Shown: positions 1 to 64,000 of the stretch, piece after piece
Layout: every line of letters begins with the position of its first letter
How positions within the stretch are numbered: the stretch's first letter is position 1
Source of the DNA: Anaerolineaceae bacterium
GTDB lineage: Bacteria > Chloroflexota > Anaerolineae > Anaerolineales > Anaerolineaceae
Direction of reading: 5' to 3'
DNA length: 64,000 nt
Assembly: GCA_016841365.1 (NCBI GenBank)
Contig: JAENZI010000002.1
Span: forward strand, 1 to 64,000
Position numbers and translations under genes: made by a program
The notes under the pieces: generated by a model
What the model was told of the DNA's origin: nothing
Database searches by the model: none
The model's input: the letters and a program-made list of their open reading frames with translations, nothing else

Positions 1-17
1 TTCATTCTTTGTGAAGA

Positions 18-53
18 GAGGCTGCCCCTTACTTTTGGGACAGCCTCTTTTTT
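18..53 (+). terminator. Rho-independent terminator
   Basis: A GAGGCTG/CAGCCTC stem extended by a CCC/GGG segment around one C-A mismatch, with a short loop, is followed by six T on the plus strand. It most likely ends a plus-strand gene lying left of the window and separates it from the convergent upp gene. Confidence 0.8.
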
Positions 54-106
54 ATCATTGTTTGAGTTGAACGGGTCAATAGGTTCGCAGCAAAGCTTCC
101 TTTTGT

Positions 107-730
107 TTATGTGCCAAATTGTCTGTCACCCGCATCCCCCAGGCCGGGGACAATATAACCATTTTCGTTGAGGTGGTCGTCAATCGCAGCGATATGGATA
201 GCCACATCGGGGTGGGCGTCATGCAATCGGGCAATACCTTCTGGCGAGGCGATCAGCCCCACGAATTTAATTTTTGCCACCCCCCAATTCTTGAGGATAT
301 CCACCGTTGCCACCGCAGAACCCCCTGTTGCCAGCATGGGGTCGAGGATCAGGCACACAGAGACGGTCGGTGCCACGGGCAGGCGATTGTAGTAGGCGAC
401 CGGTTTCAATGTGCGTTCATCACGATACAGGCCGATGTGCCATACTTCAGCAGAGGGCATCAGTTCCCATACCCCTTCAACCATCCCCAGGCCAGAGCGT
501 AAAATCGGCACCAACCCGATCTTTTCCTGAAGGTCTTCGCCAGTGGTTGTTGTGAGCGGCGTTTCGACGGTGACCTGTTCTGTGGCAAGGTCGGCAGTGG
601 CTTCATAGGTCAGCAATGCGCCTAATTCACGCACAAGCTCACGGAACTTCTTGGATTCAGTGTGTTTATCCCGCAGACGTGTCAGCTTATGTCTGACCAG
701 CGGGTGGGTTGATTCAAAGACGTTTTCCAT
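107..730 (-). CDS. upp: Uracil phosphoribosyltransferase
   Basis: Pyrimidine salvage enzyme converting uracil and PRPP to UMP and pyrophosphate in the cytoplasm. The 207-residue length matches the family (about 208-210). The PRPP-binding loop is at residues 127-140 (core [10 protein letters not shown]), and the conserved uracil-binding C-terminus ([13 protein letters not shown]) is at 191-203. The ATG start is preceded by GAGG about five bases upstream. It is transcribed alone, convergent with the terminator at the left edge. No attenuator or PyrR-type leader is evident in the short upstream region. Identification is firm. Confidence 0.96.
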
Positions 731-821
731 GGATCCTCACAAGTATTAAATCGGGTGTTTCAGACTGTTTGTGCAGCTCTTATTGTAGCCGAAGTTTGGC
801 AAGTCTGTGAACCCATTTGCT

Positions 822-1235
822 TTATGCTTCAGAGTCATCTTGTTGTTTTTTCGGCTGGCAAGCGTGCCGGCTGTAAATGAAAAGTAATAAATAGGCTGCC
901 CACAAAAGCGTTGTCAGTGTGATATAAGTGTGGAACTGTGGCAAACTTCGCCACAACCTGTGTAGCATCGCGTAGCTGAAACTGACCAGCGATGCAATCT
1001 GCAGGATCAGGCTCAACCGCCACCCCCAGATGCAGCCTTTGGGCTCTAAACGCAGCCAGCGGATGCCAAACCATGGGAAGGTAGTGACCGCAAGGTTGAG
1101 CACAATAGCGATGGTCATCAGCCACAGTGATAGCTCAATGCCATGTTCGATATGCGCCAGTGAGCTCCCATACAGGTAAATTAAAAATGCTAGCGGATGA
1201 AATAATTCAATAATACGTAGCTTGGTTTTGCTCAT
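822..1235 (-). CDS. Small four-helix membrane protein, unknown function
   Basis: A 137-residue protein that I do not recognise. Four hydrophobic segments (about residues 10-28, 33-55, 70-92 and 102-125) suggest an integral membrane protein with a short charged cytoplasmic tail (QPKKQQDDSEA). Its ATG shares one base with the TAA stop of the upstream methyltransferase gene, so the two are very probably translationally coupled. It is the last gene of a four-gene minus-strand run that also encodes two zinc-ribbon membrane proteins. No catalytic motif is visible, and no function should be assumed beyond membrane localisation. Confidence 0.7.
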   Translation of the reverse strand: MSKTKLRIIELFHPLAFLIYLYGSSLAHIEHGIELSLWLMTIAIVLNLAVTTFPWFGIRWLRLEPKGCIWGWRLSLILQIASLVSFSYAMLHRLWRSLPQFHTYITLTTLLWAAYLLLFIYSRHACQPKKQQDDSEA

Positions 1236-2008
1236 TATGCCGCCTCATTTCTGTGGGCAATAATCAAAAAGCGGTGGGCGGTGGTGACAAACTGTCCCTG
1301 CCGCTCGATAATTTGATGCAGTTCAATCAGTTTCTCCCGGTGGGTGTCAGGGATGAATTCCGGTACCTGCCATGGGATGGCTTTAAGATAGTAGACAACT
1401 GCACCGATATCCATAAAGGTCGTTTTCAGGGCAGCTTTTTCGGCACGCTCAACTGAAAAACCTGCCCGATATAACCCAGTTAATGCAGCTGCCATGCTCC
1501 AGCGATCATACGGGAAGGATAAATTTTCCTGTAACACCTGGTTTAACTCAAGGTTATCTAACCCGCCAACCTGCTGGGTGATGAAGGTGCCGCCGGGTTT
1601 CAATACCCGATAAAGTTCCTCGGGGATGAAGCTGTCGTGCCGGTTGATCACCAGGTCGAAGGTTGAATCATCAATAGGTAGGGGTTGGTCGTCTTTCGTC
1701 CGATGGAGTTTAACCTGAAGGGACGAGAGCCGAGCCTCAGCGATTGGCTGATTGGGCGGGTAGGCTTCTGTGGCGTGGGTTTCAGCTGGCAGCGGCGCAA
1801 GAGAGGCTAACAGCTCGCCGCCGCCCGTGCCCATATCGAGCAGGCTGTGGGCGGTGCCGAGATAACCCTTCACCAGGGAGACATAATCCCAGGGCGTGTC
1901 TTGCTGAATCATGCGTCCTTCCAGCCATTCAAAGTCCCATCCTGAAAAATGCGCTGCCTGGGCTTCTGAAGTAAGTTGTTCAAATTTTTCGATGTCTATT
2001 TGTGTCAC
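1235..2008 (-). CDS. Class I SAM-dependent methyltransferase
   Basis: A 257-residue soluble protein with the Rossmann-fold methyltransferase signature. Motif I (LLDMGTGGGE) is at residues 56-65, and the post-motif segment with LKPGGTF near residues 137-143 is typical of the Methyltransf_11 group. The substrate cannot be read from sequence; relatives are often annotated as ubiquinone/menaquinone- or rRNA-like methyltransferases without evidence. It sits 12 bases downstream of a zinc-ribbon membrane protein gene and overlaps the small membrane protein by one base, so it belongs to a compact operon. A role in modifying something handled by its membrane partners is inference only. Confidence 0.85.
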   Translation of the reverse strand: MTQIDIEKFEQLTSEAQAAHFSGWDFEWLEGRMIQQDTPWDYVSLVKGYLGTAHSLLDMGTGGGELLASLAPLPAETHATEAYPPNQPIAEARLSSLQVKLHRTKDDQPLPIDDSTFDLVINRHDSFIPEELYRVLKPGGTFITQQVGGLDNLELNQVLQENLSFPYDRWSMAAALTGLYRAGFSVERAEKAALKTTFMDIGAVVYYLKAIPWQVPEFIPDTHREKLIELHQIIERQGQFVTTAHRFLIIAHRNEAA

Positions 2009-2020
2009 AGGCTATTCTCC

Positions 2021-3130
2021 TTACGGCATTGTGATGCGTGGGCCTTCTTGTTTGCGGTTCCACTGACCGGGCCACACAGCCGGGATAATTGCGCTAAAAC
2101 CTGTGCCCAGCCCGAGGACCATTAGAAGCGCGCCAATCCATCTGATTTCAGGGATCGCCATTGCTAACAGCAGGCTGACCAGTGCCAGCAAGAACATGAT
2201 CCCTGCTGCACCTGCCAGCATGCCGGCGATACGCAGGCCTTTCTTGCGTGAGGCAATCCGCGGCCCCTGGATCGCACCTGTAACGCCGTTTATAATGATG
2301 ATTTGCGGCTCACCTTCATCATCCAGGTAGTAGGTTGCATAAAGCGGCAGCAGAATTTCGGTCCAGTTCAGGTTGTTATAAAGCGCCTTCACGGCGAAGT
2401 TTCGTTGATGCTGTGCCCCGCATGCGTCCTGGCATAACTGGTTCAGGATTTTTTCAACCTGTGGTTTTGCAAGCGGCCAGGCATCATCAGGCGGCAAATC
2501 GGGCACTTCAAGAATGGCATTCTCTAAAAGTTCAGGTTTGAAGTCCACCGCTTGCTTCAGGGGGTAATTGCCCGTCATCGACAGCCGGTTTTGATGTTCC
2601 TCAAGGGCTGGCGCACTGACATTGTCTACATGGGTGTTGAGTTCACCAAGGCGGGGTTCCCAGCGGATGCGGGTCTCGATTTGTTTCTGAGATTCCCACT
2701 GCCCATTCACAAAGATCTCTTTGGTGCTTTCAACCTGGTAGTCGAACCCGGCTTCCATCTGCCAGCGCCCGGTAACATCGCTATCCACCAGCCATAATGG
2801 CCAAAAGAGCTGCTGCGCTCTACTTGCCAGGTTTTCAGCGGTGTAGTCATCCGGTTTGATCCACAACCCAGAGACAAAATCGCGATAGATGGGCTGTAAT
2901 TGGTTTCGGTTGATCTTGAATGGCGTCATCTTTTCAGGCTCAGCCGGACGCAGACGTGCGGGTTGGGGGGCAAGTTCCGCCTTCCGGCAAAACGGACAGG
3001 TGATCCCCATCTGATCTGGAAGCACAAGGTAAACACGCTGACAGACCGGGCACCCGGCTGGCTGGCGGTTTGTCCCCCACAGAGACTGTGTTTCCTGAAT
3101 GATCTCGGACTTCGGAAGTGATTCGCTCAT
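2021..3130 (-). CDS. Zinc-ribbon membrane protein, copy A
   Basis: A 369-residue protein counted from the ATG at 3130, whose first base overlaps the last base of the preceding gene's TAA; upstream in-frame sequence lies inside that gene. One four-cysteine zinc ribbon is visible near the N-terminus (CPVC at 27-30, CPFC at 45-48). A long soluble middle region is rich in Trp and charged residues. A C-terminal pair of transmembrane helices lies at about 302-355. It shares layout and patches of sequence with the next gene upstream (the ILLP-Y and NGxTGAIxG-like segments before the helices), so the two are diverged paralogues. Function is unknown; homologues are usually just called zinc-ribbon domain proteins. 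Confidence 0.8.
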   Translation of the reverse strand: MSESLPKSEIIQETQSLWGTNRQPAGCPVCQRVYLVLPDQMGITCPFCRKAELAPQPARLRPAEPEKMTPFKINRNQLQPIYRDFVSGLWIKPDDYTAENLASRAQQLFWPLWLVDSDVTGRWQMEAGFDYQVESTKEIFVNGQWESQKQIETRIRWEPRLGELNTHVDNVSAPALEEHQNRLSMTGNYPLKQAVDFKPELLENAILEVPDLPPDDAWPLAKPQVEKILNQLCQDACGAQHQRNFAVKALYNNLNWTEILLPLYATYYLDDEGEPQIIIINGVTGAIQGPRIASRKKGLRIAGMLAGAAGIMFLLALVSLLLAMAIPEIRWIGALLMVLGLGTGFSAIIPAVWPGQWNRKQEGPRITMP

Positions 3131-4425
3131 TATTTTGCCTCCGATAGCCTGGCTTTGTTGAACAGGTTGATGCTGATGACCAGCCCCAGGATGAATAAGC
3201 CGATGCCTATTAAGATCGGGACAGGTTTTGCTTCTCCCATCATCATGCTGATGGCGCCGATCAAGCCAAGGATACCCCCAGGTGCCAGGATGGCAGCGAT
3301 CGCCAGCCAGATCTTCCACCAGGCGACCGGCTTCTGACCGGCGACAGCACCGGTTTGGCCGTTGACCATCACCTGGAAGACTTTATCTTCATAGTGATAA
3401 GCCGCCAGATATACCGGCAATAGAATGTAACGCCATGTTTCATCGGCAAAGTCAGCCGTCATGCTAAAGTTACGAACGTGAGAAGACGGGATATCCGCAC
3501 GGCATGCTTTTTTTGCTTGTTCTCTGATGGTTATTTTTGCCTGATCCCAGGCATCCGTCAGGGTGGTTTCATAGGCCTGTGCCTGCCAGCCTGCCAGATA
3601 TTCGGGTTCATAGCGCACAAGGTCAGTCAGGTTATAGGGATATATCTGCCTGAGGATTCTATAGCTGATGTGATTTTCAGCGCTGCCTTCAACCATCAGG
3701 TCGTCAACGGTGAGATTGACATCGCCATCTTCCCAGCGCCAGACAATTTTTGTGCGGGTTTCCCAGCTTTTGCTGCTGGCATTGTAGTGCCGATAGGTTT
3801 TTTTATAGCCGACTTCGGCCCGCCAGTGGGCATGGATGTTGGCATCAAATGTCCAGAAGGGCAGATAGATGCCTGAAAAGCGCCGGATGATCGTGCTGGC
3901 TGCCAGCTCATTTGGATGGAACCAGCCTTTACCCAGCCAGTCATTGGCCTGGCGTTGGGTCTGCTCGGGTGTAATTTTGAATGGCACCAAAAAGCGGGGT
4001 CGGAGCGCTTCATCGAGGCTGACGGTCACATTGACCTGGTTTGAGGCACAAAACGGGCAACTGGTGCTGATCGCGCCTTCGGGCACCGAAAGCTGACCGC
4101 CGCATGAATTGCATACTAACACCTGGCGTTTTGCGCCCCAGCCGCGATCAGATTGGGAAACAGTCTCCAGTGTAAATTCAAATTCATCCGCAGCCCTGCC
4201 GACGTTGACGGCTTTGAGCGGTGCGGCATAGCCGCAATATTCACACGCGATCCCGCCTTCGGATACATCGTAGGCGGTGCTTGCGCCGCAATTAGGGCAG
4301 GTAAATCGCTTAGGCTGAAATGTGTCGACCTTTTTCGGCTTGGGCGCATAGACAATAACACCCGGCACATGGGATTCGACCCGATGATATCCTTGTGGGG
4401 GTGCCCAGTTCGGATTTTCGGTCAT
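3130..4425 (-). CDS. Double zinc-ribbon membrane protein, copy B
   Basis: A 431-residue protein and first gene of the minus-strand operon. Two separate four-cysteine ribbons are visible: CPNC (43-46) with CEYC (61-64), and CNSC (105-108) with CPFC (123-126). A central soluble domain ends in an ILLPVYLAAYHY segment and an NGQTGAVAGQKP motif, followed by two C-terminal transmembrane helices (about 370-425). The layout suggests a cytoplasmic metal-binding and core domain anchored to the membrane. The downstream gene is a shorter paralogue with one ribbon. Known relatives are unassigned TFIIB-type zinc-ribbon proteins; DNA or RNA binding cannot be inferred from ribbons alone. An AGGAGC-like ribosome site precedes the ATG. 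Confidence 0.82.
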   Translation of the reverse strand: MTENPNWAPPQGYHRVESHVPGVIVYAPKPKKVDTFQPKRFTCPNCGASTAYDVSEGGIACEYCGYAAPLKAVNVGRAADEFEFTLETVSQSDRGWGAKRQVLVCNSCGGQLSVPEGAISTSCPFCASNQVNVTVSLDEALRPRFLVPFKITPEQTQRQANDWLGKGWFHPNELAASTIIRRFSGIYLPFWTFDANIHAHWRAEVGYKKTYRHYNASSKSWETRTKIVWRWEDGDVNLTVDDLMVEGSAENHISYRILRQIYPYNLTDLVRYEPEYLAGWQAQAYETTLTDAWDQAKITIREQAKKACRADIPSSHVRNFSMTADFADETWRYILLPVYLAAYHYEDKVFQVMVNGQTGAVAGQKPVAWWKIWLAIAAILAPGGILGLIGAISMMMGEAKPVPILIGIGLFILGLVISINLFNKARLSEAK

Positions 4426-4584
4426 AATGTAGTGCTCCTTGGTTATTTTGTTGATTATTGTTTGCCGACATTAAGTTTAACGCATATCGTTGATGAATCA
4501 ACTTGGCGACTGACTAAGTGTACGCGATTTTCATTGAAGGCAACTGAGATTATCTGAGGATTATTGTCTGTTTGCGCCATGCGA

Positions 4585-4590
4585 TAGAAT
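4585..4590 (+). promoter_or_regulatory. -10 element for a probably leaderless NYN gene
   Basis: TAGAAT ends six bases before the ATG at 4597, and no Shine-Dalgarno sequence lies between. Transcription would begin at or next to the start codon. The -35 region is weak. Confidence 0.4.
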
Positions 4591-4596
4591 AAGTGT

Positions 4597-5076
4597 ATGA
4601 CTTTAATAATCGATGGACATAATCTAATCCCGCGCATCCCAGGGCTAAGTCTTAGCGACCCAGATGATGAAGACAAACTGATCCATTTACTGCAAGATTA
4701 CGCCCGTATCCGGCGCAAATCAGTGGAGGTGTATTTCGATAAAGCACCAGTGGGGCAGGCAGGCGAACGCCGGTTTGGGCAGGTGAGAGCGCATTTTGTG
4801 CGTGACACAATCACTGCGGATGAAGCGATAATGGCGCGATTACAGCAGCTCGGGAAACGGGCAAAGAATTACACAGTTGTCAGCTCAGATCACCAGGTGC
4901 GGCGTGCGGCACAGGCAGTGCATGCTACGGTGATAACCTCCGAAGACTTTTCAGCAGCGTGGCAAGCACTGCAAGACTCAACACCTGAGTTAGATCCGCG
5001 CAATCGTCTGCTTGCTGAGGATGAGGTAAGTGAATGGGAGCAGTTGTTCAAGCGGGGACATCGTCCAGAGAAATAA
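4597..5076 (+). CDS. NYN/PIN-like RNase domain protein (YacP-like)
   Basis: A 159-residue protein with the NYN (PIN-like) fold signature. The LIIDGHN start supplies Asp6 and Asn9, further acids lie around residues 22-26, and the VSSDHQVRRAA segment carries the late acidic residue expected in the metal-binding site. Family members such as B. subtilis YacP/Rae1 are ribonucleases, Rae1 being ribosome-associated; activity here is inferred from the fold. It is transcribed alone, divergently from the zinc-ribbon operon. The start has no recognisable ribosome site and may be leaderless. The charged C-terminus (EWEQLFKRG) is typical of the subfamily. Confidence 0.85.
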   Translation: MTLIIDGHNLIPRIPGLSLSDPDDEDKLIHLLQDYARIRRKSVEVYFDKAPVGQAGERRFGQVRAHFVRDTITADEAIMARLQQLGKRAKNYTVVSSDHQVRRAAQAVHATVITSEDFSAAWQALQDSTPELDPRNRLLAEDEVSEWEQLFKRGHRPEK

Positions 5077-5255
5077 TATAACAAATAAGGTCTAAATAGT
5101 AAACTCTAATCTTAGTTTAATGACAAGCAATTTTTGATGAAGTATAGTTTCTATCAAGACACTAAACTTTTACTGGTATCAGGAGTGTCTTACACCATCT
5201 CAACCTGTGAACTTACGTTCAAAAAGGTGAAAGTGGTGGTTTCCTCCCTGAAGTT

Positions 5256-5291
5256 TGCCTGGCGTGCGCCCCATGCCAGGCAATCGTTTTA
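5256..5291 (+). terminator. Hairpin after the NYN gene
   Basis: TTGCCTGGC pairs with GCCAGGCAA around an 11-base loop, followed by TCGTTTT. It could be a modest Rho-independent terminator. It lies in an otherwise empty 275-base spacer that also holds a weaker AAGACAC/GTGTCTT inverted repeat near 5156-5190. Confidence 0.5.
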
Positions 5292-5351
5292 ACCAGGCGT
5301 GTGAATGCGTGTTATGATCTATGTGTTGACCAGCAGAATGGAGGAATGCTG

Positions 5352-6194
5352 ATGTTTAGAAAAGTGAACCTTATCGCACTCCTATTGATGATTGTGCTGC
5401 TGCTTACCTCATGCAGTCTGCCCTCGTGGCCTGGTTCACAACCTGACCAGAGCCAGACCTCTCAAGCATCCCAACCAACAGTGACATCCCCGGAGGATCA
5501 GGATACTCAGGAACCTGACCCCGCCACGCCCACTGCGCAAAGCGAAATTGTGCAGATGGTTGAGCGGACGGTACTGGATGAATCAGATGACCCACGCTAT
5601 GAGATTCAGATTGCATGGCCGAACCTACAAGGTCCTGAAGGTATGGTGGGAGGGTTCAATCAAGAGATTGATGGAATTGTGCAATCGTTGCAGGAGCAAT
5701 TTCTAAACGATGTGCGAGACAGGCAGGCGGAAAGCGAGATGGAAGCGCAACCGCCGGCCAGTACACTCACCATTACATATGAAGTCACTTATTTTGACCA
5801 GAAATTCGTGAGTGTGTACCTGCTGATGGATCAATATATCGCGATTTCCGCCCATCCATTTTCGTTTTCTAAAACCTTTAACTATGACCTCCAGCAAGGT
5901 GAATTTGCCCCTCTGGATAATTTGTTCATGCCTGATGTAGACCCTGTGGGGGTGGTTGTAGTAGCCATCGAACCTGAATTGGAGGGGAAGGGCTTTGGAT
6001 ATCAGGCAGGAACCGCCGCAGATGTGATGAGTACTCGTGAAAACTGGAATATTTTCCCGGAAGGATTACGGGTCAACTTTGATGTCTACGAAGTTGCCCC
6101 ATATCCTGCTGGACCGCAATATTTTATCATCCCTTGGGAAGACATCGTTGGCAGGCTTGACCTTGAAGGCCCTGCAGGAAATTTTGTAGATTGA
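5352..6194 (+). CDS. RsiV-like lipoprotein (DUF3298/DUF4163 type)
   Basis: The ATG at 5352 is chosen because GGAGG lies seven bases upstream; in-frame ATG codons at 5301 and 5346 are worse placed. The protein has 280 residues. Its N-terminus is a lipoprotein signal with a lipobox ending in LTSC (Cys21), then a Ser/Thr/Pro/Gln-rich linker to about residue 70. The folded part resembles the DUF3298/RsiV extracytoplasmic domain, with a characteristic ISAHPFSFSKTFNYDLQQGE segment and C-terminal FDVYEVAPYPAGP. Such domains occur in anti-sigma factors and stand-alone lipoproteins; no cytoplasmic anti-sigma part or sigma gene is present here. It should be exported and membrane-anchored; its function is unknown. 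Confidence 0.8.
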   Translation: MFRKVNLIALLLMIVLLLTSCSLPSWPGSQPDQSQTSQASQPTVTSPEDQDTQEPDPATPTAQSEIVQMVERTVLDESDDPRYEIQIAWPNLQGPEGMVGGFNQEIDGIVQSLQEQFLNDVRDRQAESEMEAQPPASTLTITYEVTYFDQKFVSVYLLMDQYIAISAHPFSFSKTFNYDLQQGEFAPLDNLFMPDVDPVGVVVVAIEPELEGKGFGYQAGTAADVMSTRENWNIFPEGLRVNFDVYEVAPYPAGPQYFIIPWEDIVGRLDLEGPAGNFVD

Positions 6195-6245
6195 TTTAGA
6201 TGGTATGGATAATGACCTGATGTCATATTCGGTTTCAATGAGGTA

Positions 6246-7130
6246 ATGATGAACAAAAAAGACATAAATAAAAATGAATTTGACTACAGCGGGAAAACAT
6301 TGCTGACGGTATTGGCGCATCCAGATGATGAGACCTTTGGGATGGGCGGCACGCTGGCAATATATGCCCGGCGCGGGGTCAAAGTGCACCTGATCTGCGC
6401 AACCCGCGGAGAAGTGGGGGAGATCGACCCCGAATATAAGGAAACGATCAAGAGCGCAGCCTGCCTGCGTACCCAGGAACTGCGTTGTGCAGCGGAGGTA
6501 CTGGGCGTGGACAAAGTACATTTTTTGAACTATCGAGATTCAGGTATGCCCGGTGCGGAGGCGAATAACCATCCCAAAGCCCTGGCGGCACAGCCGGTCG
6601 AGAAGGTCGCGCAGGATGTAGCACACCTGATAAGGGAGATTCGGCCGGATGTGGTTTTGACGTTTGACCCGATTGGCGGGTATCGTCACCCGGACCATAT
6701 CGCCATCCATCAAGCCACCGTGCAGGCTTTTGACCTGGCAGCATCGGACCAGTTTGCTGATCCAGAGGGGTTGCCTGCGCATCAAGCCGAGAGGCTTTAC
6801 TTCCACACCATGAACCGCACATTCTTGCGAATTATGGTGTGGGTGCTGCGCCTGATCGGGAAGAACCCCCGCAAATTTGGCAAGAACGAGGATATCGATC
6901 TGGTCTCATTGACGAATGTGGACTTCCCGACCCATGTCAAAATAAATTATCGATCTGTTCGGGATATCCGCGTGAAAGCTGCGGACTGCCATGCCAGCCA
7001 GGGTGGGATGAAGATGGATAAGGGGTTTCGGGGCTTCCTCAATCGGTTGTTCGGCGGGCAGTATGAGACTTTTATGCAAGCCTACCCGGAGCCGCAGGCG
7101 GGGGAAGGTGTGAAAGAGGATTTATTTTAG
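6246..7130 (+). CDS. PIG-L/LmbE family N-acetylhexosamine-type deacetylase
   Basis: A 294-residue zinc-dependent hydrolase. The diagnostic AHPDDE motif is at residues 24-29 (zinc ligands His and Asp plus the catalytic Asp), and the second metal motif GYRHPDHIAIHQA lies near residue 145. Family members deacetylate GlcNAc-linked small molecules such as mycothiol or bacillithiol precursors, GlcNAc-PI, or antibiotic intermediates. No thiol-biosynthesis partner is nearby, so the substrate is open. Two adjacent ATG codons (6246 and 6249) are possible, with GAGG just upstream. It lies 51 bases downstream of the lipoprotein gene and may be cotranscribed with it. Confidence 0.88.
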   Translation: MMNKKDINKNEFDYSGKTLLTVLAHPDDETFGMGGTLAIYARRGVKVHLICATRGEVGEIDPEYKETIKSAACLRTQELRCAAEVLGVDKVHFLNYRDSGMPGAEANNHPKALAAQPVEKVAQDVAHLIREIRPDVVLTFDPIGGYRHPDHIAIHQATVQAFDLAASDQFADPEGLPAHQAERLYFHTMNRTFLRIMVWVLRLIGKNPRKFGKNEDIDLVSLTNVDFPTHVKINYRSVRDIRVKAADCHASQGGMKMDKGFRGFLNRLFGGQYETFMQAYPEPQAGEGVKEDLF

Positions 7131-7235
7131 GAATTAGGTATTGGGGATTGGGTAATTGGAATCAGATTAATTGGATGGATCGGTTTGGGTGAAAACTTTT
7201 CCATCCTATTTTCTATGAAGAGATAGTGAGGGATA

Positions 7236-7724
7236 TTAGCAGGGGGTTGGGTTCTGCGTGCTTTTTCTATACAGCGTTTGCAACATATGATACTGCCAGT
7301 CTCTTTCGTTAGCGACGGCATTTTCTGCTTCCTCTGGGCTGGCCGCACGGTGGATGGCTTGCATGGCATAATTGGCAGCCCCGAGAGCGTGGGCGGCGAC
7401 ATGCGCAGTCGAGACAGCCTGGCCGGCGGCACGCGCTGCAGAACGGGCTGGTGTGTCTTCCCCCACCTCACGCGCAGCGGCATGTGATGCCAAAGCCGCA
7501 CTGCGGATAACATTCATGCTGAATTTGCCAGTCTCGATCCAAGTTTGCAGGGTTAGCAGGGCTTGATGCGGACGGGCGTCATCGGGGTAATCCGCTTCAT
7601 AAAAATGGATGACTCGGGTTGTGCATGCAATTGCCCAGTGGGCTAAGGTAACTTTATCGCACATCTCAACCAGTTCTTCCATTTCCCGGTCATGATGCAG
7701 TAAGGAAAACTTTGGTTTTTTCAT
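7236..7724 (-). CDS. Imm5-like putative immunity protein (solitary)
   Basis: The protein carries the alanine/histidine-rich helical signature of the Imm-5-like family (AARAAGQAVSTAHVAAHALG near its middle-to-end), after a helical N-terminal half. I chose the ATG at 7724 because MKKPKFSL fits the usual family start; ATG at 7739 and GTG at 7829 are also in frame, and none has an ideally spaced ribosome site. The family was named from genome context in polymorphic-toxin loci, but many members, like this one, have no toxin next to them. Its role is therefore unresolved. It lies between convergent lmbE and upstream clpB. Confidence 0.72.
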   Translation of the reverse strand: MKKPKFSLLHHDREMEELVEMCDKVTLAHWAIACTTRVIHFYEADYPDDARPHQALLTLQTWIETGKFSMNVIRSAALASHAAAREVGEDTPARSAARAAGQAVSTAHVAAHALGAANYAMQAIHRAASPEEAENAVANERDWQYHMLQTLYRKSTQNPTPC

Positions 7725-7843
7725 CCTGGAATGCACCATCTCCTGTCTTTTATCTATTTTAACCGAATGTATATCTGAAAGGTAAATACGAGACAGAATT
7801 TCCCTCCATGATGGGCGGTATTTTTCCACAAATACTTAAACAG

Positions 7844-7881
7844 AAAAAATCCCTCAGGATGAACGCATGCTGAGGGATTTT
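7844..7881 (-). terminator. Rho-independent terminator of clpB
   Basis: A perfect stem AAATCCCTCAG/CTGAGGGATTT encloses a 12-base loop and is followed by a T run on the minus strand. It lies 25 bases past the clpB stop and before the Imm5-like gene. Confidence 0.9.
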
Positions 7882-7905
7882 GTATTGATCGTTAATAGAT
7901 GATGT

Positions 7906-10518
7906 TTACTCAGCGTCATTTTGCTGATTCTGGACCACTTCAAACTGCAGACCTGCTTCTCCCTGTGTGACCCTGACGGTATCGCCTTCTGTGATCTCAC
8001 CGCTGACAACCTTCAGCGCTAACGGGTCCTGCACTTCACGCTGGATGGTGCGCTTGAGCGGTCGCGCCCCAAAGTCCGGGTCGTAACCCTGGTCTGCCAG
8101 GTATCCCCGGGCGGATGGATCCACCTTCAGGGTCAGGTTGCGCTGCTGCATCAGCTTTGCCACCCGTTCAAGCTGGATGTCGACGATCTTGGTCAGATCT
8201 TCCCTGGTCAGCGGATGGAAAATGACGATCTCATCTACCCGGTTCAGAAATTCGGGGCGGAAGTGCGCCTGCAGCAGACGGTTGATCTGGTCGCGCGACA
8301 CCTCTTTGATTTGGGACTCGTTTTCGACCCTGCTCATCCATAGTTCACTGCCCAGGTTGCTGGTCATAATCACGACAGTATTGCGGAAATCAACTGTGCG
8401 TCCCTGTCCGTCCGTCAGGCGGCCGTCATCCAAGAGCTGCAGCAATGCATTGAATACCTCGGCATGCGCTTTTTCGATCTCATCGAACAGCACTACGCTG
8501 TAAGGGCGCCGACGGACGGCTTCTGTCAACTGGCCGCCTTCCTCGAAGCCCATATAGCCGGGCGGAGCACCAAACAGCCTGCTGATGGTGTGTTTTTCCT
8601 GGTATTCGCTCATGTCAATCCGCACCATGGCGTCCTCATCGTTGAACAGAAATGCCGCGAGGGCGCGTGCCAGCTCGGTCTTGCCCACGCCTGTTGGGCC
8701 GAGAAAGATGAAGGACCCAATCGGGCGGTTGAGGTCTTGCAGGCCAGCCCGGGCACGGCGCACTGCATTTGAGACTACGTCCACCGCTTCGTTCTGACCG
8801 ACAATCCGGCGGTGCAAACGTTCTTCCATGTGCATCAACTTTTGCATTTCACCTTCCAGCAAACGGGAGACCGGGATGCTAGTCCAGTTGGCAACGACCT
8901 CAGCGATTTCTTCGGCATCTACCTCTTCTTTGAGCAGAGCGGATTCGTCCTGCAATTCCTTCAGGTGCTTTTCTGCATTTACTAATTGCGCTTGAATTTC
9001 ATTTAACGTCCCATAACTCAGGCGGGCAGCTTTTTCAAGGTCGGCATGTCGCTCAGCCCGTTCAATCTCGATCTGGGTCTCTTCGATCTCTTCTTTAAGA
9101 GAACGGATTTTCTGGATTGCCTCTTTTTCAACCTGCCAGCGGGTCTGCAACTGGTTGGCCTGCTCGCGCAGGTCTGCCAGGTCTTTTTCGATGTTAGCCA
9201 AACGCTCTTTTGAGGATTTATCCTTTTCCTTTTGAAGGGCTTGGCGTTCAATTTCGAGCTGCATGATGGCACGGTCTACCTCATCCAACTGCTGCGGTTT
9301 GGAATCGATCTCTGTGCGCAGGCGGGCTGCCGCTTCGTCAATCAGGTCAATGGCTTTATCGGGCAGGTGCCGGTCTGCGATGTAACGGTGGGAGAGGGTC
9401 GCTGCGGCGATCACAGCCGGGTCAGTGATGTGGACGCCGTGGTGCACCTCGTAGCGCTGTTTCAGGCCGCGTAAGATGCTGATGGTATCTTCCACCGATG
9501 GTTCCTCGACGAATACGGGTTGGAAGCGGCGTTCAAGGGCGGCATCTTTTTCGACATGTTTGCGGTATTCATCCAATGTCGTCGCGCCGATCATATGCAG
9601 TTCGCCGCGTGCCAGCATCGGTTTGAGCATGTTGCCGGCATCAACCGCACCCTCTGCTGCGCCAGCGCCGACCACGGTGTGCATCTCGTCCACAAATAGA
9701 AGGATTTCACCCTCTGAGTCGGTGATTTCTTTTAATACCGCTTTGAGCCGTTCCTCAAATTCGCCGCGGAACTTAGCACCCGCAATCAATGAACCGATGT
9801 CCAGGGCGATAATTTTCTTGTTTTTAAGTCCATCGGGCACATCGCCATTCACAATCCGTTGCACCAGTCCTTCGACGATGGCTGTCTTTCCCACGCCGGG
9901 TTCGCCGATCAACGCGGGGTTGTTCTTGGTGCGCCGTGATAGGATCTGCACGATGCGGCGGATCTCTTGATCACGCCCAATCACGGGGTCGAGTTTGCCG
10001 GTGCGGGCTAGCGCTGTCAGGTCGCGCCCATACTTGGTCAATGCCTCATAGGTTGATTCCGGGTTCTTGCTGGTGCCCCGTTGGGTGCCACGCACCTCTT
10101 TAAGGGCTTTGAGGATAGCGTCTTTGGTTAGGCCAAAACCAGCCAGGCGTTTACCTTCAGCGCTTTCAGAAAGCCCCAGCAAAAGGTGTTCGGTGGAAAC
10201 ATATTCATCCGACATGCCCTTGGCATACCGCTCTGCAGCATCGACCACCTGTGAGGTTTGCTGGCTTAAACCAGGCTGACCGGTGTTGCCGCCGTAGACT
10301 TTAGGGCGGTTATCCAGGTCATTTTGAACATCCTCACGCAAAGCAACCGGGCTGCCAGCCACTTTAGTGACGATGGCAGGCACCACACCCTGCTCCTGGC
10401 GGAGCAGCGCCAGGAGGAGATGGGCAGGTTCAATCGCTTGATGGTTTAGTTCAGAAGCAAGCTGTTGTGCAGCGATCAACGCTTGCTGCGCTTTTTGTGT
10501 AAATTTATTTAAATCCAT
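7906..10518 (-). CDS. clpB: ATP-dependent disaggregase ClpB
   Basis: Hsp100 hexameric disaggregase that works with DnaK/DnaJ to rescue aggregated proteins. The ATG at 10518 gives 870 residues starting [11 protein letters not shown], as expected; a longer in-frame start (10584) adds a non-conserved tail. Order: Clp N-domain with two repeats (1-145), first AAA module with Walker A GEPGVGKT near 204, the ClpB-specific coiled-coil middle domain (about 400-525), second AAA module with GPTGVGKT near 605, and the C-terminal D2-small domain with GARPLKR. The coiled coil and lack of a ClpP-binding loop separate it from ClpA/ClpC. No CIRCE, HAIR or CtsR operator was recognised upstream. It is divergent from the FHA gene. 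Confidence 0.97.
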
Positions 10519-10709
10519 AATTAATTCATTCCATATTTTTGATACATAAACTTGCGGAATGATGTAATCAGACATCAACCGCACGCATTTTATAAACTTA
10601 TGATTGATAATAATTTTATTGAACGGGTATTTAAATTATGTTAAAAGCTTGTCAGATTTTTGCAAACACCCGAAATGTGAATAAATTGGTATGATTTACC
10701 CGATTGTGT

Positions 10710-10738
10710 TTGACAGCAATCATAAAAGTCATTAAACT
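10710..10738 (+). promoter_or_regulatory. Candidate sigma70-type promoter for the FHA gene
   Basis: A perfect TTGACA (10710-10715) is followed after 17 bases by TAAACT, a 4/6 match to the -10 consensus. It lies in the divergent clpB-FHA spacer and points at the FHA gene. Confidence 0.5.
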
Positions 10739-10802
10739 TAGAATAGAATATAAATCAAATAATACCGATGTGATTCAAGCATCTATTTCATAAGGAGGAT
10801 CG

Positions 10803-11459
10803 ATGGCTACTCCCCAATACCAATTAATTATGCGATCTGGCCCCAATCCGGGTAAGACCTTTTTGTTAGAAAAGGAAGAAAACCTGTTAGGCCGGGATTT
10901 GGCCAACGATATTGTGGTTAGTGAGCTTGAAGTTTCACGCCGCCATGTGCGCTTTATGATCAAAGATGATCGGGTGCTTGTGGAAGATCTTGGATCCACC
11001 AATGGCACTTTTTTAAATGGTGAACGGATCTCAACTGCACAGGAACTGCAGTCGGGCGATGCCATCACCCTTGGTGAGGAAATTGTCCTTGTCTTTCAAG
11101 AAGAAGAACTTGAAGAAGAGGAACCATATGTCGTCATGCAGGAACCTGAAACAGTGCAGCCAGCAGCGCCTGCACCTGAGACCTATCAACCCCAGCCTGA
11201 CCTTGCTGACTACCCCCAACCTCAGCCAGTCGCAGTTGTGGAAGAGCCTGAAGCCGAGCCCGAGCATATCCCTGATATTAGAGATCGGATTCAAAAAGAA
11301 GATAGAGGCAAGCGCGGCATGCCGACCTGGCTGCTCATATTGATTGTGGCAATTGTGGTGCTGGTGCTGGTGATTGCGGTCACACTGTGGTTCATGCCTG
11401 AATCCTGGTGGTGTGCGATCGACATCTTCAATCTGATCCCCGCCTGCCCGACCTTATAA
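10803..11459 (+). CDS. FHA-domain membrane protein
   Basis: A 218-residue protein with an N-terminal forkhead-associated domain that binds phosphothreonine peptides. All key positions are present: Gly30-Arg31, Ser45-x-x-His48, and the STNGTFLNG stretch at 65-73. A Glu/Pro/Gln-rich linker follows (about 98-165), then a basic patch (KEDRGKRG), one transmembrane helix (about 175-200) and a short tail ending CPTL with two Cys. Topology puts FHA in the cytoplasm. A Ser/Thr kinase partner would be expected elsewhere in the genome; none is in this window. AAGGAGG lies just upstream of the ATG. Monocistronic, closed by a terminator. Confidence 0.9.
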   Translation: MATPQYQLIMRSGPNPGKTFLLEKEENLLGRDLANDIVVSELEVSRRHVRFMIKDDRVLVEDLGSTNGTFLNGERISTAQELQSGDAITLGEEIVLVFQEEELEEEEPYVVMQEPETVQPAAPAPETYQPQPDLADYPQPQPVAVVEEPEAEPEHIPDIRDRIQKEDRGKRGMPTWLLILIVAIVVLVLVIAVTLWFMPESWWCAIDIFNLIPACPTL

Positions 11460-11479
11460 CGTTCAATTCTACGAAATCA

Positions 11480-11515
11480 CATCCCGAAGAGAATTTTCTT
11501 CGGGATGTTTGTTTT
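11480..11515 (+). terminator. Rho-independent terminator of the FHA gene
   Basis: CATCCCGAAGA and TCTTCGGGATG form an 11-bp stem followed by TTTGTTTT. Confidence 0.88.
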
Positions 11516-11590
11516 AACCTATAACGAATGAGAAGACCTAAATTGGCAAACAGGTTAATAAATTTTAGACCTTGCTCGTGTATGATTATG

Positions 11591-11640
11591 TCTGTGTATG
11601 CCTGTGTATGCCTGTGTATGCCAGTGTAAGTCTGTCTGTG
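11591..11640. repeat. Decamer tandem repeat upstream of secA
   Basis: Three near-exact head-to-tail copies of a 10-base unit (core CTGTGTATGC; 11592-11621) continue into two degenerate units (CAGTGTAAGT, CTGTCTGTG). The block lies about 40 bases before the secA -10 element. A 10-bp period is close to one DNA helical turn. Confidence 0.75.
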
Positions 11641-11675
11641 TCATTATTGCGGCGTGATTACGGGCTTGTAGCGTG

Positions 11676-11684
11676 TGCTATAAT
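11676..11684 (+). promoter_or_regulatory. Extended -10 promoter of secA
   Basis: TGCTATAAT is a perfect extended -10 element. The expected -35 position carries no good hexamer, consistent with extended -10 promoters. The secA ATG lies 49 bases downstream. Confidence 0.65.
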
Positions 11685-11733
11685 GACAATCTATCATCAA
11701 AAAGTGAAAAAGCCCTGATTAGGTTGAAAATTT

Positions 11734-14700
11734 ATGTTTAAGAAAATTGCACAGCTTTTTGGGGGTGATCCCCATCAGCGAAAAGTTGATACGCTCAAAG
11801 AAATTGTCGATCAAATCAATGCCTTAGAACCAGAATATGAAGCATTGAGTGATGATGCGTTAGCGTCAAAAACCAAAGAATTTAAACAGAGGTTGGCTGC
11901 CGGCGAGACGTTGGACGATTTGCTGGTGGAAGCTTTTGCGACCGTCAGAGAAGCCAGCAAGCGCACCCTGGGTCAGCGCCACTATGACGTTCAGATGATC
12001 ACAGGTATCACACTCCACCGCGGCGAGATTGCCGAAATGAAAACCGGTGAGGGTAAGACCCTGGCTGCGACACTACCGCTGTATTTGAACGCGTTAGCCG
12101 GCAAGGGCGCCCATCTTGTGACCGTCAATGACTACTTGGCGCGCCGTGATGGACGCTGGATGGGCACCATTTACCAATTCTTGGGTTTATCGGTTGGCAT
12201 TTTGCAGATGGCATCCAGAACTGAACATGGGCGGATGGCCTTTATCTATGACCCAACCCAGCGCTCACCGATTGAAGAGCAGGATCAACTGCGCATGGTG
12301 GAGCGGAAGTATGCTTACCAGGCGGATATCACTTACGGCACCAATAACGAGTTTGGCTTTGATTACCTGCGTGATAACCTGGCCAAGAGCAAAGAGGATA
12401 AGGTTCAGCGCGGGCATTATTATGCTATTATCGACGAGGTCGACAACATCCTGATCGATGAGGCACGCACCCCGCTGATCATCTCAGGGCCATCGCATGA
12501 AGATTCGGAATGGTACATTCGCACTGCCCAGGTGGTTAAACAACTTGTGCCGGAGGATTATGAGGTCAGCGAGAAGGACCGCACGGTCACCCTTTCAGAA
12601 ATCGGCCTGGCGCATGTTGAAGAATTGCTGGATACCCCGCTGCGCGACCCGGAGCGGCCAGAAGACATCACACCTGAGCAAGCCCGGTTGCTGGGTTTCC
12701 TTGAACAGGCACTCCGGGCGGAATTCTTATTCCACCGCAACAAGGATTACATCTTGCAGAACGGCGAAGTGGTGATCGTGGATGAGTTCACAGGGCGATT
12801 GATGCCCGGGCGCCGCTGGTCAGATGGCTTGCACCAGGCGGTTGAAGCAAAAGAAGGCGTAAAGATCCAGGCAGAGAATGTGACTTATGCCACCATCACC
12901 ATTCAGAACTACTTCCGTATGTATGAAAAACTGGCGGGGATGACGGGGACAGCGTTGACAGAGGCAGAGGAATTCTACAAAATTTACAGCCTGGACGTTC
13001 TACCGATCCCGACGCACCTGGCTTATCGGGCGATGAAAGATGAGCCCGATCTGATCGAAGATAATGCGCGGGACGAGCTTGGGTATAAATACACCTATTA
13101 TTACGTTCCGGAGGATGAGCGTAAGCGCCCGATATTCTGGAATCGAAAAGATTACCCGGATATCGTTTACCGTTCGAAGGAAGCAAAATTACGTGCAATC
13201 GTCAAAGAAATTATCTATTTTCATGTGATCGGGCGTCCGCAATTGGTGGGCACGACCTCTGTTGAAAATTCAGAATTTTTATCTGAGCGGTTGAATGCCT
13301 CGAATGTGCGGCGGTTGTTTGAGGTGTTCTTGATCCGCCAGGCTTACATTCAACATCACGGGCTCAAAGAGCAGGATGTGATGTCTGCACCGGAACTAGA
13401 TCAGCTTTATCAACCGCTCGATCAATTACGCAGTGTGGAATTAAGGCGGTTCGGGCGGGAGTATGGGCTTAAGACGCTCAGCCCGTTGGATGAAGAGAAC
13501 CAATCCACCCTGCTTGATGTGTTCAATTTAGGGACGGAACACTGGGAGCGGCTTGAGTCGGTGATCAAAGCCGGCGTGCCGCACCAGGTGTTGAATGCCC
13601 GCAAGCACACTGAAGAATCAAAGATCATTGCGGATGCCGGTGCCTTTGGTGCTGTTACGATTGCTACCAATATGGCTGGACGTGGTGTGGATATCAAGCT
13701 GGGCGGGGAACTGACCGAAGAGCGATTGACCAGGATCAATCACCTGCTGGCGGAACTAGGTGAAGAGGATCCCTTCAATATGCGCATGCAAGACCGCCTG
13801 CGGATACTTGAAGGCTTGCCCGAGGACGCTTATGGTGATTACGCAGAAGATGTGCAGGCTTTCCTTAACTATATGGCAGAGATGAAACGCGTCAGGGAAT
13901 TGGGAGGACTGCATGTGATCGGTTCGGAGCGCCATGAGGCGCGTCGGATTGATAACCAGTTGCGCGGCCGTGCTGCGCGCCAGGGGGACCCGGGGTCATC
14001 TCGCTTCTTTTTATCACTTGAAGATGATTTAATGCGCCTGTTCGGGGGCAACCAGGTAGAGGGATTGCTCTCACGGCTGAATATTGATGAAGGAGTTCCG
14101 ATCGAAAGCGGCATCATTGGCCGGCTGGTGGAATCCTCCCAAACCCGTGTGGAAGGTGCCAACTTTGACGTGCGCAAGCATCTTCTGGAATACGATGATG
14201 TGCTCAATTCACAACGTGAGCGCATCTATGAACAGCGCGACCGGATTTTTGATAAAGAAGATCTGCGGGACGATGTGACCGACATGCTGCGGATGGAAGT
14301 CGGACGCCGGATTGAAGAGGGCATGCAGGAAGAAGAAGGACCCTGGAAGCTACTGGCCTACCTTGAGGACACCCAACCCTCCATGGATTTTGGCGAGATT
14401 ACCCATCCCTCCTATTCTCTGAAATTAATGATGGATCGGATTGGATCGCCGAATAACGGAGAGGAACTCAGAACGGCGTTAATGACCATAGCCTCAGAAG
14501 CACTTGAAAATTGGCACGATCACCTGCGAAACTGGGCAAGTCAATTGATCCAGCAATCAGAGATGCATTTTGAATCACAATTTGCAGAACGCGCAGACCT
14601 GTTGGATACCTACGTGGAAGGCCTGGCGTACGGAGAAAACGCAGGCGCAAGGAATGTCAGCAATGAGCTTTCAGAGATGCTGCATGTGCCCTTGCGTTTG

Positions 14701-15744
14701 TCGGATGACGTGATCGAGGGATTAGGGCAGGCAGAACGGGACTCAATTGCTGAAGTGCGCTCCCAGGTGCGGACGACATTGCTTCAAATCGTTGTACGCC
14801 GATTGATCCTGACCTTCGAGCGCCGTTTTACTGACAATTGGAACTTAAAAGCCTCGGATCTGGCAAACCAGGAATGGGGAGAGATCCAATCCTTATTGAT
14901 GGACCGGGTGGATGACACACTGCAGCGGCGGGTGGATTTGCTGCTGGGTGAAAACGGTGAAATTGCGCGGGATCTGGACGCCCAGAGTGACCTGATGGCT
15001 GCTGCCCTGGAAGACCAGAGCGAAATAATGCGCCTATTGGGGATGTTGACTCAGGGGAAGGTGATTACATTTGATGAGCGCACCCACCTCCGGAAGATGA
15101 AAGCCACACTGCGTTTAACCTACATCTTCCTGGCTGCCCGCCAGCTTGAAGGCGAACCGCTTGAAGAAATTCAAGGGGATATTCTCAGCCATCTTGAAGC
15201 AGCGCAGGATAAGCTTGCCCTGGTGTGGGGCGGGGCTGAACTCGACCGTCTGCACAAAGCCGGGCGGACGTTGTCGAACCTGACCGAAAGCTGGAAAACC
15301 AAAATTATCAATGAAATCGGGGCGGATGCCTTTGATCAGATCAGTCAAAAGCCGCTGGATCAACTTCAGCCGGAAATAGAAGACACGGTGATAGCACTGC
15401 TTGGCAGGGCGGCTCAAAATCGGCTTTATCGTCAGCTCTTGCTCTCAAAGATTTCTGAGCTGTGGGTTGAGTATCTCACACGGGTGGAAGCATTGCGCGT
15501 CTCTGTGCGTATGGAGGCGTATGGCCAGAAGGATCCTTTGGTGGCGTATAAAGGGCAGGCAAGCGAGATGTTCTCTGAACTGCTGTCTGATATCCGGGCA
15601 GGCGTGATCGCCCAAATGTTTCGCGCCAGGCTGGTCAGCGGCGAGGAGCTGAAGAAGATGCAGGCATCATCACAGCAATCAAACAATGGATCCTCAACCG
15701 GATCGCAGCCACAACCGAAAAAGAAGAGCCGTAAGCGGCACTAA
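11734..15744 (+). CDS. secA: Preprotein translocase ATPase SecA, enlarged form
   Basis: Motor of the Sec pathway: binds preproteins and drives them through SecYEG. At 1336 residues it is about 400 longer than E. coli SecA (901). Walker A MKTGEGKT is at 102-109, the DEVD Walker B near 233, and motif VI region ([15 protein letters not shown], then [13 protein letters not shown]) is intact, so the ATPase should work. Extra sequence appears after the first TIGR-like block (about residues 155-190), as a roughly 90-100-residue insert at about 520-615 in the second helicase domain, and as a greatly lengthened helical scaffold/C-terminal region after residue 816. The usual C-terminal CxCxSGxxxxxCC/H zinc site is absent; the protein ends in a basic KKKSRKRH tail. 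Open end to end without frameshift. Confidence 0.95.
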
Positions 15745-15768
15745 TTTAAAGAACAAAAACGAGGTGAT

Positions 15769-16566
15769 ATGCACATTCTGGTAACCAATGATGACGGCGT
15801 ACACGCACCAGGCCTTCTGGCGCTGGCGCAGGCTGTAAAAAAGATTGCGGACAAGGTGACCATTTTGGCACCGGATCACAACTGGTCAGCTTCAGGCCAC
15901 GTGAAAACACTGCATCGCCCTTTGCGGGTTGAAAAGACGCTGCTGGAAGATGGCACATCCGCCTGGGCTTCTGATGGTGCGCCTTCGGATTGTGTCGCGC
16001 TGGCACAATTGGGTTTCATCCCTGAAAAAATTGACCTGGTGGTCTCTGGGATCAATCCCAACGCGAATATTGGCCACGATGTGACCTATTCCGGCACGGT
16101 GACGGCAGCCATGGAGGCAGCAATTTGGGGAATCCCAGGTGTTGCTGTTTCACTGGACAGACCTGAAGACCACACCGGCTTGATTGATTATGGGCCTGCG
16201 GCTGAAGCTGCGCGCAGGGTCATCAACTGGTTGTGGCAGCAGGACGGCCTGCCGGAGGACATGGTATTGAATGTGAATGTGCCTTATGGACCGCTGGAGG
16301 AGATGAAGGGCTTTCGCATCACCCGCCAGGGCTTGCGCATTTACCGGGATGAATTGGTGCGGCGGCTAGACCCGCGCGGCAAACCGTATTATTGGATTGG
16401 GGGCGATACCCCGATAGGCGTAGAGGAACCCGGTACGGATTATGGTGCGCTTCTTTCTGGATTTGTTTCGATCACCCCGCTGCAGCTTGACCTGACCAGC
16501 CATGGGATGAAGCATTGGTTGGAAACCCGGGATTTTGAAGGTGGATTTTCGGTCTCAGAAAATTAA
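15769..16566 (+). CDS. surE: 5'/3'-nucleotidase SurE
   Basis: A 265-residue metal-dependent phosphatase acting on nucleoside 5'- and 3'-monophosphates. The N-terminal ILVTNDDGVHAPGL carries the metal-binding Asp8-Asp9 pair, Ser/Asn positions near 38-42 follow, and VSGINPNANIGHDVTYSGTV (about 92-111) is the classic second motif. Length is as expected. GAGGTGAT precedes the ATG, and the gene begins only 24 bases after secA, so the two probably form one transcript. It ends just before the rRNA promoter region with no clear terminator of its own. Confidence 0.96.
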   Translation: MHILVTNDDGVHAPGLLALAQAVKKIADKVTILAPDHNWSASGHVKTLHRPLRVEKTLLEDGTSAWASDGAPSDCVALAQLGFIPEKIDLVVSGINPNANIGHDVTYSGTVTAAMEAAIWGIPGVAVSLDRPEDHTGLIDYGPAAEAARRVINWLWQQDGLPEDMVLNVNVPYGPLEEMKGFRITRQGLRIYRDELVRRLDPRGKPYYWIGGDTPIGVEEPGTDYGALLSGFVSITPLQLDLTSHGMKHWLETRDFEGGFSVSEN

Positions 16567-16600
16567 AGCCATTCTTTAAGGTTAAAAACCCTGATTTGGC

Positions 16601-16628
16601 TTGACAAGCAATTAGGAGTAGGTATAAT
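16601..16628 (+). promoter_or_regulatory. rrn promoter P1
   Basis: Perfect TTGACA (16601-16606) and perfect TATAAT (16623-16628) separated by 16 bases, with AT-rich sequence upstream that could act as an UP element. Confidence 0.85.
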
Positions 16629-16765
16629 CCTTCTTCGTGCTTAGCGCACAGATCTTGCTCGAACTTGAGCGGATCCATAATAAAGAAATATCGACCAGCG
16701 TCTTGCAGATCAACAAGCCAAAGCGCATTGAAGAAAACAACGCAAAAATGACTTTGGGAAATCTC

Positions 16766-16794
16766 TTGACTACCACCAGGTAATGTAGTAATAT
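16766..16794 (+). promoter_or_regulatory. rrn promoter P2
   Basis: TTGACT (16766-16771) and TAATAT (16789-16794) with 17-base spacing. Confidence 0.7.
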
Positions 16795-16838
16795 TATTTT
16801 CCCCTCAAGTGGGGAACGGTCTTGCCTGGAAACAAGCA

Positions 16839-16856
16839 GATCTTTGAAAATTGAAG
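16839..16856 (+). promoter_or_regulatory. boxA-like antitermination element
   Basis: GATCTTTGAAAATTGAAG closely resembles the boxA region of Gram-positive rrn leaders (TCTTTGAAAA core), the NusB/NusE recruitment site. It lies downstream of P1 and P2 but upstream of P3. Confidence 0.55.
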
Positions 16857-16970
16857 ACGTGAAGCGTGAGCACAAAATTCAGCTCGTTACAGCAACATAA
16901 CGACTTGAGGCGGCCGGTGTTGGCGAGATAGCATCGGCGCTTTTGTCTGGAGTGAAAAGCGCGAAAGCGC

Positions 16971-16999
16971 TTGACATCGCTTGTGAAAATGAGTAGAAT
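16971..16999 (+). promoter_or_regulatory. rrn promoter P3
   Basis: Perfect TTGACA (16971-16976) and TAGAAT (16994-16999), 17 bases apart, about 145 bases before mature 16S. Confidence 0.75.
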
Positions 17000-17024
17000 C
17001 ATGCTCTCGCTTTGAGAGATAGAA

Positions 17025-17050
17025 CCTTAACAACTGAAGAGTGATAGGAA
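17025..17050 (+). repeat. 5' arm of the 16S pre-rRNA processing stem
   Basis: This 26-base segment is complementary to 18760-18785 with one mismatch and two G-U pairs. Together the arms enclose 16S and form the double-stranded substrate expected for RNase III. Confidence 0.85.
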
Positions 17051-17143
17051 GATGACAAACCTCGTCAATGAATAAAAAAGATCGAATCAGATCTAACTAT
17101 TTCCGCTAAACAAAAGAACGAAACACCTTTTTAGGTGATATTT

Positions 17144-18658
<1,515 letters not shown>

Positions 18659-18759
18659 CTATGGAGAACATACGGACATGCCTAAGGGTGTGGACGTCAC
18701 TCCAAACCAAAGGTGCCTTTCCAGCGGTGGAAGGCATGCATTGAACGAAGGTGGAAGTT

Positions 18760-18785
18760 TTCCTGTCACTCTTCAGCTGTTGAGG
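18760..18785 (+). repeat. 3' arm of the 16S pre-rRNA processing stem
   Basis: Partner of 17025-17050. It lies 100 bases after the 16S end and just before tRNA-Ile. A separate TGCCTTTCCA/TGGAAGGCA hairpin occupies 18714-18736. Confidence 0.85.
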
Positions 18786-18800
18786 CTGAATATTTCTCTC

Positions 18801-18874
18801 GGGCTATTAGCTCAGCTGGTTAGAGCGCGCCTCTGATAAGGGCGAGGTCTCTGGTTCGAGTCCAGAATGGCCCA
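18801..18874 (+). tRNA. tRNA-Ile (GAT)
   Basis: A 74-base cloverleaf in the 16S-23S spacer. Acceptor GGGCTAT pairs with ATGGCCC (one G-U), the anticodon stem CGCCT/GGGCG holds loop CTGATAA with anticodon GAT, and the T arm CTGG-TTCGAGT-CCAG is canonical. The discriminator base is A; the 3' CCA is not encoded. Confidence 0.97.
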
Positions 18875-18904
18875 CTGTGCCCGGCAAGAAGGGTGCACCC
18901 TACT

Positions 18905-18977
18905 GGGGATGTAGCTTAGTTGGGAGAGCGCCGCCTTTGCAAGGCGGAGGTCGTGGGTTCGAGTCCCATCATCTCCA
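18905..18977 (+). tRNA. tRNA-Ala (TGC)
   Basis: A 73-base cloverleaf, 30 bases after tRNA-Ile. Acceptor GGGGATG/CATCTCC, anticodon stem CCGCC/GGCGG with loop TTTGCAA (anticodon TGC), T arm GTGGG-TTCGAGT-CCCAT. Discriminator A; CCA is not encoded. The Ile-Ala pair is the standard bacterial rrn spacer content. Confidence 0.97.
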
Positions 18978-19119
18978 TATGCTGGGCTTGAGGACCCAGA
19001 GCAAGACACTTCGTGTCGGTTGACATGAGATGGTTGCGGTTGAAAGCAACAAAGTTTGACCTCAACCATCGCCGGTCAACCGGCGTGTTGGCTAAAAAGC
19101 CAACCAGTACATTACCAAT

Positions 19120-19135
19120 TGAATAGTAAATGACA
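19120..19135 (+). repeat. 5' arm of the 23S pre-rRNA processing stem
   Basis: TGAATAGTAAATGACA is complementary to 22239-22254 (11 continuous pairs plus a weaker end). A GTTGGCT-AAAA-AGCCAAC hairpin at 19088-19105 precedes it. Confidence 0.65.
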
Positions 19136-19235
19136 TCAAATTGTAGGCCGAAATCTAATTTAGATTTCAATTATTAATAGCAAGTGTATGCAAGAATATA
19201 AGATGCAGAAAAAGCATCGATTTCTCCGCATCACG

Positions 19236-22199
<2,964 letters not shown>

Positions 22200-22238
22200 T
22201 GATGTGGAGAACTCGTTGCTTTTTCGCTTCAATTTCGG

Positions 22239-22254
22239 TGTTGTTTACTATTCA
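22239..22254 (+). repeat. 3' arm of the 23S pre-rRNA processing stem
   Basis: TGTTGTTTACTATTCA pairs with 19120-19135 across the 23S gene. Confidence 0.65.
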
Positions 22255-22292
22255 TAGGTAGGTATCTTTAACAATTTATTTTTTGGAAAGAC

Positions 22293-22416
22293 GTCCTTTG
22301 GTGATTTGAGCGGCAAGGGTACACCCGGTAACATCCCGAACCCGGTCGTTAAGCTTGCCAGCGCTGATGGTACTTGGGGGGCAGCCCCCTGGGAGAGTAA
22401 GTCATTGCCAAAGGAC
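22293..22416 (+). rRNA. rrf: 5S ribosomal RNA
   Basis: GTCCTTTGGTG at the 5' end pairs with the 3' CCAAAGGAC to form helix I; the internal ACATCCCGAACCCGG and TGGTACTTGG segments are typical 5S. The T run directly after helix I (22415-22421) probably lets the gene's own stem serve as operon terminator. Confidence 0.93.
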
Positions 22417-22471
22417 TTTTTCATTTTAAATAGACATGTGCGCTGGTCGCTGCCGGATTTTCATCGAACAC

Positions 22472-22501
22472 ACTACAATATTTGGATTTATCAAGTATAA
22501 T
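22472..22501 (+). promoter_or_regulatory. Promoter for rpsU-infA
   Basis: A perfect TATAAT (22496-22501) with a weak ACTACA -35 element 18 bases upstream. The transcript would carry a roughly 120-base structured leader before rpsU. Confidence 0.55.
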
Positions 22502-22599
22502 ATCTACCGGTGCGCCAACAAGAGATTTTAGCGCGCACATATGCGTGAAACCGGGATGTAAAGAATCTTCTGAGCAACAAATTTCCCGGGTTTCATAGA

Positions 22600-22621
22600 T
22601 CACCTTTTGGAAGGGAGGTGA
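22600..22621 (+). promoter_or_regulatory. Hairpin sequestering the rpsU ribosome site
   Basis: TCACCT (22600-22605) and AGGTGA (22616-22621) form a perfect six-base-pair stem that includes part of the GGGAGG ribosome-binding site of rpsU. Upstream, TGAAACCGGGA (22547-22557) can pair with TCCCGGGTTTCA (22584-22595), and GTGCGC with GCGCAC near 22510-22540, so the whole leader can fold. Confidence 0.55.
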
Positions 22622-22626
22622 GTTTC

Positions 22627-22809
22627 TTGGCTCGTGTGGTCCTAAGACCAAATGAATCACAGGAACAACTGCTGCGGCGTTTTCGCAAGTCGGTTGTTAA
22701 AGATGGGACGTTAAGTACCCTTCGCAAGAAGCGTTGGTTTATCTCGAAAAGTGAACTCCGACGTATTGAGAAAAAGAAAGCCATCCGACGTTCTCGGCGG
22801 CCAGAATAA
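22627..22809 (+). CDS. rpsU: 30S ribosomal protein bS21
   Basis: A 60-residue, strongly basic protein with the bS21 pattern (VVLRPNESQEQLLRRFRKSV, then a KKRWF segment and a basic C-terminus). The start is TTG at 22627: GGGAGG lies eight bases upstream and the resulting MARVVLRPNE matches family N-termini. The in-frame GTG at 22618 falls inside the ribosome site and is rejected. bS21 helps initiate translation by aiding start-site base pairing on the 30S subunit. It directly follows the rRNA operon and is followed after 41 bases by infA, likely as one transcript. Confidence 0.95.
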   Translation: MARVVLRPNESQEQLLRRFRKSVVKDGTLSTLRKKRWFISKSELRRIEKKKAIRRSRRPE

Positions 22810-22850
22810 TGCCGCAACGAGAAAGATCGGGTCGAAATTAAGGAGGTTTT

Positions 22851-23099
22851 ATGGCAAAAGATGACGATAAAATTACCGTCGAAGGTACAGTGGTTGAGGC
22901 CTTGCCCGGTACACAATTTAAGGTCGAGTTAGAAAATGGTTCAGAAATCCTGGCCTATCTCTCCGGAAAAATGCGCAGACATTACATCCGCATTTTATTA
23001 GGAGATCGAGTCCGGTTGGAGATTTCTCCCTATGACCTTACTCGCGGACGGATTGTCTATCGTTATCGCCGCCATTCTGCCCGGCCCGATGAATCTTAA
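22851..23099 (+). CDS. infA: Translation initiation factor IF-1
   Basis: An 82-residue OB-fold protein that blocks the A site of the 30S subunit during initiation. The sequence follows the family throughout ([49 protein letters not shown]) with a short extra tail HSARPDES compared with the 72-residue E. coli protein. AAGGAGG precedes the ATG at good spacing. Downstream is a strong terminator, closing the rpsU-infA unit. Outside the usual ribosomal-protein operon context, infA next to rpsU is a less common arrangement. Confidence 0.97.
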
Positions 23100-23121
23100 T
23101 CGGAAATTTGTTTAGTAATCT

Positions 23122-23147
23122 AAATCCTGCTTCGGCAGGATTTTTTA
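23122..23147 (+). terminator. Rho-independent terminator after infA
   Basis: AAATCCTGC-TTCG-GCAGGATTT: a stem closed by a stable TTCG tetraloop, followed by TTTT. Confidence 0.92.
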
Positions 23148-23168
23148 TTTCCCTGATTCGATATGGTG

Positions 23169-23174
23169 TAAAAT
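23169..23174 (+). promoter_or_regulatory. -10 element for a probably leaderless acetyltransferase
   Basis: TAAAAT ends six bases before the ATG at 23181 with no ribosome site between, the same geometry as at 4585-4597. Confidence 0.4.
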
Positions 23175-23180
23175 TAGCTA

Positions 23181-24161
23181 ATGATTGGGGCTTCTCTGAC
23201 TTCAGAATTTCAAAATCATATCCGCAGCATTGATCTCTCGCGCGATCTCGATCGGGTTGCAGACCTGATTGAACAGTCCTTTCCGATCCACCTTGACCCG
23301 GATGGCCAGATCTACATCAGGGAGATGCGAAAAGCCGCCCGAGACATGCGAATATTTGGCTGGCTCAACAACCTGGCTGAGGTTGGGGATCGCAAATCGG
23401 CTGGTTTTGTTTGGGAACAAGATGGGCAGATTGTCGGGAACCTCAGTCTGATTCCTTTTGTTCAAGGACGGAATCCCATTTATTTAATTGCAAACGTCGC
23501 TGTAGCACCAGACCATCGTCAACAGGGGATCGCCCGTGCGCTGACACAGCATGCCCTGAAGTACCTGCGTGGGCGCGGGGGCGGGGATGTTTGGCTGCAA
23601 GTGCGAGATGACAATCCGCCAGCCATCTCGCTCTACCGTTCAGCCGGGTTCACTGAACAGGCGGTGCGCACAACCTGGCGCATCTGCCCAGTGGACCTGA
23701 AACCACCGCTAAAGAAAGCCGATCGCTCGATAACTGTCAGCCACAGATTACATCGTGATTGGAAAAGGCACCAGGATTGGCTGGGGGCAGCCTATCCTCA
23801 TAAACTACGCTGGAACTTCCCGGTCAATTTCAAGCGCTTTGAACCTGGATGCCTGCAAGCGCTGACCAACCTTTTTGATGGCGTGGGGATGAAGCACTGG
23901 GGGATAGATCGGAAAGGGGAACTACTGGGCGTGATCACGTGGCAGAAATCCACCAGTTTTGCGAATAATTTATGGCTGGCTATCGACGAGTCGGCTGAGC
24001 CAGACATTCTGCCATATGCCCTGCGTGCAGTTCTTAAACGCTTGCCATCGCGCCATCCGCTTTCAGTAGATTACCCGGCGGGCAGGTTTGCAGCACAATT
24101 TGGTGATCTGGGGTTTGAGAAATTTAGAACACTAATCTGGATGAGTCTGCGCCTTAATTAA
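23181..24161 (+). CDS. GNAT-family N-acetyltransferase
   Basis: A 326-residue protein. The acetyl-CoA binding motif A (ANVAVAPDHRQQGIARAL) spans residues 104-121, followed by the typical motif B (NPPAISLYRSAGF, 145-157). The C-terminal half resembles a second, degenerate GNAT-like domain, giving a tandem architecture. Substrate is unknown; RimI-type annotation would be over-precise. It begins without a Shine-Dalgarno sequence, 33 bases after the infA terminator, so it probably has its own promoter. The shared terminator hairpin downstream separates it from the convergent small gene. Confidence 0.82.
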   Translation: MIGASLTSEFQNHIRSIDLSRDLDRVADLIEQSFPIHLDPDGQIYIREMRKAARDMRIFGWLNNLAEVGDRKSAGFVWEQDGQIVGNLSLIPFVQGRNPIYLIANVAVAPDHRQQGIARALTQHALKYLRGRGGGDVWLQVRDDNPPAISLYRSAGFTEQAVRTTWRICPVDLKPPLKKADRSITVSHRLHRDWKRHQDWLGAAYPHKLRWNFPVNFKRFEPGCLQALTNLFDGVGMKHWGIDRKGELLGVITWQKSTSFANNLWLAIDESAEPDILPYALRAVLKRLPSRHPLSVDYPAGRFAAQFGDLGFEKFRTLIWMSLRLN

Positions 24162-24163
24162 AA

Positions 24164-24186
24164 ACGCAGTCCTGACGGGACTGCGT
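24164..24186 (-). terminator. Bidirectional terminator
   Basis: ACGCAGTCC and GGACTGCGT form a nine-base stem; a run of T follows on the minus strand and TCTTGTGT on the plus strand. It serves the convergent pair on either side. Confidence 0.8.
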
Positions 24187-24224
24187 CTTGTGTCTATCAT
24201 ATTCAGTTTTTGAGTCTGATCGGT

Positions 24225-24416
24225 TTAGAGTTCTTCGTCCAAAACCAGGTCAACTAAATCCAGGAATTCTTGCCATTCTTCTTTGAAGAAATGCAGTGTG
24301 ACATTATTTAATTCGAGGTGAAAGGTTGTTTCGCCATCCGGCTCTTCTGCTTTCCAAGCCAGGTAGGTGTCTGTTTCAGCAATTGTTGTTGTCTTGGGTT
24401 CTGATGCGTCGTCCAT
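24225..24416 (-). CDS. Small acidic protein, unknown
   Basis: A 63-residue strongly acidic protein I do not recognise. The N-terminal third is polar; residues 26-45 look like a short beta hairpin (FHLELNNVTLHFF) and the end an amphipathic acidic helix (EEWQEFLDLVDLVLDEEL). AAAGGAG lies seven bases before the ATG, and it has its own terminator, which supports a real expressed gene. No Cys or enzyme motif is present. It might bind a basic partner, but that is a guess. Confidence 0.65.
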   Translation of the reverse strand: MDDASEPKTTTIAETDTYLAWKAEEPDGETTFHLELNNVTLHFFKEEWQEFLDLVDLVLDEEL

Positions 24417-24559
24417 TGAAATACTCCTTTAAGTAGATTAACTTACATTCTGTTTTTCTTATTTATATCACAAATCAACCTATCAAACACGGATTGAGCT
24501 ATCGCTTTTTGATTTATTTATCATCGGCAGCCCAAAAGTCATATTATCAATAAGGGCGG

Positions 24560-25876
24560 TTATTTTCTTGGCGGTTTTTCCTCAGGGCTGGGTCCTGCCC
24601 CGGTGATTTTCTGGATCAATTTGACAAAGGCGCTCTTGATCTTTTGCCACAGTGCTGAAAGCCAGTCTTTAATCTTTGGCCAGTTTTTTCTGATATATCT
24701 CTGCCATTTTGGTTTTTCAATCGGTTCACGTACTTCCAGGTTCTTCCAGGGATCTTGATCGCTCAATTTCCTGATCACATAACCCAGGAAGAGTTTAAAA
24801 CTTGCCATCACAGGCGCGGCGATCACAATACCCACAAAACCAAAGAGCTGAACGCCAATTAATGCACCGATCAGGACTAAAGCAGGATGTACCTTGAGGT
24901 TCTCCGCCATCACTTTGGTGCGCAGGATATTATCAATGATGTTGTTAACCAGCAATGAAACGCCGAGGACAATGATCATGTAAATGCCTGGCGCCAGGCC
25001 AAATGGAATGTCGGATTGAAATAATGCCACCAATCCAATCGTGATCCATGTGATCCACGCGCCGACATAAGGGATGAGCTGACCGACTGCGGCAACCACT
25101 GCCAACCCGAAGAAAAATTGGATGCCCAACACACCGAGGGTCACCGTGTAAATGATCAATGACATCAGAACAACCAAGATTTCTCCGCGCATGAATGCAT
25201 TCCAGATGCGGTTGAGTTCATTCCCCATGTGCTCAACATCCTGCGTATAATCTTTGATCTTGATGTTCAGCAGTTGACTGGGGATGCCCTCAGATTCTGC
25301 CAACAGGAAGTAGGCGATCAGCAAAATGATAACCAGCCATGAGATGATGTTGGCCGCCCCAGCAGCAACAGAGCTGGCAAGCGAACCTAACTGCCCTAAA
25401 ACGGGTTGAATCGCACCGACAATCTCACTCGTGATCTGATCCCAATTGATCCCGGTGGGCGTAAACGTGAACGGCCCGATCTGGTAGGTTTGTTCGGTGA
25501 TGTTTTCAACCAGGTCTGGCAGCTGATCAATATTCTTTTCGATGAACCGGATCAGGTTTTGTACCTGTTCGACGAGTGTAAATCCACCCCAGGTCAGCAG
25601 GCCTAAAATAGCCAGTACCAGGATGATGAAGATGATCGTGACAGCTATCCGCCAGGGTAATTTGACTTTTTTCTGCAAGAAACCAGCCACTGGATAAAGC
25701 AAGTAGGCCAGGATAAGTGCCGAAATTAACGGGCCAAGGAAATTTTGAAATTGCACCAGCAGCCATACCGACAATGCCACCAATGCCAGACCGATGACCA
25801 GTTTAGTGGTCCAGCTCCACTTAGGGGATGTGTGTTCGGATTTATTTTCTTCTGATGGTAGATTGTTGTTTGTCAT
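24560..25876 (-). CDS. AI-2E family transporter
   Basis: A 438-residue membrane protein of the AI-2 exporter superfamily (TqsA/YdiK/PerM type, PF01594). About eight transmembrane helices occur in the usual pattern: a helix pair at the N-terminus, a soluble middle segment (about 105-150), then the conserved PYVGAWIT and DNILRTKVMAENLKVHPALVLIGAL-type block near 285-350. A hydrophilic, basic C-terminal tail of about 65 residues ends in PSPEEKPPRK. Members export autoinducer-2 or other solutes, and some are Na+(Li+)/H+ antiporters; substrate here is not predictable. Monocistronic, divergent from the GH4 gene. Confidence 0.88.
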   Translation of the reverse strand: MTNNNLPSEENKSEHTSPKWSWTTKLVIGLALVALSVWLLVQFQNFLGPLISALILAYLLYPVAGFLQKKVKLPWRIAVTIIFIILVLAILGLLTWGGFTLVEQVQNLIRFIEKNIDQLPDLVENITEQTYQIGPFTFTPTGINWDQITSEIVGAIQPVLGQLGSLASSVAAGAANIISWLVIILLIAYFLLAESEGIPSQLLNIKIKDYTQDVEHMGNELNRIWNAFMRGEILVVLMSLIIYTVTLGVLGIQFFFGLAVVAAVGQLIPYVGAWITWITIGLVALFQSDIPFGLAPGIYMIIVLGVSLLVNNIIDNILRTKVMAENLKVHPALVLIGALIGVQLFGFVGIVIAAPVMASFKLFLGYVIRKLSDQDPWKNLEVREPIEKPKWQRYIRKNWPKIKDWLSALWQKIKSAFVKLIQKITGAGPSPEEKPPRK

Positions 25877-26052
25877 TGAATTATTGACTCTGGTGGCATA
25901 AGAAATTTTTTATTATTTAATTGAATTACCGCTTCCAAACCTAATTATACATTATCCTCAGTTGAAAATTCAGCCAAAAATGGAGAGATACATAGGGGAA
26001 AAATCCTTTATACTGGGGGAGAACGTATTCATTGATTTCAGGAGATCATATT

Positions 26053-27441
26053 ATGTCAAAAATTGTCTTTTTGGGTGCCGGCAGCACCGTGTTCGCGAAA
26101 AATTTGTTGACTGACATTCTCAGTTTCCCGGAATTGGCTGAATCAACCATCGTACTGCATGATATTGATCCTGATCGCTTGGAAACAACCCGGCGTGTGG
26201 GTGAACTGATCGTTGATCAGCTTGGCGTTCACCCGATTATTGAGGCTGAGATGGACCGCCGGGCAGCATTGGATGGGGCGGATTATGCCATCGGAATGTT
26301 TCAGGTTGGCGGCTATGACCCAGGCACGATCATAGATTTTTCAATCCCGAAGCAATTTGGGTTACGTCAGACGATCGGTGATACCCTCGGGGTGGGGGGC
26401 ATCATGCGCGCCCTGCGCACCATCCCGGTTTATTTAGAAATGTGCAGAGACATGGAAGAACTTTGCCCTGATGTGTTTTTGCTTAATTATGTCAATCCGA
26501 TGGCGATGGTCACCTGGGCGATCAACAATGCAACAACCATCCGTTCTGTGGGGCTTTGCCATTCCGTGCAGGGTACCGCACAGCACCTGGCAAAGATCCT
26601 CCAAATTCCGATTGAGGAAATCAATTATCTGTGCGCCGGGATCAATCATGTGGCGTTTTATTTGCGCTTTGAACAGGGTGGACAAAGTCTTTATCCCCTG
26701 CTGCACAAAGTGATCGAAGAAGGCCGTGTGCCTGATGGTGACAGGGTACGGTTTGAGATGCTGAAACGGTTGGGATACTTTGTCACAGAATCAAGCGAAC
26801 ACTTTGCAGAATACACGCCCTGGTTCATCAAACGAGAGAGGCCTGACTTAATCGAAAAATTCAACATCCCGTTGGATGAATATCTCAGGCGCTGCAAGGT
26901 GCAGATTGCTGGCTGGGAAATTGCCAAAGAGAAAATTGAGGATCCCGAAGTTGAATTAGATCCGGTTAAATTTCAACAGCATCTGCAGGCAGCAGGTGCC
27001 AGTGAATTTGACCTTCGAGAGATCTGGCAGATGTTGGAAGGAAGCGAGTCGATGTCGATTTCTCATGAATATGGGGCATATATCATCCATTCTATCGAGA
27101 CAGGTGTGCCGCGGGTTGTTTACGGAAATGTGATGAATGAGGGCTTGATCGATAATCTGCCCCGCGAAAGTTGTGTGGAAGTACCCTGCCTGGTGGACAA
27201 AAATGGACTCCAGCCGACGCGGATTGGCATCTTACCGCCGCACCTCGCTGCGCTTATGCAGACCAATATCAATGTCCAGGCGCTGACGGTGCAGGCAGCA
27301 CTGACACACCAGCGCCAATATATCTACCATGCTGCCATGCTTGATCCGCATACCGCTGCAGAGCTTGATCTGGCACAAATTTGGGAACTGGTGGATGCCT
27401 TACTGGCCGCCCACAGTGATTGGCTGCCAGAATTCCATTGA
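26053..27441 (+). CDS. melA: Glycoside hydrolase family 4, alpha-galactosidase type
   Basis: An NAD- and metal-dependent glycosidase using the redox-elimination mechanism of GH4. The ATG at 26053 (AGGAG ten bases upstream) gives 462 residues. The NAD-binding Rossmann motif is at residues 4-22 (FLGAGSTVFAKN). Cys169-His170 in GLCHSVQGT and the later NHVAFYL His are the Mn2+ ligands; the CHSVQGT form is characteristic of MelA-type alpha-galactosidases rather than alpha-glucosidase or phospho-glycosidase subgroups. The protein has no signal peptide, so it acts on imported galactosides. It is close to a head-GIN/hexose-kinase pair but probably transcribed separately. Confidence 0.9.
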   Translation: MSKIVFLGAGSTVFAKNLLTDILSFPELAESTIVLHDIDPDRLETTRRVGELIVDQLGVHPIIEAEMDRRAALDGADYAIGMFQVGGYDPGTIIDFSIPKQFGLRQTIGDTLGVGGIMRALRTIPVYLEMCRDMEELCPDVFLLNYVNPMAMVTWAINNATTIRSVGLCHSVQGTAQHLAKILQIPIEEINYLCAGINHVAFYLRFEQGGQSLYPLLHKVIEEGRVPDGDRVRFEMLKRLGYFVTESSEHFAEYTPWFIKRERPDLIEKFNIPLDEYLRRCKVQIAGWEIAKEKIEDPEVELDPVKFQQHLQAAGASEFDLREIWQMLEGSESMSISHEYGAYIIHSIETGVPRVVYGNVMNEGLIDNLPRESCVEVPCLVDKNGLQPTRIGILPPHLAALMQTNINVQALTVQAALTHQRQYIYHAAMLDPHTAAELDLAQIWELVDALLAAHSDWLPEFH

Positions 27442-27532
27442 GGAGCAGCAGTCAATCGGGCCAGTATCAATTTGTGCAAGTTGATTGCGTGATAAAATTA
27501 AGTTGAGTCACTAATTTGGCAAGGAGATCAAT

Positions 27533-28948
27533 ATGGAACCTAAAAAATCTATTTTTAACTGGCAGTTCTATCTCGGGTTCGTGCTGGTGGTCACCGGTGG
27601 GCTTTTCCTGGCAGACCAGATCCTCGAGACGGAGATCATGCCCTTTTTCTGGCCGCTGCTGGTTGTTTTGTTGGGGGTGACCTTCTTTTTTGGCATGTTT
27701 TTTTCTGGCAAACGCCGGGCGGGGTTGGCTATCCCGGGTGCAATCTTTACCACTCTGGGTTTACTCCTCTTTATTCAGAACACCTTCGACATTTGGATCA
27801 CATGGACGTATGCCTGGGCACTGCTGATCAGCGCAACCGGTTTGGGTATGTTGATCATGAACATTTACCTCAAGCGCGAAGGCTTACGCCGGGCTGCCGG
27901 GTTGATCATCGGGATAGGGTTGGTTCTGTTTGTAGTGTTTGGTGTCTTGTTTGAGGTGATCTTCAACATCAGGGGCACGAACATGAAGACGGGTATCTTT
28001 TTGGGCGGTGGACTGGTCCTGCTGGGCTTGTTTGTGATCTTCAGCCGGCCTCTCTTCGCCCGCTCTCGTAAGACGACACCTGCTGAAGTCAAAGAAGAAA
28101 TCCCTGCACCTGGCGGTCAGGTTGCGGAAGCCGATGAAGCACCAGCCGTAGAGCAGGTCGTGCCAGTCGTTGAGGAAGATTTTGAGCTGGCGGAAGAGGT
28201 CGAATTGGAGGCTGTGCCTGAAGACGAGGGCGAGCAGGATGTTGACGTGATCGCAGAACCAACAGTAGATGTAGAGGAACAAGAAACTGGGTTGCCTTTG
28301 CATCGCATCCCTGAAGGCGCAGAATTCAGTGGGTTGCATTTTGAAGGGTTTGGCGAAGTTGAAATTCTTCAGGGTGAAACCTGTGATTTGGATATTGATG
28401 CGGATGAATCCTTTCTTGAAAACATTCATACTGACGTCCAGGACGGCATGTTGACGATCAAGTTCAAAACCGAAGGCAAGGACTGGACAAATCTTCAATG
28501 GATCAGCGGACAGAAACGAGTGCGCTATACAGTCACACTTAGACGTTTGGAGCAGATCGACCTGGCTGGTGCCGGTGATATTTGGGGTGAGAACCTATCA
28601 GGCGAGCAACTGGATCTCAAACATTCGGGCGCAGGCAAATTGACCCTGAGCAGTGTGGATTATAAAGAATTGCTGGTCAGCCTGGGCGGATTGGGCGAGA
28701 TTGTGCTGGATGGCGAAGCTGAAACGCAAGATATTGATATTAGCGGTGCTGGTTCATACAAGGCAGAATTCTTAAAAACACAAGAAGCGAATGTGGCACT
28801 CACCGGTGCCGGGTCGGCAAAGGTTTGGGCAGAAGCAGCATTGAACGCCACTTTATCTGGCGCTGGCAGCATTAAGTACAAGGGCGACCCTATGGTAGAG
28901 AAGACCATCACTGGGCTGGGCAGTATCAAGCCTTTGGCGCAAGATTAA
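27533..28948 (+). CDS. Six-helix membrane protein with C-terminal head-GIN (DUF2807) domain
   Basis: A 471-residue protein in three parts. Residues 1-175 hold six hydrophobic helices resembling the LiaF/DUF5668 membrane type. Residues 180-260 are a very acidic Glu/Val/Ala linker. Residues 262-468 form a DUF2807 'head-GIN' beta-helix-like domain with repeated short motifs (AGAGDIWG, SGAGKLTL, GGLGEIVL, SGAGSYKAE, TGAGSAKV, SGAGSIKY, TGLGSIKP). Homologous head-GIN domains are common in envelope-stress and adhesin-like proteins. The GIN domain should face the outside or the cytoplasm depending on helix number; six helices place both ends on the same side. It is followed after nine bases by a hexose kinase gene. 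Confidence 0.83.
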   Translation: MEPKKSIFNWQFYLGFVLVVTGGLFLADQILETEIMPFFWPLLVVLLGVTFFFGMFFSGKRRAGLAIPGAIFTTLGLLLFIQNTFDIWITWTYAWALLISATGLGMLIMNIYLKREGLRRAAGLIIGIGLVLFVVFGVLFEVIFNIRGTNMKTGIFLGGGLVLLGLFVIFSRPLFARSRKTTPAEVKEEIPAPGGQVAEADEAPAVEQVVPVVEEDFELAEEVELEAVPEDEGEQDVDVIAEPTVDVEEQETGLPLHRIPEGAEFSGLHFEGFGEVEILQGETCDLDIDADESFLENIHTDVQDGMLTIKFKTEGKDWTNLQWISGQKRVRYTVTLRRLEQIDLAGAGDIWGENLSGEQLDLKHSGAGKLTLSSVDYKELLVSLGGLGEIVLDGEAETQDIDISGAGSYKAEFLKTQEANVALTGAGSAKVWAEAALNATLSGAGSIKYKGDPMVEKTITGLGSIKPLAQD

Positions 28949-28957
28949 CGGCAGGGC

Positions 28958-29896
28958 ATGATTTACACACTGACACCCAACCCGAGCATAGATCGCTCGC
29001 TGACTCTTCCAGAGATCCGCTTTAACAGCGTTCTGCGCAGTCAGCAAATCCGTTTGGATTGGGGCGGCAAGGGTTTTAACGTTTCAAGGTCGCTCCAAAA
29101 ATTCGGCATTGATTCTTTGGCGTTAGCCTGGGTTGGCGGTGGCAGTGGGAAAATGCTGGCTGATGGTTTGCAGGCTTTGGGCATCCAGATGGATTTTGTT
29201 TGGGTGGACGATGAAACACGCACGAATACGATGATCCTCGAGAACGAGGGTGATTGGCATATCAAAGTCAATGAGCCAGGCCCGCTCATTACTCAAGAGG
29301 ATATTGACCAATTGTGGCTTAAGGTAGAGGGTTATGCCCGCAAAGGCGATATTTGGGTCCTCTCTGGTAGCCTGCCGCCCGACGTACCTGATGATTTTTA
29401 TGGGCAGTTGATTAACTTGATCCACACACGCGGCGGTCAAGTCTATTTTGATGCCAGCGGGCAGGCGCTTTTGGATGGCTGTACAGCAAAGCCCTACTTG
29501 GTCAAGCCTAATGCAATTGAAGCTGCGCAGGTTGTCGGGTTTGATATTAATGACCAGGAAGATGCGAAACGCGCTGCCCTCCCGTTTTTGCGCATGGGAA
29601 TCGAGGTTTTGGCGTTGACGATGGGTGCAGCAGGTCTGCTGCTTGCCAATCAAAGAGAGATGGTGTATGCCAAACCGCCAAAGGTCACAGTGCGCAACGC
29701 CGTTGGTTCTGGTGACTCGCTTCTGGCTGCCCTGATCTATGGCCAGGAGCATCAAATGGAAATGGTTGAGATGGCCCGGTTGGGTGTTGCAACAGCGACC
29801 GCATCTGTTGAGATGGATGGCGTCAGCGAGTTTGATATGGATCGGGTGAAGCAATTGCTGCCGCAAGTCACTTCGAAGATCATCAATGTGATGTAA
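28958..29896 (+). CDS. PfkB-family hexose kinase (1-phosphofructokinase/tagatose-6-P kinase type)
   Basis: A 312-residue ribokinase-superfamily enzyme of the FruK/LacC branch: it begins MIYTLTPNPSIDRSL, the hallmark of that branch, with GGKGFNVSR at residues 30-38 and the catalytic-base motif GSGDS near 250. FruK phosphorylates fructose 1-phosphate, LacC tagatose 6-phosphate, and PfkB fructose 6-phosphate; the sequence alone does not decide. The upstream alpha-galactosidase makes a role in galactose/tagatose catabolism attractive but unproven. It starts nine bases after the head-GIN gene and is closed by a terminator. Confidence 0.88.
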   Translation: MIYTLTPNPSIDRSLTLPEIRFNSVLRSQQIRLDWGGKGFNVSRSLQKFGIDSLALAWVGGGSGKMLADGLQALGIQMDFVWVDDETRTNTMILENEGDWHIKVNEPGPLITQEDIDQLWLKVEGYARKGDIWVLSGSLPPDVPDDFYGQLINLIHTRGGQVYFDASGQALLDGCTAKPYLVKPNAIEAAQVVGFDINDQEDAKRAALPFLRMGIEVLALTMGAAGLLLANQREMVYAKPPKVTVRNAVGSGDSLLAALIYGQEHQMEMVEMARLGVATATASVEMDGVSEFDMDRVKQLLPQVTSKIINVM

Positions 29897-29918
29897 ACAG
29901 CACTTTCTTAAAAATGAA

Positions 29919-29950
29919 AAGACCGCCAAGATAAAGAAATTGGCGGTCTT
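29919..29950 (-). terminator. Bidirectional terminator
   Basis: AAGACCGCCAA and TTGGCGGTCTT form an 11-bp stem between convergent genes; T runs follow on both strands, stronger on the minus strand. Confidence 0.88.
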
Positions 29951-29972
29951 TGTATGTTAATTAGTAGTGATT

Positions 29973-30824
29973 CTAAAAGATCAATGACAGGTCTTTGTTC
30001 TTATTGATGACGGCATGTTGTGTGTCAGAATCCATCGGCTCGAAATGCTCACATGCCTTGAATACTTTATCCAGCAGGCGGTAATCGCCAGGCGTGCAAA
30101 TATGGGTCAGCGGGTAAGAAAGGGCAAAGTTCACGTTCTCTCGAATGCTTTCCTCGTCTTCAAAGGGTTCATACCAGGTGTGATAGCGTTTTTCTTGATC
30201 ACCCCAGGGCTTTTTTGCCACAGATTTGATAACCATCACGCCGACGTCTTTTTTCTCGCATCGGTCGAGAAGTTCAAGCGCATCAGTCCGGTAGGTTTCA
30301 TCGCCGAACAGCGCCGGGTAGATCGGGAAGAGGACGGAATCGAAATCGAAGCGGGAGAGAGCTTCAATAAACACCCGAGGCGCTTGCATGCCGTGCCCGG
30401 TGATGCCGATGAAGCGCGTCAAGCCCTTTTCTCGCATTTCGATGACGCCTTCTAGTGCACCCCCGGATTGGGTGCATTGATCTAAATCTTCCATGGTCGT
30501 CACAGCGTGTAGTTGATAAAGGTCAAAGTGATCGACCTGCAGACGCCCCAGCGATTGATGAAATTCATCGAGCGCACCTTGTTTGGAACGCTGAGTGGTC
30601 TTGCAGCCCAAGAAGAAATCGTCCCTGATTTTCGGCATCCATGGGCCGAGGCGCGCTTCTGCCTGCCCATATGACGGGGCAATATCAATGTGATTGATTC
30701 CTGCCTCGATGACTTTCTCGATAGTTTGATCGGCTTGGGGTTGATCAAGCTGGCCTAAAGCCACAGCCCCGAAAACGGCCAATGTGCTCATGTGATTTGT
30801 GCGTCCAAAACGACGTTTTTCCAT
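29973..30824 (-). CDS. Aldo/keto reductase family protein
   Basis: A 283-residue NADPH-type oxidoreductase with the AKR catalytic tetrad visible: Asp and Tyr in DIAPSYGQAE (near 48-57), Lys in GCKTTQRS, and His in LYQLHAV. The C-terminal GVMVIKSVAKKPWGDQ and CTPGDYRLL segments match the cofactor-binding region of the YvgN-like/AKR group that lacks extended loops. Physiological substrate is unknown. A strong AGGAGGG ribosome site precedes the ATG. The antitoxin-like gene lies immediately upstream, 24 bases away, so cotranscription is likely. Confidence 0.88.
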   Translation of the reverse strand: MEKRRFGRTNHMSTLAVFGAVALGQLDQPQADQTIEKVIEAGINHIDIAPSYGQAEARLGPWMPKIRDDFFLGCKTTQRSKQGALDEFHQSLGRLQVDHFDLYQLHAVTTMEDLDQCTQSGGALEGVIEMREKGLTRFIGITGHGMQAPRVFIEALSRFDFDSVLFPIYPALFGDETYRTDALELLDRCEKKDVGVMVIKSVAKKPWGDQEKRYHTWYEPFEDEESIRENVNFALSYPLTHICTPGDYRLLDKVFKACEHFEPMDSDTQHAVINKNKDLSLIF

Positions 30825-30848
30825 CCGTCCCTCCTGGGTTAATTGAGA

Positions 30849-31097
30849 TTATACAACGATCATCCCGCCTGGTCCCTGCCTGCGTCTGAAAGTTGGCAGG
30901 TTGTCATCAGTTTGTTCTGCTTTGGCTTCTGAGAGGATCTGATCAACGATATTGATCTCCTCCCGGGCGGCTTTAAACGATTCGAGCTCTTCCAAACGGT
31001 TGATCAAGGAGCGATATTCTTGCATGCTAAGGATAACGCCAATCTTCTTGCCGTCCTTATCCACCAGATATTTTTCGTTGAGTGAGTTGTTATTCAT
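30849..31097 (-). CDS. Phd/YefM-like antitoxin domain protein without toxin
   Basis: An 82-residue protein whose N-terminal half (KYLVDKDGKKIGVILSMQEYRSLINRLEELE) fits the Phd/YefM antitoxin fold, which binds DNA and, through its C-terminus, a RelE or Doc toxin. The C-terminal half here is Gln/Arg/Gly-rich (RRRQGPGGMIVV), not a typical toxin-wrapping helix. No toxin gene lies on either side: an aldo/keto reductase follows 24 bases downstream and about 2 kb upstream is occupied by fhs. It may be an orphan antitoxin or a repurposed regulator. Confidence 0.7.
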   Translation of the reverse strand: MNNNSLNEKYLVDKDGKKIGVILSMQEYRSLINRLEELESFKAAREEINIVDQILSEAKAEQTDDNLPTFRRRQGPGGMIVV

Positions 31098-31229
31098 ATG
31101 TCTGACCCGATCTAATTCATTATCGGTTGACGATAGTGTAATTTGTTTATTTTGACGAACCTGTTCTCTTCAATTTTACTTCATTTCTGATGTCCAACCT
31201 TTTATTTTCTGATAACCTGTCCAAAATAG

Positions 31230-31259
31230 AAAAAGCCCCGGTCAAACTTGACCGGGGCT
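31230..31259 (-). terminator. Rho-independent terminator of fhs
   Basis: AGCCCCGGTCA and TGACCGGGGCT form a GC-rich 11-bp stem with a T run on the minus strand, 14 bases past the fhs stop. Confidence 0.92.
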
Positions 31260-31272
31260 GATATGTAAGATT

Positions 31273-33189
31273 TTATGAGAGGCCTAAAATGCGGCCTGTA
31301 TCCAATTCGATATCGATATCATAATAAGCGGGGCGGGTTGGCAGTCCGGGCATCAGGCGGATTGGGCCGGCGATTGGATAGAGAAAGCCTGCGCCAATGG
31401 ACGCATTAATCGAGCGGATGGGAACTCGGAATCCTTTCGGGCGTCCCTTTAGGGAGGCATCGTGGCTCAGGCTGAGGTGTGTTTTCGCCATACAAATCGG
31501 CAGGTTGTCAAACCCCAGCCGGTTATATTCCTCAATTTGTGCTTCAGCTTCAGGTGAAAAATCTACCCCATCTGCGCCGTAGATTTCTTTGGCAATGGTC
31601 TCGATTTTTTGCTTAATGGGCATCTCTAACGGATAAAGGAATTTAAAGTTTGATCCCTGTTCAGCAGCATCAATAACCGCCTTGCCCAGTTCAACGGCAC
31701 CTTCACCGCCTTCTTCCCAGTGATTGGTGACCACGGCATGTGAGATATGGCCGCTCTGACTGCAAACTGATTTGACAAGTTCGAGTTCGGCATCTGAATC
31801 TGTGTGGAATCGGTTGATCGCCAAAACGACGGGCACACCGAATTTGTTGGCGTTATCACAATGGGCTTTCAGGTTTTCCATCCCCTTCCGCACCAGGTCC
31901 AGGTTCTCAGTTTCATATTCGGGCGCTAAAGGCGATCCGGCAGAAACTTTCGGCCCGCCGCCGTGCATCTTGAGGGCACGGATGGTGGCGACCAGTACGA
32001 CCACATCCGGGATATTGCCGGAATAGCGGCACTTGATATCGAAGAATTTCTCCATACCCATATCGGAACCAAAGCCTGACTCTGTAATCACATAATCTGC
32101 CAGCTTGAGGGCGATCATGTCTGCCATCACCGAGCTGTTGCCGTGGGCGATGTTGGCAAAGGGGCCGGCGTGCACAAAAACGGGGGTACCTTCTAGTGTT
32201 TGCATCAGGGTGGGTTTGATGGTGTCCTTCATCAGGACTGTTGCTGCACCAGCCACGCCGACATCCTCAACGGTGACGGGGTTGCCCTCCATATCCAGTG
32301 CCAGTACGATGCGCCCGATGCGCTCGCGCATATCCTCCAGGCTGGTAGAAAGGGCTAATACAGCCATCAACTCACTGGCAACGGAGATATAGAAGCTTGT
32401 CTTCAGGTTAAAGTCTTTTTCTGTAGCACCTTGCCCGACGGTGATCTCCCGCAAGAGGCGGTCGTTGGTGTCAGTTGCCCTGCGCCAGGTGAGGGTCTTT
32501 CGGTCAACGTTCAGCAGCGCAAACCGCTTACGTTCATCTTCGGTCAATTCGCTGGGGTCGGTCTTATCGATCCCCAGGTTTTTCAGGCGGCCTTGCATCG
32601 CAATCCCGAAGGTGCGTTTGCCGTCCTCATCAGGCGGGCATAAGCGGTCGAAAAGTGCTTCTGGGCTTTGATAGGATTCATGATACATCCGGGTTTCAAT
32701 GGCAGCCGCGATCAGGTTGTTTGCAGCCGTAATGGCGTGGATATCTCCGGTAAGATGGAGGTTGAATTCTTCCATGGGGATGACCTGGCTGTAGCCCCCG
32801 CCTGCTGCGCCGCCTTTGATCCCGAAGGTCGGGCCCTGGCTGGGCTGCCGGATGGCGGTGATCACGCGTTTACCCAGGTGGGCTCCCATTGCCTGGCTGA
32901 GGCCGACGGTTGTGGTTGTTTTGCCCTCGCCGAGGGGGGTCGGCGTGATGGCGGTCACATCCACATATTTGCCGTCGGGAACATCTGCAAGGCGCTCTAA
33001 AACTTTAGGGCTGACCTTGGCGATAAACTTCCCGTAAGGGTCATATTCGTCTTCGAGAAGCCCTAATTCTTCAGCAACCTGTTTAATTGGTTTCAGGGTT
33101 GCCGATTGGGCGATATCAATGTCGGAGGGGACAGGGGATTTTCTTGTAAGTTTGGTGGGTTTGATAGGGGTGTTGGGTTTCTCAGCCAT
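31273..33189 (-). CDS. fhs: Formate-tetrahydrofolate ligase
   Basis: Catalyses ATP-dependent formation of 10-formyl-THF from formate, feeding purine synthesis and the methyl branch of the Wood-Ljungdahl or glycine pathways. The 638 residues exceed the usual bacterial length (about 557); extra sequence includes an N-terminal Pro/Lys/Thr-rich tail of about 30 residues and internal segments, giving a length similar to the synthetase domain of eukaryotic C1-THF synthase. The ATP motif [13 protein letters not shown] is at 82-94, and [16 protein letters not shown] and [11 protein letters not shown] are conserved. AAAGGA precedes the ATG. No THF riboswitch was recognised upstream. Confidence 0.97.
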
Positions 33190-33385
33190 TCAGTCAAAGT
33201 CCTTTCATGGTAGCAATTTTGATTACGTTTTAAATACTTATTTGCCAAATACACCTTTTGGCTCATGCTAATTATCCTTACAATAATCGATAAAATCAAG
33301 GAGATGATGAATCTCTGCATTTCTCACCAGACAAATTGCCTCAAGATGACGTTTTTTAACCTTGATTTCGTCTGATGGGCAAATC

Positions 33386-33413
33386 TTGTCCAGATTTGGG
33401 GATGCAATATAAT
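33386..33413 (+). promoter_or_regulatory. Promoter for the LppM-like lipoprotein gene
   Basis: TTGTCC (33386-33391) and perfect TATAAT (33408-33413) are separated by 16 bases; the ATG follows 39 bases later. Confidence 0.6.
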
Positions 33414-33452
33414 GAAGGTGGCATCATCAAGCATGGATGGGAATGATTACGA

Positions 33453-34202
33453 ATGAAACGAATTTCAATAAAGATTTTGCTCCTCGCTGCGGTGAGCCTG
33501 GTATTCCTGAGTGGTTGTGTCAGCATGGTGCAGGAGGTCATTGTCCATGAGGATGGTTCTGGAGCGCTGCGTTTTGCAGTGGGTGTTGAAACCGCGTCAT
33601 ACGAACAATTTACCGAGGTAATCCCTGAGGAATTGACTTTGGAAAGCCTGCTGGCTAACACCATGCTCGATGAAGGGGTCGTGGATGTTCAGCGGGAGGC
33701 GTATGAATCCGAGGGGCGAAAATGGGAAGCGGTGCAGATAGAGGTTGGGGATGTAGCGGACTTTCTCTCTGAAGGCAGGTCTGTAGGACCACTGGTGATG
33801 ACGATCGATGCGGATGAGGATGGAAGTTATTCCTTTATGCAAACTCTCGATCTGGAAGAATTTACCTTCAGGGTCCCGGGCATTTATCTGATGGATGTAG
33901 GTGATGCGGAATATACTTTGCGGCTGGTTACTCCCCAAATCGTACAAAGCAATGGGGTTCACGAGGCAGTCGGCACCAGCGTCTGGGAAAATAAATTACG
34001 CACGTTGATCCAGAGCGAGGATGACCTTTTTATGCAAGCAGATTATGTGCTGGAGCCTTATGAGGGCCTGTTTATACCCTGGGACACCTTTTATTCTTAT
34101 GTGGTGATCGGGTTTTTGGCGGTCGGGGCAATCAGTATCCTGGTGGTGATCATTGTAAACACGCGACGCAAGGCTGAAGAGGATGGAAAGATCCAGTTTT
34201 GA
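33453..34202 (+). CDS. LppM/DUF3153-like lipoprotein with C-terminal helix
   Basis: A 249-residue exported protein. The N-terminal signal ends in a lipobox (LSGC, Cys22). The following VSMVQEVIVHEDGSGALRFAVGV segment resembles the start of LppM/DUF3153-type domains, which include a mycobacterial lipoprotein linked to phagocytosis; function here is unknown. One transmembrane helix (about 212-236) and a short basic tail (NTRRKAEEDGK) end the protein, so it would be tethered at both ends. The small acidic membrane protein gene follows closely and is likely cotranscribed. Confidence 0.75.
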   Translation: MKRISIKILLLAAVSLVFLSGCVSMVQEVIVHEDGSGALRFAVGVETASYEQFTEVIPEELTLESLLANTMLDEGVVDVQREAYESEGRKWEAVQIEVGDVADFLSEGRSVGPLVMTIDADEDGSYSFMQTLDLEEFTFRVPGIYLMDVGDAEYTLRLVTPQIVQSNGVHEAVGTSVWENKLRTLIQSEDDLFMQADYVLEPYEGLFIPWDTFYSYVVIGFLAVGAISILVVIIVNTRRKAEEDGKIQF

Positions 34203-34243
34203 GCTGAAACAAATTTTATTTGGGGGATTCGGGAGGAAAGCGT

Positions 34244-34528
34244 ATGTGGGATTTTGATGAATTCGATGATCCTGACGATTTTGAGAGCCCTGACAATTTT
34301 GACGAGCAGGATCTCTATGATATGGAGGATGAGCTTCAGCTTGAAGAAGACATACTCCTTGCAGAAGAATATGAGGCGTGGCTTCTGACCCAACTGGGGC
34401 ATGAAGAATATATGCGCCGAAAGCGGTTAGAAGAGGAGCAATTCAAGGCAAAACAGAAAGAAGGCTGTCTGATTGGTACATTAGTTGTATTACTTTTTTT
34501 GATCATCATTATATTATTCATTGGTTGA
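34244..34528 (+). CDS. Small tail-anchored acidic protein
   Basis: A 94-residue protein from the ATG at 34244, which has GGGAGG seven bases upstream (a TTG at 34220 is also in frame but unsupported). The first 50 residues are extremely acidic (repeated Asp/Glu with Phe/Tyr: DEFDDPDDF, DEQDLYDMEDE), the middle is a charged helix (EEYMRRKRLEEEQFKAKQKEG), and the end is a single transmembrane helix (TLVVLLFLIIIILFIG). It should be tail-anchored with an acidic cytoplasmic head. I do not recognise a family. It sits at the edge of the AT-rich insert. Confidence 0.65.
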   Translation: MWDFDEFDDPDDFESPDNFDEQDLYDMEDELQLEEDILLAEEYEAWLLTQLGHEEYMRRKRLEEEQFKAKQKEGCLIGTLVVLLFLIIIILFIG

Positions 34529-34657
34529 CCTTGTAAAATTATTCGAGAAAAATTTTCTAATTTCAACTTATATAAAAATGGTAGAGTTAATTAGGATATA
34601 ATTTATAATGAATTGAAATAGACTATGTGTTTTTTTAAGGTAGTGGGAGTAAACTAA

Positions 34658-35680
34658 ATGAAAATAAAGAGTCCCTTAGCGAATTTTACTGAATTGTTGT
34701 CAGAGGTTAACAACTCGTCGAAATTATATTCATCGACTTTACGAGCTAATGAGGCCTCGACGAGAGCAGTGTTGGTTGACCCGTTGATTAGGGCATTAGG
34801 TTGGGACACCGGAAACCCAGCTATGGTTGAGATCGAAAAAACATTTTTTCAAGCAAGAGTAGATTACGCTTTATATGATTCAAATGGTGATGTTAAAGTA
34901 ATTATTGAAGCAAAGAAATTTGGAGAGAATCTAAATAATCAGAATATTTTGCTTTCTTTGGTCAACTATGCATTTACTTCTGAAGTTAAAGATATATTTT
35001 TAACAGATGGTGTAATTTGGCACCATTTTTCTAGTTTTGAACCTGGTAAATTAGCTCCGAGTAAAATTTTAGATCTTGAAAACGATGAATTAGTTGAAGT
35101 TGCAGCATACCTCGTTCAACGCTTAGATGCCGCAAGATATTGGCCTGACAATAAGGATGTGGATGAGTTATCTTTAAAAGTAAATCAAATTCAAAGTACA
35201 GTTGCTAATTTACAAAAAGAATTGAGTGAATCAAAAAATAAAATATTACAGATTCCGGTTCCTGAACCTAAACAAGTAAATAGAATAAATCAACCAAATA
35301 TCCAGAATGATGATTTTAAAAACATTGAGGAAATTGGGAACGCAAGGAACACCAAGCCTTCAAAATTACGTCTTCCTAATAATACGATAATCTCGTTAAA
35401 CTCATGGTCTGAAGTGCTGCGAGAATGTGTAAAGTTTACACTTGAACATAATTCAAATATCGAAATTCCATTGTCGGATAAAGCAGGCAGAAAGGTCAAT
35501 TTATTGGATTTGAACCCACCACAAAAGAGTGTGTCTTATGTTGAATTAGAGTATTATGGTAGACAAATTTATCTATATGAAAATTATGATTCAAATAATT
35601 GTATTTCCAATGCTATTTATATATTAAGAAAAGTTCCAAGGCAACATATGCAAAATGATGTTGCTGTAATTTATAGGTAG
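34658..35680 (+). CDS. Restriction endonuclease-like protein with HsdR-N/type IV-type nuclease domain
   Basis: A 340-residue protein. The N-terminal 150 residues match the HsdR_N-type PD-(D/E)XK nuclease domain: a helix with NEASTRAVLVDPLIRALGWD, then Asp69 (RVDYAL) and Glu84-x-Lys86 (IIEAKKF), the catalytic pattern. A coiled coil follows (about 165-200), then a linker and an unassigned C-terminal domain (about 235-340) rich in beta-like segments. No helicase, methylase or specificity gene is adjacent, so this is not a complete type I system; relatives are often labelled predicted type IV restriction endonucleases. The DNA and codon use are visibly AT-rich compared with both neighbours, pointing to horizontal acquisition. 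Confidence 0.85.
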   Translation: MKIKSPLANFTELLSEVNNSSKLYSSTLRANEASTRAVLVDPLIRALGWDTGNPAMVEIEKTFFQARVDYALYDSNGDVKVIIEAKKFGENLNNQNILLSLVNYAFTSEVKDIFLTDGVIWHHFSSFEPGKLAPSKILDLENDELVEVAAYLVQRLDAARYWPDNKDVDELSLKVNQIQSTVANLQKELSESKNKILQIPVPEPKQVNRINQPNIQNDDFKNIEEIGNARNTKPSKLRLPNNTIISLNSWSEVLRECVKFTLEHNSNIEIPLSDKAGRKVNLLDLNPPQKSVSYVELEYYGRQIYLYENYDSNNCISNAIYILRKVPRQHMQNDVAVIYR

Positions 35681-35850
35681 GGAAAATCAATCAATATCTT
35701 CGCGTTGGAAATAATAGGAAATTCATTTTTTTATTCATAAAAGAATTTGATTTTTCTTGTTTTATAGATGGGATATTAGGATTATTAAAATATCCACTCT
35801 CTTCCCATTTGTGCTAAACTTAAAGGTCAGCCTGCGCACAAGCGCATACC

Positions 35851-35873
35851 CCTCAAACCCGTTTTGAGGACTT
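35851..35873 (+). terminator. Candidate terminator hairpin upstream of pth
   Basis: CCTCAAA and TTTGAGG form a short stem around ACCCG-type loop, followed by ACTTTT. It lies between the restriction-like gene and pth in a 264-base spacer otherwise without recognisable genes. Confidence 0.35.
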
Positions 35874-35959
35874 TTGGCGCGTCATCGATTTGCTAAGTGT
35901 GAGGTTGTTGTTAACAGTTTTTTAGGCCCGAAAAGTAGACTGAGATGTGCTTTAAGAAG

Positions 35960-36565
35960 ATGATGAATAAGAAAAATGAAAATGCGCCCTTTTTAATCGC
36001 CGGCCTGGGCAACCCGGGGCCGGAATACCGCTATAACCGCCACAATGTCGGGTTTATGGTGGTGGACTCACTGGCAGAGAAAGCTGCAATCGCACTACGC
36101 CGGGTGGAGTTCCGCGCGCTGGTGGGCAAAGGCTCGCTGGATGGCGAACGTCTGATCCTCGCCAAGCCTCAGACCTATATGAACCTTTCTGGTCAGGCTG
36201 TGGTGCCACTCATGCGATTTTACAAGATACCGGTTGAGAACCTGTTGGTGATACATGATGACCTGGACCTGCCCTTTGGTACGCTGCGATTGCGTCCATC
36301 TGGGGGAACGGGCGGCCAGAAGGGGATGGAGTCGATTGTAGAAAAACTCGGTACGCGTGATTTTGCCCGCTTGCGGGTCGGCATCGGGCGTCCACCCGGG
36401 CGGATGGACCCGGCAGATTATGTTTTGCATGATTTCGATCCGGATCAGGAAGCGTTGCTGCCTGTGATCCGACAGAATGCGGTGGATGCCATTCGCAAGT
36501 TCATTAATGACGGCATCGAAAAAGCGATGACCGAGTTCAACGGCAGTGTGGTTGATGAGGATTAA
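35960..36565 (+). CDS. pth: Peptidyl-tRNA hydrolase
   Basis: Cleaves peptidyl-tRNA released from stalled ribosomes. The fold signature is complete: LIAGLGNPGPEYRYNRHNVGF with catalytic His in RHNVGF, PQTYMNLSG, and DDLDLPFGTLRLRPSGGTGGQKGM carrying the catalytic Asp and the tRNA-binding Gly-rich loop. Three in-frame ATG codons (35945, 35960, 35963) compete; 35960 is preferred because AAGAAG precedes it, but this is weak. Its TAA stop shares a base with the ATG of mfd, so the two genes are coupled, as pth-mfd neighbours are in Firmicutes. Confidence 0.93.
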   Translation: MMNKKNENAPFLIAGLGNPGPEYRYNRHNVGFMVVDSLAEKAAIALRRVEFRALVGKGSLDGERLILAKPQTYMNLSGQAVVPLMRFYKIPVENLLVIHDDLDLPFGTLRLRPSGGTGGQKGMESIVEKLGTRDFARLRVGIGRPPGRMDPADYVLHDFDPDQEALLPVIRQNAVDAIRKFINDGIEKAMTEFNGSVVDED

Positions 36566-39500
36566 TGTCGTTACTGGATAAGATCGCAGCGCTCCCCGCT
36601 TATCAGGAATTATTATCACGCATCAGGCTTGGGGCTAATACGGTTGATACGGCTTCCGGCCTGGGCTTGCCGCGCAGCGCACGCCTTCCGCTGGTGGCGC
36701 GCCTGCAGCAAGATTTGGGTCGTCCCGTTTTGCTGCTCTCAAACCGCGCAGACCGGGCACTGGCGCTGCACGAAGAATTGCAATTCTGGCTCAAAGACCA
36801 GCAGGTACATTACTTCCCCGAGCCGAACCCCTTATTTTACGAAAAAGCAGCCTGGGGGGCTGGCACACGCCGTGACCGCCTGCAGGTGTTGACCTTGCTG
36901 GCACAGATGCTTGTGCCGGGCGTGCCTGACCCTGAAACGCCGCCAGTGATTGTGGCGCCAGTCAGGGCAGTTATGACGCGCACGCTGCCCCGGCGTGATT
37001 ACCTTAAGCACACCCGCACACTGCACTTGGGCGAGCGTGTTACGCCTGACGAGTTGACCCGCAGTTGGGTGGATATCGGCTATGAGTATGCCAATATCGT
37101 AGTGCAATCGGGCCAGTTTTCGCGGCGCGGCGGCATCTTGGACATTTGGGCGCCGAGTGAGTCTAGCCCGGTGCGCATCGAGTTCTTTGGCGATGAAATT
37201 GATACCATGCGCATCTTTGATCCGGCATCACAGCGCACGGTTGAAAGAGTCGATTCGCTGACCATCACGCCCACGCGTGAAGTTTTGCCAATAGCCGCAG
37301 AGAAGGCAGGGGTTTCGCTGAAGGATCTGAAGGAGTTCCAGATCCCGCTTGCCCACCCGCTGGCTGGCAGCATGCTCGATTTTCTGCCGGAGGATGCCCT
37401 GATCGTTTTGGATGGGGGCGAGTTTCTTTCAGCGGCGGTGATGGATGTTGAAGAGGAAAGCCTTGCCCGCCGTGAAGAAGCTGTGGCAAGCGGTGAGATC
37501 CCGGAGGATTTCCCGGTGCCTTATCTGACCTGGTCAGAATTGGAGGACCGCTTCGGAAAGCGTGCGGTGGTTGAGCTGGGATATACCCATGCTGCTGAAC
37601 ACCGTCCTTTAGCGGATGCTTTCCAACCCGGCCCGCATTTTGCCGGTAAACTGCGGGACTTCATTGATTACTTACAGGATTTAGAACAGGCGAATCGGCA
37701 GTGGATGATCGTTTCCCGCCAGTCCCAGCGCTTGAAGGACCTCTGGCAGGAGCAGCTTGTTGGTGAAGACTCTCAACAGGGTGATGGGCTTGGTGACCAG
37801 TTTATCTCGGGGACGCTTGCCGGTGGCTGGATCCTGACACAGCCCGACGGCGGGCAAGTCCATCTGCTGACCGATGGGGAGATATTTGGCTGGTCCCGTC
37901 CACAACCGCGCCGGCGATACCGTCCCACCGCCGAAGCGCCAGAATCGGTGTATGCCGATCTGGAACCCGGCGATTGGGTGGTGCACGTTGATCACGGCAT
38001 CGGGAAATTCGTCGGCCTGGTGCAGCGTACTCAGGGTGACATCCAGCAGGAATACCTGTGTGTCGAATACGCTGAGCAAGATCAGTTGTTTGTGCCGATT
38101 CATCACGCCGACCGGCTGACGCGTTATGTGGGGGCGGATGGGCATTTGCCGTCAATTTCGCGTTTGGGTGGCAACACCTGGCAGGCCACAAAGCAGAAGG
38201 TGCGCGAAGCTGTGCAGGAGATTGCGGGTGAATTGCTGGAACTCTATACTCAGCGGCAGGTGGCGGAAGGTTATGCCTTCAGTTCCGATACGCCTTGGCA
38301 GCGCGAGCTGGAAGCCAGCTTCCCGTATATCGAAACAGAAGATCAGCTCCAGGCACTGCAAGAGATCAAGGCCGATATGGAAGCGCCGCGCCCGATGGAT
38401 CGCCTGTTGTGCGGTGATGTGGGTTATGGTAAGACCGAAGTGACCTTGCGCGCTGCCTTCAAAGCGGTGATGGATGGCAAACAGGTGGCGGTGCTGGTAC
38501 CAACCACGGTGTTAGCGCAGCAGCATTATGACACCTTCCGCTCACGCTTGGCGACCTTCCCGGTGGAGGTAGAAATGCTCTCCCGCTTCCGCACCCAGCG
38601 GCAGCAATCGCGCATTATCAAAGATCTGCGCAATGGCAAAGTGGATATTATCATCGGCACACACCGCTTGCTTTCTCAGGATGTAACCTTCAAAGATTTG
38701 GGATTGGTAGTCATCGATGAGGAGCAGCGTTTTGGTGTGGCGCACAAAGAGCATCTTAAAAAGCTGCGTACTTCTGTGGATGTGCTGACCCTGACAGCCA
38801 CCCCGATCCCCCGCACGCTTTACATGGCGTTGACGGGCGTGCGTGATATCTCAACGATCAACTCGCCGCCGGAGGAAAGGCTGCCGATTGTGACTCACAT
38901 TGGCCCATACGACACGAAAATCGTCCGGCAGGCCGTGATCCGCGAACTGGAACGCGGCGGGCAGGTGTTCTTTGTTCACAACCGGGTGCAGACCATTCAA
39001 TCCATGCGGCAACACCTTGAAAAGCTCGTGCCGGAAGCGAAGATTGGTGTCGCCCACGGCCAGATGGATGAAGACCAACTGGCGGAGATGATGCACCGCT
39101 TTACCAACGCTGAAATCGACATCCTGTTGAGCACATCCATCATCGAATCGGGGCTCGATATCCCCAATGCGAACACACTGATCGTAGACCGCGCGGACAC
39201 ATTTGGCTTGGCGCAGCTTTACCAGTTGCGCGGGCGGGTGGGGCGCGGTGCGCAACGCGCGTATGCCTATTTGTTCCGGCACCGGGTAAAAGCCCCCACA
39301 CCAGAAGGGCAGGAGCGGCTGGAGGTTTTGGCTGAGAATACGGAATTGGGTTCAGGATATGCCATCGCCATGCGAGACCTGGAGATGCGCGGGGCTGGCG
39401 AAATGCTGGGCACGCGTCAGTCAGGCTATATTGCATCGGTCGGGTTCCACCTTTACACCCGTCTGCTGGCGCAATCCGTCAAGCAGTTCAGAATGGCGAT

Positions 39501-39987
39501 GGGCGTTTCTGAGCCTGAGGAGGCTTCAATCCTGGATGCCTCATTAAACATCCCGACCTCGGTCAATTTGCCGTTATCAATTGGCATTCCTTCCTCTTAC
39601 ATATCTGACCAATCGCTCCGGCTCAAGCTTTACCGGCGGTTGGCGGATATCAAAGATGAAGCATCGTTGGCTTCGATCGAGATGGAATTTGAGGACCGGT
39701 TTGGTCCGTTGCCAGAGCAGGTGCAAAACCTGGTCTTTCAAATCAAGGTTAAACTGATGGCAGCGCTGGCTGGTTTGGCATCCGTCGGGTTTGAGGGCAG
39801 GCAGCTTGTCCTGCACTATCCCCCGCTGCCTGAGGGCATCGGCTCGCGCAACCTGCCTGAGTTGGGCAAGGGCATCATCGCCGGGAAGAATGCCTATCGG
39901 ATTTACTTCACGAACCCGGAAGAAGAACCCTGGCAGCGAATGCTGGTCAGCGTGCTTAACAAGATTCGTCAGGCGACCAGGCATTAG
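36565..39987 (+). CDS. mfd: Transcription-repair coupling factor Mfd
   Basis: Removes RNA polymerase stalled at DNA lesions and recruits UvrA for nucleotide-excision repair. 1140 residues, normal for the family. Order: N-terminal UvrB-like module, CarD/RID RNA-polymerase-interaction domain beginning near 466 ([20 protein letters not shown]), helicase with Walker A GDVGYGKT near 616 and DEEQ box near 717 ([12 protein letters not shown]), motif [11 protein letters not shown], and the C-terminal TRCF domain that binds UvrA. The ATG overlaps the pth stop by one base. The gene is intact. The next gene starts 98 bases later. Confidence 0.97.
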
Positions 39988-40084
39988 CAGTGCTTGCGAA
40001 ATTTTCCCTGTATGTTATACTGCAAAAACACGCAAAGACGTATTTGATGTCTTTTTTTGGTCCACTTTTGTGAAATTCTGAGTT

Positions 40085-41497
40085 ATGACTGAGTTAATAA
40101 AGAAAAATAAACACTGGCTGATCTGGATCGTCCCTGTGATCATTCTGCTGGGTGCCGTTTTTTTGCGTTTTGGGTTGAAGCGGAATATTGCCATCGTTTT
40201 GGATGGCGATCCCTTAAAGGTTGAAACTTCTGCGCTGACCGTTTCCGGCGCACTCCGCTCTGCAGGCATCAAAGTTGATGAGCAGGATCGGGTCAGCCCT
40301 GAGGTGAATGACTGGCTCAAGGCTGATACTGTGATCAGTGTTGTGCAGGCGCAGGAAATTATCGTGGTTACCCCTGATGAAGAATCATCGATCGTCAGCG
40401 CTGAGCGCATTCCTGCCAATCTCTTGGGTGAGGCGGGAATAACGCTTTATCCGCATGATCAGGTTTGGCGGAATGGGGTTGCGATTGACCCCGATCAACC
40501 GCTTGAATATACTGGCTCTGTTTTGCTGCAATATGTGCCTGCAATCCCCATCACACTGCAAATTGGGGAGGAGGAACAGGTGATTTTCACGAGTGAGCCC
40601 ACTCTTGGTGCAGCTTTAGAAGTTGCTTCCATCCAGCTTGCACCGGAAGATTGGATCTCAGAGGACCTGATGACGCCTGTCACCGATTCGATGGAAGTCG
40701 TTATCCGCCGAGCCCAGCCTGTGACCGTCACCATTGGTGAATCATTGGTATCGGGATTGTCGGCTGCCAGCACGGTGGGTGAAGCCCTGCTCGATCTGAA
40801 CTTGCCTTTGCAAAACCTGGATTACAGCATCCCGGCGGAGGATGCCCCGCTGCCTGCAACACGGGAGATTGAAGTTGTTCGGGTGGATGAGGATGTTGTG
40901 CTGACAACGGATGAGGTAGCTTACGAGAACGAGTATGTCGAAGACCCGGACACATTGCTTGACACCACCTCCGTTATTGAGCCTGGACAATTGGGGATTT
41001 ATGCAACGCGGGAGCGTGTGCGCTATGCCAATGGGGAGGAAGTCTGGCGGGATGTGGATGAGCGCTGGCAAGCCAGTGAGCCGCGGGACGGCGTGCTGGG
41101 TTATGGCACCAAAGTCCAGGTGCGCACAGAGGTTGTCGATGGGCAGACGATTGAATACTGGCGCAAAATCAGCGTTTACGCGGTTTCTTATAAACCCTGT
41201 GACAGCCAGGGCGTATGCCATTATGGCACAGCGGGTGGGTTCCCGGTGCAGCAGGGGATCATCGCCGTCAGCCCTTACTGGTATTCGGTGCCAAATGGTT
41301 TGGCTATGGCAGATTTGAACGTGTATATTCCGGGTTATGGACGGGCGATTGTGGGTGATACTTGCGGTGGATGTTATGGGACGTATATGATCGACCTGGC
41401 TTATTCTGAAGAGAATTATGTGCCCTGGTCCACCTGGACGACCATGTATTTTCTGACCCCTGTTCCCAATTGGTATCCGGCGATCATCACACCATGA
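40085..41497 (+). CDS. YabE-like cell-wall protein (DUF348, G5 and 3D-like domains)
   Basis: A 470-residue protein with an N-terminal membrane anchor (about 11-28). Several DUF348-type ubiquitin-like repeats follow (ITLQIGEEEQ..., VTVTIGESLV... type starts near 35, 150 and 212), then a G5 domain (about 268-350), and a C-terminal 3D-type double-psi beta-barrel ending near 470. In the 3D domain, the Gly-rich VYIPGYGRAIVGDTCGG and MIDLAY segments keep two of the three eponymous aspartates, but the usual AVDP is AVSP (Ser396). Four Cys occur around it. Firmicute YabE and RpfB are peptidoglycan-acting relatives. Its TGA overlaps the ksgA ATG, matching the yabE-ksgA synteny of Bacillus without rnmV. 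Confidence 0.85.
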   Translation: MTELIKKNKHWLIWIVPVIILLGAVFLRFGLKRNIAIVLDGDPLKVETSALTVSGALRSAGIKVDEQDRVSPEVNDWLKADTVISVVQAQEIIVVTPDEESSIVSAERIPANLLGEAGITLYPHDQVWRNGVAIDPDQPLEYTGSVLLQYVPAIPITLQIGEEEQVIFTSEPTLGAALEVASIQLAPEDWISEDLMTPVTDSMEVVIRRAQPVTVTIGESLVSGLSAASTVGEALLDLNLPLQNLDYSIPAEDAPLPATREIEVVRVDEDVVLTTDEVAYENEYVEDPDTLLDTTSVIEPGQLGIYATRERVRYANGEEVWRDVDERWQASEPRDGVLGYGTKVQVRTEVVDGQTIEYWRKISVYAVSYKPCDSQGVCHYGTAGGFPVQQGIIAVSPYWYSVPNGLAMADLNVYIPGYGRAIVGDTCGGCYGTYMIDLAYSEENYVPWSTWTTMYFLTPVPNWYPAIITP

Positions 41498-42330
41498 ACC
41501 TTGAACCTCTGCACGTTTCCGATATTTTACGCAGATATGGGCTTCAGCCGCAAAAATCGCTGGGACAAAACTTCCTTGTTGATCATAACGCCCTGCTGAA
41601 GATTGTGCGTGATGCCGCGCTCGACCCGGAAGACCGGGTGCTTGAAATTGGTGCAGGGTTGGGTAGTCTGACCCGTGTCTTAGCGGTCAATTCAGGTGCG
41701 GTGGTTGCTATCGAAATTGACGAAGAAATGTTCCCTGCACTGGAGGCTGTCACCCGCCCATTTGAGAATGTGCAATTGATCCATGGGGATATCCTGAACA
41801 TTCAGCCGGAAACGCTTTTTGCTGAGAGCGGGTATAAAGTGGTGGCAAATATCCCCTACTACATTACCTCAGCCGTGATCCGCCACCTTCTGGAGGCAGC
41901 GATCAAACCTGACCGGATTGTGCTGACGATGCAGCGCGAGGTGGCAGAACGAATTTTAAGCCGGGATGAAAAGATGAGCCTGCTCTCGTTATCCGTCCAG
42001 GTTTATGGTGAAGCGCACATCGCCAGCCATATCCCGGCCGCGTGCTTTTATCCACAGCCTAAGGTGGATTCGAGCGTTTTGATCATTGATGTCTACGCAG
42101 AACCCAAATTGACTGAAGACAATCTGCGTCTTTTATTCCGCCTGGCACACGCCGCCTTCAATCAGAAGCGAAAAATGTTGCGCAGTTCACTGCGGCCGAT
42201 GTTGGGTGAAAGTTTGGAGACGGTGTCATCAGTGCTGGAGGGCGCGGGAATTGATCCGCGCTGGCGCCCAGAAGATCTTTCGCTTGAGGATTGGCTCAGG
42301 CTGACGGAAAATGTCAGCAGAAAAATTTGA
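41494..42330 (+). CDS. ksgA: 16S rRNA (adenine-N6,N6)-dimethyltransferase
   Basis: Dimethylates two adjacent adenines in 16S helix 45 during 30S maturation. The ATG at 41494 overlaps the stop of the YabE-like gene (ATGA); 278 residues, as expected. Motif QNFLVD near 27-32, SAM motif I VLEIGAGLGSLT near 50-61, and the catalytic NIPYYI near 120 are all present. KsgA is conserved and the coupling with a cell-wall gene is an old neighbourhood rather than functional evidence. It is followed by the convergent glycosyltransferase. Confidence 0.97.
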   Translation: MNLEPLHVSDILRRYGLQPQKSLGQNFLVDHNALLKIVRDAALDPEDRVLEIGAGLGSLTRVLAVNSGAVVAIEIDEEMFPALEAVTRPFENVQLIHGDILNIQPETLFAESGYKVVANIPYYITSAVIRHLLEAAIKPDRIVLTMQREVAERILSRDEKMSLLSLSVQVYGEAHIASHIPAACFYPQPKVDSSVLIIDVYAEPKLTEDNLRLLFRLAHAAFNQKRKMLRSSLRPMLGESLETVSSVLEGAGIDPRWRPEDLSLEDWLRLTENVSRKI

Positions 42331-42397
42331 TCTGCAAGAAAAATCGCTTTGATATTCCCCCACAATAAAAAGTTAAAAAATTAAAACGAGTGACAAA

Positions 42398-43147
42398 TCA
42401 ATCCGCGTTTTTGTTTGAAGGGTTTGAGATCGTGCTGTGTTTATAAAGCCGTCTGAGTTGCCAGACGCGGGTGGCTGCTTCGATTTGGATGCGCAGCGAC
42501 ATTTTTGAAACGCCCTGGGTTCGTTCCGCAAAGTAAATCGGCACTTCTGCAAAGGTCAGGCCGGCCAGGCTGGCCATATACGCCAATTCGACGATGAACA
42601 CATAACCGTTGGAGCGTGACTCCTCAAAGGGGATAGTCTCAAGCGCGGACCGCCGCCATAAGCGGTAACCGCCTGTGGCATCCCTGATGGGCAAGTTGAG
42701 GATCACACGCGCATAGGTGTTCCCAAACCAGGAGAGACCTTTCCGCCAAACAGGCCAGTCCTTATCCACACTGCCACCCGGGGCATAACGAGAACCAATA
42801 GCAACATCCGCTTTTTCAAGCGCCGCAAATAAGGCAGGCAGTTTATCTGGGGGATGGCTTAAGTCTGCATCCATCATCCCGATCACGTCTGCACCCTGAT
42901 CGAGTGCATGGCGAAAGCCCTGGATGTATGCCTTACCCAGGCCGGCTTTTTCTTTGCGGTGCAGCACAGAAATTTTCCCTGGATATTCAAGTGCCAGCGC
43001 GTCTGCTACGTCTCCCGTGCCGTCCGGACTGTTATCATCCACGATCAACAAGTTGAGGTTGTGGAGGTCTAGAGCAAGCAGTGCTGCCGCCAAAACTGGG
43101 AGGTTCTGTGCTTCATTATAGGTTGGGATGACCTGGATGATTTTCAT
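42398..43147 (-). CDS. GT2 glycosyltransferase, polyprenol-phosphate mannose synthase type
   Basis: A 249-residue soluble GT-A glycosyltransferase of the DPM1 (dolichyl/polyprenyl-phosphate-mannose synthase) group. VIPTYNEAQNL at 6-16 and DDNSPDGTGDVADAL near 37-51 bind the nucleotide sugar; the metal-binding DADLSHPPDKLP is near 92-103. The DRDATGGYRLW-type segment (LPIRDATGGYRLWRR) is typical of the catalytic domain. No membrane helix occurs, unlike the C-terminal anchored versions. It would charge a lipid carrier with a sugar for wall or glycoprotein assembly; its acceptor transferase is not next door. Confidence 0.88.
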   Translation of the reverse strand: MKIIQVIPTYNEAQNLPVLAAALLALDLHNLNLLIVDDNSPDGTGDVADALALEYPGKISVLHRKEKAGLGKAYIQGFRHALDQGADVIGMMDADLSHPPDKLPALFAALEKADVAIGSRYAPGGSVDKDWPVWRKGLSWFGNTYARVILNLPIRDATGGYRLWRRSALETIPFEESRSNGYVFIVELAYMASLAGLTFAEVPIYFAERTQGVSKMSLRIQIEAATRVWQLRRLYKHSTISNPSNKNAD

Positions 43148-43352
43148 TTCTTGTAGATACTTTCGCTAAAATTAAGCCGTTTAAACGCCTTTTCAGTTTT
43201 AACATAGCAAAGGTTGAGTGTCAAGCAAGGCCGACACATAAAATTATCTGTTAATGAACATTAAAAAACAAAGGCTATTTACAGAGGGGTGAATAATTTT
43301 GTATAATTATTAGAAGGTCTTATCGAAGAAACATTTTAGAAGAGGGGTTCCT

Positions 43353-43802
43353 ATGTCGAGTGTACGTTTAACCTTCATTGTCATCAGTTTGTTTTTGCTG
43401 TTTACCGGGGTGTTATATTTTTTTCCTGTGTTAGAGTCATTTCACTTTGTGATTTATATTTTGGCGGTTTTTTCCGGTGTGATGATCATTTTTGATACAC
43501 CAAAGGTTTCAAATTTTGTGGGGTGGGTGCTGGCGGCGATTTTTCTGTTATTCACCGGCTTGAGAGGGCTTATCGACATTGATTTCACTGAAATGCGGAT
43601 GATTATGGCAACTTTGTCCCTTGGGGCGGGGTTGGCTTTGTTGATCACCTGGCCTGGATTTCATAAGCGGATTGGCTTTATCCTGTTTTGTCTATGGCTG
43701 ATCCTGACTGGGTTGACCGGCTTTATCAGCATGGAGGATTACAGTATTGCTATCCCGATTATCGGGATCCTCTCAGGATTATTGATGATCATACATGTTT
43801 AG
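43353..43802 (+). CDS. Small membrane protein, five predicted helices
   Basis: A 149-residue very hydrophobic protein with about five to six closely packed transmembrane helices (4-26, 30-50, 54-72, 77-97, 105-125, 130-147) in an LFTG-repeat pattern (FLLFTGVLY, FLLFTGLRG, LWLILTGLTG). It resembles DUF308/HdeD-like small membrane proteins in style, but I cannot assign it firmly. It is monocistronic, with about 250 bases before the next gene. Confidence 0.65.
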   Translation: MSSVRLTFIVISLFLLFTGVLYFFPVLESFHFVIYILAVFSGVMIIFDTPKVSNFVGWVLAAIFLLFTGLRGLIDIDFTEMRMIMATLSLGAGLALLITWPGFHKRIGFILFCLWLILTGLTGFISMEDYSIAIPIIGILSGLLMIIHV

Positions 43803-44059
43803 AAGCGAGCGCGACAAAATATTATGACGTAATTATTCGTTATTAGTTATTAGGGTTGTTGCGAATCCCCAAAATTGAATGGGTGTGAAGAAAATAGGGC
43901 TGACATTTCGTCTGCACCTGTTTTTTTATTGAAGGTATACTACTGAACTTGATATGTTGATTTCGGTAGATTGATCCGCCTTTCAATTTTATAAAATTGA
44001 GATAAGATTGATGCGTTGACTTTTAATAAATACTTGTTGCAATACTGGAGTAAGGCATT

Positions 44060-44971
44060 ATGGCTGAATCAGCAATTTGGTTTAAAGATGTTCATAAGTA
44101 TTATGGAAAGGTGCATGCACTGCGCGGCCTCAACCTTGATGTTAAACAGGGTGAGGTGTTTGGTTTTTTGGGGCCGAACGGCGCCGGAAAGACAACCAGC
44201 ATCCGCTGCATGCTCGACCTGATCAGACCCAACCAGGGTGAGATCAGAGTGATGGGTTTTGACCCACAGGCAAACCCGCAGCGTGTCAAGGCGCTGGTGG
44301 GCTACCTGCCTGGTGACCTGACCCTCGAAGGGGATTTCACCCCCCGCCGGTTTTTTCAGTATGTCCGACGCTTGCGGGAAAATAAGCGGCCCTGGAAGGA
44401 CTTACTTCAGATGGCGGATCGGCTTGGTCTATCTATGGATCAGAAGATCAAGACACTTTCTCAAGGGAACAAACAAAAAGTAGGGCTGATCCAGTGTTTC
44501 ACCAGCAATATTCCGCTCTTGCTGTTGGATGAGCCGACCCTCGGGCTCGATCCGCTGATGAAGCAGGAAGTGCTTAACATCATCAAAGAAGAAAGTCAGC
44601 GCGGCACAACGGTTTTCTTTTCGTCGCACATCCTTTCCGAGGTGCAGAAGATTGCTGACCGGGTGGGGATTATCCGCAAGGGGCACCTGGTTGAGATAGC
44701 GGAGACGGACGATTTGATCACACGCTCCATTACACGTGCGACTGTGTTGTTTGCGGATCGAGTTGAAAAGTCCAGTTTTGGCAGTCTGGAAAACGTGAAA
44801 TTTTTACGGGTCAATGACGACCGGCTTTCTTACACCCTGGAGGTAACCGGTGAGATGGATGCACTGATCAAAACTCTGGCGAAATTCCCGGTGATTGATC
44901 TGGAAATCAACCATCCCTCATTAGAAGAGATCTTCCTGAATTATTACAAAGATGACGAAAGCGAGGTTTAG
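44060..44971 (+). CDS. ABC transporter ATP-binding protein (CcmA/NatA type)
   Basis: A 303-residue ATPase subunit. Walker A GPNGAGKT at 38-45, signature LSQGNKQK at 133-140, Walker B LLLLDEPT at 153-160, and the H-loop SSHILSE near 189-195 are intact. The C-terminal 80 residues match the extension of multidrug/Nat-type ABC-2 ATPases (DUF4162-like). The permease gene starts two bases after its stop, so together they form a minimal ABC-2 exporter: two ATPase and two permease copies per complex. Substrate unknown; drug, lipid or peptide export are possible. Confidence 0.92.
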   Translation: MAESAIWFKDVHKYYGKVHALRGLNLDVKQGEVFGFLGPNGAGKTTSIRCMLDLIRPNQGEIRVMGFDPQANPQRVKALVGYLPGDLTLEGDFTPRRFFQYVRRLRENKRPWKDLLQMADRLGLSMDQKIKTLSQGNKQKVGLIQCFTSNIPLLLLDEPTLGLDPLMKQEVLNIIKEESQRGTTVFFSSHILSEVQKIADRVGIIRKGHLVEIAETDDLITRSITRATVLFADRVEKSSFGSLENVKFLRVNDDRLSYTLEVTGEMDALIKTLAKFPVIDLEINHPSLEEIFLNYYKDDESEV

Positions 44972-44973
44972 CA

Positions 44974-45822
44974 ATGTTCGCTATGTTTCAACGTAAGTTG
45001 CTGAAAAATTGGCTGATGATCCTGAGTTGGGGGTTGGGGCTTGGGCTTTTAGGCTACTATTTGTTTGATATTTACGACACCTTCTTCAAACGGGATGTTG
45101 ACCTGATGTCGCTGTTCTCCGCGTTTCCCGACGATATCATGGCGTTTTTCGGCGGAGATGTGGATTTGTTCTCACCTGCCGGATTTTTGCATTTAGAATT
45201 TTTCTCTTACATGCCGATCGTCCTCGGGATTGTGGTTGTGTCAGCCGCGACGAGCCTGATCACCAAGCCGGAAGAGGAAGGCACCTTAGAGCTGACCCTC
45301 GCTCAACCGATCAGCCGTACGGCTCTGTTTTGGGGCAGGCTGCTGGCATTGATCGTCACGATCCTTCTGATCCTTGTGATTACTTTTGGCGGGTTCGGGC
45401 TGGGGCTGTCTTTGAATGATTTTGACCTGGAATTGGCTGAATTGGTGCTGCCCTTTGTTTCATTGTTCTCTGTTTTGATGATTTTTCTCAGCATAGCATT
45501 GTTACTCAGTATGATCCTGCCGACCAGCGGTTCAGCAGGTTTGGCTGCCGGGTTTTTGCTGATCGCCAGTTTCTTTATCTCCTCACTGGCGCGCATCGAT
45601 GACAAGCTGGAAGGGATCAACCGCTTTTCACCATTGAATTATTATCAGGGCGGAGAAGCCGTCAACGGTTTAAACACTGAATACCTGCTGTTGATGTTTG
45701 GGCTTTCTGTTGGGTTTATACTACTGGCCTGGCTTTTGTTTGAAAAGCGTGATCTGCGCTTTGGCGGTTCGGGCGGGTTGAGATTTGCATTTAAGCGCAA
45801 AGCATCAATCACAAAGAAATAA
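44974..45822 (+). CDS. ABC-2 type permease
   Basis: A 282-residue membrane subunit partner of the preceding ATPase. Six transmembrane helices are visible (about 12-30, 82-102, 112-140, 150-178, 184-203, 228-252), and the conserved EEGTLELTLAQPISR segment between helices 2 and 3 is the ATPase contact typical of ABC-2 permeases. The DDKLEGINRFSPLNYYQGGEAV loop is a feature of the BcrB/NatB-like family. It ends with a basic tail. The ATPase and permease are two bases apart, and a terminator-like hairpin follows. Confidence 0.86.
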   Translation: MFAMFQRKLLKNWLMILSWGLGLGLLGYYLFDIYDTFFKRDVDLMSLFSAFPDDIMAFFGGDVDLFSPAGFLHLEFFSYMPIVLGIVVVSAATSLITKPEEEGTLELTLAQPISRTALFWGRLLALIVTILLILVITFGGFGLGLSLNDFDLELAELVLPFVSLFSVLMIFLSIALLLSMILPTSGSAGLAAGFLLIASFFISSLARIDDKLEGINRFSPLNYYQGGEAVNGLNTEYLLLMFGLSVGFILLAWLLFEKRDLRFGGSGGLRFAFKRKASITKK

Positions 45823-45868
45823 ATTACATCTGAGTTATCAACATTTGGTTCGCTGACCAATAAATCTA

Positions 45869-45902
45869 AAAATGGCGTTCTGTGCAAAGAACGTCATTTT
45901 TT
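45869..45902 (+). terminator. Rho-independent terminator of the ABC exporter
   Basis: AAAATGGCGTTC and GAACGTCATTTT form a 12-bp stem with one G-U pair, followed by a T-rich tail. Confidence 0.82.
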
Positions 45903-45957
45903 ATATATAATAGAACCATTATTTAATGTCATTCTATACAAGCTGAAGGGAGAATTG

Positions 45958-46857
45958 ATGCAGCCTAATCCAGTGCTCAAGAAACTTGGTTTTTCAGATG
46001 ATGATCGTGTGGTCATCATCCACACCGATGACATCGGCATGTGCCAGGCATCGGTAGCGGCGTTTGCCGAGATGGTCGATTTTGGTTTGATTTCAAGCGG
46101 CGCAGTGATGGTACCCTGCCCGTGGTTCCTGGCCGCTGCGGCGTATTCTGTGGCGCATCCAGATGCGGACTTGGGCGTTCACCTGACATTGACCAGCGAG
46201 TGGAACACTTACCGCTGGGGACCGGTCAGCACCCGTAAACCTGAAACCGGCTTGATGGATGATCAGGGTTTTTTCCACAAGACATCCCAGGCGGTATGGC
46301 AAAGTGCTGACCCCGACGCGGTTATGGCAGAGCTGGATGCGCAGATCAGTAAAGCCCTCGCTGCCCGGATGACCTTGACCCATATTGATACCCATATGGG
46401 TTCTGTGGCACACCCCAATTTCATCCCGGGTTATGTGCAATTGGCAACGAAATACGGGCTACCCCCGATGATACCGCGCATGTCGGCGGAGGAGTTGATG
46501 GCTACACAAGGTGTGGACGAAGGTACTGCCCACATGATTACCGGGATGATCAACACATTGGAGGAAATGGGAATCCCACTGCTGGATCGTCTGAGCAGGC
46601 TTGAATTGGTGGATGCCACTGATCGTATGGGACAGGCGAAGCAGGCGCTGGGTGCGCTAAAACCCGGGATCACCCATTTTATCATTCACCCCTCGACCGA
46701 TACCCCCGAATTACGCCAAATTACCGACTCATGGGCATGCCGTGTTGCGGACTATCAGACCTTCATGAGCGAAGAGACCCGGGCGTTTATCAAGAACGAG
46801 GGAATCCAGATCATTGGCTACCAGGCGCTGAAAGACCTGATGCCGGCAGCCGAATAA
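45958..46857 (+). CDS. ChbG/YdjC-family deacetylase
   Basis: A 299-residue enzyme of the ChbG/HpnK fold that removes N-acetyl groups from chito-oligosaccharides or related sugars. The metal-binding Asp24-Asp25 lie in IIHTDDIGMC, and HIDTHMG near 139-145 supplies the His ligands. The ATG at 45958 (GGGAG five bases upstream) is preferred over the in-frame TTG at 45955. It is cotranscribed with the downstream GPH transporter (34-base gap, AAAGGAG for the next gene), so the pair may import and trim an amino-sugar or other oligosaccharide. Confidence 0.87.
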   Translation: MQPNPVLKKLGFSDDDRVVIIHTDDIGMCQASVAAFAEMVDFGLISSGAVMVPCPWFLAAAAYSVAHPDADLGVHLTLTSEWNTYRWGPVSTRKPETGLMDDQGFFHKTSQAVWQSADPDAVMAELDAQISKALAARMTLTHIDTHMGSVAHPNFIPGYVQLATKYGLPPMIPRMSAEELMATQGVDEGTAHMITGMINTLEEMGIPLLDRLSRLELVDATDRMGQAKQALGALKPGITHFIIHPSTDTPELRQITDSWACRVADYQTFMSEETRAFIKNEGIQIIGYQALKDLMPAAE

Positions 46858-46891
46858 CCTTGCATAAGATCACCCAAAGGAGCAAAGAGAG

Positions 46892-48301
46892 ATGACTGAA
46901 CAAACTTATCCTGAATCAACACGACTTAGCTTTAGTTATAAGTTCTATTGGGGTGTCGCTGCCCTGGGGACATCATTGATATCCGGAATTTACGGCGGCT
47001 TATTGACGATCTTCTACCAGGATTACCTGGGCTTAAGTGCACGGTGGATTGGCATTGCAGCCACGATTTATGCCATCTGGAATGCAGTCAATGACCCGCT
47101 ATTTGGCTACATTACCGATAACACCCGCAGCAAACGCGGGCGCCGTATCCCTTACATGCGTTTTACAGCCCCCTTCCTTGCATTGACCTTTGTGCTGGTG
47201 TGGTTTGCCCCGCCTCAGGCAGGGCAGCAAACCCTGTTCTGGTGGATGCTCGTGACGATGCTGCTGTATGACACCTGCTATACCATCATTGGGTTGGTGT
47301 ATTCCTCGCTCCTGCCTGAGGTGACGGAGTCGGATGCGCAACGCAATGGACTGCAGATTTCAAGTTCGCTGTTTGGGATGCTGGGTACCTTGTTGGGTTT
47401 CTTGATCCCCGACCTCGTCCGCCCGAAATCTGGCGAGTCCTCATTAGTCCCGCTATATGTTGCGATGGTGATTGTGGCGTTGGTCAGTATGGTGTTGATT
47501 TTGATCACCACCTTCAAGGTGAAGGAGCGCCGTGAATTTGCTATTGTTGATCAACCCGTGCCGTTGCTCAAGGCAATTAAATTTACTTTTACCAGCAAAG
47601 CGTTCCTGATTTTGGTGGCAGAGAACTTTATGTCGATCCTGATGAGTTCGCTCATTTTGGGGTCGATATTTTATCTGGCGGATTATGTTTTGCAGTGGCC
47701 TGCCATGCAGCTTTTAGCTTTTCTGTTTATCCCACTTATTGCTGGCATCCCGATTACCTCGCTGGTCCGGAAGCGGTTTGGGGTTGTCGGAGCGCAGCAG
47801 TTTTTGCTGGTGCTGGCTGGCGTGGGTTTGATGGCGATTGCATTAGTGCCGCCGTTCTTGATCCCTGCGTGCATTGTGCTGGCAGGGTTCGGGCTTTCAG
47901 GACCTCAAACGCTGACCAATATTCTCTTTGCCCAGGTGGCAGATGAGGACGAATTGCGTTCAGGTCAGCGGCGGGAGGGAGCCTTCTTCGGTGTGAACGC
48001 ACTGATCACCAAACCTGCCCAATCCATCGCCTTGTGGATCACGCCATTTATTTTAGAGCGAACGAATTTTGTCACCCGTGCATCCAACCTGGGGGAGATA
48101 TTCCTAGATCAACCTGATCAGGCTATCATGGGTATCAAAATTTTCAGCGGCGTTATCCCGGGTGTGGCTTGTCTGCTCGGTGCATTGATTTTGGTGTGGT
48201 ACCCGCTGCGCGGTGAGCGTTTGAAAGCGATCCAGGAAAAGGTGCTGGCGCTGCATCACGAAAAGAAACAAAAATTAGATGAAAAACTGGCTGAAATTTG
48301 A
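46892..48301 (+). CDS. GPH-family sugar:cation symporter (MelB-like)
   Basis: A 469-residue 12-helix transporter of the glycoside-pentoside-hexuronide family (MFS superfamily). Hallmarks: NAVNDPLFGYITDNTRSKRGRRIPYMRF in helices 2-3 (the cation-site Asp and GRR-PY loop), and a C-terminal cytoplasmic helix tail. Such proteins use Na+, H+ or Li+ to import galactosides, pentosides or glucuronides. The preceding ChbG-like deacetylase suggests an N-acetylated or decorated oligosaccharide; the alpha-galactosidase 20 kb away is another possible partner. Exact substrate not predictable. Confidence 0.88.
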   Translation: MTEQTYPESTRLSFSYKFYWGVAALGTSLISGIYGGLLTIFYQDYLGLSARWIGIAATIYAIWNAVNDPLFGYITDNTRSKRGRRIPYMRFTAPFLALTFVLVWFAPPQAGQQTLFWWMLVTMLLYDTCYTIIGLVYSSLLPEVTESDAQRNGLQISSSLFGMLGTLLGFLIPDLVRPKSGESSLVPLYVAMVIVALVSMVLILITTFKVKERREFAIVDQPVPLLKAIKFTFTSKAFLILVAENFMSILMSSLILGSIFYLADYVLQWPAMQLLAFLFIPLIAGIPITSLVRKRFGVVGAQQFLLVLAGVGLMAIALVPPFLIPACIVLAGFGLSGPQTLTNILFAQVADEDELRSGQRREGAFFGVNALITKPAQSIALWITPFILERTNFVTRASNLGEIFLDQPDQAIMGIKIFSGVIPGVACLLGALILVWYPLRGERLKAIQEKVLALHHEKKQKLDEKLAEI

Positions 48302-48384
48302 GAAGGAAATCTTGATAGTAATGTGTTGTTTAGCAGGAATTCTTTTTTGGAATCGATTCGTTACCAATCATCCAAATTAAAACA

Positions 48385-48409
48385 AAAGGGCGACGGAATG
48401 TCGCCCTTT
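48385..48409 (+). terminator. Terminator between convergent genes
   Basis: AAAGGGCGAC and GTCGCCCTTT form a ten-base-pair stem; T-rich tails occur on both strands. Confidence 0.82.
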
Positions 48410-48454
48410 AGCCTTAAATTTGTTGTGATAAATCTTCAATTCACTTAATTGTTC

Positions 48455-48775
48455 TTAGTCCTCTTCGTTGATGTCTTCAAATTCCTCAATGACTTCAACT
48501 TCTTCTACGAAGATGTCTTCTTTTTCAGGGGTTAATGCCAGCAAGAGCCACCCCATTCCAAAGAGCAGCAAGGTGTAGACGATATATTGCCCAAAATTAG
48601 ACATGTGGAAACCGATAATCTCAAATTCGTTGCCTGCTGTCATCAATTGGCCCATTGCAACCATTTCCGAAATGTATTGGAATGAGTTGATCGCTGCCCA
48701 TACTGAGAAGATAAGAAGAATACCTGCAAACACGAACAAAATAATGCTGACGACTGGAACCTGCTTTTTATTCAT
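48455..48775 (-). CDS. Small two-helix membrane protein, acidic tail
   Basis: A 106-residue protein with transmembrane helices at about 9-30 and 62-80 and an unusually acidic tail (repeated EE with VEE/IEE: VEEVEVIEEFEDINEED). The segment between the helices (FQYISEMVAMGQLMTAGNEFEIIGFHMSN) would lie outside. It is not a family I recognise. A similar acidic-tail theme recurs in the 34244 and 24225 proteins, but no relation can be claimed. Confidence 0.6.
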   Translation of the reverse strand: MNKKQVPVVSIILFVFAGILLIFSVWAAINSFQYISEMVAMGQLMTAGNEFEIIGFHMSNFGQYIVYTLLLFGMGWLLLALTPEKEDIFVEEVEVIEEFEDINEED

Positions 48776-48957
48776 CGAAACTCATCTTTCTGTGACTATT
48801 GAATTTATTAATCGCGCAATCTGATGCGCTTTACTATTGGGTTATTATACTCTCAAATAAATTTAACAAAGTCTTGCCAGGGTTATTACAGCATTTTCGT
48901 AGAGATCTGTTACTGTTGTCTGTTATCAGGTTCTGACACAAGCCGAATTCTATTTGA

Positions 48958-50004
48958 TCAATCCTCATCTAATGATTCATTCTTTTCAAGCGGCCGTTCC
49001 GCATGCTGTCTGAATAAAAACTTCAGCCCAATGGTGGAGACCAATCCGATCAGCAGCACCCATGGGCGTTCGATCAGCCATAGGAGGGCCGTTAGACCAG
49101 TTCGCACGATCTTTACTTTTCGAACACCGGATGGGATTTCAACAGGGTGATCCCAATCAAACGTGATTAGTTTGGAGAGGAAACCTTGTTTCACGCAACC
49201 TTCCAGGCAGAAGATGTGCACAGGTTTTTCCTGCATCACACACAGACGAAGGTCGCGGGAAAACTCCTCCCAGGTGAGCGGTGCTACATCAATCACGCCA
49301 GCCACATCAACCCCGCCGCCCGTGTTACCGACCCCCACAGAATCTGCTTCGGGTGCATAACTCCATAGCGCATCATCCCCGTTTGGGCGCAGGAAACTGG
49401 AATAAAGCATCAGTACTTCTTTATCAGTTTTGATGTCAACCAGCCCCGCCGTCCGCTGTAAGACGGTAGCATGTGCTCGCCTTTCTTCAGAAATCAGGGG
49501 GAGGTGATAGCTCTCTACGGGGTAACCATCTGCATGGATTAAGTCCACCAGCGCCTGGTAAGCGTGGGTTGCATTCTCTACCCTTTGTTGAGACTTCAAG
49601 CGCTGGATCAGCGTTTTGAGCAGTTTTTTGGATTGTTTTTGTTCCATTATTTGACGAACTTCCTTGATGTCGGGTTCAATATCCAATCCAATGCCAGCCC
49701 ACTTGAGGTCATATTGCTGGGTCCACGCTTTGAAGGTCACATATCTGGCCGCTGCCTGTTCATAATTATTGATGTTGAACCAGTAGCCTTGCTCTTCGGG
49801 CAAGAGAAGCCATGCGATCACCGGTACGCCAGCTTTGTTCAAACGTTGGATGACACGGGCACGCGCCTCCGTGAGATCCAAAATCCCGACGCTGACGGCG
49901 GCATCAAGTGCTTTGAGGTCATCGATCACAAACCGGCCTTCGAACAACTGCGTCAGCTCTATCGGGGGGAGTTCGGTGAAAAAGGTCAGTTCCGGTTTTG
50001 GCAT
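48958..50004 (-). CDS. TIM-barrel-like protein with C-terminal membrane helix
   Basis: The ATG at 50004 has AGGAGG at ideal distance, giving 348 residues; a longer in-frame start is not supported. Residues 10-290 look like a (beta/alpha)8 fold with glycosidase-like strand ends: PVIAWLLLPEEQGYWF near 73-88 and KWAGIGLDIEPDIKEV near 115-130, where D-x-E may be a catalytic or metal-binding pair. VHIFCLEGCV lies near 270. One transmembrane helix is at about 308-330, then a charged tail (AERPLEKNESLDED). I cannot name a GH family. It begins 41 bases downstream of the SulP gene's stop, so the pair may be cotranscribed. Confidence 0.6.
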   Translation of the reverse strand: MPKPELTFFTELPPIELTQLFEGRFVIDDLKALDAAVSVGILDLTEARARVIQRLNKAGVPVIAWLLLPEEQGYWFNINNYEQAAARYVTFKAWTQQYDLKWAGIGLDIEPDIKEVRQIMEQKQSKKLLKTLIQRLKSQQRVENATHAYQALVDLIHADGYPVESYHLPLISEERRAHATVLQRTAGLVDIKTDKEVLMLYSSFLRPNGDDALWSYAPEADSVGVGNTGGGVDVAGVIDVAPLTWEEFSRDLRLCVMQEKPVHIFCLEGCVKQGFLSKLITFDWDHPVEIPSGVRKVKIVRTGLTALLWLIERPWVLLIGLVSTIGLKFLFRQHAERPLEKNESLDED

Positions 50005-50044
50005 GAGGCTGTCCTCCTGGATATTATTGGTTGTCAATTAAATG

Positions 50045-51754
50045 TTATGCTTGATTTTCTTTGTTTCTCTCATCTTGCGCTTGTTTTCCGAGTATATTCT
50101 TTGCCGCTTTGAGTGCCTGCTGTGTGGATTGATATAGTCGGCTCTGTGCGTGGAAAATTTGAGATTCACCGAGGATCTCCGTCATCCCGGCTGCTTCAAG
50201 CGGTTCAAGTACTTCTTTCTGAAGGCCGCAGAACAGGACGCGCACATTTTTATCCCGGGCGGACTGGATTAGTCTATCAAGCGCAATCAAGCCTGTGCTG
50301 GCAAGCAAGTGCGTTCGCCGAAAGCGGAGGATCATGACTTTAACGCCGGATTCTAAAATTTCATTGACACGGGTTTGTAGATCTTCCACAGCTGCAAAAT
50401 ATAAGTCTCCCTCAATATTAATGATGGCGATTTTTGGATCCTCTTTCAGAATTTCTTCGAGCGGTAATTCGATGAAATCGCCATCATCGGTTTCGACGAT
50501 ATAACTAAGATTGATGTGGCTGCTTTCTCCAAGGTAGATCAGGATGGTTGTGAGAATCCCGAGATAGATGGCATATTCCAGCGGGAGGAAGAGCGTGGAT
50601 AGGAAGGTGACCGACATCGCCACCTTGCTCTTATTGCCTGATTGCCATGTGGTTTTGATCAGATTCGGATTGATCAACCCTGCTGATGAGATGATCACAA
50701 CTGCGGCTAATGCGGCTGACGGGATATAACCAATCAGGCCTGCGAACAGCAGTAAAAATATTCCCACACCAATCCCAGAAATGATTGCCGCCATTTTTGT
50801 TTTTGCGCCGTTGACGACATTGATCACCGTTCGGGAGGGTGATGCTGCGGATGGCATACATTGGAAGAACCCCCCCACGAAGGACGCAAGACCCTGGCTG
50901 ACCATTTCTTTTGAGGGATCAAATTCACCGCCCGTCATCTGGCTCATGGATTTAGCCACTGTCACGGTTTCCATGATGCCAAAAAGGGCAACGGCTGCAC
51001 CTGAAACACCCAGGGTTATGACATCACTGAAGGAGATTTTGGGGATGTGAAAGCCGAAGGCAGTTTGAGAGGGCAATTCGACAGGATTCACGCCCTGCTC
51101 ACCCAGCCATCCGGTGAGCATCACAAATAGTGTAGCGATTATTATAGTAAATAAGGCGGCTGGTAGTTTCCGATTCACCTTTCGAATGAGGATCATCAGT
51201 CCAACACTGATCAGGCTCACAAAGGTGGTGTAGCGGTTGAGGTCAGTGATATTTTGTATGGTCTGGGTCATAATCCCGAATAGACCGCCCTGGCTTGAAA
51301 GATCAAATCCAAACAGGTTGCCGATTTGAGAGCTGATGATCAGCACACCCACCGCTGAGAGAAAGCCGACTAAAACCGAGTTAGAAATATACCGAGAGAG
51401 ATGACCTAGCTTAAGAACACCAAAAAGAATTTTAAATACACCTGCAATAATTGCAAGTGCGACAACGAACTCAAAATAATCCGGGCGATTGGCGTAGACG
51501 ATTAGAACACTGGCTGTAACCAGGGCAGTGGGGTTGGTCGGTCCGGTAATGAGGAAAGGGAAACTGCTTGTCAGTGCCGCAATGATAGTGGGGAGGATGG
51601 CGGTAAATAGCCCGTAGATTGGGTTGATACCTGCAATGGCTGAGTAAGCCATGGCCTGGGGGATTACCACCATTGATACGGTCAAGCCTGCATTTAGATC
51701 AGCCTGAAATTTCCCTCGAAAATACCGTTTCAATTTTTGGGAAAGATTATTCAT
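50045..51754 (-). CDS. SulP-family anion transporter with STAS domain
   Basis: A 569-residue membrane transporter of the SLC26/SulP group. The N-terminal 400 residues form the 14-helix core, starting with the conserved AGLTVSMVVIPQAMAYSAIAGINPIYGLFTAILPTI block (helix 1 with the IPQAMAYA-type signature), and the C-terminal 130 residues form a cytoplasmic STAS domain (from about 435, with INIEGDLYFAAVEDL and a conserved LDRLIQSARDKNVRVLFCG end). Known substrates are sulfate, bicarbonate, C4-dicarboxylates and others; the substrate cannot be fixed. It lies upstream of the TIM-barrel-like gene. Confidence 0.92.
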   Translation of the reverse strand: MNNLSQKLKRYFRGKFQADLNAGLTVSMVVIPQAMAYSAIAGINPIYGLFTAILPTIIAALTSSFPFLITGPTNPTALVTASVLIVYANRPDYFEFVVALAIIAGVFKILFGVLKLGHLSRYISNSVLVGFLSAVGVLIISSQIGNLFGFDLSSQGGLFGIMTQTIQNITDLNRYTTFVSLISVGLMILIRKVNRKLPAALFTIIIATLFVMLTGWLGEQGVNPVELPSQTAFGFHIPKISFSDVITLGVSGAAVALFGIMETVTVAKSMSQMTGGEFDPSKEMVSQGLASFVGGFFQCMPSAASPSRTVINVVNGAKTKMAAIISGIGVGIFLLLFAGLIGYIPSAALAAVVIISSAGLINPNLIKTTWQSGNKSKVAMSVTFLSTLFLPLEYAIYLGILTTILIYLGESSHINLSYIVETDDGDFIELPLEEILKEDPKIAIINIEGDLYFAAVEDLQTRVNEILESGVKVMILRFRRTHLLASTGLIALDRLIQSARDKNVRVLFCGLQKEVLEPLEAAGMTEILGESQIFHAQSRLYQSTQQALKAAKNILGKQAQDERNKENQA

Positions 51755-51864
51755 AAAGAAATCTCTTAATATTGGCTGATTAAATGAATTTTACCATCTG
51801 ATTGTTAGGGTCAGAAGATGATTTTGTTGTTTGCTATTGTGGCATTATTAAAACGTGTAAATAT

Positions 51865-51893
51865 TTTCCAATATGCTGAATTCTGGCTATAAT
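51865..51893 (+). promoter_or_regulatory. Promoter of the GDPD gene
   Basis: TTTCCA (51865-51870) and perfect TATAAT (51888-51893) are 17 bases apart. The predicted mRNA start near 51900 rules out the upstream in-frame start at 51873. Confidence 0.6.
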
Positions 51894-51929
51894 AAGGATA
51901 CTCACTATCAGGAACGGGAGTTTTGTTTT

Positions 51930-53753
51930 ATGGCAGAGAGGAGCATCTCAAAAAACAAGGCAAAAATCAGGCTGCATTATTTTTTAGCCTTAATTTTACT
52001 GGTGCATTGCGCGCTTTATTTGGTCTATTGGTTTGCTGTCGGCGAATTTCGCTTTGCAGTGGATCAATTTCTGGCTGAAATCACGACTCTGGCACTGCCT
52101 TACACGACCATTTTGATGAGTTTGTCGGCTGTATTGGGAGTGTGGAGCCTGTTCCGATTTATTGGGTTTAGGCTGGCAATCGGTAAGGACGATTGGAATC
52201 CCAATTGGGTCAACTGGTTGTACTTTGGCGTGTGGGTTTTATTCCTGGCTGTGTTTTTTGTTTCATTTATGTTGATATTGCAGCAAAATCCAGCACAAAG
52301 AGGTGTGATAACCCACTTGTTGAACCTGATCCGCCTGGTTGGCGATGTCTTCCTCTTTTTGCTGGCGGCGGTTTGGCTGCGTAGGTTGATATTATTTCTG
52401 AGGCACAGGATGTTCACAGCGAAGCATCAATGGCCGTGGACTGTGCTGATTATGCTTACGCTCATCACGCTGGTTGGACTGTGGCTTGTGCCAGCGATTT
52501 TCCCGCCAAACTGGGCCTACCAGGGGAGCCTGCCCGCAAAGCCAACCCTGATTGCACATCGGGGTGCGTCGATGCTTGCGCCTGAAAACACCCTGGCAGC
52601 CGCAGGGCTGGCGGCAGAACACGAGGCGTTTGGGTTCGAGACGGATGTACGAATCAGCCTGGATGGTGTGCCGTTCTTGATGCATGACGAATCTTTGGAG
52701 CGAACCACCAATATTGCTGAAGTGTTTCCGGATCGTGTTTTGGATGACGCCTCCAGCTTTACGATTGACGAGTTAAAATCATTGAACGCTGGGTTGTGGT
52801 TCATTCAAAAGGATCCTTACGGGACGATTGATTCGGGCTTTGTATCACAAAATCAGCTTGGGATCAATCAGGGGGAGCGCATCCCAACCCTGGAAGAAGC
52901 GCTGGAACTGGTGGAGAATGAAGGCATGGTGATCCTATTTGATATGCGATACCCGCCGGAAGATCATCCCTACTATGGGGAATTTTTCGAGATTGTATTT
53001 GAATTATGCCGGGAATCGGGTTTGAATGAAGATATCTGGTTCCTGATCGATCGCGAGAGGCTGCCCGAGCTGATTGAAGAAGCGCCGCAGATGACGCGAG
53101 TTGTTGGTGTTGCGAGTACGGATTTGCCTGCATCGCAGGAGTTGCTAAATCTTGGTTATCAGATTGTCAATGTTGATACCGGGATCAGTACTCAGGCAAT
53201 CAAGGCGTATCGCGAAAAGGGCTTGGGTGTGAATGTGTACACCGTGGATGAGGAATGGCTTTTCTCACAATTCTGGCTTTCAGGTGTGACTTCAGTGACC
53301 ACCAACAGCGTGCACACCCTCAGTAAGCTTGACCGCCCGTGGATAAACCTGCCTTATAGCCGCTATATGATCTTCTGGGGTTTATTTGGGATCGTTGTGG
53401 CAATTTGGCTGGCGAGCAGCCAGCCCCGGCGTGATTCAACTGCCCCGCAAGGGATGGAAACGCCGAACTTATTGGATTTTGCGCTTGAAGAAGAAAAACC
53501 TGCTGTATCCATCCCCCAACCAGAGGATGACTTTGTTGAGGCAATAATCGAAAACGAAGGCAAAGATTTTCCCCTTTCAGCAGAAGATAGCCAGACATCA
53601 ACGCAGGGGTCAAGCATGGAGGAGGATGACCAAATGCAAGTCGATGAGGATTTGGATGTGCCTGAGCAGCCCTCATCGCAGAATGATGCTGATATTTGGA
53701 TCGAAGAAGAAAAAACCGAAAAAGAAGATCAGGATTCCGGCATGCCGGCCTGA
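51930..53753 (+). CDS. Membrane glycerophosphodiester phosphodiesterase with acidic C-terminal tail
   Basis: A 607-residue protein from the ATG at 51930 (GGGAG nine bases upstream). Four N-terminal transmembrane helices (about 17-38, 48-72, 92-112, 120-142) and a fifth near 165-185 precede a GDPD domain: TLIAHRGASMLAPENTLAA with His-Arg and Glu, then ETDVRISLDGVPFLMHDESLERTTN with the metal-binding Glu-x-Asp and the second His. It ends with a C-terminal helix near 490-510 and a 95-residue acidic, Ser/Gln-rich tail. It should hydrolyse glycerophosphodiesters to glycerol-3-phosphate on one membrane face. The multi-helix-GDPD arrangement occurs in GDPD-like GlpQ relatives and some lipoteichoic-acid-type enzymes. 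Confidence 0.86.
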   Translation: MAERSISKNKAKIRLHYFLALILLVHCALYLVYWFAVGEFRFAVDQFLAEITTLALPYTTILMSLSAVLGVWSLFRFIGFRLAIGKDDWNPNWVNWLYFGVWVLFLAVFFVSFMLILQQNPAQRGVITHLLNLIRLVGDVFLFLLAAVWLRRLILFLRHRMFTAKHQWPWTVLIMLTLITLVGLWLVPAIFPPNWAYQGSLPAKPTLIAHRGASMLAPENTLAAAGLAAEHEAFGFETDVRISLDGVPFLMHDESLERTTNIAEVFPDRVLDDASSFTIDELKSLNAGLWFIQKDPYGTIDSGFVSQNQLGINQGERIPTLEEALELVENEGMVILFDMRYPPEDHPYYGEFFEIVFELCRESGLNEDIWFLIDRERLPELIEEAPQMTRVVGVASTDLPASQELLNLGYQIVNVDTGISTQAIKAYREKGLGVNVYTVDEEWLFSQFWLSGVTSVTTNSVHTLSKLDRPWINLPYSRYMIFWGLFGIVVAIWLASSQPRRDSTAPQGMETPNLLDFALEEEKPAVSIPQPEDDFVEAIIENEGKDFPLSAEDSQTSTQGSSMEEDDQMQVDEDLDVPEQPSSQNDADIWIEEEKTEKEDQDSGMPA

Positions 53754-53784
53754 TCAACACTACATCATCACATAGAAATACTCA

Positions 53785-54711
53785 ATGAAAGTAGGTCTGA
53801 TGGCGAAAATACTTGTTGTTGGCAGTCTGAATATGGATCTGGTCGTACGCGTACCCCATACCCCGATGCCCGGGGAGACGGTGTTAGGCGGCGATTTTGA
53901 AACCTTCCCGGGCGGGAAGGGCGCTAACCAGGCAGTTGCTGCTGCCCGGATGGGCGGGGATGTAACGATGGTCGGTCGTGTGGGTAATGATGACTTTGGC
54001 GATACGCTGATCGAATGCCTGGTGAACAATAAAGTTAAAACCACCTATGTCATCAAAGATGCTGAGGCTTCAACAGGTATTGCGATGATTGCAGTAGCCT
54101 CAAATGGTGAAAATAGTATTGTCGTGGCTTCAGGCGCAAACTCGGATGTTTCGGTTGATGATGTTAATAACGCTCGAGATCTGATGCGCGAGTCTGATAT
54201 TCTGCTCATGCAACTGGAATGCCCCCTTGAAGCTGTATCGGAAGCAGTGGATCTCGCAAAGGCTTATGATTTGAAGGTCGTTCTCAATCCTGCACCCGCC
54301 CAGCAGCTATCAGAAACACTGCTGAGTAATGTTGCTTATCTGACCCCTAATCAGAAGGAGCTCCAGATGCTGACAGGTGAGGAAGATGATGACAAAGCCA
54401 TTAAGAAATTGTTTGATTGGGGTGTTAAGAATTTGATCATCACCTTGGGACCGAACGGGACACGAGTGGTTACAGAGGATATGGATAAGCATCTGCCAGC
54501 CGTTGAGATCACAGCCGTCGATACTACCGGTGCCGGAGATGCCTTCAATGGCGCATTGGCTGTTGCTTTGGCAGAGGGTAAACCCCTCTTGCAAGCCGTA
54601 AAATATGGTATGGCGGCAGGCGCACTCTCGGCGACAAAACGCGGCGCACAACCCTCTTTACCGACCAGGGATGAAGTCGAACAACTGCTCAAAGCGCAAA
54701 AGCTGATCTAA
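53785..54711 (+). CDS. rbsK: Ribokinase
   Basis: Phosphorylates ribose to ribose 5-phosphate. A 308-residue ribokinase-superfamily protein (303 from the alternative ATG at 53800). N-terminal SLNMDLVVRVPHTPMPGETV carries the substrate-binding Asn and Asp; GGKGANQAVAAARMGG is motif 1; and the catalytic base is in DTTGAGDAFNGALA near 247-260. The full set, including the MPGET and GRVGNDDFG segments, fits RbsK better than other PfkB kinases. Its stop overlaps the start of the next gene (TAATG), so a C_GCAxxG_C_C protein is coupled to it. No ribose transporter or RbsD is present here. Confidence 0.92.
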   Translation: MKVGLMAKILVVGSLNMDLVVRVPHTPMPGETVLGGDFETFPGGKGANQAVAAARMGGDVTMVGRVGNDDFGDTLIECLVNNKVKTTYVIKDAEASTGIAMIAVASNGENSIVVASGANSDVSVDDVNNARDLMRESDILLMQLECPLEAVSEAVDLAKAYDLKVVLNPAPAQQLSETLLSNVAYLTPNQKELQMLTGEEDDDKAIKKLFDWGVKNLIITLGPNGTRVVTEDMDKHLPAVEITAVDTTGAGDAFNGALAVALAEGKPLLQAVKYGMAAGALSATKRGAQPSLPTRDEVEQLLKAQKLI

Positions 54712-55178
54712 TGGACGTGAAATTCAATTCACCTGATGAATTGGTGCTGGAAGCAAAAGCCTATTTTGAGAAGGGGTTTAATTGTGCACAGGCCACGTTT
54801 TTACCTTTTGCTAAGAGAATGGGGCTGGAGGAGTCGAAAGCGTTGCTGATCGCCACACCGTTCGGCGGCGGGATGGGTCATGCCGGACAAATTTGTGGGG
54901 CAGTCAGCGGGGCGCTGATGGCAATTGGGATGGCAAAGGGCACGGCTGTTGTCGATCGAGAGAAAAAAGCTGCTTGTTATGTATTGGCAAAAACCTTTCA
55001 AGATAAGTTCCTCGAAATCCATGGAAGCGTGACCTGCCCGGGGTTGTTAGGGTTGGATATCGGCAACCCAGAGGAGACGGCACAAGCCCGTTCACAAGGG
55101 ATGTTTTCGAATATTTGCCCAGATCTTGTAGGCGATGCTGTCAAAATTGTCTGTGATTTATTGAGTACTTCCGTTTGA
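54711..55178 (+). CDS. C_GCAxxG_C_C family probable redox protein
   Basis: A 155-residue protein of the C_GCAxxG_C_C (PF09719) family: Cys25 in FNCAQATF, then QICGAVSGALMAIG with Cys62, and Cys109, Cys136 and others downstream (six Cys in all: 25, 62, 89, 109, 136, 148). Members are small cysteine-rich proteins thought to be redox-active, often near molybdenum or metal genes; no reaction is established. Its ATG overlaps the ribokinase stop by one base, indicating translational coupling, although a functional link is not obvious. Confidence 0.85.
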   Translation: MDVKFNSPDELVLEAKAYFEKGFNCAQATFLPFAKRMGLEESKALLIATPFGGGMGHAGQICGAVSGALMAIGMAKGTAVVDREKKAACYVLAKTFQDKFLEIHGSVTCPGLLGLDIGNPEETAQARSQGMFSNICPDLVGDAVKIVCDLLSTSV

Positions 55179-55261
55179 AAAAACCCTCGCAAATCGTATT
55201 TTCGGCAGAAAGAATTGATTTATTAAAAGTTATCAGATCTTGAGTTTTGAATCGAGAAATT

Positions 55262-57031
55262 ATGTCTAATGATGAAATAGTTTCCAAACGACTGACATTC
55301 AAACAGCGGTTGCACCGATTGAACACCAAACAAACCTGGTGGATTGTCGAAGTATTCGCCGCTTTGATCGCCTCTGTAATCATTGGCATAATCTTTTCAA
55401 ATTTTGGCAGGGGCGGACCAAATTCCTCTGATATTTCGCTGTATATGAACGTGGGCATGAACGGCATCAAAAAGCCCTTTATCCTGAACCGTTATTTTCA
55501 TGTTTTTCTCCAGGCGATATTTATTAAGTTAGCGCCGACCCCCCTGGAGGGCTATCATTTGTTTTGGGGGTTCATCGTCGGGGTCAATGCCTTTTTGGTC
55601 TATATCGCTGCCCGTAAAACACTCAAACGGAGTAATCCCTTACATGGATTTCTGGCGGTGTTGTTTTACTTCTCGTTAGCTGCCATTGCAGAAACATCGG
55701 GTGTGGTGGTGGTTGACTTTACCGCCATGACGATGATCACCGCTTTCTTTACGGTTTATTTGTTTTCGCTCAACAAAGAGCATCGCAGTCCCTGGCTGGT
55801 GGGGTTGCTCGGATTCCTATTGTATTTAGGGTTTAAGTCAAAGGAAACGACCTTGCCGGCAGCAGTTCTATTGATCGGTTTAGGTTGGGTCGGACAGGAA
55901 CCCTTTGATTTCAAGCGTTTGCTCAAAAATTTGCTGTGGGTTGCTTGCGGTGGTTTGGCTGGCGTTGTGTTCTTTGGTCTGTTGAGCTGGATGATCCTGG
56001 GTGACCCGTTGTTTGGGTTGCGGATCAGTGAGTGGCGGGAATTCTTTGGAACATATGCGGTTTATTCTTCCCGGATGCTGGAAACCCTGAATGCGCTTGG
56101 TGATGGCAATACGGATGATTGGTACCAGGGCTATTGGTTCAGTATGGCACTAATGCCGTTCTTGCTTTACCTGATCAGCGGTGTGCGTCTCAGCCGAAAG
56201 ACCTCCATGGCAAGGCGTATCTTGTGGCTTGTGCCGCTGGCGTACACGGTGTTTTTGATCATCTCGATCAACAACCGCCTGGGTTACGAAACGCGGTTTG
56301 GCCTCCCGGTCTTGCCGATCATTTGTATTCTTGCACCGCAATTTATTGATATCCCCTGGCCTGAAACTAAACGCGAATGGGTCAAGTTCGTGTTATACCT
56401 GGGGGTCGGCTTTGCCTTAGTGCTTGGGATCCGCTTGGTGCTGCGGATGGTCGTCCCCGCTCAGGGGTTGGATTTGGGGGCAGTGGTCACCCTGGTTTAT
56501 TACCCGCTGCTGACGACGCTCTTATTCCTCTCGTTGTTCCTATTCAGAGATAAATTCCTGTGGCATGTGGTCAATTTCATGATTGTGTTTTCATTGTTGA
56601 TCTCGCCAATCTCCTCTAATTACCGTGCCATGTTTGTCGTCCGTGACAACCAGGCCGCTTTCACTGAAGCGGTGATGCCTTTTGCAGACTATCGCGAGAT
56701 TATTACCTATTCGCCCGGAATATATTTTTATACAACCAGCGGTGTTTTTGAAGTTAGCGAACTGCGGATTGGAAAGAACATCGATGAGGTGGTGACCTTA
56801 TTCAATGTCTACTTTGATGCCAGTGCCACGCGTGAGGATTTTACTTTTGCAGAAGCGCCTGAGGATATTTCGGCTGAAATTTTAGCCGCAGATTACGATT
56901 ATGCGCTGATAACCATGGACGAATGGATCGCGATGCAAGCCGATGAGGTTCAGTTGGTACAAGTGCACGCACATTATGAGCCTAATTTTGGTGAGAGTGG
57001 TGATTTTGTTCTGTTAAAATCTGAGAACTGA
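55262..57031 (+). CDS. Polytopic GT-C-like membrane protein (GT39/ArnT style)
   Basis: A 589-residue integral membrane protein from the ATG at 55262 (an in-frame TTG upstream is unsupported). After a short basic cytoplasmic start, about 11-13 transmembrane helices are seen, and a soluble C-terminal domain of about 130 residues (from around 460) ends with FGESGDFVLLKSEN. The helix arrangement and first loop acidic residues (GGPNSSDISLYMNVGMNG) suggest a GT-C glycosyltransferase using polyprenyl-phosphate sugars, like GT39/ArnT proteins. No exact family is claimed. Near a GT2 and pyruvyl-transferase cluster, so a cell-surface glycan role is plausible. Confidence 0.65.
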   Translation: MSNDEIVSKRLTFKQRLHRLNTKQTWWIVEVFAALIASVIIGIIFSNFGRGGPNSSDISLYMNVGMNGIKKPFILNRYFHVFLQAIFIKLAPTPLEGYHLFWGFIVGVNAFLVYIAARKTLKRSNPLHGFLAVLFYFSLAAIAETSGVVVVDFTAMTMITAFFTVYLFSLNKEHRSPWLVGLLGFLLYLGFKSKETTLPAAVLLIGLGWVGQEPFDFKRLLKNLLWVACGGLAGVVFFGLLSWMILGDPLFGLRISEWREFFGTYAVYSSRMLETLNALGDGNTDDWYQGYWFSMALMPFLLYLISGVRLSRKTSMARRILWLVPLAYTVFLIISINNRLGYETRFGLPVLPIICILAPQFIDIPWPETKREWVKFVLYLGVGFALVLGIRLVLRMVVPAQGLDLGAVVTLVYYPLLTTLLFLSLFLFRDKFLWHVVNFMIVFSLLISPISSNYRAMFVVRDNQAAFTEAVMPFADYREIITYSPGIYFYTTSGVFEVSELRIGKNIDEVVTLFNVYFDASATREDFTFAEAPEDISAEILAADYDYALITMDEWIAMQADEVQLVQVHAHYEPNFGESGDFVLLKSEN

Positions 57032-57069
57032 TTAGGGTTTTAGGGGGCAGGCATCACCTGAGTTTCGTG

Positions 57070-58266
57070 TTAATCGCCGCCACCGATGATTTTGTGAAAC
57101 CCGTTAGCCAGCTTGGTTTTAACGATGGTGTAGATGGCGATCAGGTGCGCCTTAATTTGATGCCTTTTCCAGTTTCTGAGGTGGATTCGCTCGAAAAATT
57201 TGCTGCGTCCTTTAGGCCGGGGGGTCGGTCGTTTCATGTTAGGGGGTATATGGCGCAGGTTTTCAACGGGGGTTAGTGTTGTCTTCGGTTGTAGTTGTTG
57301 CAGCAGAGCCTCACCTTTTTGGGTGTTGGCTGAGATCAGCGAGGTACCTTTGCCGTCGAACAGCTCTGGCAATTCCTTATTCACACCCCAAAAGTCACCC
57401 AACGTCAGGTCGGCATCACGGTGTGTGGTGGCATACTTGCATTGGTAGCATACAGGACGCAGTGCGAGATTAGAGAGAAAAACGGCGTAATACGCGTCCA
57501 ACGGCGCATAGGTCAGTTGTTTTTTTGTGTCTGTTTCGATCTCAATAAAGAAATTCAAGAAATTCCCCCAACCCCTTGCCTTGGTTCTGAAGTTGATCCC
57601 TGTGATGGGCGATTTGTGGCGGTCCTCGATAGCTGAGAAATGGGTTGTGAACAGCCCCGGCGATGGAACGCCGTGGCACACGAGATCACATGTGGTCAGG
57701 TTGTTGTATTCTTTGCCCAGGAACTGGTATAACCCGGCAATCTGGCAGGGTGTGCCAGTGACCAGCACCGGTATGCCAGCTTGCAAGTCTTTTTTAACCT
57801 TTAGGAACATGCCGGTGGAGTCACTCTGCACATATTTCGACCCCCGCATCAAGGCGAGCTCTTTTTTTGTCGCGGCGCGGGCGTGAGTGACCTTCATCTC
57901 CGTAAAGTCGTAAATTGCACCATAAACCACACCGCCCAAAGCGAGGGTATGCTCCGCTACCAAAGTGAAAACCCCGCCTGAACTGCTTTGCAAGCGGATG
58001 GGCTCGTTGAGGATGTAACCGCCGTAGAATATCGGCTGCTGAAGGTGATCTTCCCTTTTTACATCGTTGAAACCCGGGCAAACTTCGATACATGCGCCGC
58101 AATCGATACAAAGGCTGTTATCCACTTGGGGATAGTAGAAACCTTCCAGGTCATTGGTCATTTCGATGCAGTCCGCCGGGCAAATGTCAACACAGGCGCT
58201 GCACCCAAAGCACTCGTTTTTGGGCAGGAGGCTGATATTTTCAAAAGGTTCAGGGAGATCTGTCAT
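57070..58266 (-). CDS. F420-hydrogenase/dehydrogenase beta-subunit-like iron-sulfur oxidoreductase
   Basis: A 398-residue protein starting with two ferredoxin-type 4Fe-4S motifs (Cys19, 22, 25, 29 and 53, 56, 59, 63), then the FrhB/FdhB-type flavin domain (FrhB_FdhB N and C). The GVYGAIYDF and GTPCQIAGLYQFL segments are characteristic. In bacteria without F420, members sit next to polysaccharide pyruvyl transferases in exopolysaccharide clusters, exactly as here: it is directly downstream of such a gene and overlaps it (ATGA). It probably reduces or ligates a sugar or pyruvyl intermediate; the mechanism is not established. Confidence 0.86.
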   Translation of the reverse strand: MTDLPEPFENISLLPKNECFGCSACVDICPADCIEMTNDLEGFYYPQVDNSLCIDCGACIEVCPGFNDVKREDHLQQPIFYGGYILNEPIRLQSSSGGVFTLVAEHTLALGGVVYGAIYDFTEMKVTHARAATKKELALMRGSKYVQSDSTGMFLKVKKDLQAGIPVLVTGTPCQIAGLYQFLGKEYNNLTTCDLVCHGVPSPGLFTTHFSAIEDRHKSPITGINFRTKARGWGNFLNFFIEIETDTKKQLTYAPLDAYYAVFLSNLALRPVCYQCKYATTHRDADLTLGDFWGVNKELPELFDGKGTSLISANTQKGEALLQQLQPKTTLTPVENLRHIPPNMKRPTPRPKGRSKFFERIHLRNWKRHQIKAHLIAIYTIVKTKLANGFHKIIGGGD

Positions 58267-59303
58267 GGCAGGTTCCTGCGGATATAGTCTAAGGAGGTTT
58301 TGATTTCTGCCGCCACCAGGGGGTTGATGTGGGCATAATCAATGGGCTCTGGCGTGATCCGATTTTGTATGACGATCCGATCTGTCAAATTTAATTTCCT
58401 CAGCAGTGAGGTCAGCCGCCCGGTTTTCACTGATGGCAATACGGTGTGAAATTGCTTTGAAAAGATGATGCTGAAGACCGTGCCGTGAAAGGAATCAGAA
58501 ACGACATGATCGGCTTGCTGGTAATAGGCTAAAAATTCGTTAGGTGTGATCCTGCCTAATTTGTAGATTGCTTTTCGATTGGTCAGCACCGGATAGGGGG
58601 AGATCAAGAGAATTTTCTTCTGGTGCTGTTTCGCCAGGGTGATGGCTGTCTGGAGGATCTCCTTTTGGGGGTGAAGTTGGTAGACCAGGATGAAGTTTGA
58701 CTCACTCACTTCTTTGCTGGCAACACGCGTCCATTCTTCAGCCGAGAGCAGCATGCAAGGGTCAACCACACATTCTGCCGGGTGGTCGATGGCGGGCAGC
58801 ATGCTTTCTTCACGGATTGAGATCGCGTCGAAATTTTCGAGGAGTTGATTGAGCGTAACCCGCTCCTCATTGGTGATCTGATCCCGGCCGAAACTGGCCG
58901 CGTAGGCGACCTTCTTGGCCTTCGTCGGGAACTCCCCAAAATAGAAGGGATCAAAACCATTTGAAAGATCAGGGTTCCAGATTTGATCACTGCCAAAGAA
59001 CAGCACATCGAATTGATCTGCATTCTCGATAAATTCGCTGAAACTTCGATAGGTTTGCGGGGTCAGGTTTTGATATTGGGCTTGGAAAGTTTTATATGCT
59101 CGGTGGTTTTTGAAGGGGTTTTGCAGGGTGAAGAAATAAAACAGGCTCTTAATCATGTTACGGAGGAAGACGCCCCGGTTGCGATAATCGATCACCTGAG
59201 CATTGCAACCCATGTTTTGCAGGGTTTGCATCAACCCGTAGGTTTGCAGCGCGGCCCCATAATTCTCAGCGTTGTGGAAGGTGATCATTCCGGCTTTTGT
59301 CAC
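58263..59303 (-). CDS. Polysaccharide pyruvyl transferase family protein
   Basis: A 346-residue CsaB/WcaK-type protein (GT-B-like fold) that adds ketal-linked pyruvate to sugars of surface polysaccharides. It begins AGMITFHNAENYGAALQTYGL, the conserved nucleotide/PEP-binding start, and FFGSDQIWNPDLSNGFDPFYFG is another hallmark; CVVDPCMLLSAEEW and VVSDSFHGTVF complete the set. The start is GTG at 59303 with AGGAG nine bases upstream. It is the first gene of a two-gene unit with the iron-sulfur oxidoreductase. Pyruvylated polymers anchor SLH-type surface proteins in some bacteria, although no SLH protein is in the window. Confidence 0.9.
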   Translation of the reverse strand: MTKAGMITFHNAENYGAALQTYGLMQTLQNMGCNAQVIDYRNRGVFLRNMIKSLFYFFTLQNPFKNHRAYKTFQAQYQNLTPQTYRSFSEFIENADQFDVLFFGSDQIWNPDLSNGFDPFYFGEFPTKAKKVAYAASFGRDQITNEERVTLNQLLENFDAISIREESMLPAIDHPAECVVDPCMLLSAEEWTRVASKEVSESNFILVYQLHPQKEILQTAITLAKQHQKKILLISPYPVLTNRKAIYKLGRITPNEFLAYYQQADHVVSDSFHGTVFSIIFSKQFHTVLPSVKTGRLTSLLRKLNLTDRIVIQNRITPEPIDYAHINPLVAAEIKTSLDYIRRNLP

Positions 59304-59342
59304 GGGAGGATGCTCCTGGGGTCAAATGGCATTTCGTCTGGG

Positions 59343-60314
59343 TTATGATCTGATCTTGGGCTGCTGGGAGATTTCATCGCGTGAGAGGTGTTCAAGAAAC
59401 AGCGCTCGGATGGAATGCAGGGTGATGCCGGTGGAGAACAGCATCAGCCCGATCAGGCACAACAGGACGCAGATCATGGCATACCCTACAGCCAGGCGGC
59501 CGTAAATCCGATAGCGGTTAATCACAATCACGCCCCAAATCAACCCACCCAGCAGGCTGACCAACCCCGGCACGCTGAAGAACAGCAGCGGCCGATATTG
59601 GCTGGTTAAAGCCAGGATGCCGTTCAGAACCGATGCGCCCTGCTTCCAGGCGGAGCGTTTCTCGCCATCCAGGTATTGAATGGTGACAGGCACATCCACG
59701 ATCTTGAGATGATGTTCGGAGGCGAGGAACTGCATTTCTGATTCCACCGAAAAGCCTTTGGAGCTGAACTTGAGATGATTGTATGCCTTAGGCGAAAATG
59801 CCCGGTACCCGCTCTGCGAGTCCGTTGCGTTGACGCCTGACGCCAGGCGGGTGGCGAGGTTCATTGCCTTGTGCCCAAACTTGCGGTGTCTGGGTGTGTT
59901 GGATGTATTGTGCAGGTAGCGGGAGCCGATGGCGATATCCGCATCCCCGGTCAGAATCGGGGTGACAACTTTGACCAGTTCGTCGGGCAGGTGTTGGCCG
60001 TCGGCGTCGATGATCACAACCGCCTCAGGGCTGCGCTGCCTGACGTGCGCCAGCCCGGCATTGAGGGCAGCGCCCTTGCCCTGGTTTGTTTCCAGCCGGA
60101 CCACTTCTGCCCCGGCGGCTTTTGCAATTTCTGCTGTGTCATCGGTTGAGCCGTCATCCACAACCAGCACGTCAACCGGGTTGCGTTTAAGCTGTAAGAT
60201 CACTGAACCGATGAAGCGGGATTCATTATATGCCGGCACGAGCACCAAAACACGGTGTTCGTGTAAGTCTATTTGCGCGTCCTGAGGGATTTGGTTTGTA
60301 TTTTCCATTTGCAT
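59343..60314 (-). CDS. GT2 glycosyltransferase with two C-terminal helices
   Basis: A 323-residue DPM/GtrB-like glycosyltransferase. VLVPAYNESRFIGSVI near 29-44, DDGSTDDTAEIAKAAGAEV near 56-74, and IIDADGQHLPDELVK near 100-115 form the GT-A active site, and the NATDSQSGYRAF segment is typical. Two transmembrane helices near 245-300 anchor it (LLFFSVPGLVSLLGG and VGYAMICVLLCLIGLMLF). It would transfer a sugar to an undecaprenyl carrier. A second ATG (60308) is possible. It lies 40 bases downstream of the pyruvyl-transferase pair's start, so it is not in the same direction-linked unit but the same strand and probably the same glycan pathway. Confidence 0.87.
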   Translation of the reverse strand: MQMENTNQIPQDAQIDLHEHRVLVLVPAYNESRFIGSVILQLKRNPVDVLVVDDGSTDDTAEIAKAAGAEVVRLETNQGKGAALNAGLAHVRQRSPEAVVIIDADGQHLPDELVKVVTPILTGDADIAIGSRYLHNTSNTPRHRKFGHKAMNLATRLASGVNATDSQSGYRAFSPKAYNHLKFSSKGFSVESEMQFLASEHHLKIVDVPVTIQYLDGEKRSAWKQGASVLNGILALTSQYRPLLFFSVPGLVSLLGGLIWGVIVINRYRIYGRLAVGYAMICVLLCLIGLMLFSTGITLHSIRALFLEHLSRDEISQQPKIRS

Positions 60315-60430
60315 GCGTGCCTTGTTCTGAAATCGTGAGGCTGCTTATGGTTTATGATAGCATAAATCGCTGATTTTTGACGAGGATTACATATCCAGAA
60401 GGGTGGTATTTAGGGGTCTTAGTTTTGTGG

Positions 60431-61282
60431 CTAAATTAGTTGAATTTCTCCGCCTTGTGTGAGCGACTGCAGGATCGCCTCAAGCAGCCGGACTGAGAAA
60501 GCCAGTTCATTGAGTTTTTGATTGTCTGGTTTGCCTGCTTCAAGTAAGCGGACAAAGGCCTGCATGCCGTTAAAATAGCAGCGCTCATCATCCAGGGTGA
60601 GCTTTTTTAGGTTGCGCCTGTCGTCCATAATGACGGTTGGTGCTTTCAGGTCGGGTTGCGAGTAAAGTGTCACAAACCGGTTTGGGTAGACCACACAGGT
60701 GCTGACGGCATCGCCAAAGCGGAAGGCCTCAACGGATTGGGCGTTTGCGCCGAATAGGGTCGCGCACAGATCGGTCAGGTGGCTGCCATAAAAGCGGTAT
60801 CCGCCAAAGGGGCTTTCGGCATCGGCGCGGTAAGCGATCGTGCCGAAGTGGGATGTGTGTGCCGCGCTGGAAACTTGCTCAATCTGCGGGTCAAAACACA
60901 GGGTGGAACCGCCCAAAACAGGCACGTGTTTCTCGATACTTTTTTCGATCAGAGCCTGTGCTTCGTCAGGGGTCAGGGTGAAGGGCTTATCGATAAACAC
61001 GGGTTTCGATTGGTTGAGACAAGCCATTGCAGGTGCAAAATGACGCTGCCCCTCACGATAGGTGATCAGAACGACCTCGCTCTGATCAATCAGTTCATCA
61101 GCGCTGTGGCACACTGCCGGAATCACCGCTGTGCGCTGGACATAAGGCAGCCGTTCTGGTTCGTCATCCCCAAACAGGTAGTGCACCTGGTAGCCCGGGA
61201 AGGCTTTTTCGGTGTTGAACAAGCTGCCAAAGAACTCTGCGTGTTTGCTCTGGCAGCCAAGGATGCCTAATTTTTTCACCAT
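60431..61282 (-). CDS. Gfo/Idh/MocA-like oxidoreductase
   Basis: A 283-residue protein from ATG 61282, preceded by GAGG eight bases upstream (the GTG at 61291 is less likely). The N-terminal KLGILGCQSKHAEFF and later PVFIDKPFTLTPDEAQALIEK (the IDKPFT motif) match Gfo/Idh/MocA-type NAD(P)-dependent sugar oxidoreductases, as does the GGYRFYGSHLTDL C-terminal segment. The Rossmann glycine motif is degenerate (GILGCQSKH), so cofactor use is uncertain. A second, truncated copy of the first third of this gene lies at 63713-64000. It would act on a sugar nucleotide or surface-sugar intermediate near the glycan cluster. Confidence 0.8.
   Translation of the reverse strand: MVKKLGILGCQSKHAEFFGSLFNTEKAFPGYQVHYLFGDDEPERLPYVQRTAVIPAVCHSADELIDQSEVVLITYREGQRHFAPAMACLNQSKPVFIDKPFTLTPDEAQALIEKSIEKHVPVLGGSTLCFDPQIEQVSSAAHTSHFGTIAYRADAESPFGGYRFYGSHLTDLCATLFGANAQSVEAFRFGDAVSTCVVYPNRFVTLYSQPDLKAPTVIMDDRRNLKKLTLDDERCYFNGMQAFVRLLEAGKPDNQKLNELAFSVRLLEAILQSLTQGGEIQLI
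60987..61274. repeat. Segmental duplication, copy A (within Gfo/Idh gene)
   Basis: These 288 bases align without any gap to 63713-64000 in the same orientation, with clearly high but imperfect identity. The unit begins at TTATCGATA in both copies. Copy B may continue beyond the window's right edge. Confidence 0.9.
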
Positions 61283-61291
61283 GATGGTCAC

Positions 61292-61897
61292 CTCAATATC
61301 GTTGATAAAAGCTAATCAATAGTGAGAACAATCATAGAATAGGGGGTGGGATATGTCAATTCACTTTTCTAAGAGTAACGCGAAAATATAACTTTCCTGA
61401 TCGTTTTGTTAATTGCAATTATGAAAATTGGGGATACTGTATCAGATTTCCATATTTGAGTAGACAAAAAGAGAGAATTCTCTGAGCATAGGCAAAAACC
61501 CTAACCCGAAATGAGTTCTCAAATGACCGTTAGCCCTGTCAAAAAAATTATAGCCGCTGAGATAGAAGACCGGAAAGTTAAGTTAGGGAGTTTCGAATTG
61601 AAGATCGATGAGAAGTTGGATGAGAGCATCTATCAAGGGATGCAAACAGCGAGTAAAGCCATACACCTGGATAAATTGACATCGCATGCTTTAAGATATA
61701 TGATAAATATAGCACAACACCGATGTTATTCCCCCTAGACAATTCTTTTCAAACAACGAAGACAAAATAAAAACACTTTGTAATTATCCTGACCATAATG
61801 TCAGCAATACTTCACGCATCTCTGTGAAGCAAGCTGTCTTGTTATTCCAGCCTGACAACCTGGCAAAGATTCAAAGTATGAAGAGGAGGTTTGGATC
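61292..61897 (+). other. Gene-poor spacer before the FG-GAP gene
   Basis: About 600 bases between the Gfo/Idh gene and the FG-GAP gene, noticeably AT-rich. One short open frame is listed separately with low confidence. No RNA gene, terminator or mobile element is recognised. Confidence 0.5.
61511..61738 (+). CDS. Possible short ORF, unsupported
   Basis: A 75-codon open frame in the AT-rich spacer, predicted to encode a mixed helical peptide (AAEIEDRKVKLGSFELKIDEKLDESI). No ribosome site, promoter or recognised family supports it. It might be a small orphan gene or chance. Included because nothing else occupies the spacer. Confidence 0.2.
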   Translation: MSSQMTVSPVKKIIAAEIEDRKVKLGSFELKIDEKLDESIYQGMQTASKAIHLDKLTSHALRYMINIAQHRCYSP

Positions 61898-63379
61898 ATG
61901 AAGGGTATTACATTTTTTAGACTTAGAGAGATCGTAATTGTGCTGATTTTAATCACAACAAACTTCTTTATCGTCAGCAGAACTTCAGCCCAAAACCCTA
62001 AACCAGAAGGGACGGTTGGAAGTGAAGCCTCTTTAACAGGCTTACCAGCAGGTTTGACGGTAGAGGATTGGGATCAGATCACACGGTCGATCGCTTCAAG
62101 TTTCGACCAGCAGGCTTACTTGAAAGCCGCTAATGCGGATGCAGGTGATTATTTTGGCTATTCCGTTGCCATATCCGGGGACACCATTGTTGTCGGCGCA
62201 CTTTATGAAGATGGTGAGGGTGACAACATCGCAGGTGATGCCGGTGCCGCCTACGTGTTTGTGCGGGAGGGGACGGCCTGGACCCAGCAGGCATACCTGA
62301 AGGCGTCTAATGTGGATTTTGGTGATTATTTTGGCTATTCCGTTGCCATCTCCGGGGACACCATCGTGGTTGGCGCTTATGGTGAAGATGGAGATGGAAG
62401 CAGCCAGGCCGATGACAGCGCAAATTATGCCGGTGCCGCCTACGTGTTTGTGCGTGAGGGGACGGACTGGACCCAGCAGGCCTACCTTAAAGCCTCGAAT
62501 GTGGGTGGAGGTGATCAATTTGGCTATTCCGTTGCCGTCTCCGGGGACACCATTGTGGTTGGTGCACTTTATAAAGATGGTACCGGTGCCGCCTACGTGT
62601 TTGTGCGAGAGGGGACGGCCTGGATCCAGCAGGCCTACCTGAAAGCCTCGATTGTGGATGGAGGTGATTATTTTGGCCGTGCTGTTGCCATATCCGGGGA
62701 TACGCTTGTGGTTGGGGCTGATGGTGAAGATGGAAATAGAATCGACGGCGAGGAAGATGACAGCACGGCTAATTCTGGTGCCGCCTACGTGTTTGTGCGC
62801 GAGGGGACGGCCTGGACCCAGCAGGCTTATCTTAAAGCCTCGAATGTGGATGAGGGTGATACTTTTGGTTATGCTGTTGCCATATCCGGGGACTCCATTT
62901 TGGTTGGTGCACCTTATGAAGATGGTGAGGGTGACAACATCGCAAGTGATGCCGGTACCGCCTACGTGTTTGTACGTGAGGGGATGGACTGGACCCAGCA
63001 GGCTTACCTGAAAGCCTCGAATGTAGGTGCGGATGATTATTTTGGCCGTGCTGTTGCCATATCAGGGGACACCATTGTGCTTGGTGCACCTTTAGAAGAT
63101 GGTGAGGGTGACAACATCGCAGATCGTGCCGGTGCCGCCTACGTGTTTGTGCGTGAGGGAATGGACTGGACCCAGCAGGCTTACCTGAAAGCCTCGATTG
63201 TAGGTGAGGTTGATTTTTTTGGCCGCGCTGTTGCCTTATCCGGGGACACCGTTTTGGTTGGGGCTCCTGCTGAAGATGGAGATGGCACCAGCCCAGAGGA
63301 TGACAGCGCAACTGCTGCAGGCGCCGCCTACGTGTTCAGCAAACAACTTTTTAATTATTTGCCCCTTTTTATGCGCTAG
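61898..63379 (+). CDS. Secreted seven-repeat FG-GAP beta-propeller protein
   Basis: A 493-residue exported protein. AGGAGG lies eight bases before the ATG. A basic N-terminus and hydrophobic core (IVIVLILITTNFFIV) end at a likely cleavage site after SRTSAQ. Residues 71-485 are seven FG-GAP repeats, each QQAYLKAS..FGY-VAISGDTIVVGA...EDG...GAAYVFVREG, with Asp/Gly-rich loops typical of calcium-binding FG-GAP propellers. DNA unit spacing is 177, 189, 153, 192, 177 and 177 bases, all multiples of three. Seven units would close one seven-bladed propeller, as in integrin alpha chains. The end NYLPLFMR resembles a short C-terminal motif I recall from secreted Chloroflexota proteins. Likely a surface or secreted adhesive or binding protein. 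Confidence 0.9.
   Translation: MKGITFFRLREIVIVLILITTNFFIVSRTSAQNPKPEGTVGSEASLTGLPAGLTVEDWDQITRSIASSFDQQAYLKAANADAGDYFGYSVAISGDTIVVGALYEDGEGDNIAGDAGAAYVFVREGTAWTQQAYLKASNVDFGDYFGYSVAISGDTIVVGAYGEDGDGSSQADDSANYAGAAYVFVREGTDWTQQAYLKASNVGGGDQFGYSVAVSGDTIVVGALYKDGTGAAYVFVREGTAWIQQAYLKASIVDGGDYFGRAVAISGDTLVVGADGEDGNRIDGEEDDSTANSGAAYVFVREGTAWTQQAYLKASNVDEGDTFGYAVAISGDSILVGAPYEDGEGDNIASDAGTAYVFVREGMDWTQQAYLKASNVGADDYFGRAVAISGDTIVLGAPLEDGEGDNIADRAGAAYVFVREGMDWTQQAYLKASIVGEVDFFGRAVALSGDTVLVGAPAEDGDGTSPEDDSATAAGAAYVFSKQLFNYLPLFMR
62108..63350. repeat. Tandem DNA repeats encoding FG-GAP units
   Basis: Seven coding repeats start at 62108, 62285, 62474, 62627, 62819, 62996 and 63173, each with a CAGCAGGC(A/C/T)TA(C/T) start. 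Spacings are 177, 189, 153, 192, 177 and 177 bases. Variable lengths come from in-frame changes in the EDG loop. Confidence 0.93.
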
Positions 63380-63712
63380 CCGAGCAAAAAGCGTTGCTTA
63401 TAATAGAGAATGCCTATTAACCAGGTTCAATTCTGTACACGAAGGGCATTTCCTAATATTTGTCTAAGCTGCAAAGGAAATATTCTTAAAATCAGGCTTC
63501 AAAACGTCGTTCTCGCCGGTCTTTATTACCCCCGAAGCGCAGTGGAGAGGAGCCTGACAAGGCGAGTTGGGGTTGACAACAGGTTTCCAGGCTATTGAGA
63601 TCCAATGGTCATTAGCCTTACATGGTCAGAAGACCATGCAAGAACGTTGTAAAATTTTCTCGAATTATCAACACAATCCGTTAGCGAAGGTCTCCTGACA
63701 GAGCGAGGGGGG
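63380..63712. other. Spacer with degenerate short repeats
   Basis: Between the FG-GAP stop and the duplicated Gfo/Idh fragment. Two related segments share CCTGACA, GCGAG and GGGTT blocks in the same order (63553-63575 and 63693-63714), suggesting a degraded interspersed repeat. No gene is recognised. Confidence 0.4.
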
Positions 63713-64000
63713 TTATCGATAGACGCGGTTTTCGATTGGTCGAAGCAGGCCATTGCAGGCGCAAAATGAGGCTGGCTTTCACGGTAGGTGATCAAAACGA
63801 CCTCGCTTTGCTCAATCAGCGCGTCAATGCTGTGGCACACTGTCGGGATCCCCGCCGTGCGCTGGACATAAGGCAGCCGCTCTGGTTCGTCATCACCAAA
63901 CAGGTAGTGCACCTGGTAGCCCGGGAAGGCTTTTTCGATATTGAATAAGCTGCCAAAGAACTCTGCGTGTTTGCTCTGGCAGCCAAGGATGCCCAATTTT
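63713..64000 (-). pseudogene. Truncated second copy of the Gfo/Idh gene (extends past window)
   Basis: On the minus strand this encodes KLGILGCQSKHAEFFG through MACFDQSK, closely matching the first about 96 residues of the 60431-61282 protein, but homology stops abruptly at 63713. Beyond it the reading frame runs 40 further codons into unrelated sequence to a stop at 63592. The catalytic C-terminal two thirds are therefore missing. Its 5' end lies outside the window at the right, so whether it has its own promoter cannot be judged. Changes between copies are mostly silent, so the fragment was probably under selection until recently. Confidence 0.8.

Follow-up and report, generated by a model that had tools for sequence, protein, structure and literature searches.

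In the window, i.e., the whole 64,000-nucleotide stretch of Anaerolineaceae DNA that was analysed, the minus strand carries four tightly packed genes, here called Z1, Z2, MT and M4 in the order of transcription. Z1 (3130..4425) encodes a YdjG-like membrane protein of 431 amino acids with two Cys4 zinc ribbons and a C-terminal hairpin. Its paralogue Z2 (2021..3130) has one Cys4 ribbon, a C-terminal membrane hairpin and, with the ATG at 3130 as its start, a length of 369 amino acids; the mechanically called ORF begins further upstream, at 3319. MT (1235..2008) starts with GTG and encodes a class I SAM methyltransferase of 257 amino acids, and M4 (822..1235) encodes a four-helix membrane protein of 137 amino acids. 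The stop of Z1 and the start of Z2 have a single base in common, as do the stop of MT and the start of M4, and 12 bases lie between Z2 and MT. This packing agrees with the ORFs and was correctly described in the initial annotation. Because promoter and terminator scans of the locus remained at or below chance level, we infer operon status from the spacing of the genes. Chance ORFs are ruled out because the genes are conserved across tens of genomes.

Zinc ribbons and hairpins of Z1 and Z2

By sequence comparison, Z1 and Z2 are paralogues: they are 28% identical across 338 aligned columns (E 8e-35), and a profile-profile comparison gives a probability of 100 over 326 columns. Z1 contains a first Cys4 ribbon at C43-C64 (4234..4299, minus strand) and a second at C105-C126 (4048..4113, minus strand). 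The cysteines C43/C46/C61/C64 and C105/C108/C123/C126 do not vary among 54 aligned sequences, namely the window and 53 of the 80 named loci. In a separate alignment (n = 18), the first ribbon is absent from the available stretch of one single-copy relative (L026). The only ribbon of Z2 (C27-C48; 2987..3052, minus strand) is formed by C27/C30/C45/C48, which are invariant in 36 aligned sequences (the window and 35 of the 40 Z2 loci). The predicted membrane hairpins are hydrophobic and comprise residues 369-430 of Z1 (3136..3321, minus strand) and residues 295-346 of Z2 (2093..2248, minus strand). The invariant cysteine sets and the E value bear out the earlier view of two paralogues with one or two Cys4 ribbons and a C-terminal hairpin.

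According to their sequences, both proteins are members of the "TFIIB-type zinc ribbon" family. The Z1 ribbons weakly resemble TFIIB-, HypA- and FORGETTER1-type ribbons, with every match falling under the curated cut-offs, and a Pfam/NCBIfam search returned no over-cut-off match for Z1 or Z2. Domain searches found no DNA-binding domain other than the ribbons in either protein. A sequence search of solved structures gave a single weak hit, between a ribbon and TFIIB (E 0.046). Foldseek searches with confident models of Z1 and Z2 gave no match at E <= 0.001, a null result that does not make the fold new. The VIA-align rows for the same models cover almost entirely the helical hairpin, and no known fold was significant. 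One weak VIA-align row, to a Clostridioides difficile lipoprotein (4exr, Z 3.4), was given no weight.

Conservation of the Z1-Z2 pair and its neighbours

A paired-type Z1 occurs in 42 of the 80 named relatives and is followed downstream by Z2 in 40 of them; the other two loci stop at a contig end. In a class-wide sample of 396 genomes, a strong Z2 was found in 54 genomes from 12 families, 50 of which have an adjoining Z1-type gene, while one is cut by a contig end and three (G690, G559 and G528) contain Z2 without an adjoining Z1. Both genes lie on the same strand in all 47 paired loci examined, three of which are second copies of one contig, and an overlap between the Z1 stop and the Z2 start is possible in 33 of the 47 if the start codon nearest to the Z1 stop is taken. 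Moreover, the distance matrices of Z1 and Z2 are correlated (r = 0.90 over 35 loci). In a tree of 108 rows, which is unrooted as regards the order of duplication, the Z2 proteins (35), the paired Z1 proteins (37) and the single-copy relatives (36) are each split off by one branch, with supports of 100, 86 and 96, respectively. Pairing of Z1 and Z2 is well supported by these observations. The retention of both paralogous zinc-ribbon membrane proteins (40/42) and the correlation of their distances fit the heteromeric assembly that had been suggested for them.

MT contains a Methyltransf_11 domain (Pfam, 1.6e-8) and M4 has four hydrophobic segments. Among 16 genomes of the genus, the window's own included, Z1 is intact in 11, all of which also carry Z2; MT is present in 12, M4 in 14 and the complete set of four genes in nine. 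The pair has been lost in four congeners although MT and/or M4 stay: L185 retains MT and M4, L046 retains both together with a Z1 remnant, L187 has MT at a contig edge, and L186 has M4 without MT. Conversely, L047 and L048 carry the pair and M4 without MT. In other genera, including L031 and L034 of the same family, neither MT nor M4 was seen next to the pair, save for M4 in g28 and L125. Linkage of MT is limited to the genus type, and that of M4 extends to a sister genus. MT homologues without nearby Z genes occur in G021, G037 and G039. The conserved unit is the Z1-Z2 pair and not the four genes; MT and M4, which lie outside it, look like local neighbours. The proposed check of the gene neighbourhood was positive for Z1 and Z2 and negative for MT and M4 beyond the genus and sister genus. 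In the search for a third partner, only broad families recurred besides the genus-type block and the g28-type loci, none of them at more than 4 of 45 loci; by eye, these are response regulators, ABC transporters, MerR-like regulators and aminotransferases. A role in anti-phage defence was rejected, as PADLOC gave no match for Z1, Z2, M4 or the SPFH protein of this genome; the only hit was between MT and part of the mad2 model, across the methyltransferase-like region (6e-7).

Relationship to YdjG and SPFH proteins

In Bacillus subtilis, the pspA-ydjGHI operon is controlled by sigma-W and encodes the SPFH protein YdjI and the TPM protein YdjH. YdjG and YdjH are described there as membrane proteins required to localise YdjI and PspA (PMC8581546); YdjG is known as a membrane anchor in the control of envelope stress. 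The account of YdjG given in PMC11237479 lists two N-terminal zinc ribbons, a conserved YpeB-related (NTF2-like) domain and a C-terminal transmembrane segment. Z1 likewise has the two-ribbon N-terminus, and a C-terminal hydrophobic hairpin is predicted in both Z1 and Z2. Z2 is, judged by its single ribbon, a derived paralogue rather than a plain member of the YdjG-like family. The initial annotation could not name the system, and this gap is partly filled by YdjG as a studied relative of the family.

Distant members of the family are often encoded immediately downstream of SPFH genes. A tblastn search with Z1 matched 12 plasmid records as well as the 80 named loci, with homology that continues past the ribbons into the domain that follows them. 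In the five plasmid records that were inspected (Comamonas, Paracoccus, Vibrio, Tsukamurella and Enterococcus), an SPFH gene immediately precedes the homologue. In Enterococcus, a TPM gene follows in the order SPFH-Z-TPM, which resembles the association of YdjG with YdjI and YdjH, and the Z member is related to Z2 with an hhalign probability of 98.9. The Comamonas protein WP_224153207 aligns with residues 40-366 of the query at 31% identity (tblastn E 1e-50), and its adjoining SPFH protein combines Band_7_1 and HTH_17, as does the SPFH protein of this genome. However, the Comamonas homologue is a single gene beside the SPFH gene, whereas the duplicated pair described here stands apart from SPFH. 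At 16 of 38 single-copy named loci, the gene just upstream encodes an SPFH protein, and no SPFH gene was found in the stretches read around the 47 paired loci. In Thermoflexales and other Anaerolineae, Z1-like proteins encoded in single copy belong to the same family (33-37% identity) and the same phylum and group with the other single-copy proteins in the tree, but they differ in that neither Z2 nor an SPFH gene lies beside them in 7/7 loci, some of which have short flanks. TPM genes were likewise not found around the 47 paired or these seven single-copy Chloroflexota loci by a weak single-sequence search that was also blank in 40 unpaired loci.

Unlike YdjG, the proteins studied here are two adjoining paralogues, one of them one-ribboned, with no PspA, TPM or SPFH gene beside them. 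With B. subtilis as a positive control, a search of 21 relatives detected PspA (PF04012) in one and TPM (PF04536) in none, and neither was found in this genome (98% complete). The PSP system proper was rejected on these searches. PspC occurs in 17 of 21 relatives and is non-discriminating. An SPFH-helix-turn-helix gene is encoded at G000:C3:147057-148100, unlinked to the pair, with a Band_7_1 match at G000:C3:147111 (E 2.9e-50). Seventeen of 21 relatives have a strong Band_7_1 match (E below 1e-20). In the congeners G011 (92% complete) and G004 (69%), the pair is accompanied only by the weak match that stems from the other SPFH protein, whereas G009, G025, G027 and G032 have a strong match without the pair. 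Hence, co-occurrence of the pair and SPFH does not support a link.

A candidate membrane anchor for an SPFH complex

We infer by homology that Z1-Z2 could anchor an SPFH complex, probably as a heteromer and in a form specific to Chloroflexota, and assign this reading a probability of about 0.5. A YdjG-like gene would have been duplicated to give Z1 and Z2, which might build a membrane-tethered zinc-ribbon scaffold, probably as a heteromer in which Z2 takes the role of a second subunit. The hairpins are predicted to fix both proteins in the cytoplasmic membrane and to leave the ribbons and the shared beta-rich domain on the cytosolic side. Like YdjG, Z1 and Z2 would most likely keep an SPFH (band-7, YdjI-like) complex at the membrane, for which the unlinked SPFH-HTH protein is the likeliest partner. 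Such a complex, which here would lack both PspA and the TPM protein YdjH, may serve envelope maintenance or stress tolerance. It is a doubtful but possible extension that Anaerolineae possess an SPFH envelope module free of PspA and TPM, whose YdjG-type anchor became, by duplication, an asymmetric heteromer of the two-ribbon Z1 and the one-ribbon Z2, with the second paralogue in place of the TPM subunit.

The missing SPFH neighbour at all 47 paired loci, the two pair-bearing congeners without a strong YdjI-type SPFH match and the recurrence of only broad families nearby would also suit a pair that has abandoned SPFH and acts alone as a zinc-ribbon heterodimer in the membrane, e.g., in membrane-protein quality control or in binding a nucleic acid or ribosome near the membrane; the weak likeness to TFIIB-, HypA- and FORGETTER1-type ribbons also speaks for such a pair. 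We consider this less likely, as an SPFH-HTH protein of matching architecture is retained in this genome and the SPFH link persists among distant members of the family in several phyla. Zinc ribbons are also widely used as protein-interaction modules, which argues against a membrane-tethered regulator that would contact DNA or RNA polymerase through its ribbons and sense the state of the envelope or zinc through its membrane domain. The below-cut-off ribbon matches and the lack of a further DNA-binding domain in domain searches likewise make a regulator improbable, although the weak matches to TFIIB and the YdjG ribbon type, known to bind DNA according to a passage in PMC9239133, point in this direction. 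The initial annotation had considered a membrane-associated modification complex possible; in such a complex of all four genes, MT would methylate a substrate held by Z1, Z2 and M4. The tight packing here and the retention of all four genes in 9/16 genus genomes are set against the separate losses of the pair, MT and M4 within the genus, the loci of other genera and the MT homologues that stand without Z genes; a four-gene complex is therefore strongly disfavoured and very improbable.

If the anchor reading is correct, the zinc-ribbon protein that anchors an SPFH envelope complex would be able to work without PspA, and the pair would offer a natural two-gene unit for separating the roles of the ribbons. 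Proteins without an over-cut-off Pfam/NCBIfam match would thereby gain a family and a likely partner. No publication on the Z1-Z2 pair was found in a search with most subscription journals outside its reach, nor was the name "TFIIB-type zinc ribbon-containing protein" in the literature searched. YdjG was encountered together with Chloroflexi in PMC11237479 only, where the one mention of Chloroflexi concerns a different domain. Phage records contain eight matches (best E 2e-27), all of them unannotated, and these are probably bacterial DNA.

The four-gene block and its neighbourhood

The four genes lie on the minus strand of the window at the coordinates of the initial annotation: Z1 (4425-3130) and Z2 (3130-2021), encoding zinc-ribbon membrane proteins, MT (2008-1235), a class I SAM methyltransferase, and M4 (1235-822), a membrane protein with four helices for which no family match was found. 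Z1 carries two Cys4 ribbons and Z2 a single one; a membrane hairpin forms the C-terminus of each protein. The two are indeed paralogues, Z2 being the counterpart of Z1 minus the N-terminus and first ribbon. Predicted models are confident (mean pLDDT 94.1 for Z2 and 89.2 for Z1) and have a common order of elements: helices come first, then two very long strands of 27-36 residues, further helices, a third long strand of 29 residues and finally the hairpin; no solved structure matched either model significantly. The block is followed by upp on the same strand and preceded by a divergent YacP-like NYN gene. Promoter and terminator scans gave no count above chance.

Conservation of Z1-Z2, MT and M4

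A profile-driven search of named genomes yielded at least 80 loci, and scores divide the best 80 into 42 with Z1 of the paired type and 38 single-copy relatives. Among these 80, Z2 follows paired-type Z1 in 40 of the 42 loci, and the remaining two (L099, L132) stop at a contig end. The 42 are labeled as Chloroflexota or groups within it, with L103 as the sole exception. L103 is a 3.8-kb contig labeled Wenzhouxiangella sp., a gammaproteobacterium, and carries a genus-type block (Z1, Z2, MT, M4, upp) at 54-81% identity; it is probably a misbinned Anaerolineaceae contig. Of 396 genomes sampled from the class, 54 (12 families) carry a strong Z2, scoring at least 142 bits. In 49 of these 54, a Z1-type match adjoins it on that contig, with a gap of about 1 kb in G566 and G592. 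In G006 the contig breaks off early in Z2, just after Z1, and the locus of G556 is also cut by a contig end. Z2 lacks an adjoining Z1 in G690, G559 and G528 (the last with only 0.4 kb upstream); all three do have a Z1-type match elsewhere, on a different contig, interrupted by a stop in G559. A phylum sample gave a strong Z2 in 6/400 genomes. Both genes share one strand in all 47 paired loci (three being second copies of a contig), and a Z2 start codon overlapping the Z1 stop is possible in 33, taking the start nearest to the stop. The pairing of Z1 and Z2 is well supported.

Extra DNA separates the genes in L111 (about 980 bases) and L123 (about 300 bases). The L111 insert (7214-8211) comprises two genes, one nucleotidyltransferase-like by a weak match below cut-off and the other HepT-like (Pfam HepT-like_2, 1.4e-34), and resembles an MNT-HEPN toxin-antitoxin module. 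ORFs of equal lengths occupy the same place in L197 (2364-3361).

The initial annotation had joined all four genes in one association, and this did not hold. Z1 matches occur in 25 of 41 genomes searched (own included), counting single-copy types and one remnant. Among 16 genomes of the genus (own included), several just 66-81% complete, 11 have an intact Z1, all with Z2, whereas MT is found in 12, M4 in 14 and all four in 9; in G006 the cluster is spread over two contigs. M4 reaches a sister genus, following the pair in g28 (L091, L120) and in L125. Since clpB, PIG-L, tpi and pgk (by eye), as well as the NYN gene and upp, are also conserved around the block, nearness alone proves little. The separate losses within the genus are informative. 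MT is missing from L047 and L048. In L046 (congener G014), Z2 and most of Z1 are gone, with two short Z1 remnants (residues 6-61 and 336-376, at 4848-5121), and MT and M4 are intact. Without the pair, L185 retains MT and M4, L187 MT (at a contig edge), and L186 M4 without MT. Loci from other genera in this family (L031, L034) showed neither MT nor M4, and no Z gene was found in the 9-kb stretches around MT homologues of G021, G037 and G039. MT and M4 are most likely neighbors by synteny.

Relation to YdjG and history of the paralogues

Z1 and Z2 gave no match above curated cut-offs. Distant homologues were found on plasmids (12 records, six genera), annotated, where at all, as zinc ribbon or hypothetical proteins. 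In 5/5 plasmid records examined, an SPFH gene lies directly upstream. On an Enterococcus plasmid a TPM protein gene comes next after the homologue, which gives the very partner set of Bacillus subtilis ydjG (ydjH, ydjI). Among the 38 single-copy loci of the best 80, 16 have SPFH as the gene immediately upstream and three more have it no farther than about 6 kb away; none was found near the seven Chloroflexota single-copy loci, some with short flanks. According to PMC11237479, YdjG has a pair of zinc ribbons, a YpeB-related domain of the NTF2-like type and a TM segment. Z1 anatomy agrees with this published description. The family assignment of Z1-Z2 is well supported. Deletion of ydjG or ydjH delocalizes the SPFH protein YdjI and PspA, and two-hybrid tests show an interaction between YdjG and YdjH (PMC8581546). 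On a Paracoccus plasmid (L052:545-5263), the Z1 homologue and SPFH come after two genes whose products are a 'toxic anion resistance' protein and a DUF2927 protein. Eight unannotated 'phage' records (H25-H32; human faeces, Listeria, Enterococcus) carry Z1-like genes and are probably bacterial sequences that ended up in the collection.

An unrooted tree of 108 rows separates Z2, paired Z1 and single-copy proteins, each set lying to one side of a branch with support of 100, 86 and 96, respectively (SH-aLRT only, from a quick search with some long end branches). Z2 forms a long branch, and the Z1 and Z2 subclades are largely mirror images. Pairwise distances correlate (r = 0.90, 35 loci; equalled in 0/2000 permutations), which shows co-inheritance but not contact, since common ancestry of the hosts would by itself be able to yield the same.

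Candidate partners of the pair

Family and anatomy suggest that Z1 and Z2 might act as a heteromer that anchors an SPFH complex at the membrane, a reading to which we give about even odds. The own genome encodes an SPFH protein, unlinked to the pair, with Band_7_1 and a C-terminal HTH_17, the architecture of a Comamonas SPFH neighbor. Band_7_1 exceeds the cut-off in 19/21 genomes and matches strongly in 17, G004 and G011 being counted solely because a different SPFH protein matches weakly. Because the pair is present in G004 and G011, and strong SPFH occurs without it in G009, G025, G027 and G032, presence/absence does not support a pair-SPFH link. PspA was found in 1/21 genomes, the own genome being without it, and TPM in none of the 21, own included; both control matches were found in B. 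subtilis. PspC occurs in 17/21. In the own genome (L087:3390-5101, contig C3), an ORF of 177-201 aa, without a Pfam match and coiled-coil-like by eye, precedes the SPFH-HTH gene; its product is a possible partner for that SPFH protein.
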